Positions 1-34,055 of a stretch of DNA of 34,055 bases are shown one piece after another. The notes under the pieces were generated by a model that ran no database searches, had not been told where the DNA came from, and saw nothing but the letters and a program-made list of their open reading frames with translations. Numbering within the stretch: position 1 is the stretch's first letter; each line of letters opens with the position of its first letter. Where the stretch lies: positions 1-34,055 of the forward strand of contig CANQBA010000044.1 of assembly GCA_947589545.1 (NCBI GenBank). Direction: 5' to 3'. Made by a program: the position numbers and the translations under genes. The DNA comes from an uncultured Oscillospiraceae bacterium (lineage in GTDB: Bacteria > Bacillota > Clostridia > Oscillospirales > Oscillospiraceae).

Positions 1-75
1 TAACCGTCGTCATAGATGAACCGCGTATTGGTGAAGCCCTCGTCGGCGGCGTACTTCTCCAGGAGCAGTCTCTGA
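1..75 (-). pseudogene. Large serine recombinase, fragment downstream of the insertion
   Basis: Read on the minus strand this encodes QRLLLEKYAADEGF followed by TNTRFIYDDG. This is the stretch just after the SNSIQNQ motif in the resolvase domain of Tn4451/Tn5397-type large serine recombinases (TnpX/TndX family). The reading frame runs off the left edge of the window. It fits as the continuation of the N-terminal piece at 1614-1712: joining the two across the insertion restores AATCAGAGACTG and the expected protein order. What I see is the split reading frame; the family assignment is from memory of conserved motifs. Because the rest lies outside the window, I cannot tell whether the downstream catalytic and zinc-ribbon parts survive. 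Confidence 0.75.
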
Positions 76-175
76 GATGTATTGTGTAAAGGGTAGTTTC
101 GCCTACCTAATACACAATGGCTGGCGGCTCATTTGTGGCAAGGTGAAGTGACTGGCTGAAAGGTGGGTGGACGTA
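76..175 (+). repeat. Element end with conserved hairpin (copy 1)
   Basis: A hairpin spans 81-118: outer stem ATTGTGTA/TACACAAT (81-88, 111-118), a 2x2 AA/AA internal loop (89-90, 109-110), inner stem GGGTAG/CTACCT (91-96, 103-108, last pair G-T), loop TTTCGC. It is followed by a conserved tract containing CATTTGTGGCAA and a GAAAGGTGGGTGG box. The same architecture recurs at 33425-33510 next to tnpV, with compensatory base changes. It marks the left end of the inserted element. Confidence 0.75.
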
Positions 176-181
176 AAGCAG

Positions 182-220
182 GAAGGGACATGACACGCCG
201 ATGAGCAGTCATGTCCCTTC
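182..220 (-). terminator. Hairpin downstream of the methyltransferase gene
   Basis: Inverted repeat GAAGGGACATGAC (182-194) and GTCATGTCCCTTC (208-220), 13 bp perfect, 13-nt loop. It lies about 20 bp past the stop of the minus-strand methyltransferase gene. The T-run on the minus side is weak, so termination is likely but not proven. Confidence 0.6.
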
Positions 221-239
221 TTTACTGACATTTTAGCCG

Positions 240-1268
240 CTATTTTTCGCAGAACCGTACATATTCGGTAAATTTCAGCGTTATGCCAAGGTTACGGGCA
301 AATTCAGCGATACCGCTGTCGTCCTCATCGGTCGTCCATGTATCCGTTACCATGCTGTCAATTTTACGGAAACCTGCCAAAACAGTGTCCTCGTAGAGAT
401 CGTTGAAAATAAACGGATACTCTTTCAATAGAGCCTGCTGCGCATACTCCGGCAAGGCGGCCAGTGTCTCTTTTGTAACGAAGCCGTTCAGACTGACGAA
501 TATACCGCCGGGCTTTAATACCCGATAGCATTCTCGCAGAGCGGTGCTTTGATCGCCGATGCAGTTAATAATTCCACCGTGGTCAGCGATCACGTCCACC
601 GTGCAGCTTTTAAATGGTATATCGCAGAAATCCAATGCCGCGTAGTACAAAAAAGGAGAGTCCAGTTCTTGATCCAGAAGGTGCTTCCACTCCTCCACTA
701 CAGTATGGGACAGGTCGCTGACGATGATTTGCGCGGACGGATCGGCTTGGAGGATAAACGGCATATATCCGCCGCCGGGTCCTGAGCCAATGTCGAGAAT
801 AACACCGCCGTGCTCCGCAATTTTCCGGCCAATTCTTAAATTGGTTGGCCGGCCCCGTTCACCGATAACATTTCTGCCATACTTGCTGTCCGCCCAGCCG
901 CCAGGTTGGCCCCATGCGTCGTGCCAGTTTCGCGCGATCCAGCCTTCTGTCCGCATATCCCGCTCCCACTGCACACGCTCCAAGTCTGTTTCAGCCGGCA
1001 CAAAATAGACAACGCCGTCCTTTTCCTGAAAGGAACGGCTTGCGATACGAGCCAAAAGGCCGGTGCTCTCCAAAAGCTCATTCACGGAAACGCCGTACAG
1101 CTTGGACAGTTCAAGCAGCAGTTCCACGTCCGGAAGCGCTGCCGCCGTCTCCCATTTGCTGACCGCTTGGGCGCTAACGCCCAGTTTTTCTGCCAGTTCT
1201 GCTTGAGAAAGTCCCAATCTACGCCGGAAATCCGCAGTCCGTTTTCCAAAATGCCGTTTATTTATCAT
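240..1268 (-). CDS. XRE-family HTH / class I SAM methyltransferase fusion
   Basis: A 342-residue protein with two parts. Residues ~8-65 form a Cro/CI-type helix-turn-helix (LGLSQAELAEKLGVS, then AVSKWETAAALP). Residues ~155-275 form a Rossmann methyltransferase domain: motif I is ILDIGSGPGGG, with a CYRVLKPGG post-motif typical of small-molecule SAM methyltransferases. The substrate is unknown. The ATG is preceded by AAAGGGG at about 10 nt. It is the only gene in the element that splits the recombinase, so it behaves as cargo. The HTH may regulate its own transcription, or may sense stress and couple it to methylation; neither is shown. An antibiotic-modifying role, as carried by many Tn4451-like elements, is possible but unsupported by any recognisable resistance motif. 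Confidence 0.8.
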   Translation of the reverse strand: MINKRHFGKRTADFRRRLGLSQAELAEKLGVSAQAVSKWETAAALPDVELLLELSKLYGVSVNELLESTGLLARIASRSFQEKDGVVYFVPAETDLERVQWERDMRTEGWIARNWHDAWGQPGGWADSKYGRNVIGERGRPTNLRIGRKIAEHGGVILDIGSGPGGGYMPFILQADPSAQIIVSDLSHTVVEEWKHLLDQELDSPFLYYAALDFCDIPFKSCTVDVIADHGGIINCIGDQSTALRECYRVLKPGGIFVSLNGFVTKETLAALPEYAQQALLKEYPFIFNDLYEDTVLAGFRKIDSMVTDTWTTDEDDSGIAEFARNLGITLKFTEYVRFCEK

Positions 1269-1435
1269 GCCATTCGCCCCTTTCCTGTAGTGTGATTATC
1301 ATATCATGTCCGTGAAAGAAAAGAAAGCGACACATATTCAATCATGTAAAAAAGAAACTCAACCGCCGGTTGTCACATATCCATAGAAGAATAGCTTATA
1401 GAGGAAAGTCTCAAGTTGCCTATATATGTTTTCCA

Positions 1436-1476
1436 AAGTGCGCACTTACTCACCACCGGCAGGGCCGGCGGTGGTA
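1436..1476 (-). other. IncQ/MobQ-like origin of transfer
   Basis: On the minus strand an imperfect inverted repeat (ACCGCCGGC, CCT, GCCGGTGGT) is followed after GAG by TAAGTGCGCACT. The TAAGTGCGC core, placed just after an inverted repeat, is the layout of RSF1010/R1162-type oriT sites nicked by MobA-family relaxases. No complete relaxase is present in the window; only a relaxase fragment survives at 33.0-33.3 kb. The site probably lets the element be mobilised in trans. A search against known oriT collections would confirm or refute it. Confidence 0.55.
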
Positions 1477-1613
1477 CTGCCTGGCGGCAGTCGTGCGCTC
1501 TCTGAGGGGGACGCTCCAGCGGGCCTTGTACCTGCTGGCAGCGCCAAGAGGGGCTAAAGCTCCTCCCTTTTCAGAATGTGAACTTTTGGGTGAAAGACCC
1601 CTTGACAAATCGC

Positions 1614-1712
1614 TTAGTGATTCTGGATGCTGTTGGAGTCGTCCTCTTTATTTTGCATGTCCTCCTGGTTCAAGCGTCCATAGAGGATGGTGTATTTTTC
1701 TTGGCCAGCCAT
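1614..1712 (-). pseudogene. Large serine recombinase, N-terminal fragment (Ser to Asn)
   Basis: ATG at 1712 (minus) with GGAGG upstream encodes MAGQEKYTILYGRL followed by NQEDMQ and DDSNSIQN, then a stop produced by the inserted DNA. This is the N-terminus of a TnpX/TndX-like large serine recombinase. The second copy, at 33313, reads YGRLSQED where this reads YGRLNQED. The serine of this motif is the expected catalytic nucleophile, so this copy would be inactive even if rejoined. It is also about four codons shorter than the right-hand copy before EDDSNSIQN. Its downstream half is at 1-75. Confidence 0.75.
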
Positions 1713-1741
1713 TTTTCCTCCTGTTAGTGACAGTGCGCAGC

Positions 1742-1775
1742 CAATTTTATCATTTTTTTAAAAATGATAAAATTG
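1742..1775. promoter_or_regulatory. Perfect 34-bp palindrome upstream of fic-hsd operon
   Basis: CAATTTTATCATTTTT (1742-1757), two T's, then its exact reverse complement (1760-1775). It ends 4 bp before the proposed -35 box of the operon. A perfect 16-bp arm at this position suggests an operator for a dimeric DNA-binding protein; the winged-helix C-terminus of the Fic protein is one candidate. A transcription terminator for something upstream is the alternative, but no gene reads into it from the left. Confidence 0.6.
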
Positions 1776-1779
1776 ACTA

Positions 1780-1808
1780 TTGCTTCTATGACCTAATTGC
1801 GATATAAT
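1780..1808 (+). promoter_or_regulatory. Promoter of fic-hsdMS operon
   Basis: TTGCTT, 17-bp spacer, TATAAT (1803-1808), about 40 bp before the Fic start codon. The -10 box is perfect; the -35 box matches only in TTG. TTGACT at 1773 is an alternative -35, but its spacing of 24 is too long. Confidence 0.5.
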
Positions 1809-1849
1809 AAGTTTAGTTTCGGTACATGTTTCCTGCAATGAGGTGTTTT

Positions 1850-2911
1850 ATGCGACAATACGACTATACAGCTGTTTACACCAGTCTCCTCACTCCTGAT
1901 ATTGTGGGGATGGTTGGGCAGATTCATGAGTACAAGGGAGAGCAGAACCTTTTTATCGAGGCGAAGGCAGATACGCTTTCGCAGTTACTGGAAATCGCGA
2001 AAATCCAGAGCACCGAGGCTTCCAACCGTATGGAGGGCATCTATACCTCCAACAAGCGCCTGGAGCAGTTAGTCAGAGAAAAGACTATGCCAAGAACGAG
2101 AAACGAGCAGGAGATCGCCGGATACAGAGACGTGCTGTCAACGATACACGAAAGCCATGATTTTATTCCCCCGAAGCCGTCGATTATTCTTCAGCTCCAC
2201 CGGGACCTCTACCGTTTCAGCGGCACATCAGTTGGCGGCAACTATAGAAGCACTGACAATATCATTGAAGAAACCGATGCCCAAGGAAACAAGTTCGTTC
2301 GTTTTCAGCCGGTGCCCGCATGGGAAACGCCAGAAGCCGTAGAGCGGGCCTGCCGGGCGTATAACAGCGCTCTTGACTGCGGAGAATACGACCCCCTACT
2401 GCTGATGCCCATTTTTATTCTTGATTTTCTCTGCATCCACCCATTCAACAACGGAAATGGCAGAATGAGCCGGCTTCTGACACTCCTGCTGCTCTATCGC
2501 GCGGGGTATATTGTGGGCAAATACATCAGTATTGAAAAGCTCATTGAAAAGACCAAGGAAACCTACTACGACACCCTGCAGGAGAGCTCTATTGGCTGGC
2601 ACGAGGGCGCAAACACTTACGCGCCCTTTACCCGCTATCTGCTTGGCGTGATCCTCGCCGCGTACCGTGAATTTTCAAGCCGGGTGCAGGCGCTGATCAC
2701 CGGCGGTCTCAGCAAGCCGGAGCGGGTACGGGAGATCATCCGAGGCACCCTTGGTAAGATCACCAAGGCGGAGCTTATGCGCCAGTGTCCCGACATCAGT
2801 CAGGTCACGGTACAGCGGGCCCTGAACGACATGGTCAAAAGCGGCGAGATCATAAAGCTCAGCGGCGGACGCTACACATCTTATATCTGGAACAGGGAGA
2901 GAGAGAAATGA
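1850..2911 (+). CDS. fic: Fic/DOC family protein with C-terminal winged helix
   Basis: A 353-residue Fic protein, a family that usually transfers AMP or another nucleotide moiety to protein hydroxyls. H197 starts the motif HPFNNGNGRMSR; the family consensus is HPFx(D/E)GNGRxxR, so the metal-binding acidic residue is Asn here. Residues 58-63 read SNRMEG, fitting the (S/T)xxxE(G/N) inhibitory motif of N-terminally autoinhibited (class II) Fic proteins. The last ~60 residues (TKAELMRQCP, SQVTVQRALNDM) look like a winged helix-turn-helix. I chose the ATG at 1850 because GAGGTG lies 4 nt upstream; ATGs at 1826 and 1838 are in frame but lack such a site. The stop overlaps the hsdM start (ATGA), implying co-translation with the modification genes. 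It may modify a protein of this system or regulate the operon; neither is shown. Confidence 0.9.
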   Translation: MRQYDYTAVYTSLLTPDIVGMVGQIHEYKGEQNLFIEAKADTLSQLLEIAKIQSTEASNRMEGIYTSNKRLEQLVREKTMPRTRNEQEIAGYRDVLSTIHESHDFIPPKPSIILQLHRDLYRFSGTSVGGNYRSTDNIIEETDAQGNKFVRFQPVPAWETPEAVERACRAYNSALDCGEYDPLLLMPIFILDFLCIHPFNNGNGRMSRLLTLLLLYRAGYIVGKYISIEKLIEKTKETYYDTLQESSIGWHEGANTYAPFTRYLLGVILAAYREFSSRVQALITGGLSKPERVREIIRGTLGKITKAELMRQCPDISQVTVQRALNDMVKSGEIIKLSGGRYTSYIWNREREK

Positions 2912-4404
2912 TCACAGGGGAACTTAAAAACAAAATCGACGGGCTATGGGACATATTCGCGGCGGGGGGATTAGTGAACCCCTTGGATGTCATTGAGCAG
3001 ATTACGTATCTCATGTTTATTCACGATCTGGATGAGTCTGACGACAGAAAAAGCCGGGAGAGCGTCATGCTGGGTCTGCCCTTTGAGAGTATCTTCGCCG
3101 AGGAAGTGCAGATCGGTGACCGCAAGGTTCCGGGCCGCCAGCTCAAATGGTCTGTATTTCGGGATTTCCCCGCGGGGCAGATGTACAGCATCATGCAGGA
3201 GTGGGTTTTTCCCTTTATCAAAAATCTCCACGCGGACAAGAACAGCGCCTATTCCAAGTACATGGGGGATGCCATTTTCAAGCTCCCCACGCCGCTTGTG
3301 CTGTCAAAGGTTGTGGATTGCCTCGACGGGATCTACAGCCAGATGGCGCAGATCCAGGACACGGATATCCGCGGCGATGTATATGAGTATCTTCTAAGCA
3401 AGATCTCCCAGTCCGGCCTCAACGGTCAATTCCGCACACCCCGGCACATCATCCGCTTGATGGTGGAACTTACGGCACCGACGCCTGACGATGTGATCTG
3501 CGACCCCGCTTGCGGCACATCGGGCTTTCTCATCTCCGCCGGGCAGTATCTGAAGGAGAACTATAAGGCCGAGGTGATGTTCAACAGGGAAAAGCGGGAG
3601 CACTATATGAACCGTATGTTCACCGGCTACGACATGGATCGGACCATGCTTCGCATCGGCGCCATGAACATGATGACCCACGGTGTGGACAACCCCTTCA
3701 TCGAGTACCGGGACAGTCTCAGCGAGCAGAACGCCGATAAGGACAAATATACCCTCATCCTGGCCAATCCGCCTTTCAAGGGCAGCCTTGACGCGGACAC
3801 GGTGTCCCCAGACCTTTTGAAGGTCTGCAAAACGAAGAAGACGGAGCTGCTGTTTTTGGCCCTGTTTCTGCGGATGCTCAAAATCGGCGGGCGGTGCGCC
3901 TGCATCGTACCGGACGGGGTGCTGTTCGGCTCCTCCGCCGCCCACAAGGCCATTCGCCGGGAGCTCATCGACAACAACCGCCTGGAGGCCGTGATCTCCA
4001 TGCCCTCCGGCGTCTTCAAGCCCTACGCAGGAGTGTCCACCGGCGTCCTGGTCTTCACCAAGACCGGTTACGGCGGCACCGACGACGTCTGGTTCTACGA
4101 CATGCGCGCCGACGGCTTTTCCCTGGACGACAAGCGCACACCTATAGCGGAGAACGACATTCCCGACATCGTGTCCCGTTTTCATGATCTGGAGGCCGAA
4201 AGATCCCGCTCCCGCACGGAGCAGTCCTTTCTGGTGCCAAAGGATGAGATTATTGACAACGGGTATGATTTGAGCATCAATAAGTACAAAAAGACCGAGT
4301 ATGTTCCCGTGGAGTACCCGCCCACAAGTGAGATCATCGCGGAGTTGAAGGCGCTGGAGGCGGAGATACAGAGGGGAATCGAGGAGTTGGAGGGAATGGT
4401 GTGA
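2908..4404 (+). CDS. hsdM: Type I restriction-modification DNA methyltransferase subunit
   Basis: A 498-residue HsdM, the N6-adenine methyltransferase subunit that works as M2S and, with HsdR, as the restriction complex. An N-terminal HsdM helical domain (residues ~1-140) precedes the catalytic domain with SAM-binding motif DPACGTSG from D199 and catalytic motif NPPF from N287. The C-terminus (KALEAEIQRGIEEL) is a coiled-coil segment of the kind that contacts HsdS. The ATG at 2908 overlaps the Fic stop by 4 bp and follows GGGAGAGAGAG. A longer upstream in-frame reading exists but is translated Fic sequence in another frame. Both catalytic motifs are intact, so the subunit should be active. 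Confidence 0.95.
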   Translation: MITGELKNKIDGLWDIFAAGGLVNPLDVIEQITYLMFIHDLDESDDRKSRESVMLGLPFESIFAEEVQIGDRKVPGRQLKWSVFRDFPAGQMYSIMQEWVFPFIKNLHADKNSAYSKYMGDAIFKLPTPLVLSKVVDCLDGIYSQMAQIQDTDIRGDVYEYLLSKISQSGLNGQFRTPRHIIRLMVELTAPTPDDVICDPACGTSGFLISAGQYLKENYKAEVMFNREKREHYMNRMFTGYDMDRTMLRIGAMNMMTHGVDNPFIEYRDSLSEQNADKDKYTLILANPPFKGSLDADTVSPDLLKVCKTKKTELLFLALFLRMLKIGGRCACIVPDGVLFGSSAAHKAIRRELIDNNRLEAVISMPSGVFKPYAGVSTGVLVFTKTGYGGTDDVWFYDMRADGFSLDDKRTPIAENDIPDIVSRFHDLEAERSRSRTEQSFLVPKDEIIDNGYDLSINKYKKTEYVPVEYPPTSEIIAELKALEAEIQRGIEELEGMV

Positions 4405-5477
4405 TGGCGAAGTTTGCAGACATCTTTGAAGATGTCACAAAAGAAGGGTGCAAGATTCCACAAGAGGACTACTTGGACGAGGGACTCTATCCCATTATAG
4501 ATCAAGGCCAAAAACAAATAGCGGGTTTTGCAAACAACCCGAACGGACTTTATTATAATGTCCCTGCTATTATTTTTGGAGATCATACAAGAATCATCAA
4601 GTATGTTGATACACCTTGCTTTTTAGGTGCGGATGGAGTTAAGCTCTTACGCGCGAAAATTCCTAACGCAAATTACAAGTTTCTATATTATGCCTTGTCT
4701 AACGTGAAAATTCCCAACACCGGGTATAACCGACACTTCAAATGGCTGAAAGAAGCGGATATACAGTTACTTTCGGAAGAACAACAACGGAAAATCGTTG
4801 CGGTTCTGGATCATGTAAATGATTTTATTTCCCTCCGCAAACAGCAGCTTGCCAAGCTGGACGAGCTGGTTAAGGCACGGTTTGTGGAGATGTTTGGGGA
4901 TCTCAAATCTAATCCCCTGCACTGGCCATTAACGCCTTTTACTGCTTTTGCGGAAATTGATGGGAACATGACAACGAACTTTGAAAAATATGCAGATTAT
5001 CCTCACATTGGAATCGACAGTATTGAGAAAGAAACCGGGGTATTGCACGGCTATCGCACGGTAAAACAAGACATGGTAATAAGCGGAAAATACATTTTCA
5101 CGCCGGAACACATTATTTATAGTAAGATTCGTCCTAACTTGAACAAGGTTGCTCTACCAACATTTTCAGGCTTGTGTTCAGCCGATGCATACCCAATATT
5201 GGTTAAAAGGGAAAAGTGTAGCCGTGTCTTTTTAGCATTTGTAATGCGGTCAAAGCTTTTTTTAGATTATATACTTCAATTTAGCTCCAGAACAAATTTA
5301 CCAAAAGTGAACCGAAAAGAGATAATGGGCTTTAAAATGCCTTTGCCGCCCTTTGACTTGCAAAAAAAATTTGAGGCATATTTTACACAAGTTGAAAAAC
5401 GAAAGCTGACAATCCAGCAGGGATTGGATAAACTGGAAATGTTGAAAAAGGCTCTGATGCAGGAGTATTTTGGGTGA
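4404..5477 (+). CDS. hsdS: Type I restriction-modification specificity subunit
   Basis: A 357-residue HsdS with two target-recognition domains, each followed by a helical spacer: first TRD ~1-130, spacer EEQQRKIVAVLDHVND, then LRKQQLAKLDELVKARF and the conserved FVEMFGDLKSNP; second TRD ~175-315; C-terminal coiled coil ending LKKALMQEYFG. It sets the bipartite DNA sequence that HsdM methylates and HsdR protects. The ATG at 4404 shares its A with the hsdM stop TGA; a GTG at 4401 is the alternative start. It is a little short for the family. The DNA from here to ~6.9 kb is visibly richer in A+T than hsdM and hsdR, consistent with exchange of the specificity cassette. The recognition site cannot be read from sequence. 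Confidence 0.93.
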   Translation: MAKFADIFEDVTKEGCKIPQEDYLDEGLYPIIDQGQKQIAGFANNPNGLYYNVPAIIFGDHTRIIKYVDTPCFLGADGVKLLRAKIPNANYKFLYYALSNVKIPNTGYNRHFKWLKEADIQLLSEEQQRKIVAVLDHVNDFISLRKQQLAKLDELVKARFVEMFGDLKSNPLHWPLTPFTAFAEIDGNMTTNFEKYADYPHIGIDSIEKETGVLHGYRTVKQDMVISGKYIFTPEHIIYSKIRPNLNKVALPTFSGLCSADAYPILVKREKCSRVFLAFVMRSKLFLDYILQFSSRTNLPKVNRKEIMGFKMPLPPFDLQKKFEAYFTQVEKRKLTIQQGLDKLEMLKKALMQEYFG

Positions 5478-5486
5478 GGTATACGT

Positions 5487-6044
5487 ATGGAATTTCTAAA
5501 AGATGTTGTTTGCTTCTTTAATGAGCCGATTTGGGGGACGGTAGGTAATTTATTTACCGCCATTGGTTTTATTAGTACTGTTGTTGCGATTATTCGCTTT
5601 TTTCATAATAGAAAAATCTCAAATTGGCAAGAAAATGTCTCCATAAAGGACTATCCACCGGATTATGATGTAGAATCTACTGAAAAAAGTCCAATTTATT
5701 CAAAGCTTTGGAATGACCCGCCAAATCCCTTTGAAACTGTCATAGTATTTAAGCCGGTCGGGACGGTAATATCCAAACTAAAAGTGATAGAGCTTGATAT
5801 AAATGAAAAACCCGTAAAAACAATTGAGATATTCAAAAATATTACTCCAGTTGATTCAATATGTTTCCGTATTGAGCGGGCAGAAAATATAAGTTCATAC
5901 AAGATAAGATGGTATTCGGAATTTGGAGAATACAGCGAACACTATTTTACTACAAATAGAAGAAATGGAAATAGCACTGTGGAGGGATCTTGCTACAAGG
6001 CAACTTTTCTCTCGACAATCCGTCGCATTTTTGGATTTAGATAA
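5487..6044 (+). CDS. Unknown single-pass membrane protein within hsd operon
   Basis: A 185-residue protein I do not recognise. Residues ~10-32 (TVGNLFTAIGFISTVVAIIRFF) form one membrane segment followed by HNRK, predicting a short N-terminus outside and a mostly beta-rich cytoplasmic domain (for example KPVGTVISKLKVIELDI). The ATG lies 9 bp after the hsdS stop with GAGGT upstream, so it is read as part of the operon. The gene is A+T-rich. A broken copy of an hsdS 3' end follows it directly (6066-6165), so the gene sits between two hsdS 3' ends and probably arrived by recombination at that sequence. A membrane partner for the HEPN-like protein encoded next is a conceivable role, but it is only suggested by position. 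Confidence 0.7.
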   Translation: MEFLKDVVCFFNEPIWGTVGNLFTAIGFISTVVAIIRFFHNRKISNWQENVSIKDYPPDYDVESTEKSPIYSKLWNDPPNPFETVIVFKPVGTVISKLKVIELDINEKPVKTIEIFKNITPVDSICFRIERAENISSYKIRWYSEFGEYSEHYFTTNRRNGNSTVEGSCYKATFLSTIRRIFGFR

Positions 6045-6065
6045 GAAAAAAGTGTATTTACGCTT

Positions 6066-6165
6066 GCAACCAAATCGAAAAAACAATTGGAAATCCAACG
6101 GCGATTGGATACACTGGAAAAGCTGAAAAGCGTTTATGCTAGAGTATTTTGAAGGTGGTATATAA
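6066..6165 (+). pseudogene. Remnant of an hsdS 3' end (coiled coil), frameshifted
   Basis: From 6066 one frame reads ATKSKKQLEIQRRLDTLEKLK; after a +1 shift at about 6129 it continues KAFMLEYFEGG and stops at 6163-6165. The intact hsdS ends LDKLEMLKKALMQEYFG, so this is the C-terminal coiled coil of a second hsdS. It matches at DNA level too (GAGTATTTTG near the end in both). It is too short to function. It shows that a second specificity gene, or a duplicated end, once stood here. Confidence 0.7.
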
Positions 6166-6166
6166 T

Positions 6167-6925
6167 TTGGACATGGTTCCTGATCGTGATTTTTTCGAGG
6201 AAGAATCTTCAGATATTCGATCCATTACAGAAGTAGACTTAAATGATCCCAACTTTATTAAAGTTGCAGAAAATTTGGGGAGAATGGGAATTATCTTTCC
6301 TCATCATATAAAAGTAGAAGATTTATGTAATACTTTATATTTTTATTACATTATGACAAACGATGATGGGCTTTTTAGAAAATGTCAGGAAGTAGACTTA
6401 GATTTATCAAAGGATGAATTTTTTGAATTAGCTAAAAAATACTTATTTCTAAACCTTTATGAAGATTTCAATCAAAGATACTATAAAGAAACAAGAGACA
6501 GAATAGAAACATTTTTAAATAATCATTATGCCCCCATGGGGTGCTTTTTCTCTCAATGTTGTAATGCCCTTGAGAATGAGCTGCTTTATCCGTGTATATG
6601 CGGACTGACGACTATTTTGGAAGGGATTCTTGGAAAATACACAGGATTAAGCAAAACGAGTATGCATGTTCTCTTTGAAAAAATAAAATCACAGCTTAAT
6701 GACGGTGCGAGTTACATAATTGCAATAAATATTCAAAGCTTCATAGATGCAATAACCTCAAAATCAGACTTTTCAAATCAAAATGAACCCGTCCAACTTA
6801 ACAGGCATTGGCTTCTTCACGGTAGAAGTAATCGAGATATAACAAAATTGGATTGCATAAGTATCATTTGCGCTGTTGATGCAATAATTGAAATTATACA
6901 AAGTATATCTGGTGATACCCCATGA
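6167..6925 (+). CDS. HEPN-like RxxxxH protein encoded between hsdS and hsdR
   Basis: A helix-rich protein of about 252 residues with no signal peptide or clear membrane segment. Near its C-terminus it reads LNRHWLLHGRSNRD: an Arg, four residues, then His, which is the Rx4-6H signature of HEPN ribonucleases. A predicted helix (SIICAVDAIIEII) follows, as in HEPN folds. The last codons overlap the hsdR start (ATGA), so the two are translationally coupled. I favour the TTG at 6167, 8 nt after GGTGG; an ATG at 6173 and a TTG at 6149 are alternatives. By position it resembles prrC, the anticodon-nuclease gene between hsdS and hsdR in E. coli, but it lacks PrrC's ATPase domain. An RNase that fires when restriction fails is my inference. 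The family as a whole I do not recognise. Confidence 0.7.
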   Translation: MDMVPDRDFFEEESSDIRSITEVDLNDPNFIKVAENLGRMGIIFPHHIKVEDLCNTLYFYYIMTNDDGLFRKCQEVDLDLSKDEFFELAKKYLFLNLYEDFNQRYYKETRDRIETFLNNHYAPMGCFFSQCCNALENELLYPCICGLTTILEGILGKYTGLSKTSMHVLFEKIKSQLNDGASYIIAINIQSFIDAITSKSDFSNQNEPVQLNRHWLLHGRSNRDITKLDCISIICAVDAIIEIIQSISGDTP

Positions 6926-9900
6926 CTAATTTTTCTTTCCTCCAAAAAGAAAAGGATTTTACCCCCTTCTCCGCCCCCGCCATCGCCGCCGAGCAGATCC
7001 TCCACATCGACCCCGCCGCGTGCATCTTAAACTGCCGGCGTTCCTTAGAGTCCGCCGTCAAGTGGATGTACTCGGTGGACTGCGCGCTGAAGGTAGGTGG
7101 GGACGAGCGATTGGCGGCGCTGATGGACTGCGAGGATTTTCGGGACATCGTGGGGCCGGACATCTGGCGGAGAATGGACCTTGTGCGCAAGCTGGGCAAT
7201 CAGGCGGCGCACTCCGGGCGGAAGTTGACGGAGGAGCAGGCCGTCGCATGTCTTGAAAACCTCTACATATTCCTGGACTTTGTGGCCTACTGCTACGGGG
7301 AGAACTATGAGGAGGGGCACTTTGACCGGAATCTTATTGATGTCACCGAAGAAGCTCCCACGCCGGAGCCTTCCACAGATGCTGAACTTGCAAAGCTCAT
7401 AGAGGAGAACCGGGCGCTGCGGGAGGAGCTGACCCGCCGAAGGGAGAATCAGCAATCAACTTACAGCCCCAAACCGCCGGAACCCAGTGAATATGAGACG
7501 CGGAAGATTTACATAGACACCATGCTCATGGATGTGGGCTGGACCGAGGGGCGGGACTGGCTTAACGAGGTAAAGCTGCCCGGTATGCCCAACAAGTCCG
7601 AGGTGGGCTACGCCGACTATGTACTTTACGACGACGCCCTCCGGCCTCTGGCGGTGATCGAGGCGAAAAGGACCTGTGTGGACGTGGTGAAGGGCCGCCA
7701 GCAGGCAAAGCTCTACGCGGATATTCTGGAAAAGCAGTGCGGCCGCCGCCCCGTCATCTTCCTGACCAACGGCTTTGAGACGCGCATCGACGATGGGCAG
7801 TACCCGGAGCGCCGGGTCGCCGCTATATGGTCCAAACGGGATCTGGAGAAGCTTTTTAATCTGCGCTCCATGCGCCTGAGCCTGAAAAACGCCCAAATCG
7901 ACCATATGATCGCCGGGCGGTACTATCAGGAGGCGGCCATCCGGGCGGTGTGCGATACATTAGAGGTTAAAAACCGCCGGAAAGCCCTCCTGGTCATGGC
8001 CACCGGCTCCGGAAAAACCAGGACGGTCATCGCGCTGTGCAAGGTGCTTTTGGAGCACGGCTGGGTGCGGAACATCCTCTTCCTGGCAGACAGGAACGCA
8101 CTTGTTACCCAGGCAAAAAGGGCGTTTGTGAACCTTATGCCCGATCTGTCGTTGACGAATCTGTGTGAAGAGAAGGATAACTATACCGCCCACTGCGTCT
8201 TCTCCACCTATCAGACCATGATGAACTGCATCGACGAGGCCCGGGACGAGGAGGGGAAGCTCTTTACCTGCGGGCATTTTGACCTTGTCATCTGTGACGA
8301 GGCCCACCGGTCGATTTACAATAAATACAGGGATATTTTCACCTATTTTGACGCTCCGCTCGTCGGACTCACGGCCACGCCTAAGGATGAAATCGAGAAG
8401 AATACCTATGAGATCTTCGAGCTCCCCGCCGGCACGCCTACATACGGCTACGAGCTGGCCCAGGCGGTGCGGGATGGGTATCTGGTGGACTTCCTGTCTG
8501 TGGAGACGAAGCTGAAATTTATTGAGGAGGGCATCGTTTACGACGAGCTTTCCGAGGAGGACAAAGCCGCCTATGAGGACACCTTCAGCCAAGACGGTGA
8601 CATGCCTGACCGCATCGGCTCCGCAGCTCTGAACGAGTGGGTCTTCAACGAGGACACCATCCGCCAGGTTTTGCACGTTCTTATGACCGAGGGCCTGCGG
8701 GTGGATTACGGGCAGAAGATTGGAAAAACCATCATTTTCGCCAAGAACCACAACCACGCGGAAAGGATACTGGATGTCTTCGGGAAGGAATATCCGCACA
8801 TGACAGGTCAGGCCAAGGTCATCGATAACCACATAAACTACGCGCAGAGCCTTATCGACGAGTTCTCTGATCCGAAAAAGCCGCTTCAAATCGCCATATC
8901 GGTGGACATGCTGGACACCGGCATCGACGTGCCGGAGGTGCTGAACCTGGTGTTTTTCAAGAAGGTCCTGAGTCGGGCGAAATTCTGGCAGATGATCGGC
9001 AGAGGCACGCGCCTGTGTCCGGGGCTCCTGGACGGCGTGGACAAGAGCAAATTCTACATCTTTGATTTCTGCGGGAATTTTGAGTTTTTCCGCATGTATA
9101 AAGGAAAGCCCTCGGCCAATCAGATGGCGGTGCAGGGCGCGATTTTCAATTTGAAAGCTCAAATTGTCTCCAAACTCCAGGATCTGGCCTATCAGACGCC
9201 GGAGCTGATAGAGTTCCGCAAATTGCTGGTTGACGACATGGTGCGCAAGACGAGGGAACTCAATCGGGAAAATTTCGCCGTGAAGCAGCACCTGAAATAT
9301 GTGGAACGGTATTCCGAGCCTGAGAGCTATACCACAGTGACCTATGAGGACACATTGATCATAGCCGGGGAGCTGTCACCGCTCATAGTGCCTGACCGGG
9401 ACGACCCAAAGGCCATGCGTTTTGATGCCCTGATGTACGGCATTGAGCTTGCGTATCTTGCCGGAAAAAAATATACCCGCGCGAGGAACGACCTTTTGCG
9501 AAAGGTGGAGGCGATCGCCGGCGTGGCGAACATCCCGGCCATTATGGCGCAGAGCGAGCTTATTGATAAGCTTCTGCATACAAGCTATCTGGACAATGCC
9601 GGCATCAACGAGTTTGAGGAAATCCGCGAGAGACTGCGGGATCTGATCCGTTACATTCCTGCGGACCTTGTGCGGTACATCACAAATTTTGACGATGAGA
9701 TCCTGTCGGTCGATTGGAAGGAAGCGGAGCTGGACAGCGACGACCTGGCGGGCTACAGGGCGCGGGCGGAGTTCTATGTCCGGGAGCATCAAAACGAGGC
9801 CGTTATCGCCAAGCTCCGGGGAAATGTCCCGCTGAAAAGGGCGGACATCGACGAGCTGGAGTCTATCCTCTGGAGCCAGGTTGGGACGCGGGAGGAATAC

Positions 9901-10206
9901 GAGGCCGTCTATGGGGCCAAGCCCCTGGGTGACTTCGTCCGGGAGCTCACGGGCCTTGACATGAACGCCGCAAAGGAGGCGTTCGCTGCTTACCTTAACG
10001 ACACAAGGCTGGACGCCCGGCAGATCTATTTTGTCAATCAGATCGTTGAGTACATCGTTCATAACGGCGTTCTCCGGGACTACACCGTTTTCCAGGCGCC
10101 GCCCTTCACAGATCGCGGCAGCATTGTAGAGGTCTTCACCGATATGACCGTTTGGCTGGGAATAAAGTCAGTCATTGACCAGATAAACGCCAACGCCGCG
10201 GCATAA
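6922..10206 (+). CDS. hsdR: Type I restriction endonuclease subunit R
   Basis: A 1094-residue HsdR, the ATP-driven translocase and nuclease. The order is: N-terminal DUF4145-like region (RRSLESAVKWMY, then LGNQAAHSG; residues ~10-130); a coiled segment (~155-175); PD-(D/E)XK nuclease with D231 and E247-A-K249; SF2 helicase with Walker A ATGSGKT (from ~360) and Walker B DEAH at 459-462 (CDEAHRSIYNKY); helicase motif VI-like QMIGRGTRL; and an EcoEI-type C-terminal domain. All the catalytic motifs I looked for are intact. The start ATG overlaps the stop of the HEPN-like gene by 4 bp. GC content rises back here to the hsdM level, so the A+T-rich block is confined to hsdS and the two accessory genes. 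No clear terminator is visible in the ~130 bp after the stop. Confidence 0.95.
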   Translation: MTNFSFLQKEKDFTPFSAPAIAAEQILHIDPAACILNCRRSLESAVKWMYSVDCALKVGGDERLAALMDCEDFRDIVGPDIWRRMDLVRKLGNQAAHSGRKLTEEQAVACLENLYIFLDFVAYCYGENYEEGHFDRNLIDVTEEAPTPEPSTDAELAKLIEENRALREELTRRRENQQSTYSPKPPEPSEYETRKIYIDTMLMDVGWTEGRDWLNEVKLPGMPNKSEVGYADYVLYDDALRPLAVIEAKRTCVDVVKGRQQAKLYADILEKQCGRRPVIFLTNGFETRIDDGQYPERRVAAIWSKRDLEKLFNLRSMRLSLKNAQIDHMIAGRYYQEAAIRAVCDTLEVKNRRKALLVMATGSGKTRTVIALCKVLLEHGWVRNILFLADRNALVTQAKRAFVNLMPDLSLTNLCEEKDNYTAHCVFSTYQTMMNCIDEARDEEGKLFTCGHFDLVICDEAHRSIYNKYRDIFTYFDAPLVGLTATPKDEIEKNTYEIFELPAGTPTYGYELAQAVRDGYLVDFLSVETKLKFIEEGIVYDELSEEDKAAYEDTFSQDGDMPDRIGSAALNEWVFNEDTIRQVLHVLMTEGLRVDYGQKIGKTIIFAKNHNHAERILDVFGKEYPHMTGQAKVIDNHINYAQSLIDEFSDPKKPLQIAISVDMLDTGIDVPEVLNLVFFKKVLSRAKFWQMIGRGTRLCPGLLDGVDKSKFYIFDFCGNFEFFRMYKGKPSANQMAVQGAIFNLKAQIVSKLQDLAYQTPELIEFRKLLVDDMVRKTRELNRENFAVKQHLKYVERYSEPESYTTVTYEDTLIIAGELSPLIVPDRDDPKAMRFDALMYGIELAYLAGKKYTRARNDLLRKVEAIAGVANIPAIMAQSELIDKLLHTSYLDNAGINEFEEIRERLRDLIRYIPADLVRYITNFDDEILSVDWKEAELDSDDLAGYRARAEFYVREHQNEAVIAKLRGNVPLKRADIDELESILWSQVGTREEYEAVYGAKPLGDFVRELTGLDMNAAKEAFAAYLNDTRLDARQIYFVNQIVEYIVHNGVLRDYTVFQAPPFTDRGSIVEVFTDMTVWLGIKSVIDQINANAAA

Positions 10207-10340
10207 CCAGTGCCCAATAGCCACATCCCGCTCACAAAAACCGGCAGCCGGCAAGCGGATTGCCTGCAATCGAATACATTTCTGCATTGACCGGCGCTCC
10301 TCCTAACATGCGGTAACCGCGTGATTGCCTTGCAAACCCT

Positions 10341-10626
10341 TTATGATACGGATAAACCGCCCATGAGCATCTCAGCCATCAACCTTGCACCCAACGTGAG
10401 GGCTTCACGGAAACGCTTTTCCTGAATGATACCGGCAGCTCAAGCCGGTCATCCTGAATAGTATGAGCAGGGCATTCTCCTGCTCGTTCAGGCTTCCTTC
10501 AAGCTTGTCCTCGTTTTCGTGAAGCCGCCTCAGTATATCCTTTGCCTCCGGGGGCGACTCGCCCATTTGTTCGACAGGGCGGATGTTACCGTAGTAGAGT
10601 TCACTTATGATGTTTTCCGTTTCCAT
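10341..10626 (-). pseudogene. DUF6809-like small protein, frameshifted
   Basis: ATG at 10626 (minus), directly after GGGAGGA, starts METENIISELYYGNIRPVEQ, the hallmark opening of DUF6809 proteins, and continues NEDKLEGSLNEQENALLILF. The frame is then lost and the expected ending reappears in another frame as GIIQEKRFREALTLGARL and MAEMLMGG, stopping at 10341. At least one frameshift lies near 10445. The same family recurs at 31035, also damaged, and the two share the upstream stretch ATTGTGTGYTGCCAAAGGG. Function of the family is unknown. Confidence 0.7.
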
Positions 10627-10773
10627 TCCTCCCTTTGGCAACACACAATACCGCAGAGAGGCGGAAAGGTCGAGAGAAATAGGGAGAATCTCTTCGCGTC
10701 CCATAAATGCGCATCGCCCCACGGAACGGAAGGTCAGAGATAATAATGCATAATTCCTCACAGATACAAAAAA

Positions 10774-10813
10774 CTGAAAAGACGTAGTCAGAATCCCAAC
10801 TACATCTTTTCAG
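10774..10813 (-). terminator. Rho-independent terminator of the SLH protein gene
   Basis: A 15-bp stem with one mismatch (10774-10788 with 10799-10813). On the minus strand it is followed by a run of six T's. It lies about 105 bp past the stop of the minus-strand SLH gene. Confidence 0.75.
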
Positions 10814-10917
10814 CCTGCCATACCGCCTTGCCCCATGGTTCGCTTTGTTTCCTTATCACATGGGACAGCCCGGTGTCTTCTTTTAAATATGATTACAGGC
10901 GGCGTTTCCACGGGGGG

Positions 10918-12855
10918 TTATTCTTGGACATCAGTATGTTCCTGGACATTAGTACCGGCCCAGCGGTGGAGGAAGGTGACCAGCTCGCCGTTGGTGACGT
11001 TGCTGTAGGGGGAGAAGGTGGTTGACGTGGTGCCGCGGGTGATGTCTTTTGCCGAGGCCCAGAGGACGGCGTCGGTGTAGAACTGGCCGGCGGGCACGTC
11101 CTGGAAGGGGTTCGGCGCGTCGGCGGCGGGGAGATCGGAGGCCCGGTGGAGGAAGGTGACCAGCTGTCCTCGTGTGACGGACTCCTCCGGGGAGAAGAGG
11201 TCGGTACTGCCGTTGCCGCGTGTGATGCCCTTTTCATAGGCCCAGACCACCGCCTCCCGGTAGGGGGCGCCGGCGGGCACGTCGGTGAAGGGGATCACGC
11301 CGGCGGAGGGGGCCGGCGAGCCGGCGGCCTTCCACAGATACTCCACCACCTGGGCACGGGTGGAGGGGGCAGAGGGGGCGAAGAAGCCGGAGCCGGTCTC
11401 CACCAGATCCTGCTCCAGGGCCCAGAGGACGGCGTCGTAATAGAATTCGCCGGCCTTGATGTCGTAGAAGGGGGGCGGCGTGGGCAGATCGAAGGCGAGC
11501 CTCACGTAGCCGTATTTTCCGGCGTCGTCTTTCACCGCCATCAGGGGGGAGACGCCGCTGACGGCTCCGCCGGAGAGATAGACCTCCGGGGCCGCCAGCC
11601 CCTGGCCGCTGAGGGCCGGGAGAACGCCGCCCACGGGGACGGCCTGGACGAACCAGACGTGGCCGGCGGCGTCCGCGGCCAGGGCCACGCCGTCGGTCAT
11701 ATGGCTGCCGGTGACCTTCCCCACGGCGCCGCCGGGGAGGCTCACGTCATAGCGGACGTTGTTGACGCCCAGGTAGAAGAAGGCCCCGTCCTTTTCCGCG
11801 GCGGCAAGCCCGTCGGAAAAGACGGTCAGGGCGTCGTAGTCAAAGGGGATCACCGTGGAGCCGGCGCGGTTCACGGCCCCGAAGCGGCCTTGGGCGTTCT
11901 TCACCACCCACAGGTCGTTGGAGAAGAAAACGCCCTGGGAGAGACAGCGAAAATCGGTGTACTGCGGCTCGATGACCCACCGCCCGGCGGTGTCCAGCAT
12001 ACCGTAGAGCTCCCGGACGGAGCCGTCGGGGGCCGTGTCCGACCGCCCCGCGCACAGAAGTCCGTCCACCGGCGGGTAGAGCACGTTGACGTGCCCGGCG
12101 TCGGAGCCGAACAGGGCATTGTCCGAGGAGAGGGCGGCGTAATTGCGGGTCAGGGCGCCCTCCAGATCCATCTGGAAGTAGAGGCCGGGGGCGCCGGGGA
12201 TGTCGCTGTAAAGCTCCATCATCACCTGCCCGTCCACGCACAGGGGGGACAGGGACACCCATTGGACGGCGGAGGAGAGCCACCAGAAATTGAGCCCGGA
12301 CGCGGTTTCCGCCAGCGCCCAGAGGGCGTCTTCCCGGGGCCGGATCTCCACGCCCTGGGCGGAAAAGACGCGCCCGCGCACCACGATGGCGCCGTCGTTG
12401 AAGCGGCAGGCGGCATAGTCGCCGGGGACAAACCCGGCCGCCCGCTCAAACACGGGATATTCGTGGCCGGCGGCGTCTCGGTACTCCAGACGCGCGGCCT
12501 CGCCCGTATCCCGCAGAAGGTAAAATACCAGCATGTCCTCCGCCTCCGCGCCGGGGGCGGCGTAGGGGTCGGGAAGGCGCTCCACCCGTCCCGCCAGGGC
12601 GCAGCCGTCGGAGAAGGGGCCGGCGTAGTCGTAGTCGAAGGGGACGACCGTCTTGCCCTTCTCGTCGATGTAGCCCCACTTGCCGTCCAGCTTCACGGCG
12701 GCCAGACCGCCGGAGAAGGGGGCCGCGCCGTCAAACCGGGCCTCAATGGCCGTCTCGGCGGCGACGCCTCCGCTGTAGGACGCCCCGGCCGCGGGCACGG
12801 ACGACGCCGCCAGCAGGAGGGCCGCCAGGAGGAGAGGTAAGATCCTTCGTTTCAT
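10918..12855 (-). CDS. WG-repeat protein with three S-layer homology domains
   Basis: A 645-residue secreted protein. Residues 1-~25 are a signal peptide (MKRRILPLLLAALLLAASS, then VPAAGA). The body has WG-type beta repeats (KWGYIDEKGKTVVPFDYDY near the N-terminus; RFGAVNRAGSTVIPFDYDAL mid-protein). Three SLH domains follow near the C-terminus, each with a W-A-x-E/A-K pattern and a TRGQLV-like motif (FYYDAVLWALEQDL; YREAVVWAYEKGITRG; FYTDAVLWASAKDITRG). SLH domains usually anchor proteins to pyruvylated secondary cell-wall polymer. Start: ATG at 12855 with AAGGAGG upstream; an in-frame extension upstream lacks a signal peptide and was rejected. It is a single-gene unit with its own terminator. 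Ligand unknown. Confidence 0.9.
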   Translation of the reverse strand: MKRRILPLLLAALLLAASSVPAAGASYSGGVAAETAIEARFDGAAPFSGGLAAVKLDGKWGYIDEKGKTVVPFDYDYAGPFSDGCALAGRVERLPDPYAAPGAEAEDMLVFYLLRDTGEAARLEYRDAAGHEYPVFERAAGFVPGDYAACRFNDGAIVVRGRVFSAQGVEIRPREDALWALAETASGLNFWWLSSAVQWVSLSPLCVDGQVMMELYSDIPGAPGLYFQMDLEGALTRNYAALSSDNALFGSDAGHVNVLYPPVDGLLCAGRSDTAPDGSVRELYGMLDTAGRWVIEPQYTDFRCLSQGVFFSNDLWVVKNAQGRFGAVNRAGSTVIPFDYDALTVFSDGLAAAEKDGAFFYLGVNNVRYDVSLPGGAVGKVTGSHMTDGVALAADAAGHVWFVQAVPVGGVLPALSGQGLAAPEVYLSGGAVSGVSPLMAVKDDAGKYGYVRLAFDLPTPPPFYDIKAGEFYYDAVLWALEQDLVETGSGFFAPSAPSTRAQVVEYLWKAAGSPAPSAGVIPFTDVPAGAPYREAVVWAYEKGITRGNGSTDLFSPEESVTRGQLVTFLHRASDLPAADAPNPFQDVPAGQFYTDAVLWASAKDITRGTTSTTFSPYSNVTNGELVTFLHRWAGTNVQEHTDVQE

Positions 12856-12988
12856 GGGAAAACCTCCTTGAGGGAGAATTCCCGTATATTTTACCCTTTT
12901 AAAGCGCGTTTGGCAAGGGGGTTGCGAAAAAAGGTGAAAAATGTCTCCCGCCACCGGGGCGAAGATCTGAAGGACGTCACGGTTTTCC

Positions 12989-13017
12989 TTGCAAAATGGG
13001 GAGGGATGGGGTACAAT
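12989..13017 (+). promoter_or_regulatory. Sigma-A promoter of the sulfhydrylase gene
   Basis: TTGCAA (12989-12994), 17-bp spacer, TACAAT (13012-13017), 49 bp before the start codon. No S-box or T-box riboswitch fits in the short leader. Confidence 0.7.
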
Positions 13018-13066
13018 AGAGTGGAAGAAAAACCCCGAGCTTCGGGATAAAAGCGAGGTATATCAC

Positions 13067-14350
13067 ATGAATAAGCAGGGCATCGGCACAAAATGCGTCC
13101 AGGCGGGCTACACGCCGGGGAACGGCGAGCCCCGGCAGATCCCCATCATCCAGTCCACCACCTTCAAGTACGACACCAGCGAGCACATGGGCAAGCTCTT
13201 TGATCTGGAGGAGTCCGGCTATTTCTACACCCGCCTCCAGAACCCCACCAACGACATGGTGGCGGCGAAGATCGCCGCGCTGGAGGGCGGCACGGCGGCC
13301 ATGCTCACCTCCTCCGGTCAGGCGGCCAATTTCTACGCCGTCTTCAACATCGCCACCTGCGGCGACCACGTGGTAGCCAGCTCCACCATCTACGGCGGCA
13401 CCTACAACCTCTTCCACGTGACCATGCGGAAGATGGGCGTGGACTTCACCTTTGTCTCCCCGGACTGCACCCCGGAGGAGCTGGACGCCGCCTTCCGGCC
13501 CAACACCAAAGCCGTGTTCGGCGAGACTATCGCCAACCCCGCCCTGACGGTGCTGGACATCGAGAAATTCGCCCGGGCCGCCCACGCCCACGGCGTCCCC
13601 CTCATCGTGGACAACACCTTCGCCACGCCCGTCAATTGCCGGCCCTTTGAATGGGGCGCGGACATCGTCACCCACTCCACCACCAAATACATGGACGGCC
13701 ACGGCGCCGGCGTGGGCGGGGCCATTGTGGACTCCGGCAAATTTGACTGGATGGCCCACGCGGACAAGTTCCCCGGCCTCACTACCCCCGACGACAGCTA
13801 CCACGGCGTCACCTACGCGGAGAAATTCGGCCTGGGCGGGGCCTTCATCACCAAGTGCACCGCCCAGCTCATGCGGGATTTCGGCTCCATCCAGTCCCCC
13901 CAGAACGCCTTCATCCTGAATCTGGGCCTGGAGAGCCTGCATGTCAGGATGCCCCGGCACTGTGAAAACGGCCTGGCCGTGGCGCAATTCCTGAAGGGCC
14001 ACCCCAAGATCAGCTTCGTCATTTACCCCGGCCTGGAGGGGGACAAGTACCACGCTATGGCGGAAAAATACATGCCGAACGGCACCTGCGGCGTGGTCAG
14101 CTTTGGCTTTAAGGGCGGCAGGAGCGCCGCCGAGGCGTTCATGAAGCACCTGCGGCTGGGCGCCATTGAAACCCACGTGGCCGACGCTCGCACCTGCTGC
14201 CTCCATCCGGCCAGCGCCACCCACCGGCAGATGAACGACGACGAGCTGGCGGCCGCCGGCATCACCCCCGACCTTGTGCGTATGTCCTGCGGCCTGGAGG
14301 ATTCCGCCGACCTTATCGCCGACATCGCCCAGGCGCTGGAGAAGATTTGA
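13067..14350 (+). CDS. metY: O-acetylhomoserine sulfhydrylase (PLP enzyme)
   Basis: A 427-residue cytosolic Cys/Met-metabolism PLP enzyme. It condenses O-acetylhomoserine with sulfide to give homocysteine, the direct route to methionine. The N-terminus (TKCVQAGYTPGNGEPRQIP) and YTRLQNPTNDMVAAKIAALE are typical of MetY. The PLP lysine is K207 in THSTTKYMDGHG, and VDNTFATP holds the cofactor aspartate. Length fits MetY (~425) better than the shorter cystathionine gamma-synthases (~380). The ATG at 13067 follows GCGAGG; a longer in-frame reading starts inside the promoter. It is transcribed alone and converges on the FemAB gene through a shared terminator. O-succinylhomoserine as substrate cannot be excluded. 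Confidence 0.93.
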   Translation: MNKQGIGTKCVQAGYTPGNGEPRQIPIIQSTTFKYDTSEHMGKLFDLEESGYFYTRLQNPTNDMVAAKIAALEGGTAAMLTSSGQAANFYAVFNIATCGDHVVASSTIYGGTYNLFHVTMRKMGVDFTFVSPDCTPEELDAAFRPNTKAVFGETIANPALTVLDIEKFARAAHAHGVPLIVDNTFATPVNCRPFEWGADIVTHSTTKYMDGHGAGVGGAIVDSGKFDWMAHADKFPGLTTPDDSYHGVTYAEKFGLGGAFITKCTAQLMRDFGSIQSPQNAFILNLGLESLHVRMPRHCENGLAVAQFLKGHPKISFVIYPGLEGDKYHAMAEKYMPNGTCGVVSFGFKGGRSAAEAFMKHLRLGAIETHVADARTCCLHPASATHRQMNDDELAAAGITPDLVRMSCGLEDSADLIADIAQALEKI

Positions 14351-14370
14351 TCGGAACAAACAAATAGGCA

Positions 14371-14406
14371 AATGCCCCGGCGGGATGACCCGCCGGGGCA
14401 TTTTTT
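14371..14406. terminator. Bidirectional terminator between metY and FemAB gene
   Basis: ATGCCCCGGCGGG, loop ATGA, CCCGCCGGGGCAT, then TTTTTT. On the minus strand AA precedes the stem and the FemAB stop lies within the T-tract, so it clearly serves metY and possibly also the convergent gene. Confidence 0.9.
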
Positions 14407-15451
14407 AGTTTTTACCTTGTTTTGAAAACTTCGGCATGAGCTTCAGATACCACCGCTCGGCCTGGCGCGTAAGGGCGTAGCGCAGGGGGGAGGCGGTCAG
14501 GCACAGTTCCCCGGCCAGGTGCACCAGCTCCCCGCCAAACTGGCGCTTGAAGCGGTAGAGGCCGCAGCTGTCGTCCTCCCGCTCCAGAAAGCCCCGCAGA
14601 TCGTAGAGCTCGTCCCCCCGGGCCAGGGCGCGCCGGATGGCCTCCCAGTGGAGCAGGGGACAGGGCATGTCCTCCCGGTGCCGGTCGGCGCTGACCCCGT
14701 AGAGGTACCAGGTCCGCCCGCCGTAATGGACGAAAAGCCCCGCCGCCGCGATCTCCCCGTCCACCTTGGCCTGGAGCAGGGACACGCGTTCCGGCCCCAG
14801 AACGTCCCAGATCCGGGTGAAATACGCCGCCGGCCTGGGCTGAAAGCCGTCCCGCCGCGCCGTGACGGCCATGAGCCGGGAGAAGCCGGCCAGATCCCCC
14901 CGGCCCCCCTCCTCGATCACCACACCCCGGCGCTGGGCCAGACGGATGTTGTAGCGGAGCTTTTTATGGAAGCCGGCCAGCAGCTCCTCCTCCGTCTTCC
15001 CCCTGAGATCCAGGCGGAACAGGGAGCGGGGCTGGACGGTGTCGTGTACGTCCCGGCAGGGGCGGCGATGCCAGCCCAGAGCGTCAAAGAGAAACAGCGC
15101 GGCCTTGTCCTCCTCCGGGATGTCCGGCTCGGCGTGGAGGCCGGCGGCCCGGTATTTGCCCACGATCTCCCTGGCCCCGGCGGTCAGCTGGGCCAGGGTG
15201 TCCCGGTCGAGCTTTTCGCAGACCGGCCCCCGAGGACAGTAGACGATGTTCCCGAAAAGGGGCACCCGCCGAATAAGTAAGCTCATGATGCCGGTGACGC
15301 GGCCGTCCGGGCCCTCTGCCAGAACCGTCTCGTTTTTCCACTCCCCCTTGACCTGGGCCCACAGGGGCGACTGCATAAAGGGCGCCCCCCGCAGACCCTC
15401 CAAAAAAGCCTCCGCCCGGGCAAGATCCCCGGTCCCCTCCGCGATCTTCAA
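14405..15451 (-). CDS. FemAB-family peptidoglycan bridge aminoacyltransferase
   Basis: A 348-residue FemA/FemB/FemX-type protein. These transfer amino acids from aminoacyl-tRNA to the lysine or equivalent of lipid II to build interpeptide bridges. It has two GNAT-like halves. Typical motifs are FMQSPLWAQVKGEW near the N-terminus, FHKKLRYNIRLAQRRGV (~160-180, the family's K-x-R-x-x-I/V-x-x-A signature) and a C-terminal YDLRGF...LYRFKRQFGGE block. The start is TTG at 15451, supported by AGGGGAG 7 nt upstream and by the family N-terminus; no good ATG is available. No long coiled-coil insertion is seen, as in one-residue FemX-type enzymes. Which residue it adds cannot be told from the sequence. 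Confidence 0.88.
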   Translation of the reverse strand: MKIAEGTGDLARAEAFLEGLRGAPFMQSPLWAQVKGEWKNETVLAEGPDGRVTGIMSLLIRRVPLFGNIVYCPRGPVCEKLDRDTLAQLTAGAREIVGKYRAAGLHAEPDIPEEDKAALFLFDALGWHRRPCRDVHDTVQPRSLFRLDLRGKTEEELLAGFHKKLRYNIRLAQRRGVVIEEGGRGDLAGFSRLMAVTARRDGFQPRPAAYFTRIWDVLGPERVSLLQAKVDGEIAAAGLFVHYGGRTWYLYGVSADRHREDMPCPLLHWEAIRRALARGDELYDLRGFLEREDDSCGLYRFKRQFGGELVHLAGELCLTASPLRYALTRQAERWYLKLMPKFSKQGKN

Positions 15452-15647
15452 TCCGCTTCTCCCCTTTCTTCGGACTTAATAGTACCGCGCGCGGGAATAG
15501 AAACGGACAGGAAAATGTATCAAAACGGATAAATTTGGGGCTTTTTCAAGCAAACGGCGATAGAGAGGCCGCCCCTCTTGGCGGCCCGCCGAGGTTCCGC
15601 CGGAACATACCCTCATAGGGCTTCCTTCCGCTTCTCTATATTGCGGC

Positions 15648-15675
15648 CCAGTATGAGGAATATTCCTCATACTGG
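15648..15675. promoter_or_regulatory. Perfect 28-bp palindrome upstream of XRE gene
   Basis: CCAGTATGAGGAAT followed by its exact reverse complement ATTCCTCATACTGG, no spacer. It ends 43 bp before the XRE start codon and just upstream of a GATAAT -10-like box (15694-15699), so it would cover the -35 region. Probable operator for the encoded regulator. The rest of 15452-15718 shows no gene. Confidence 0.65.
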
Positions 15676-15718
15676 CTAAACTCATTCTATGAGATAATAT
15701 AGTCAAGAGGGAACTGGC

Positions 15719-15949
15719 ATGATCAGCTTTGAACCACTGAGAGAACTCCTGGCCGCGCGCGGGATCAGCACCTATTATCTGCGCAACAAGTGCGGGCGGT
15801 ATAACCTGGACAGCAAAACCATACAGCGGTTCATGCGCGACGAATCGGTTTCCACCTATACGCTGAACGCGCTGTGCCATATTTTGAAGTGCGATACATC
15901 CGACATCATAACGTTTATCCCGGACGATGAAAACGGCCCGGAGGACTGA
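15719..15949 (+). CDS. Small XRE-family transcriptional regulator
   Basis: A 76-residue protein that is essentially one Cro/CI-type helix-turn-helix domain: LRELLAARGISTYYLRNKCG, then LDSKTIQRFMRDESVSTYTL and NALCHILKCDTSDIITFIPD. This matches the compact HTH_26-like XRE group, whose members end in a DI-x-x-F/Y-x-PD motif. ATG with AGAGGG upstream. A perfect palindrome sits over its likely promoter, suggesting autoregulation. It stands alone; its other targets are unknown. Confidence 0.85.
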   Translation: MISFEPLRELLAARGISTYYLRNKCGRYNLDSKTIQRFMRDESVSTYTLNALCHILKCDTSDIITFIPDDENGPED

Positions 15950-15979
15950 CAGCCTGATATCTGGCGCAGTCCTCCGGGC
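15936..15979 (+). terminator. Hairpin at the end of the XRE gene
   Basis: GCCCGGAGGACTG (15936-15948, overlapping the last codons) pairs with CAGTCCTCCGGGC (15967-15979), followed only by TTTG. A plausible but weak terminator because the T-run is short. Confidence 0.5.
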
Positions 15980-16281
15980 TTTGACAACATGATCGAGTGA
16001 AAAAAACGGCCCCGCCGCAACGGCGGAGCATCGTATTCCCGGTGCGTTTCGCTTAACGCGCCGGGAATTCACAACCGGGTAATCGTAGGGGCCGGAGACC
16101 CGCTCGGCCCACAATTCAAATATGCGGCGAAGCCGCAACCTTTTTGGGGCGGGTAATGCGGAAATTCGAAGAAACGGGCCGCCAAGAGTGTCCCGTGCGA
16201 TAGGGAAACAATGCGAACCATGGGGCGAGGCGGTACGGCAGCGGGATCATATCGGGATCACTCATACGGATATGACAAGTC
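15980..16281. other. Intergenic region without a recognisable gene
   Basis: About 300 bp between the XRE gene and the GH32 terminator. It holds short inverted repeats (CCCGGTGCG/CGCGCCGGG near 16038-16067; GCGGCGAAGCCGC near 16120-16135) but no supported reading frame, RNA gene or promoter that I can defend. Confidence 0.4.
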
Positions 16282-16319
16282 AAAAGAGGGCCGCCGGCGA
16301 TGGCCGGCAGCCCTCTTTT
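16282..16319 (-). terminator. Terminator of the LamG-GH32 gene
   Basis: AAAAGAGGGC(C)GCCGGC, loop GATG, GCCGGC(A)GCCCTCTTTT; symmetrical A and T tracts allow use from either side. It lies 17 bp past the stop of the minus-strand GH32 gene. Confidence 0.85.
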
Positions 16320-16335
16320 CAGTTTGGCGTAAGCT

Positions 16336-18696
16336 TCAGTCGAAGATGGACCCCATTCTGGCCACATACAGCTCGTCGATGGAAACTGTTCCGGTGGCAA
16401 AAAGGTCAATGCCGTGGGAATCCGGCTCGTCGGTATAGGCGCGGATGCTGATGGACTTGTAGTCGTTGAAGAAGCCCTCCACCAGAGAGCGGTCGATGTA
16501 GATCTCCATGGTGAGCTTGCCGTCCTTTACGGGCAGCTCGCCGGAGACGGAGGCGGCCTTACAGCCCTCGCCCTTGTTCTCCGTATGGCCGGAGATCGTC
16601 TGTCCGGCCACATCATAGGTGTACGTGGTGGCGTCCCATTTGCCGCCCTGCTTCATGTTGATGCCGAATTCGGAGGCGGCGGACACATCGGCGGTGAGGC
16701 GGATATAGAGCATATCCTCGTCCACCTCCGCCAGGGCCTTGTTGGCGTCCTCAAGGCTCACGTTTTTGAGATCCACCAGCGTCTCCTCCTCCAGCTCGTG
16801 AAGCGCGTCCGTAGGACTCATCATCACATCGGAGCCGTCGTCAGAAAGCCAGATCTTCCGCGCCAAGCCCACGGTATGGGCCCAGCCGGAGGCTCCCTGC
16901 TCCGCCGCGCCGCGCTGATCCTGCATGATGGAGAACATATAGACATCCCCGCTCACCGGATCGACAAGGCAGGACGGGCCGGTGAACACGTTGGCGCCGT
17001 AATCCAGCAGGTGCGGCGGCCCCTGGAAGCTCTCATCAGGGGTAAATTTGCCGGTCTCCAGGTCGAAATCGCCCAGCCAGTAGTAAACCTTGTTGTCCGC
17101 CGAGGAGGCCGGAGCGGGAGAGACGGAGAAGAAATACTTGGTGACGGTACCCGCCTCGTTGGTGAGGGGCAGCAAAATCGGCAGCTCCCAGCTGGTGCCA
17201 TAGAGGGAGGACTGGTTCTCCATCTCGTAGACGGGCCCTTTATAGACCCAGTTCTGTTCCACGGTGCCGTCGTCTTTAAGCTCCAGGGTGTCGGAGGTGT
17301 ACAGCAGCGCCGTGCCGCCGTTGGTGGCGGCGGAGCCGGAGCAGATGAGCATACACCAGATATCCCCCTCCTTCCAAATGGAGGGATCCCGGAACTCGCC
17401 GGCCCGGCCCTGGCCCTGCTGCTGGACGACCGCCAGCTCATCACAGACGACCCACTCGGTGAGCTCGGGGTCGCTGAGGTCGGCGGGGTAGGCCACGCCG
17501 ATGTTCTGGTTGGAGATAAGGCCCGGCGTGTCCCGGAAAGCGTCGTTTCCGGCGGTGAAGAACAGGAGCGGGACGCCGTTTTTGTCCAGCGCTGCCCCGC
17601 CGGACCATACGCCGTCAGGGACGACGGAACCCTCCGTGGGGGTGATGGCCTCGCGGATAGGCTTCCAGTTGACCATGTCGGTGGAGACATAGTGGCCCCA
17701 GCAGATGTTGCGCCAGTAGGAGCCGGTCATGTTGGCCTGGTAGAAGAGGTGGTAGACGCCGTTATAATACACCGGCGCGTGGGGCTCGTTCATCCAGAAC
17801 TGATAGGGCCCGCCGTGGAACTGGGGCCGGGTGTAGTCGCCGGTGAGGATATTCTGGAGCCAGATATCGTCAAAGGCGATCTCCGGGATCTTGACGCTTT
17901 CGTAATATTCCTTGATCTCATCGGCGGAGAGGGCGGTAGACCAGAGCTTCACCTCGTCGAGATACCCGCTGGCGGAGTTGACACTGCCGGCCGCCAGATT
18001 TTCCGACGGGTTCTGGTTGCGGCCCACGTTGAGGCCCTTGGTGGAGGCGCCCACGATGTCGCCGCCGGAGAAGCCGGAGCCCACCAGCTCCCCGTTCAGA
18101 TAGAGGCACATCTGCCCCTCGTCCTCGTCGTAGGTGGCGGTGACCAGGTTCCAGGCGTATTTCTGCAGCCTCGCCTCCCCGGACCAGACGGACAGCCACT
18201 CGTAGCCGGTGCCCACCTGGAAGCTGACGCGCCCGAAGCGCTCATAGCCTAAAATGAACCCTTTTTTGGCGTCCTTGTCGAACTGGCAGACGATGCCCGT
18301 CAAAGAGTCGGTGCCGTTGTCGGCGGCGTGGGGATCGTCCCACTCGAACATCCTGGGGGCGATCCACGCCTGGACGGTGAGGGACGGCCCCTCCACGGTC
18401 ACGTCATTGCGCTTGTAGCCCACATAGGTGCTGGTGCCGTCAAGAAGTATGCACCCGCCGCTGACGCCCTCCTTCCGCCACTGGGGCTCCTGATCGTCCA
18501 TGTAGGTGGCGTGGGAGAACACGTAATTGAGATCGGTATCCGGGAGCTTCCCGGCGGAGTCCTTCACCGTGGCGCCGGAGCCCTCGTCAAAGCTCAGATG
18601 CAGGTAAAGCTCCTTGTCATGCCCGCCGCCTCCACAGGAGGCAAGGGCAAGCGTCAGGCAGAGCGCCAGAAAAATCAGGTAAAAGCTTTTCTTCAC
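16336..18696 (-). CDS. Secreted LamG-GH32 fructan hydrolase lipoprotein
   Basis: A 786-residue surface lipoprotein. Signal peptide with lipobox LASC (C21); LamG/concanavalin-like domain ~residues 28-280 (LYLHLSFDEGSG, GYLDEVKLWSTALS); five-bladed GH32 propeller from ~300; C-terminal beta-sandwich to the end (EIYIDRSLVEGFFND). Expected GH32 catalytic sites: WMNEPHAP (position 304 is Glu where the family nucleophile is Asp in WMNDPNG), FRDPS (D437, transition-state stabiliser) and WELP (E504, acid/base; usually WEC). It should cut fructans (levan or inulin) at the cell surface unless the Asp-to-Glu change alters activity. Start is GTG at 18696 with AAGGAG 7 nt upstream; the longer in-frame reading lacks a signal peptide at its start. 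It follows the triple-module lipoprotein gene on the same strand, separated by an intra-operon hairpin. Confidence 0.88.
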   Translation of the reverse strand: MKKSFYLIFLALCLTLALASCGGGGHDKELYLHLSFDEGSGATVKDSAGKLPDTDLNYVFSHATYMDDQEPQWRKEGVSGGCILLDGTSTYVGYKRNDVTVEGPSLTVQAWIAPRMFEWDDPHAADNGTDSLTGIVCQFDKDAKKGFILGYERFGRVSFQVGTGYEWLSVWSGEARLQKYAWNLVTATYDEDEGQMCLYLNGELVGSGFSGGDIVGASTKGLNVGRNQNPSENLAAGSVNSASGYLDEVKLWSTALSADEIKEYYESVKIPEIAFDDIWLQNILTGDYTRPQFHGGPYQFWMNEPHAPVYYNGVYHLFYQANMTGSYWRNICWGHYVSTDMVNWKPIREAITPTEGSVVPDGVWSGGAALDKNGVPLLFFTAGNDAFRDTPGLISNQNIGVAYPADLSDPELTEWVVCDELAVVQQQGQGRAGEFRDPSIWKEGDIWCMLICSGSAATNGGTALLYTSDTLELKDDGTVEQNWVYKGPVYEMENQSSLYGTSWELPILLPLTNEAGTVTKYFFSVSPAPASSADNKVYYWLGDFDLETGKFTPDESFQGPPHLLDYGANVFTGPSCLVDPVSGDVYMFSIMQDQRGAAEQGASGWAHTVGLARKIWLSDDGSDVMMSPTDALHELEEETLVDLKNVSLEDANKALAEVDEDMLYIRLTADVSAASEFGINMKQGGKWDATTYTYDVAGQTISGHTENKGEGCKAASVSGELPVKDGKLTMEIYIDRSLVEGFFNDYKSISIRAYTDEPDSHGIDLFATGTVSIDELYVARMGSIFD

Positions 18697-18730
18697 AATA
18701 AAACTCCTTCCTGTGGAAGCGTTTTGCAGT

Positions 18731-18760
18731 CGGCCCGTGAGCATTTTTACTCACGGGCCG
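18731..18760 (-). repeat. Intra-operon hairpin between two lipoprotein genes
   Basis: CGGCCCGTGAG (18731-18741) pairs with CTCACGGGCCG (18750-18760), 8-nt loop. No T-run follows on the minus strand, so it is more likely an mRNA-stabilising or attenuating hairpin between the 728-residue lipoprotein gene and the GH32 gene than a true terminator. Confidence 0.6.
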
Positions 18761-18793
18761 GCAAATAAGGGGAGGAATGAAAAAGAGGAAATC

Positions 18794-20980
18794 TTATTTG
18801 AGATTGACCGCCAGCTGCCAGGGGATCTGGATCTCAGCGGCTGTCTCCTCGGCGGTGTGGCCGTCCATCACGGTATCGGCCATGCCGGCGTAATCGGGGG
18901 CCGTCTCGTAATAGGTCACCACCTCGTCGAAGAAGGCGTGGGCCCAGCCGCCGTCGATGACCTCGTCGCTGAGGACGATGTAGAGCTCCTCGCCCACATA
19001 CGAACTCAGATCCATCACATAGGTGGCCATGTCGGCCCAGGAGCCGCCCTGCCCGATGTGGGGGAAGTTAGCGTCGGAGAAGCGGGCCTGCTTATAATAC
19101 CCGATCTCGGTGCCGTCGGCCTTGTAGACGTGTACCGCCGCGGCGGCGCCGCCCATGCGGACGGAGATGAAGCCGGAGCCGGCCAGGGTGAAGTTGGTGG
19201 AGCGCACGGACCAGCCCTCAGGCTCGGCGATGCCGTTGTTCCAGCCGTCCAGATGCCAGGAGCCTGCCTGGTTGTAGGGCAGCTCCTCGGCCCACCACTT
19301 GTCGGCGGAGATAACGCCGGCGGGCTGGCCCTCCACCACGCTCCAGGTGTCGGGGGCCACCACCGTCCAGCCGGCCAGGTTGCCGGACTCAAAGCCGCCG
19401 TTGGCCACGCTGTTGTGGTCGGCCATGGCGATGACGGTGAAGGCGGATTCGGCGGTCTTGCCCTCGTAGGAGGCGGCGTAGGTGACGGTGTAGGCGCCGG
19501 GGGCGGTCATATCCACCGCGTCAAAGCCGGAGGTGATCTCGGAGCCGTCGGGGCCGGTGACCTTGGAGACGGCGATATCGGTGACGGCGTCGCTGCCGAA
19601 GGAGGCGGCGGCGTCGGAGAGATATCCGGTCACGTCCACCGCGCCGCAGTCCACCACCTGGTTCTTGGCGTAGGCAGTGAAGGTCAGGGACTTGAGGGGC
19701 ACGGGGTAGGGGTAGTTGCTGTAATAGTTGCGCAGGGTGGTCAGGTCGTCGTAGGAGGCGGAGGTGTACGTCTCGTTCTGGATCTTCTCCAGCTGCTCCA
19801 CCTCCAGCTCGGCCACCTCATCGGCGGTGAGGGAGACCCGGAAGTCGTCCACGCAGATGAAGGCGAAGCCGCCGTTGGAGCCGTCGTTGGCGTCCACCAC
19901 CTTCAGATACACCACCCGGCCGATGTATTCGCTGGCGTCCATATACATACGCAGGAGCGTCAGGGCCAGGGCGGGGTCGGAGAAGTAGGTGTTCTCCACC
20001 TTGATAAGCTCCTCGCCGGTGTTTCCGTCGCACAGGGCCACATAGGAGCCGCCGTTGCCGCAGCCCATCATGAAGGTGATGTATCCGTCGCCGCCCAGAG
20101 TGAATTTCTGGGAGCGGATAGCGCCTACGTTGGCCTCGGGGATGGCGCCGTTGTTGTTGCCGTCCAGGTAATAGGAGCCGTCGCCGTACACGGAGCGGTC
20201 GGTCCAGTAATACTGGCTGGTGGGCACCACGCCCGCCGCATTGAGGGCGGTCCCCTCAAGGATCTTCCAGCCGGTGAGGTCGCCTGTCTCGAAGCCGCCG
20301 TTCTCAATGGTCGTGGCTGTCTCGTCCTCCTCAAAGGGCTTCTCGCCGTAAGTCTCGATCTGGGTCTTGTATTCGGCCTCGGCGGCGGCCGCCTCGGCGT
20401 CGTCCTTGCAGACCTTGAAGCCGTCCACGTTCAGGTAGGCGAAGTCACTGCCGTCGTCGTTGTCGGTGAGCTTTATGTAGATGTTCTTGCCGATGTACGC
20501 GGAGAGGTCGACCACCTTTGTCAGCAGGTGGTCGGTGATGAAGATGCCGTCGCAGTCGGTGTTGCCCACCTTGGCCAGCACCTTGTCGGAGCCGGATTCA
20601 ATGAACTCCACGTAGCACTTCTCCGGGTCTTTGCCGGCGCCGATCTTAAAGGTGATGAAGCCGTTGCCGCCCAGCTTGAAAACATCTGAGGTCAGCGTCC
20701 CCTTCATCACCGGGTTGCCGCCCTTGGAGCCGGCAAAATAGTACTCGCCGGACTTCTCCATGGGAGCGCCGTTCACCTTTTCATCACTGATAACGCCCCG
20801 GAAGTTGAAGGCCGCGTCGTCGCGGGTCCAGCCCACCCACTTGCCGGAGGAGACGTCCTCGAAATCGCCGTTGACGATGTCCTCCGCCGCGCCGCCGGCC
20901 TTTTCGCCGCAGGCGGCCAGCGCCAGGACCATGGTCAGCGCCAAGGCAAGAGCCAGGAGCTTTTGAAGTTTGTTTTTCAT
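18794..20980 (-). CDS. Lipoprotein with three CBM-like modules
   Basis: A 728-residue surface lipoprotein (lipobox LAAC, C24). Three homologous modules of ~155 residues lie at ~37-190, 227-383 and 526-692. Each opens with NGxFE...W (NGDFED, NGGFETGDLTGW, NGGFESGNLAGW). Each also has a core like LGGxGFITFKIG and a segment like YIGKNIYIKLTDNDDGS, and ends at a V/F-DDF-like strand. An Ig-like domain (~425-518, APGAYTVTYAASYEGKTA) sits between modules 2 and 3. No hydrolase motif is present. Such modules are known to me as appendages of Firmicutes GH32 levanases, so a fructan-capturing role is inferred. The ATG follows AGAGGGA. The promoter is a perfect consensus (21079-21107) with a LacI-like half-site, and the gene is followed by the LamG-GH32 gene. 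Confidence 0.8.
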   Translation of the reverse strand: MKNKLQKLLALALALTMVLALAACGEKAGGAAEDIVNGDFEDVSSGKWVGWTRDDAAFNFRGVISDEKVNGAPMEKSGEYYFAGSKGGNPVMKGTLTSDVFKLGGNGFITFKIGAGKDPEKCYVEFIESGSDKVLAKVGNTDCDGIFITDHLLTKVVDLSAYIGKNIYIKLTDNDDGSDFAYLNVDGFKVCKDDAEAAAAEAEYKTQIETYGEKPFEEDETATTIENGGFETGDLTGWKILEGTALNAAGVVPTSQYYWTDRSVYGDGSYYLDGNNNGAIPEANVGAIRSQKFTLGGDGYITFMMGCGNGGSYVALCDGNTGEELIKVENTYFSDPALALTLLRMYMDASEYIGRVVYLKVVDANDGSNGGFAFICVDDFRVSLTADEVAELEVEQLEKIQNETYTSASYDDLTTLRNYYSNYPYPVPLKSLTFTAYAKNQVVDCGAVDVTGYLSDAAASFGSDAVTDIAVSKVTGPDGSEITSGFDAVDMTAPGAYTVTYAASYEGKTAESAFTVIAMADHNSVANGGFESGNLAGWTVVAPDTWSVVEGQPAGVISADKWWAEELPYNQAGSWHLDGWNNGIAEPEGWSVRSTNFTLAGSGFISVRMGGAAAAVHVYKADGTEIGYYKQARFSDANFPHIGQGGSWADMATYVMDLSSYVGEELYIVLSDEVIDGGWAHAFFDEVVTYYETAPDYAGMADTVMDGHTAEETAAEIQIPWQLAVNLK

Positions 20981-21045
20981 GTCAGTCCCTCTTGATCTAA
21001 GATTTCAGTCGGGTTTGGCGGACCCGGCCGGCAGGGGAAATGTCC

Positions 21046-21107
21046 ATAAAATAACGTTTCACATCCAAGAACGTTTTGATTATAATTCAGTCAAGCAATT
21101 TTGTCAA
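21046..21107 (-). promoter_or_regulatory. Consensus promoter and LacI-like site of the lipoprotein operon
   Basis: On the minus strand: TTGACA (21107-21102), 17-bp spacer, TATAAT (21084-21079), a perfect sigma-A promoter. Just past the expected start point lies GTGAAACGTTATTTTAT (21062-21046). Its GTGAAACG half-site recurs at the lacI/ABC promoter region, so repression by the encoded LacI protein is likely. Confidence 0.75.
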
Positions 21108-21144
21108 TAAACTTTTTAAATTTCTGCGAAATCCCTAAAACAGA

Positions 21145-21182
21145 ACGGCATGATTTGTGCAAAACGCACTAAATCATGCCGT
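21145..21182 (-). terminator. Terminator of the lacI-kinase gene cluster
   Basis: ACGGCATGATTT (21145-21156) with AAATCATGCCGT (21171-21182) and an inner GTGC/GCAC pair; on the minus strand TCTGTTTTAG follows. It lies 30 bp past the kinase stop. Confidence 0.75.
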
Positions 21183-21211
21183 GAAACGAAATCAAATCAT
21201 TTGCCTATCCC

Positions 21212-22150
21212 TCAGACATCCAGCTCCGCAGCGGTGGGCATGGCGGGGATGGCCCCGTGGCGGGAGGCGGTGAGGGAGGCGGCAAGATTGGAAAAGGCCA
21301 CGATCCGCCCAAGCTCCGCCTCCGTCAGCGCGTCCAGGGAGGGGAGCCGGGTGAGCCGGGAGAGGGCCGCGCCGAAGAAGGTATCGCCGGCGCCGTTGGT
21401 GTCCGCCACCGTGCATTTGACGCCGGGGACGGCCCCGGTGCGCCCGTCAAAGCGGTAAAAGGCCCCCTTGGCGCCCAGGGTCACCAGGATAAGCCGGATG
21501 CCGTATCCGGCCAGCTTCGCGCTGCCCGCCTCCGGGTCGTCCGTGCCGGTGAGCAGGGGAAGCTCCTCGTCGGAGACCTTCAGCACATCCACCAGGGGGA
21601 GGGGGGCCAGCATCTGCCGGACGGCGGTCTCCCGGTCGCTCCACAGGGAGGCGCGGTAGTTGGGGTCGTAGCTTATATACGCCCCCAGCTCTTTGGCGCG
21701 TCTTGCGGCGTGGAGGGTGGCGCTTCTGGCCGGCTCGGCGGTGAGGCTGACGCTGCCGAAGTGAAGGAACCGGGTGCTTTTCAGCCGCTCATCGCTGATC
21801 TCCTCCGCCCGCAGATTCACGTCGGCGCTGGGGTCCCGGTAGAAGCTGAAGCTCCGCTCCCCGGTCTTATCCACGCTGACCACGGCCAGGGTGGTGTGCT
21901 GGACGGGGTCGGTGACAAGGCCGGAGACGTCCACGCCATTTTCCAGGAGCGTGTTTTTCAGAAAATCCCCGAAGCTGTCCCGGCCCACCTTGCCGATGAA
22001 GGCGGTCTTGGCCCCCAGCCGGGAGGCGGCCACCGCCAGATTGGCCGGCGCGCCGCCGGGGTTGGCGTCGAACCGGGGGATGCCCCGTTCGTCCACGCCG
22101 CTCTGCGTAAGGTCGATGAGGATCTCTCCCACCGCTAAAATATCAGTCAT
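21212..22150 (-). CDS. PfkB-family sugar kinase, probably fructokinase
   Basis: A 312-residue ribokinase-fold kinase. The N-terminal GEILIDL and the NPGGAPANLAVAASRLG stretch are PfkB signature 1 with the substrate-binding GG. TNGAGDTFFGAAL near the C-terminus is signature 2 with the catalytic Asp. It would phosphorylate free fructose released by the cytoplasmic GH32 enzyme. I chose the ATG at 22150, 9 nt after AAGGAG; ATG 22156 is closer than usual. The start overlaps the end of the DUF624 gene by 8 bp. It is last in the lacI cluster and is followed by a terminator. Fructose is inferred from context; closely related kinases act on other sugars. Confidence 0.88.
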   Translation of the reverse strand: MTDILAVGEILIDLTQSGVDERGIPRFDANPGGAPANLAVAASRLGAKTAFIGKVGRDSFGDFLKNTLLENGVDVSGLVTDPVQHTTLAVVSVDKTGERSFSFYRDPSADVNLRAEEISDERLKSTRFLHFGSVSLTAEPARSATLHAARRAKELGAYISYDPNYRASLWSDRETAVRQMLAPLPLVDVLKVSDEELPLLTGTDDPEAGSAKLAGYGIRLILVTLGAKGAFYRFDGRTGAVPGVKCTVADTNGAGDTFFGAALSRLTRLPSLDALTEAELGRIVAFSNLAASLTASRHGAIPAMPTAAELDV

Positions 22151-22937
22151 GGTCATCCGCTCCTTTTCCGTTTTCCGGCGCGGGGCCGGCGTTTTTGGCG
22201 CTGATCTGCGCCTCGATCTGAAAGGCCCCGTCCAGGGCGTCATATTTCAGGCAGACCGTCACAAAAAGTATGTACCACACCCCCAAAAACGGCGCCAGAA
22301 AGGCCGTCCAGGGCATAAAGAGGAAGGTCACGGCCCACCAGGCCGTCTGCAAGACCGCGCCGCCCAGCACCCGCCAGGGGTTTTGCAGGATAAAGAGGGC
22401 GCAGTTTTTCAGCCTCACCGCCGGCCTCTGCTCAAACAGCACCACCTGGGGCCAGAGCAGGTCGAAGACCATGGTGAACACCACCACGGCCACGGCAAAA
22501 ACCGCCACGTTCAGGGCCGTGATCCTGCCGGTGCGCCACATGACAAAGCCGGAGAAGATCACAAGGCCCACAAAAAGCCCCTCCACCGCCCCCGGCAGGA
22601 GGGCGGCGCGGAAATTCTGCCGCAGGGATTTTTTAAAGGCCGCGCCCACGGCCATCAGATCGTCCCGGGCCCGCCGCAGGAGAAAATCGTACATAACGGC
22701 GATGCCCTGGCCCGCTATGGCCCCGCCGATCAGCGAGACGGGGATCAGCACCAGGGAGCTCTCCGTCAGTACCGCGTACAGGACGCCCAAGCCGTAGGGG
22801 ATAAAGGTTGCCAAGGCGATAAAATCCGTGAGGATATACGCTTTCCAGTCCCGCTCCAAAAGCTGGCGGTACCGGGCAAAGCCGTGCCGCCGCCCCTCGG
22901 GCCGGCGCTCGTCGTCCATGGGGAAGAAAAGGCCCAT
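22143..22937 (-). CDS. DUF624 (YesL-like) membrane protein
   Basis: A 264-residue integral membrane protein with about five hydrophobic segments (for example TDFIALATFIPYGLGVLYAV; ALNVAVFAVAVVVFTMVF; AFLAPFLGVWYILFVTVCL). The N-terminal half has the YesL-type GxxIAGQGIA...DFLLRRARDD pattern. YesL-like proteins are commonly encoded beside LplB/YtcP-type oligosaccharide permeases, as here, but their role is not established. The ATG follows the stop of the upstream lipoprotein gene without a gap, and its own end overlaps the kinase start. Confidence 0.8.
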   Translation of the reverse strand: MGLFFPMDDERRPEGRRHGFARYRQLLERDWKAYILTDFIALATFIPYGLGVLYAVLTESSLVLIPVSLIGGAIAGQGIAVMYDFLLRRARDDLMAVGAAFKKSLRQNFRAALLPGAVEGLFVGLVIFSGFVMWRTGRITALNVAVFAVAVVVFTMVFDLLWPQVVLFEQRPAVRLKNCALFILQNPWRVLGGAVLQTAWWAVTFLFMPWTAFLAPFLGVWYILFVTVCLKYDALDGAFQIEAQISAKNAGPAPENGKGADDHD

Positions 22938-23543
22938 CTATTCCGCCTCCCTGTGATCCAGGTTAAAATGGAGCCCGGAGAGAAAGCCGTCCAGGACGGC
23001 GGCGGGCTCCCCCGCGAAGGCCTCCCGGCACAGCACCTCCACCGAGACGCCAAAGCGCCCGTGGACCGCGAAGGCCGCCGCGCCGTGGGTATAGGGGTTC
23101 GTCTCCGAGGCCGTCAGCAGGGGGAGAAGGTCAAAGTCCACCCCGGCGCGGCTGACGTGGGTCTCGCCGCCGCAGCCGTAGCTGGCCCGCTCACGGCTTT
23201 TCCATACCTCCACCTCCGCCGCGGCCTTGGCCTCGCTCTTGAATTCCTGCACTAAGAGATAGATCTGGGCGTCGTAGACCTCCGCCCGCTGGCCCTCCTC
23301 GTTCTCCCGAACCTCCATCTCCCCGGCGGTCCAGGTGGCGAACCACAGGCCGGAGGCGGACATGGCGTCCAGATTCTCCAGGGCCGTAAAGCCCTCCACA
23401 GGCTCCGATGCCGCCACATCGCCCACCGCCGTCCAGTCCTCCGCCCAGCCCAGGGCGGCCCTGTCCAGATCCTCCCGGCCGCCGCAGGCGGTGAGCACCA
23501 GGCAGAGCAGGAGGGCGAAGGGCAAATAACGTTTCAACTTCAT
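22938..23543 (-). CDS. Unknown lipoprotein in the fructan locus
   Basis: A 201-residue predicted lipoprotein: MKLKRYLPFALLLCLVLTAC gives a signal peptide with lipobox LTAC (C20). The mature part is a small mixed alpha/beta domain with no motif I recognise (for example VYDAQIYLLVQEFKSEAKA, then AVHGRFGVSVEVLC). The start ATG overlaps the stop of the 243-residue gene (ATGA). A longer in-frame start 12 codons upstream would bury the signal peptide. Co-transcribed with DUF624 and the kinase. It might assist sugar uptake at the surface, but only the context suggests this. Confidence 0.7.
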   Translation of the reverse strand: MKLKRYLPFALLLCLVLTACGGREDLDRAALGWAEDWTAVGDVAASEPVEGFTALENLDAMSASGLWFATWTAGEMEVRENEEGQRAEVYDAQIYLLVQEFKSEAKAAAEVEVWKSRERASYGCGGETHVSRAGVDFDLLPLLTASETNPYTHGAAAFAVHGRFGVSVEVLCREAFAGEPAAVLDGFLSGLHFNLDHREAE

Positions 23544-24271
23544 GGTGAAGAAAGAGCCCCCTTCGTGATGGCGTTCCAAAGGCGCCGGTTGGCGTCCTGA
23601 TGTTTGTCCTGCTTGGGATCGTAAAAGCCCCGGCGGCCGATATAAAGGCCCGACAGCAGCTCCTGGGAATCCCCGGAAACCTCCTGCCCCAGCATCACCT
23701 CCCTGTACGCGCCCAGGGGCAGGGCGGTAAGCGCCGGACAGTCTGCCCAGGGAATGGCCTTGTCCTCCCAGCCGTAGTCGTCCTCCTCGGGGAGCGTCCC
23801 GTCCGGGCCGGCCAGGATCTGATGCTGGACCTGGAGGGTCTGGGGGTCGTCGGTGAGGAAGAAGACGCTCTCCCCCCGGGTGAGGTCGGCCATCAGCGTC
23901 ACCGCGGCCGCCGCGCCGTATTCCGGGTCAGCCTCCCCGCCGGAGACGTAGGAGCGCAGCTCCACGGTGGTCTGTCCGTCCCCGTTCACGTCCTCCCCCA
24001 GGGCCGCTAGCTCCCGCTGGAGGGCCGCCACGGTGTCCGCCGGCAGGGCGTTTTTGCCCACGTAGGCGAAGATATAGTCGGGCTTCACCCGCCCGATGCC
24101 CAGGGCGTTCCACACCATGGAGCCGGCCGCCCCCAGCACCACGGCCACAGCCAGGAGATAGAGGATGTGGTAATGGAGCCAGTTTTTGATTTTTGGCCAG
24201 CCCTCCAAGGGCGGGGGCGGCTCGTCGGGCTTCACGTCCCGGTATTTCCACTTAAGATATTCGCTGGCCAT
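23540..24271 (-). CDS. Unknown membrane-anchored extracellular protein
   Basis: A 243-residue protein with a basic, proline-rich cytoplasmic N-terminus (PDEPPPPLEGWPKIKNW), one membrane segment (~34-57, ILYLLAVAVVLGAAGSMVW) and an external domain of ~185 residues. The external part contains DVNGDGQTTVE, which resembles a DxNxDG calcium loop but is single. No family recognised. It begins 4 bp after the lacI stop and overlaps the next lipoprotein gene by 4 bp, so it belongs to the lacI transcription unit. The two unknown proteins together could form an envelope sensor or transport aid; this is speculation from gene order. Confidence 0.7.
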   Translation of the reverse strand: MASEYLKWKYRDVKPDEPPPPLEGWPKIKNWLHYHILYLLAVAVVLGAAGSMVWNALGIGRVKPDYIFAYVGKNALPADTVAALQRELAALGEDVNGDGQTTVELRSYVSGGEADPEYGAAAAVTLMADLTRGESVFFLTDDPQTLQVQHQILAGPDGTLPEEDDYGWEDKAIPWADCPALTALPLGAYREVMLGQEVSGDSQELLSGLYIGRRGFYDPKQDKHQDANRRLWNAITKGALSSP

Positions 24272-24274
24272 GGC

Positions 24275-25264
24275 TTAAGCCTTTGTGGTGCCGCCGTAGG
24301 CGTACATGACGGGCAGGCACACCAGGGACGGGGCCTTGGAAAGGCCCTTTTCCAGGATCATATCCACGCACGTCTCCGCGATTTCGGGAAGCGGCTGGAC
24401 GATGGTGGAGCAGAAATAGTCCTGATCCCCAAAGTACTGGGTGCCGTCAAAGCCGATGATCTGCACGTCCTCCGGCACCCGCACCCCCATGGCCCGCAGA
24501 GAGCGCACCGTCTGGTAGGCCAGGGCGTCGGTGACGCAAAAGATGCCGTCAAAGTCCAGCTTCCCGCCCCGCAGATGCTCCCGCAGGAACTCCTCAAAGG
24601 CGGAATAGGGGGTAAAATCGTCCACCATTTTCAGGGTATACGGCACGTTCAGCGCCTCGCAGGCGGAGATAAAACCGTCCTTGCGCTTGTTGGGCTCGTT
24701 GGTCAGCTTGGAGCCGATGCGCATGAAGGCCAGGTTCCGGCAGCCGTTTTCAATGAGCTTCTCCGCCGCCAGCCGCCCGCCGCCGTAGTTGTCCGAGCTT
24801 ACGCAGGGGATCTGGGCGCCGAAATACCGGTCGATGGACACCAGCGGGACGCTCTCGGAAACCTTAAGCTCCGGGTTGTAGCTGAGGCAGATGATGCCGT
24901 CCACCTTCTGCTGCTCTGCCAGGATCACGTATTCCTGCTCCTGGGCCGGGTCGTAGTCCGTGGCGAACAGGAGCATCCGGTGCTTGCGGGCGGACAGGGA
25001 GCGGTTCAGGCAGTTGACCAGCTTTGCGAAGAAGGGACTCACCAGATTGGGCACCAGCACCGCTACGGTGTAGGTCTTGTTGGTTTTCAGGCCCTTGGCG
25101 TAGGAGTTGACCCGGTAGTTGAGCTTGGCTACCGCCTCCTCCACGCGGATGCGGTAGCTCTCGCCCACGGGGATGCCGTTCATCACCTTGGACACGGTCC
25201 CCAGGGCTACGCCGGCCTCCCTGGCCACGTCCTTCATGGTGGGGGCGGAAGTAATTTCTGCCAT
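24275..25264 (-). CDS. LacI-family transcriptional regulator
   Basis: A 329-residue LacI-type repressor. The N-terminal HTH and hinge are clear (TMKDVAREAGVALGTVSKVM, then NGIPVGESYRIRVEEAVAKL, NYRVNSYAKGLK); a periplasmic-binding-protein-like domain follows (VAVLVPNLVSPFFAKLVN ... DVQIIGFDGTQYF) with a ligand pocket expected for a sugar. It is divergent from the ABC importer operon. Candidate operators with GTGAAACG half-sites lie at its own promoter region, at the importer promoter and at the surface-lipoprotein promoter, so it probably represses the whole fructan locus. The effector is unknown; fructose or a fructo-oligosaccharide is likely. The ATG follows GAGGTG. Confidence 0.92.
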   Translation of the reverse strand: MAEITSAPTMKDVAREAGVALGTVSKVMNGIPVGESYRIRVEEAVAKLNYRVNSYAKGLKTNKTYTVAVLVPNLVSPFFAKLVNCLNRSLSARKHRMLLFATDYDPAQEQEYVILAEQQKVDGIICLSYNPELKVSESVPLVSIDRYFGAQIPCVSSDNYGGGRLAAEKLIENGCRNLAFMRIGSKLTNEPNKRKDGFISACEALNVPYTLKMVDDFTPYSAFEEFLREHLRGGKLDFDGIFCVTDALAYQTVRSLRAMGVRVPEDVQIIGFDGTQYFGDQDYFCSTIVQPLPEIAETCVDMILEKGLSKAPSLVCLPVMYAYGGTTKA

Positions 25265-25280
25265 ACGTTCACCTCATTTT

Positions 25281-25338
25281 CGTGAAATGACTTTTTGATT
25301 TCATGAACAATCATACCACATGGAAAGGCGTTTGTAAA
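25281..25338 (-). promoter_or_regulatory. lacI promoter with inverted repeat
   Basis: On the minus strand TTTACA (25338-25333), 17-bp spacer, TATGAT (25315-25310). Immediately downstream is an interrupted inverted repeat CATGAAAT...ATTTCACG (25304-25281) in the leader. A candidate autoregulatory operator. Confidence 0.6.
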
Positions 25339-25356
25339 GAGGCTTGTGAAAATTTT

Positions 25357-25371
25357 GTGAAACGATTTTAC
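25357..25371. promoter_or_regulatory. LacI-like operator in the divergent promoter region
   Basis: GTGAAACGATTTTAC, an imperfect dyad with the GTGAAACG half-site, lying 19 bp upstream of the lacI -35 box and ~85 bp upstream of the importer promoter. Could support looping with the sites at 25281 and 25495. Confidence 0.5.
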
Positions 25372-25454
25372 CGCTCTGCTTTGTAAAAACGCACAATTTA
25401 CCCGGTACGTTTTTGTATATCCCGCACAAATTGTGAAGTTTATTCAAAAAACGC

Positions 25455-25511
25455 TTGACGGTTCGGGCAAGAGCGTGGTATTCTTATGCTGTCCATGAAA
25501 TATCGTTTCAC
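25455..25511 (+). promoter_or_regulatory. ABC importer operon promoter and operator
   Basis: TTGACG (25455-25460), 18-bp spacer, TATTCT (25479-25484), followed by ATGAAATATCGTTTCAC (25495-25511) at about the transcription start. The CGTTTCAC half-site matches those near lacI and the lipoprotein operon, so bound repressor would block initiation. The leader of ~150 nt up to the GTG start holds no clear riboswitch. Confidence 0.6.
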
Positions 25512-25643
25512 GTCATTTTCCCGCCGGAACGGTCACGGGCTGGCGACCCGAACCGGAAAATCAGCGGGAAATCGGCAAACTCAGTTCAAGAAACCTTTCA
25601 CAGCGTTATCCGAAACACTATATTAAAGGAGGGAACCTTAAGC

Positions 25644-26579
25644 GTGAGTAATCCAAACGCGGCGGCTAAACAGCTCAAGCCTCACGGAAAATCCCTTGGG
25701 CAAAGGATCGTGGAATCCTGGCAGCTCTACGTACTGCTGATTATACCGGTCATCATCACGGTCATTTACAAGTACATCCCCATGTACGGCATCCAGATCG
25801 CCTTCCGGGACTACAAGTCCAGCCGGGGCTTCTTCGGGAGCGAATGGGTGGGCTTTGAGTGGTTCGAGCGCTTCTTTACCGCCCCCAACTTCAAGCGGAT
25901 GATCATCAACACCATCAAGCTCAGCATCTACGGGCTTCTCTGGAGCTTCCCGGTGCCCATCATCCTGTCCCTGGCCATCAACCAGCTGCGCTTCAAGCGC
26001 TTCAAGAGGGTGGTGCAGACCGTCCTCTACTCGCCCCACTTTATCTCCATCATGGTCGTCTGCGGTATGATCCGCATCTTCCTCTCCCCCTACGGCGGCC
26101 TTATCAACCTGCTGATCGGCAAGCAGATCGACTTTATGACGGTGCCCAGCGCCTTCCGCACCATCTACATAGCCTCCGGCATCTGGCAGGACGCCGGATG
26201 GGGCACTATCATTTACCTGGCCACCCTCTCCGCCGTTGACCCGGGCCTTTACGAAGCGGCGAAGATCGACGGCGCCTCCATGTTCCAGCGCATTTTGAAC
26301 ATCGACATCCCCGAGCTCATCCCCCAGATCGTCCTCCAGCTCATCATGGCCGCCGGCGGCATCATGAGCGTGGGCTTTGAGAAGGTCTTCCTGCTCCAGA
26401 CCCAGCTCAACAAGGCCACCTCCGACGTCATCGCGGTCTATGTGTACGAACAGGGTATCGTCGATCACGCCTACAGCCTATCCACCGCCGTCGGCCTCTT
26501 CAACACGGTCATCAACATCTGTCTGCTGATCATCGTCAACAAGATCGCCAAGAAGGCCGCCGACGTCAGCTTCGTTTGA
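25644..26579 (+). CDS. ABC sugar transporter permease (LplB-type)
   Basis: A 311-residue inner-membrane permease of the carbohydrate uptake 1 type. About six membrane helices; first SWQLYVLLIIPVIITVIYKY, with the LplB-typical IPMYGIQIAFRDYKSSRGFF after it. The cytoplasmic EAA loop EAAKIDGASMFQRILNIDIP contacts the ATPase. LplB/YtcP pairs usually import oligo- or polysaccharide fragments; here fructo-oligosaccharides are likely from context. I placed the start at GTG 25644, 10 nt after AAAGGAGGG; in-frame codons upstream read through the operator region and do not look like protein. First gene of the importer operon. Confidence 0.9.
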   Translation: MSNPNAAAKQLKPHGKSLGQRIVESWQLYVLLIIPVIITVIYKYIPMYGIQIAFRDYKSSRGFFGSEWVGFEWFERFFTAPNFKRMIINTIKLSIYGLLWSFPVPIILSLAINQLRFKRFKRVVQTVLYSPHFISIMVVCGMIRIFLSPYGGLINLLIGKQIDFMTVPSAFRTIYIASGIWQDAGWGTIIYLATLSAVDPGLYEAAKIDGASMFQRILNIDIPELIPQIVLQLIMAAGGIMSVGFEKVFLLQTQLNKATSDVIAVYVYEQGIVDHAYSLSTAVGLFNTVINICLLIIVNKIAKKAADVSFV

Positions 26580-26594
26580 TTGGAGGTACGTGTT

Positions 26595-27488
26595 ATGGAA
26601 AAGAACATGAACAAGTCCCACGGCCTCTCCGACAAGGCCAGCGATATCATCCTGGTTACCCTGTGCATCCTGATCCTCCTGATCGTGGCCTACCCGCTCT
26701 ATTACGTGCTGGTGGCCTCGGTGTCCGACCCTTACGACGTGTACGGCGGCAAGACCTTCCTGCTGCCCAGCCAGTTCACCTTAGAGGGCTACGAGGCCGT
26801 CTTCGCCAACAAGGATCTCTTCCGGGGCCTGGGCTGCTCCGTCCTCTATACGGTGGTGGGCACCCTTTTCTCTGTGGTCATGATCTATCTGGTGGCCTTC
26901 CCGCTCTCCCGCAAAAATATGCCGGGGCGCACGGCCATCTCCATCTTCTTTATCATCACCATGTATTTCGGCGGCGGACTGATCCCCACCTACCTGGTGG
27001 TCCGGGACACGGGGCTTCTCAACAACATGTGGGCCCTGTTCCTGCCCGGCGGCGTGGCCGTGGGCAACGTCATCATCGTGCGCAACTTCTTTGAGCACAA
27101 CATCCCCCACGAGCTGATGGAGGCCGCCGCCATCGACGGCGCGGACGACTTCACCACCTTCTTCCGGATCGTCATCCCCCTGAGCCGTCCCATCATGGCG
27201 GTCATGGTGGTGTTCTCCATGGTGGCCTTCTGGAACGACTGGTTCACCGCCCTCATTTACCTTCGCAAGGAGCAGTACCCCTTCCCCCTGGTGCTGAGGG
27301 GCATCCTCATCACCACCGAGGCCATGAAGGATATGTGGAGCGGCATGAGCTACGCCGAGGCCAACCGTATGGCGGAGCTTGTGAAGTTCGCGGCCATGAT
27401 CGTGGCGGCGGTGCCCATGCTGGTCATCTACCCCTTCGTGCAGAAATACTTCGAGCAGGGCTTCATGACCGGCGCCGTAAAAGGATAA
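26595..27488 (+). CDS. ABC sugar transporter permease (YtcP/MalG-type)
   Basis: A 297-residue partner permease. Helix 1 is IILVTLCILILLIVAYPLYY, then VSDPYDVYGGKTFLLPSQFT, typical of YtcP-like proteins. EAA loop: EAAAIDGADDFTTFFRIVIP. The C-terminus QKYFEQGFMTGAVKG is the family's usual ending. The ATG has GGAGGT 7 nt upstream and lies 15 bp after the first permease stop. It would form a heterodimer with that permease. No ABC ATPase follows, so an MsmK/UgpC-like ATPase from elsewhere is expected. Confidence 0.92.
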   Translation: MEKNMNKSHGLSDKASDIILVTLCILILLIVAYPLYYVLVASVSDPYDVYGGKTFLLPSQFTLEGYEAVFANKDLFRGLGCSVLYTVVGTLFSVVMIYLVAFPLSRKNMPGRTAISIFFIITMYFGGGLIPTYLVVRDTGLLNNMWALFLPGGVAVGNVIIVRNFFEHNIPHELMEAAAIDGADDFTTFFRIVIPLSRPIMAVMVVFSMVAFWNDWFTALIYLRKEQYPFPLVLRGILITTEAMKDMWSGMSYAEANRMAELVKFAAMIVAAVPMLVIYPFVQKYFEQGFMTGAVKG

Positions 27489-27604
27489 CGTCCGATTGCG
27501 AAGTAATTATACCACGCTCAAAAGTATCTGTCAAGCATAATTTACGCAAAAATACTTATTTATTAATTCGATTTTTGCATCAATTCTGATTAAGGAGAAT
27601 CACC

Positions 27605-29260
27605 ATGAAACACACCTTCAAAAAGCTTCTCTCTGCCGCCCTGGCCCTGTGCCTGATGGCCGCTGTGCTCACCTCCTGCGGCGGGAACGGCAAGCGCGGC
27701 GGCGAGGACCAGACTGACTTCCTCATTGTGGGCGGCATGTCCACCCTCAGCTCCGGTTATGACTCCAACCCCGTGATGGAGGAGATGGCGGAGAAGGCCG
27801 GCGTCAGCATCGAGTGGGATCTGATGACCGACTCCCTGGGTGAGCGCGTAGGCGTGCTCATCGGCGGCGGCGAGTTCCCCGATGCCTTCATCGCCGTGAA
27901 CTTCAGCCAGAGCGACATCGCCGAGTACGGCGAGGACGAGACGTTCATCGACCTGACCCCCTACATCACCCCGGAGATCATGCCCAACCTGTCCGCTATC
28001 CTGGAGGAGTACCCCGACATCCGCTCCGCCATCACCATGGCTGACGGCAAGATCTACGGCTTGCCCTCCGCCGAGATGATGGGCACCGCCGCCATCGGCG
28101 CCCAGGACAACTACGGCATCTACTCCGTCCCTGAGTTCATGTACATCAACAAGACCTGGCTGGACGACCTGGGCCTTTCGATGCCCACCAACCTCACCGA
28201 GCTCCACGACGTGCTTGTGGCCTTCAAGGAAAACGACATGGCCACGAAAAACGGCAACGCAGCCGGTATGACCATCCCCTTCTCCTCCGGCTATGACCAG
28301 TGGTGCTGGGGCCAGGAGATGCTCTACGCGGGCTTCGGCTTCACCAACTTCACCAACGACGTGTGCGCCGACCTGATGGTGGACGAGAACGGCAAGGTCT
28401 ACTTTGCCTCCGCCCAGCAGAATTACCGCGACGCCGTCACCTATATCCACGACTGGTTCGCCGAGGGTCTGATGGATCTGGAGATGTTCTCCCAGTCCCA
28501 GAGCCAGTTTATCGCCAAGGGCTCCGCCGGGCGCGTGGGCGTGCTGACCTACTGGGAGGCCCCGGAGATCCTGGGCCAGTATGCCGACGATTATGTGTTT
28601 CTGCCGCCTCTGAAGGGCCCCGCCGGCACCGAGTACGCCGACACCTGTGAGGTCAACATCCGCGCTAACCCCGCCGTCACCTCCGGCAACCTGAACATCA
28701 CCAGCGCCTGCGGCAACCCGGAGCTTCTGTGCCGCTACTTCGACCAGTGGTATGACGGCGAGACCGTCATGCAGCTCCAGTACGCCCCCATCGGCATCTA
28801 CTACACGGAAAAGGACGCCAACGGCGTCTGGCAGGTGATCTCCGACGAGGAGGCCCAGTCCAAGTTCGGCAAGAGCGCCGGCGAGCTTAAGTCCCAGTAT
28901 GAGGTCTACGGCCCCCGCCTCATCCTCCCGGAGTATTATAACCACATCTTCTACATGGAGGACCGGGCCACCGAGCGTCTCCAGTATCTGGAGAACGACT
29001 GGCTGCCCTACGCCCACAACAAGAACTTCTATCCCCTGGACGTGACCTTCACCGCCGAGGAGCTGGAGGTCATCGACCGCTACAAGGCCGTCTTCGTCAG
29101 CCAGGTGTCCGAGGCCGAGGGCCGCTGGATCAAGGACGGCGGGCCCAGCGACCAGGAGTGGAGCGACTATCTGTCCGTCCTGGAGGACAGCTGCGGCATG
29201 AACAAGCTGTTGGCCGTCTATCAGGACGCCTATGACCGCTACATGGCCGCCGCCGAATAA
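27605..29260 (+). CDS. Extracellular solute-binding lipoprotein
   Basis: A 551-residue binding protein of the large LplA/YtcQ-like class that pairs with LplB/YtcP permeases. Signal peptide and lipobox LTSC (C25), then DFLIVGGMSTLSSGYDSNP and a two-lobed alpha/beta body; typical segments are SIEWDLMTDSLGERVGVLI, GGEFPDAFIAVN and DGKIYGLPSAEMM. It captures oligosaccharide outside the membrane and hands it to the permeases. ATG with AAGGAG 7 nt upstream. The 115-bp A+T-rich gap before it may hold an extra promoter, as binding proteins are often made in excess, but I see no convincing -35/-10 pair. Ligand inferred from the neighbouring GH32 genes. Confidence 0.9.
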   Translation: MKHTFKKLLSAALALCLMAAVLTSCGGNGKRGGEDQTDFLIVGGMSTLSSGYDSNPVMEEMAEKAGVSIEWDLMTDSLGERVGVLIGGGEFPDAFIAVNFSQSDIAEYGEDETFIDLTPYITPEIMPNLSAILEEYPDIRSAITMADGKIYGLPSAEMMGTAAIGAQDNYGIYSVPEFMYINKTWLDDLGLSMPTNLTELHDVLVAFKENDMATKNGNAAGMTIPFSSGYDQWCWGQEMLYAGFGFTNFTNDVCADLMVDENGKVYFASAQQNYRDAVTYIHDWFAEGLMDLEMFSQSQSQFIAKGSAGRVGVLTYWEAPEILGQYADDYVFLPPLKGPAGTEYADTCEVNIRANPAVTSGNLNITSACGNPELLCRYFDQWYDGETVMQLQYAPIGIYYTEKDANGVWQVISDEEAQSKFGKSAGELKSQYEVYGPRLILPEYYNHIFYMEDRATERLQYLENDWLPYAHNKNFYPLDVTFTAEELEVIDRYKAVFVSQVSEAEGRWIKDGGPSDQEWSDYLSVLEDSCGMNKLLAVYQDAYDRYMAAAE

Positions 29261-29291
29261 AGATAAGGCATAAATCTACGCGCTTATATGC

Positions 29292-29319
29292 GGAGCCGCC
29301 CCGGTCATGGGGCGGCTCC
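29292..29319 (+). repeat. Intra-operon hairpin between binding protein and GH32 gene
   Basis: GGAGCCGCCCC (29292-29302), loop GGTCAT, GGGGCGGCTCC (29309-29319), followed by TTAAAAAAAT rather than a T-run. Probably protects the upstream mRNA from 3' decay or lowers read-through into the GH32 gene. Confidence 0.6.
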
Positions 29320-29346
29320 TTAAAAAAATACCCGGAGGGTACCTTC

Positions 29347-30834
29347 ATGACAAGTGAGCTTCTTCAAAAAGCCCGGAGCTTTGAGGAGCGCTACGGCGCC
29401 CATATCGCGGGCAGCGAGCGTCCCGCCTTCCATCTGACCCCGCGGGTGGGGTGGATGAACGACCCCAACGGCTTCTCCTTTTATAAGGGGCAGTACCACC
29501 TTTTCTATCAGTACCACCCCTATTCCACCAAATGGGGCCCCATGCACTGGGGCCACGCGGTGAGCCGCGACCTGCTTCGCTGGGAGTATCTGCCCGCCGC
29601 CCTGGCCCCGGACGAGGCCTACGACGACGCCGGATGCTTCTCCGGCTCCTCCCTGGAGCTGCCCGACGGGCGGCAGCTGATCATGTACACCGGCGTGCGC
29701 AGTAACATGGACGAGGACGGCGTGCGGCGGGATTTGCAGACCCAGTGCTTGGCGGTGGGGGACGGGCTGACATATGAAAAGCTGGACGGCAACCCGGTGC
29801 TGGACGGGAAGGATATCCCCGCCGGCTTCAACGTCCACGATTTCCGGGATCCCAAGATGTTCCGCTCTGCCGATGGGGGCTATGGGTGCGTTGTGGGGTG
29901 CCGCAGCGGCGACGGCAGCGGGGCCATCCTGCTCTTTGAGAGCCAGGACGCCCTCCGTTGGCGCTTTGTGACGGTGCTGGACCGGTGCTATAACGAATTC
30001 GGCCGCATGTGGGAGTGCCCGGATTTTTTCACCCTGGGGGATAAGCAGATCCTGATGACGAGCCCCCAGGACATGAGCGCCGTGGGGCTGGAGTTCCATA
30101 ACGGCGACTGCACCATGTTCCTCATAGGCACATACGACGAGGCGGCCCGCACCTTTGAGCGGCAGAACGTCCAAGCGGTGGACTACGGCCTTGATTTTTA
30201 CGCGCCCCAGACGCTCCTGGCCCCGGACGGGCGGCGGATCGTCATCGCGTGGATGCAGAATTGGGACACCTGTGTGTCCGGGCCGGAGGACAAGTGGTTC
30301 GGCCAGATGACCCTGCCCCGGGAGCTTGAACTGCGGAACGGGCGCGTCATCCAGAACCCGGTCCGGGAGCTGGACAAGCTCCACGGGCGGCGGGTGAGCT
30401 ATTCCGATATCCCCGTACAGGAGGAGCTGACGCTCCGGGGCGTCTACGGGCGCACCATCGACATGACCGTCACTGTCCGGCCCCGCAGTGAGTGCGGGTA
30501 CACCAATTTCCGCATGAAGGTGGCCTCCGGCAGCCAGCATTACACCTCCATCACTTACACGCCCCTGACCAGCACCCTGCGGGTCAGCCGCGATCACTCC
30601 GGCACCAACCGGGACTTCGTCCACGTGCGGGAGTGTTTTGTCCGGGACCGGGGCGGCGAGATCAAGCTCCGGGTGGTCCTGGACCGCTTCTCCGCCGAGA
30701 TCTTCGTCAACGACGGGGAGCAGGCCGTCACCCTCACCTTCCATACGCCCCTCTCCGCCGACGGCATCAGCTTCCAGTCCCAGGGCAAGACCGTCATCAA
30801 CGTGGAGAAATACGACATCGTGACGGATACCTGA
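29347..30834 (+). CDS. Cytoplasmic GH32 beta-fructosidase / sucrose-6-phosphate hydrolase
   Basis: A 495-residue GH32 enzyme without signal peptide, so cytoplasmic. The three catalytic motifs are canonical: WMNDPNG (nucleophile Asp, ~residue 39), FRDPK (stabiliser Asp) and WECPD (acid/base Glu). The five-bladed propeller is followed by a beta-sandwich (LRVVLDRFSAEIFVNDGEQA). It releases fructose from sucrose, sucrose-6-phosphate or short fructans. The import route here is ABC-type, not PTS, so unphosphorylated fructo-oligosaccharides are the likelier substrate, which is why I do not assign scrB. ATG 8 nt after GGAGGG. Last gene of the importer operon, followed by a terminator. Confidence 0.93.
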   Translation: MTSELLQKARSFEERYGAHIAGSERPAFHLTPRVGWMNDPNGFSFYKGQYHLFYQYHPYSTKWGPMHWGHAVSRDLLRWEYLPAALAPDEAYDDAGCFSGSSLELPDGRQLIMYTGVRSNMDEDGVRRDLQTQCLAVGDGLTYEKLDGNPVLDGKDIPAGFNVHDFRDPKMFRSADGGYGCVVGCRSGDGSGAILLFESQDALRWRFVTVLDRCYNEFGRMWECPDFFTLGDKQILMTSPQDMSAVGLEFHNGDCTMFLIGTYDEAARTFERQNVQAVDYGLDFYAPQTLLAPDGRRIVIAWMQNWDTCVSGPEDKWFGQMTLPRELELRNGRVIQNPVRELDKLHGRRVSYSDIPVQEELTLRGVYGRTIDMTVTVRPRSECGYTNFRMKVASGSQHYTSITYTPLTSTLRVSRDHSGTNRDFVHVRECFVRDRGGEIKLRVVLDRFSAEIFVNDGEQAVTLTFHTPLSADGISFQSQGKTVINVEKYDIVTDT

Positions 30835-30870
30835 GGCTTGAGGCATCCATACAGACTAATTGAATCAAGG

Positions 30871-30899
30871 CAAGAGGCGGGGAAATGCCCCGCCTCTTG
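30871..30899 (+). terminator. Terminator of the importer-GH32 operon
   Basis: CAAGAGGCGGGG, loop AAATG, CCCCGCCTCTTG, then TCTTTG; 37 bp after the GH32 stop. Strong stem, moderately T-rich tail. Confidence 0.75.
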
Positions 30900-31034
30900 T
30901 CTTTGCCAAATAGAATATGTTTTTGGTGATTGAGAAAGTATACAGTCTGCTTCTTGCGTATCTATAAGGGTTTCGGGAGGGTGTTTCCGGGCGTTGTTTG
31001 TTCAGCATTGTGTGCTGCCAAAGGGGGACTGAAA

Positions 31035-31185
31035 ATGGACAGCATCATAATCGAGCTTTACTACGGCAATATTAGCCCTGTCGAGCAGATGGGCAGGCTT
31101 TACCCCGGAGGCGAGGGCAATATTAAAGCGGATATATGAACACGAGGAGAAGCCAGACGCTCAGTATTCGGATAAAATGGAATAG
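31035..31185 (+). pseudogene. DUF6809-like small protein, frameshifted and truncated
   Basis: ATG at 31035 begins MDSIIIELYYGNISPVEQMG, the DUF6809 opening. Frame is lost near 31115; a neighbouring frame continues ILKRIYEHEEKPDAQYSDKME and stops at 31183. Its 3' end overlaps the tail of a minus-strand fragment. The same family, also broken, sits at 10341-10626, and both are preceded by ATTGTGTGYTGCCAAAGGG. First of the series of mobile-element remnants on the right. Confidence 0.65.
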
Positions 31186-31780
31186 ACCTGTTGCAGTATG
31201 GCGACATGGGTGGTGAACTGTTCAGACAAATCGTTGATTTCTGACCATGGGATATGGCAGGTAGTATCGTGTGCCTCCGCATTTGCTCTGTGAACAGCTT
31301 GGAGCGCCGACCTCCAGCGGCCGTACTCTCCGGCGTTGATGATCCGACGCAGTTCGGCTGCCGCGCGCTTGTGTGCCTTCTCCGCCGCGCCGGAGCTAAT
31401 GTTTCGTGGTATTCCAAAATCAGTTTACGGGCGACGGCAGGAGATACGCTCAAGTCGCCGCAAATCTCCTGAACGCCTCCGCCGTCCGCCAGAAGCCTTG
31501 CGACACGCCGCAACACCCGGAACCTGTCCGGCGGTATGGTGAACGGGGTAGCGTTGCGGTATATGTAGTCGAGCATGGCAGACTTGATGATCCTGTCCGA
31601 ATAAACGTCGAAGGATGCATCACCCGACGTGTCGTATCTCTCCGCCGCCTCCATAAGAGCAATTGACCCCTCCTGAATAAGGTTCTCCATCATATCCGGG
31701 ACGCCAAGATTCCGGCTGAGCTTCCGCGCGGCCAGGGTGAGGCGTCCCATATTTTCTTCTATAAGGGTGTTCACGTCCAC
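31161..31780 (-). pseudogene. Sigma-70-like factor fragment with frameshift
   Basis: GTG at 31780 with AAGGAGG 8 nt upstream opens MDVNTLIEENMGRLTLAARK. Sigma region 2-like sequence follows (NLIQEGSIALMEAAERYD, FDVYSDRIIKSAMLDYIYRN), then a region 3/HTH-like part (VQEICGDLSVSPAVARKLIL). Near 31395 the meaningful frame shifts and continues EKAHKRAAAELRRIINAG, then CHIPWSEINDLSEQFTTHV, ending at 31161. The second part may be the tail of a different gene joined here rather than the same protein. Such sigma-like genes occur in integrative elements; this one looks broken. Confidence 0.55.
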
Positions 31781-31795
31781 CGGCCGCGCCTCCTT

Positions 31796-32157
31796 TCAGC
31801 TCAGTCTCTTTTTTGTCTCCGCGTAGATATTCTCAAGCTCCATGTCCTGGGCGTAGCTGTTGAGGAAATATGCCCGCTCCATGAGCGCCCGGTCTCTGTA
31901 TTCCCTCGCCAACTCCAGCGCCGCCGCTCTGGTTTCTGCGTCTATCTTCTTCCGCTCGGCGTGCTTGCGGATGGTGTTGGTGCGAGTGGAGAACAGCCGG
32001 TAGATGGGGTGGTCGGGATTGTCCTCCTTCTGCCCCTGCCTCGCTCCGTACTGGCGGCAGGTCATGGTCGGATTCTGCGGAGCCATCCCGTCGCAGTATT
32101 TTGGCGAGTGCCCCGTGGTGGTCAGGAAGTACCTCCCACAGCATTGACACTTGCTGG
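31796..32157 (-). pseudogene. DUF6076 protein, C-terminal fragment
   Basis: The minus strand reads KCQCCGRYFLTTTGHSPKYC, then CRQYGARQGQKE, DHPIYRLFSTRTNTIRKHAE and so on to KKRLS: the zinc-finger-like C-terminal part of DUF6076 proteins (CxC...C...C). The N-terminal part is missing; at about 32157 the sequence switches to an unrelated gene on the other strand. The stop lies 15 bp before the sigma-like start, so the pair was once an operon of an integrative element. Confidence 0.65.
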
Positions 32158-32159
32158 GC

Positions 32160-32686
32160 GCGTGGCCGTGGACACCTTCCAGGTCATCCGCAGCACGACC
32201 CCGGATGTCTCCTACGCCACGGACTACCAGGATGTGCGGGAGCTGAAGAAGCTGGCGGATGATCTGGGCATTTCCATTCTGCTGGTTCACCATCTGCGCA
32301 AGCAGGGAGCCGCCGACCCGCTGAACAAGCTCTCCGGCACCACGGGTATCGCCGGAGCGGTGGACGCCGTGCTGGTGCTGGAGAAAAGCGACCGATGCCA
32401 ATCCTGGGCGGCGCTCATCACCGCCAAGAAGCTCAAGCAGCTCATGAACAAGTGGCGCTACGAGCTGGAGGCGCAGGGCGTAGTGTTCGAGAGCCGCCGG
32501 AGCAACGGTCAGCGGTTCGTGGATGTCTCCTTCTCTGTGTTGGGGAGTGACGCAAGTGACTCAAGTGACGCAACAGCCGGTGCCCTCATCACCTGCGTCC
32601 CTTGCGACCCTGTCGCCGCACACGTCGCCGCAGGAGCCCACAAACGCTTGAAGGTGGCACCCGTGGACACCTCCCAATCCAATTGA
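32160..32686 (+). pseudogene. RepA-like ATPase fragment joined to a primase-like tail
   Basis: From ~32168 the plus strand reads VDTFQVIRS, then DYQDVRELKKLADDLGISIL, LVHHLRKQGAADPLNKLSGT and AVDAVLVLEKS: the C-terminal half of a RepA/AAA_25-type plasmid helicase (Walker B region onward). The N-terminal Walker A half is missing. After ~32400 the sequence changes character to ALITAKKLKQLMNKWRYELE, SRRSNGQRFVD and a SDASDSSDAT tail, which resembles the C-terminus of a phage or plasmid primase. This looks like two gene fragments fused by deletion. No start codon fits the left junction. Confidence 0.6.
32547..32573 (+). repeat. Three tandem 9-bp repeats
   Basis: GTGACGCAA, GTGACTCAA, GTGACGCAA in a row, encoding SD-A/S-SD-like residues in the primase-like tail. 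Typical low-complexity linker DNA; not a CRISPR or iteron array. Confidence 0.6.
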
Positions 32687-32711
32687 CGCACGTTGTGCAC
32701 AAAAACTCGCA

Positions 32712-32737
32712 CCCCGCGCGTCCGCTGACGTGCGGGG
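32712..32737 (+). repeat. GC-rich hairpin after the RepA/primase remnant
   Basis: CCCCGCGCGTC (32712-32722) pairs with GACGTGCGGGG (32727-32737) with one mismatch and a 4-nt loop. No T-run. The rest of 32687-32909 shows no gene. Confidence 0.4.
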
Positions 32738-32909
32738 AGAGGAGAAGCGAACCGAGCGCCTGAGGGCGAATACCTGGAGCCCGAAGCAAAGCCGGTTCAG
32801 CGACGACGAAGAGGCAAGCATCGCGTTTGTCTGTACACCGGGCCCTGCCCGGCGCCCCGCCAAACGCATGCCGGGCAGCAGCCCGCACCCACTATGACGG
32901 AGGTGGAAA

Positions 32910-33290
32910 ATGAAAAAGGACACCACACTCAGCATCCGCCTCTCCAAACTTGAGCTGGACGTCATCCGGGCCGAGGCAAAGAAGGCTCACCTCTCCTAGA
33001 GCAACTACGTCACCCAGTGCTGCCTCGGTCAGCAGGTAGTGGTCATGGACAAAGCTCACGCCGCCGCGCTCAAGCTGGCGGAACAGTTCAAGGATCACGA
33101 GGTGCTGGTCTGCACACACACCGACCGGGATCACGTCCACTCCCACCTCATCATCAACAGCGTCAACTTCGAGACAGGCCGCAAGCTTCACGTGGACGGC
33201 GACACGATCCAGCAGCTGAAAATGGTCAACGACCAGATCTGCGCCGAGCTGGGCCTACCGGTGTTCGAGCCGCCACGGGAGTTGGGGTAA
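32910..33290 (+). pseudogene. MobC-like / relaxase chimera with internal stop
   Basis: ATG at 32910 after GGAGG reads MKKDTTLSIRLSKLELDVIR, a ribbon-helix-helix-type relaxosome accessory opening. A TAG at 32997 replaces an expected CAG (HLS-stop-SNYVTQCCLGQQ), and the frame continues without shift. From ~33040 it becomes relaxase sequence: EVLVCTHTDRDHVHSHLIIN, then SVNFETGRKLH. HTDRDHVHSH is the three-histidine metal-binding motif of MobP-type (PF03432) relaxases. The reading stops at 33290, 22 bp before the recombinase start. So an accessory-gene 5' end has been joined in frame to an internal piece of a relaxase gene. The upstream tyrosine motif is missing, so it cannot nick DNA. Confidence 0.7.
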
Positions 33291-33312
33291 ATTTATTGTA
33301 ACAGGAGGAAAA

Positions 33313-33423
33313 ATGGCAAGCCAGGAAAAATACACCATTCTCTATGGACGCTTGAGCCAGGAGGATATACAAAAACGAAGCGGCAAGGAAGATGACTCCA
33401 ACAGCATCCAGAATCAAGAGTTA
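33313..33423 (+). pseudogene. Large serine recombinase, N-terminal fragment (right copy)
   Basis: ATG at 33313 with GGAGG upstream encodes MASQEKYTILYGRLSQEDIQ, then KRSGKEDDSNSIQNQELL; the frame is then lost into foreign DNA. It is the N-terminus of a TnpX/TndX-like large serine recombinase with the catalytic-motif serine intact (YGRLSQED). From TAACAGGAGG onward the DNA is nearly the same as the inverted copy at 1614-1726, but this copy carries four more codons. The interruption falls within about three codons of the one in the left copy. No downstream half is visible in the window. Confidence 0.8.
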
Positions 33424-33424
33424 C

Positions 33425-33515
33425 TATGTAAAGGGTGGAGTCACCACCTAATACATATGACTGCGGTTCATTTGTGGCAAAATGGTACATTGCAGTTATG
33501 AGAAAGGCGGTGGGA
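33425..33515 (+). repeat. Element end with conserved hairpin (copy 2)
   Basis: Outer stem TATGTA/TACATA (33425-33430, 33452-33457), AA/AA internal loop, inner stem GGGTGG/CCACCT (33433-33438, 33444-33449), loop AGTCA; then TTCATTTGTGGCAAAATG and GAGAAAGGCGGTGGGA. Compared with 81-118 the inner stem has changed an A-T pair to G-C and the outer stem a G-C to A-T, both compensatory, while the AA/AA loop and the terminal G-T pair are kept. Confidence 0.75.
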
Positions 33516-33578
33516 TCGCCGAAATATTCCTTTTTGACAACTGCGGACACATTTTGCTTCAAATGAAAGGAAATGGTT

Positions 33579-33929
33579 ATGGAACTGACTTATACGAAAG
33601 TGGGAGACTACTACATCCCGGACCTCGTCCTTGACGATGACGCTGAACGTGAAATTGGCGTGTATGGCAGGATGCGCGAGCGATTTCTGAAAGAACATCA
33701 CCACGGCACCTACACCAGCCTGCTCTTGACGGGAAAGCTGTGGAAACATCTTGCCGATATTGACGCCGCCTGTCATGAGCGCATGAATCTTCTAATTCCG
33801 GCCATGGCGAAGCAGGAGGGTATAACCGAGGCTCTGAAAGCGTCCAATCAGATGGAATGGGTGGGACGGATGAATAATATCCGTAACCGGGCAGAGCAGA
33901 TCATCCTTCATGAATTGATCTACGCATAA
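33579..33929 (+). CDS. tnpV: Transposon-encoded protein TnpV
   Basis: A 116-residue TnpV-family protein: MELTYTKVGDYYIPDLVLDD, then GRMRERFLKEHHHGTYTSLL, LTGKLWKHLADIDAACHERM and EWVGRMNNIRNRAEQIILHE. The family is named from the Tn4451 group of clostridial mobilisable transposons; its biochemical role is not established. The ATG at 33579 is favoured, 8 nt after AAAGGA; ATG 33573 is too close to it. Full length for the family and undamaged. It lies ~120 bp downstream of the conserved hairpin, so the hairpin could act in its leader if transcription starts before it, or be a DNA end. Confidence 0.9.
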   Translation: MELTYTKVGDYYIPDLVLDDDAEREIGVYGRMRERFLKEHHHGTYTSLLLTGKLWKHLADIDAACHERMNLLIPAMAKQEGITEALKASNQMEWVGRMNNIRNRAEQIILHELIYA

Positions 33930-33936
33930 TGGCACA

Positions 33937-33976
33937 CCGCAGGGGGATGACCGCTATTGCGGCCATCCCCCTGCGG
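33937..33976 (+). terminator. Hairpin after tnpV
   Basis: CCGCAGGGGGATG...CATCCCCCTGCGG with an inner CCGC/GCGG pair and TATT loop, starting 7 bp past the tnpV stop. Very stable; the following tract (TCCAGTCTGTC) is only moderately T-rich. Confidence 0.7.
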
Positions 33977-33997
33977 TCCAGTCTGTCAAAAAACCAC

Positions 33998-34033
33998 CTC
34001 ACGCCCAGCGTAAGCGGGCGTATGGGTGGCCGA
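33998..34033 (+). repeat. Second hairpin in the tnpV element
   Basis: CCACC(T)CACGCCC and GGGCGT(AT)GGGTGG flank AGCGTAAGC. An imperfect inverted repeat; role unknown. Confidence 0.4.
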
Positions 34034-34055
34034 AAATAGAAAATATGGTAGTGCT

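What the first reader, a model, noticed from the sequence alone, without database searches (positions are those of the whole stretch)
1742..10206. Type I restriction operon that embeds a Fic protein, a membrane protein and a HEPN-like protein
The order is fic-hsdM-hsdS-TM protein-HEPN-like-hsdR on one strand. There are ATGA overlaps at fic/hsdM and HEPN/hsdR, a shared-base junction at hsdM/hsdS and a 9-bp gap after hsdS. Overlaps imply co-translation, so the extra proteins are made in step with the restriction subunits. In E. coli EcoprrI, the anticodon nuclease PrrC occupies the hsdS-hsdR slot and kills the cell when a phage disables restriction. Here that slot holds a different, much smaller candidate RNase plus a membrane protein. 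The combination is not one I know as a described system.
Basis: partly seen in the sequence, partly recalled or inferred. Interest (0 to 1): 0.78.

Follow-up and report, generated by a model that had tools for sequence, protein, structure and literature searches.

The report
Restriction operon with swappable cargo bay
A bacterial DNA-restriction operon carries extra defence-like genes, here a small membrane protein and a likely RNA-cutting toxin, in a gap whose contents vary widely among relatives and which shows scars of how such genes get stacked.

Summary
The operon is real and laid out as described: fic-hsdM-hsdS-TM protein-HEPN-hsdR, with the stated overlaps. It is a Type I restriction-modification operon. 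In relatives the hsdS-hsdR gap is a cargo bay: 45 of 56 complete loci hold 1-6 ORFs there, with widely varying contents. The C-terminal half of the 252-residue protein models as a HEPN fold with an RX4H motif. None of its 8 relatives was seen in an hsd bay, but two adjoin other restriction systems. The membrane protein's only relative found sits in the same bay without this HEPN gene. So the two genes look like separate cassettes. Between them lies a decayed copy of the hsdS 3' end. Nine of 45 occupied bays carry such scars (hsdS tails, hsdR heads) and two show hsdR-hsdS joints, so bays probably grow by fusing. Fic may also regulate the operon: a palindrome precedes fic in 13 of 19 loci. Embedding, and a restriction/HEPN/Doc triad, were already in print (PMC3710099, PMC11411939, PMC12255303). 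The scars, cargo families and palindrome I did not find in print. Function is inferred throughout.

The parts
1742..1775 (.). Perfect palindrome (two 16-bp arms, 2-bp centre), candidate operator just upstream of the -35 box
   Evidence: no other exact match of its core pattern in the 3.83-Mb genome; palindrome score >=10 in 13 of 19 fic-bearing loci vs 3 of 30 fic-less loci
1780..1808 (+). Sigma-70-like promoter TTGCTT-17-TATAAT, read by eye (the -35 matches only 3 of 6 consensus bases)
   Evidence: Sequence; hexamers also in L035/L036; not listed, which asks for 4 of 6 in each hexamer
1850..2911 (+). fic: SoFic-like Fic protein with inhibitory motif SNRMEG and a likely C-terminal DNA-binding wHTH
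   Evidence: (wHTH hits are below Pfam cut-offs)
2908..4404 (+). hsdM: Type I DNA methyltransferase
   Evidence: Pfam N6_Mtase 3.1e-63
4404..5477 (+). hsdS: Type I specificity subunit
   Evidence: Pfam Methylase_S; PADLOC Specificity_I
5407..6045 (+). Block shared with L035 (79.7% nt): hsdS 3' tail through the TM-gene stop codon
5487..6044 (+). Embedded gene 1: 185-aa protein, one N-terminal TM helix and a C-terminal domain (beta-rich only at low confidence)
   Evidence: no Pfam, NCBIfam, PADLOC or PHROG family at a useful E-value
6068..6165 (+). Scar: decayed copy of the hsdS 3' end, frameshifted
   Evidence: nhmmer E=2.6e-11; leave-one-out E=1.9e-11
6167..6925 (+). Embedded gene 2: 252-aa protein with predicted HEPN fold, motif NRHWLLHG (RX4H), candidate RNase
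6922..10206 (+). hsdR: EcoAI/EcoEI-type restriction subunit with N-terminal DUF4145 domain

Best explanation
This is a Type I restriction-modification operon whose hsdS-hsdR gap works as an exchangeable cargo bay for second-line defence genes. The window's bay holds two unrelated cassettes stacked by recombination: an hsdS-tail + membrane-protein cassette, then a HEPN gene still preceded by the worn 3' end of another hsdS. Shown: operon structure, conserved flanks with variable hsdS and cargo, the scars, the RX4H motif; the HEPN fold is predicted. Inferred: the bay grows when two Type I loci recombine between the 5' end of one hsdR and the 3' end of another hsdS (or when a tandem pair collapses), so both cargoes end up between one hsdS and one hsdR. 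Inferred: the HEPN protein is an RNase made with the restriction subunits, kept silent in healthy cells and released when a phage blocks or overloads restriction, stopping translation (PrrC-like logic without PrrC's ATPase). Inferred: the Fic protein also binds the palindrome at the promoter through its C-terminal wHTH and sets expression of the whole operon, as CccR does at its own promoter. The membrane protein is a separate module of unknown trigger, probably a membrane-anchored sensor or effector with its domain in the cytoplasm.
Confidence: 0.6

Rival explanations
1. The TM protein and the HEPN protein are one two-gene defence system (membrane sensor or anchor plus RNase) inserted into the operon.
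For: They are adjacent, on one strand, with similarly low GC (0.349 and 0.324). L035, the one locus with a TM-protein relative, also has a HEPN-like ORF, of another kind, in its hsdM-hsdS gap.
Against: A decayed hsdS tail separates them. L035 keeps the TM gene (71-74% identical) in the same slot without this HEPN gene; a different 175-aa ORF follows. None of 8 HEPN relatives has the TM gene nearby, judged by blastp against P0004.
Confidence: 0.12
2. The 6068-6165 relic is what is left of a second, silent hsdS gene (as in phase-variable Type I loci), unrelated to cargo stacking.
For: Extra hsdS genes do occur: L037 has a second full hsdS and L065 a partial one, each next to an ORF that looks like a tyrosine recombinase by eye. 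Duplicated hsdS loci are known (PMC7394358, search listing only).
Against: Other bays carry hsdR heads, which a silent hsdS does not explain, and L055 and L063 show hsdR joined to an hsdS tail. None of the six genes of the window's operon matches a recombinase.
Confidence: 0.25
3. The embedded genes are passengers: the slot is merely a permissive, well-expressed insertion site and nothing links the HEPN protein to restriction.
For: Cargo varies widely and includes proteins with no obvious tie to restriction (HAD hydrolase in L054); 24 of 40 scanned proteins have no Pfam match above cut-off. The HEPN relatives are scattered.
Against: Several cargoes are recognised abortive-infection or defence families; two HEPN relatives are immediate neighbours of restriction genes of other types; cargo is usually closely spaced to hsdR (37 of 45).
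Confidence: 0.3
4. Fic is a toxin arm only (protein AMPylation) and the palindrome is a terminator or the site of another regulator.
For: PMC3710099 section 10 proposes a toxin role for DOC proteins beside restriction + HEPN genes. The palindrome is very long and perfect in some loci (25-bp arms in L035), more than a usual operator needs. 6 of 19 fic loci score below 10.
Against: It lies upstream of the -35 box; of 30 fic-less hsdM genes only 3 have a palindrome this strong and none of those has the core; it is kept in L125 where no hsdM lies within 1.5 kb; its ATCAT/ATGAT core resembles the CccR sites AGATAATCAT/ATGATAATCT.
Confidence: 0.35

Closest known systems
EcoprrI with PrrC (Type IC operon, anticodon nuclease)
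   Same: A HEPN nuclease encoded inside a Type I operon (PMC3710099 section 10; PMC12707154 passages)
   Different: PrrC has an N-terminal ABC ATPase; the window's 252-aa protein matches no ATPase model at a useful E-value. Here an unrelated membrane protein and fic are also in the operon
R-M + RloC-like HEPN + DOC toxin neighbourhoods (Anantharaman et al. 2013, PMC3710099)
   Same: The same triad idea: restriction, HEPN RNase, Fic/Doc AMPylator
   Different: There the HEPN is fused to an ABC ATPase; here it is a stand-alone HEPN-like protein in the hsdS-hsdR bay, and Fic is a SoFic-like protein
TgvAB in the Vibrio cholerae VPI-2 Type I cluster (PMC11411939, passages)
   Same: Accessory defence pair embedded in a Type I cluster; the authors liken its position to RloF between hsdR and hsdS
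   Different: Type IV GmrSD-like nucleases, tested; unrelated to the cargo here
RptR-RMS-DarTG2 island of EPEC (PMC12255303, passages)
   Same: Toxin pair between hsdS and hsdR; upstream repressor binding palindromes in the operon promoter; authors call the site a potential recombination hotspot
   Different: RptR is a 9-kDa helical repressor; here the candidate regulator is Fic. No scars mentioned in the passages read
Campylobacter jejuni rlo/mlo genes (Miller et al. 2005, seen only as cited in PMC5183652 and PMC11411939)
   Same: Variable ORFs between hsdR and hsdS and between hsdS and hsdM
   Different: Not compared gene by gene; the paper itself was not read
CccR of Yersinia pseudotuberculosis (PMC9755527, passages; PDB 7XUX)
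   Same: Fic domain + C-terminal HTH with an inhibitory motif; represses its own promoter at an inverted repeat; P0001 matches 7xux_A (E=9.4e-7); like the window's Fic it has N at the D/E position of the motif
   Different: Secreted effector, described beside T6SS effector genes; 26-bp spacer between half-sites

Membership tests
Type I restriction-modification operon | HsdM methyltransferase, HsdS specificity and HsdR helicase-nuclease genes together | tested here: met
   Pfam and PADLOC matches
HEPN superfamily | HEPN helical fold | tested here: met
HEPN superfamily | R-x(4-6)-H active-site motif | tested here: met
   NRHWLLHG; NR-x4-H in 9 of 9 aligned members; the motif definition is recalled
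HEPN superfamily | Match to a curated HEPN sequence model | tested here: inconclusive
   No Pfam, NCBIfam or PADLOC HEPN hit for P0005 up to E=1; divergent families can be missed
HEPN superfamily | RNase activity | not testable with these tools
   Needs a bench assay
PrrC anticodon nuclease | N-terminal ABC-type ATPase fused to the HEPN domain | tested here: not met
   252 aa, no ATPase match of use; not filed as PrrC
PrrC anticodon nuclease | Held silent by the Type I enzyme and released by anti-restriction | not testable with these tools
   Inferred only
HEPN/MNT toxin-antitoxin | Adjacent minimal nucleotidyltransferase antitoxin | tested here: not met
   Neighbours are the TM gene and hsdR; neither matches a nucleotidyltransferase. 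A HEPN/MNT-type pair sits in the L044 slot
Fic proteins with N-terminal inhibitory helix (SoFic-like) | (S/T)xxxE(G/N) inhibitory motif and Fic domain | tested here: met
   SNRMEG; Pfam Fic 2.2e-13, PADLOC SoFic 3.5e-35; the motif's meaning is recalled and matches CccR's S59ARIEG
Fic proteins with N-terminal inhibitory helix (SoFic-like) | HPFx[D/E]GN[G/K]R catalytic motif | tested here: inconclusive
   Window has HPFNNGNGR; all 19 other Fic proteins have D there, 17 of them with the whole motif intact. CccR also has N and is active
Defence genes embedded between hsdS and hsdR | Gene(s) between hsdS and hsdR on the same strand, closely spaced | tested here: met
   9-bp gap and ATGA overlap; also 45 of 56 complete slots occupied
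Defence genes embedded between hsdS and hsdR | Anti-phage activity of the cargo | not testable with these tools
   Needs phage challenge

The most novel reading that the evidence does not exclude
Type I restriction operons of these Oscillospiraceae-like bacteria are self-assembling defence platforms. Cargo cassettes travel with an hsdS 3' tail, bays fuse by hsdR-5' x hsdS-3' recombination (leaving readable scars and chimeric joints), and a Fic-wHTH protein at the head of many of them is the operon's own repressor, so one regulator controls whatever cargo is loaded. The window is one such fused bay, with a HEPN family that also partners Type IIG and Type II restriction systems.
Probability: 0.45. 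Interest if true: 0.72.

Novelty: new variant of a known kind. Interest (0 to 1): 0.5.

Why it matters
That defence genes sit inside restriction operons is known; how they get there and accumulate is, as far as I found, not worked out. The hsdS-tail and hsdR-head scars turn that question into something that can be read from sequence and counted, and they warn that neighbouring genes in such a bay need not form one system. The Fic-palindrome link offers a testable idea of how a variable payload is kept under one switch. The HEPN family and the membrane protein matched no named family here and are candidates for second-line phage defence.

Tried and rejected
Searches that found nothing: P0005 and P0004 in plasmids and viral contigs; P0005 in genome contigs. 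Profile A4 against PDB sequences gave only marginal unrelated hits (best E 0.012). The model of the TM protein is too poor to interpret (pLDDT 41) and its Foldseek rows (assorted beta-rich chains, best E 4.2e-3) are not used as evidence. A shared family for the small TM cargo proteins was considered (24 of 95 cargo ORFs have a hydropathy-predicted TM, one of them the HEPN protein's last helix, so the count is rough); blastp groups the window's protein only with L035's, so it was dropped. The idea that the window's Fic is dead (HPFNNGNGR) was dropped because CccR also has N there and is toxic.

Rows dropped before counts: HsdR places not fetched were 5 of 36 non-own places, 3 of 32 and 2 of 18 (partial or more divergent); places already held were not fetched twice. 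Of 68 loci, 12 lacked a full hsdS or the hsdR start and were left out of slot counts. Two of 7 non-own HEPN hits (G473, G597; stops inside, E near 1e-3) were not followed. Only 30 of 51 Fic places became loci, and some of these 30 are the same loci as among the 19 (L119 is the window). Pfam scans covered 40 proteins of the first set (72 listed; one of the 40 is from an hsdM-hsdS gap), none of the 35 later loci; PADLOC covered 10 of these. L065 and L037 tail hits (second hsdS ORFs) were not counted as scars; weak hits (E 0.0098-0.25) in L115, L052, L063, L051, L042, L038, L037 and L055 were not counted either. L063's tail is E=0.07 by profile and was accepted only as part of the joint read. The fic count of 19 leaves out L051 (fic cut by the contig end) and G043, where another ORF lies between fic and hsdM.
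Full report
Check of the observation. The six genes, their order, the ATGA overlaps, the one-base hsdM/hsdS junction and the 9-bp gap are all in the sequence. Pfam identifies Fic, HsdM, HsdS and an EcoEI/EcoAI-type HsdR with an N-terminal DUF4145 domain. The two embedded proteins match no Pfam, NCBIfam or PADLOC family at a useful level; phrog_30981, of unknown function, is a weak hit (E=0.0024) to the HEPN protein. The window is contig C44 of a 3.83-Mb assembly. The nearest named relative of the operon is L035, whose record is an uncultured Oscillospiraceae bacterium, with 95% (HsdM) and 94% (HsdR) protein identity. That the window comes from the same group is inferred.

The slot is a cargo bay. 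I collected 68 loci around HsdR homologues (window, L035, and 66 regions fetched from genomes found; regions). In 56 the first full hsdS and the hsdR start are both present. Of these 56, 45 slots are at least 300 nt long (469-4370, median 1431) and hold 95 ORFs of 70 aa or more; 36 of 39 are occupied when HsdR is at least 55% identical to the window's, 9 of 17 otherwise. Slot DNA is poorer in GC than hsdM in 44 of 44 cases. The last cargo ORF ends within 40 nt of hsdR in 37 of 45; the 4-bp overlap, by the starts used, occurs in 3 (window, L055, L057). Contents vary: by blastp 40 of the 95 ORFs fall into 17 groups of 2-4 shared between loci, and 55 have no counterpart. Among 40 proteins scanned, 16 pass a Pfam cut-off: AbiH (3), SIR2_2, FRG, a nucleotidyltransferase and NTase_sub_bind (HEPN/MNT) pair, SLFN_AlbA_2, AAA_21, DUF4238, DUF2971 (2), DUF2806, DUF6161, a trypsin-like protease and a HAD hydrolase. 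PADLOC, run on 10, adds candidate-system models PDC-S25, PDC-S15, PDC-S31 and PDC-S47.

Flanks stay, hsdS and cargo change. Between the window and L035 or L036 the DNA is about 90% identical from about 1725-1738 to about 4408 (promoter, fic, hsdM) and from 6919-6962 through hsdR; in between only the central hsdS stretch (4827-4900), the hsdS tail and, in L035, the TM gene match. The L035 match runs from about 5407, inside the hsdS tail, to 6045, the TM-gene stop, at 79.7%, although the two HsdS proteins are only 33% identical. So the TM gene travels, or is kept, with an hsdS tail, independently of the target-recognition domains.

Scars. Between the TM gene and the HEPN gene lies a frameshifted copy of the hsdS 3' end: 6092-6129 is 84% and 6126-6162 is 73% identical to 5411-5448 and 5447-5483 (alignment). 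Profiles of the hsdS tail and hsdR head find, in the 75,400 nt of 45 occupied slots at E<1e-7 (second hsdS ORFs of L037 and L065 left out), hsdS tails in the window, L040, L055 and L093, and hsdR heads in L042, L055, L063, L087, L093, L110 and L114: 9 of 45 slots. The same profiles give nothing below E=0.06 in 186,921 nt upstream of hsdM, nothing below 0.7 in reversed slots, and nothing below 0.03 in 11,441 nt between hsdM and hsdS. All eleven hits persist when the query locus is left out of the model. Each of the 7 heads lies where an hsdR gene would start, 12-23 nt after the preceding stop (for L114, whose hit begins inside the head model, this is extrapolated); random placement within -20 to 60 nt of a stop has a product of per-locus chances of 4e-7. 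In 5 of 7 the head is closest to the same locus's own hsdR (75.8-96.2% identity), in L042 to another locus, and in L114 no own match was found; of the 4 tails, L040 and L093 are closest to their own hsdS, the window's to L035 and L036 (about 79% against 74% to its own), and L055's to other loci. Scars occur in 9 of 28 slots with two or more ORFs and 0 of 17 with one (Fisher p=0.009); counting only ORFs of at least 120 aa, 8 of 23 against 1 of 22 (p=0.02). Two scar fragments are themselves ORFs (81 and 88 aa in L093 and L055), which inflates the first count.

Joints. In L063 the hsdR head runs ...MCAVDCQ and continues as KALMQGYF, the hsdS tail (own HsdR: MCAVGCRKALE; own HsdS: LKKALMQEYF), a crossover at a shared KAL stretch. 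In L055 the head ends near ...STEGF and is followed by FVDQSDKSK... and, in another frame, LFDSMMQQHFR, an hsdS tail. These are the joints expected when one locus's hsdR 5' end is joined to another's hsdS 3' end, either by unequal exchange or by collapse of a tandem pair; I cannot tell which. In the window only the hsdS-tail half is left, so its fusion is inferred by analogy.

The membrane protein. One N-terminal TM helix (about residues 18-36 by hydropathy) is followed by basic residues, which suggests a cytoplasmic C-terminal domain (inference). Its model is unreliable (pLDDT 41). The one relative found, in L035, sits in the same slot at the same 9-bp spacing, followed by an unrelated 175-aa ORF instead of the HEPN gene; L035 does carry a different HEPN-like ORF (165 aa, Pfam HEPN just below cut-off) between hsdM and hsdS.

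Fic and the promoter. fic lies directly upstream of hsdM (within 400 nt) in 19 of 44 loci with at least 1.1 kb of upstream sequence, 19 of 30 when HsdR is at least 55% identical. The protein is close to 8uqu_A over residues 30-353 (E=2.5e-85) and matches CccR, 7xux_A (9.4e-7), and weakly SoFic structures. Window 1742-1775 is a perfect palindrome 4 nt upstream of a TTGCTT-17-TATAAT promoter (sequence). Palindromes scoring 10 or more occur upstream of fic in 13 of 19 loci and upstream of hsdM in 3 of 30 fic-less loci (Mann-Whitney p=1e-6). The 3 have unrelated sequences; of the 13, 9 have the core ATCATT/AATGAT and 2 more GTCATT/AATGAC, and the arms change symmetrically. Among 30 Fic-homologue loci (overlapping the 19), 9 of 15 with hsdM and 9 of 15 without have such a score; one without (L125) has the same core, several others share TTCCCTTA/TAAGGGAA or close forms, and some look like terminators. 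This fits, but does not prove, that the palindrome belongs to Fic. CccR, a Fic-HTH protein with the same kind of inhibitory motif, represses its own promoter at AGATAATCAT-N26-ATGATAATCT (PMC9755527, passages read). PMC2686095 (passages) already suggested that HTH domains fused to Fic may regulate fic expression.

Comparison with what is known. Passages of PMC12255303 describe DarTG2 between hsdS and hsdR and call the site a potential recombination hotspot. Passages of PMC11411939 describe TgvAB in a Type I cluster, recall RloF between hsdR and hsdS, and cite Payne et al. 2024. A passage of PMC5183652 defines rlo and mlo genes. Section 10 of PMC3710099, read whole, says that at least 16 HEPN clades are linked to restriction systems, that RloC-like proteins with restriction genes and a DOC toxin form a three-level defence, and that the RNase is released when restriction is neutralised. 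So the kind is known; the HEPN family, the TM protein, the fused bay and the Fic palindrome are the new parts as far as I found. My literature searches for scars (20 of 25 papers shown; 20 of 71 shown) listed no title or abstract opening on hsdS or hsdR remnants between cargo genes; bioRxiv is not held and those papers were not read for this.

Verdict.

Noticed in passing
window 2450-2452 (within fic): The Fic motif reads HPFNNGNGR; all 19 other Fic proteins have D at this position. L037 (GNER) and L048 (RPF) are altered elsewhere in the motif. CccR also has N, so loss of activity is not implied.
   Followed up: partly
L093 7602-9022: Order hsdS - hsdR head (96% to own hsdR) - two ORFs - hsdS tail (89% to own hsdS) - hsdR: looks like a recent insertion or fusion with both scars still fresh.
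   Followed up: partly
L037 5860-7963 and L065 6767-8390: An ORF that looks like a tyrosine recombinase (by eye) followed by a second full or partial hsdS inside the slot, resembling phase-variable hsdS loci.
   Followed up: no
L035 4020-4517, L046 5760-6272, L040 3587-4096 (reverse strand of the locus as fetched), L062 6546-7067 (likewise): Small ORFs in the hsdM-hsdS gap; the L035 one gives Pfam HEPN (E=0.00027, just under cut-off) and the other three look alike by eye, so a second HEPN-type slot may exist there. Coordinates are those, in hsdR orientation.
   Followed up: no
L036 4555-5802, L087 6905-8161, L089 7752-9017, L103 7746-9002: A recurrent 415-421-aa cargo protein in four different bays, with no Pfam match for the L036 copy.
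   Followed up: no
L079 5946-8843: A HEPN-family gene beside HaeIII-type methylase and endonuclease genes: the same HEPN family with a Type II system.
   Followed up: partly
window 10918-34055: The rest of the window looks like ordinary chromosome at 52-69% GC (WG-repeat/SLH protein, FemAB, GH32 enzyme, PfkB kinase, LacI regulator).
   Followed up: no
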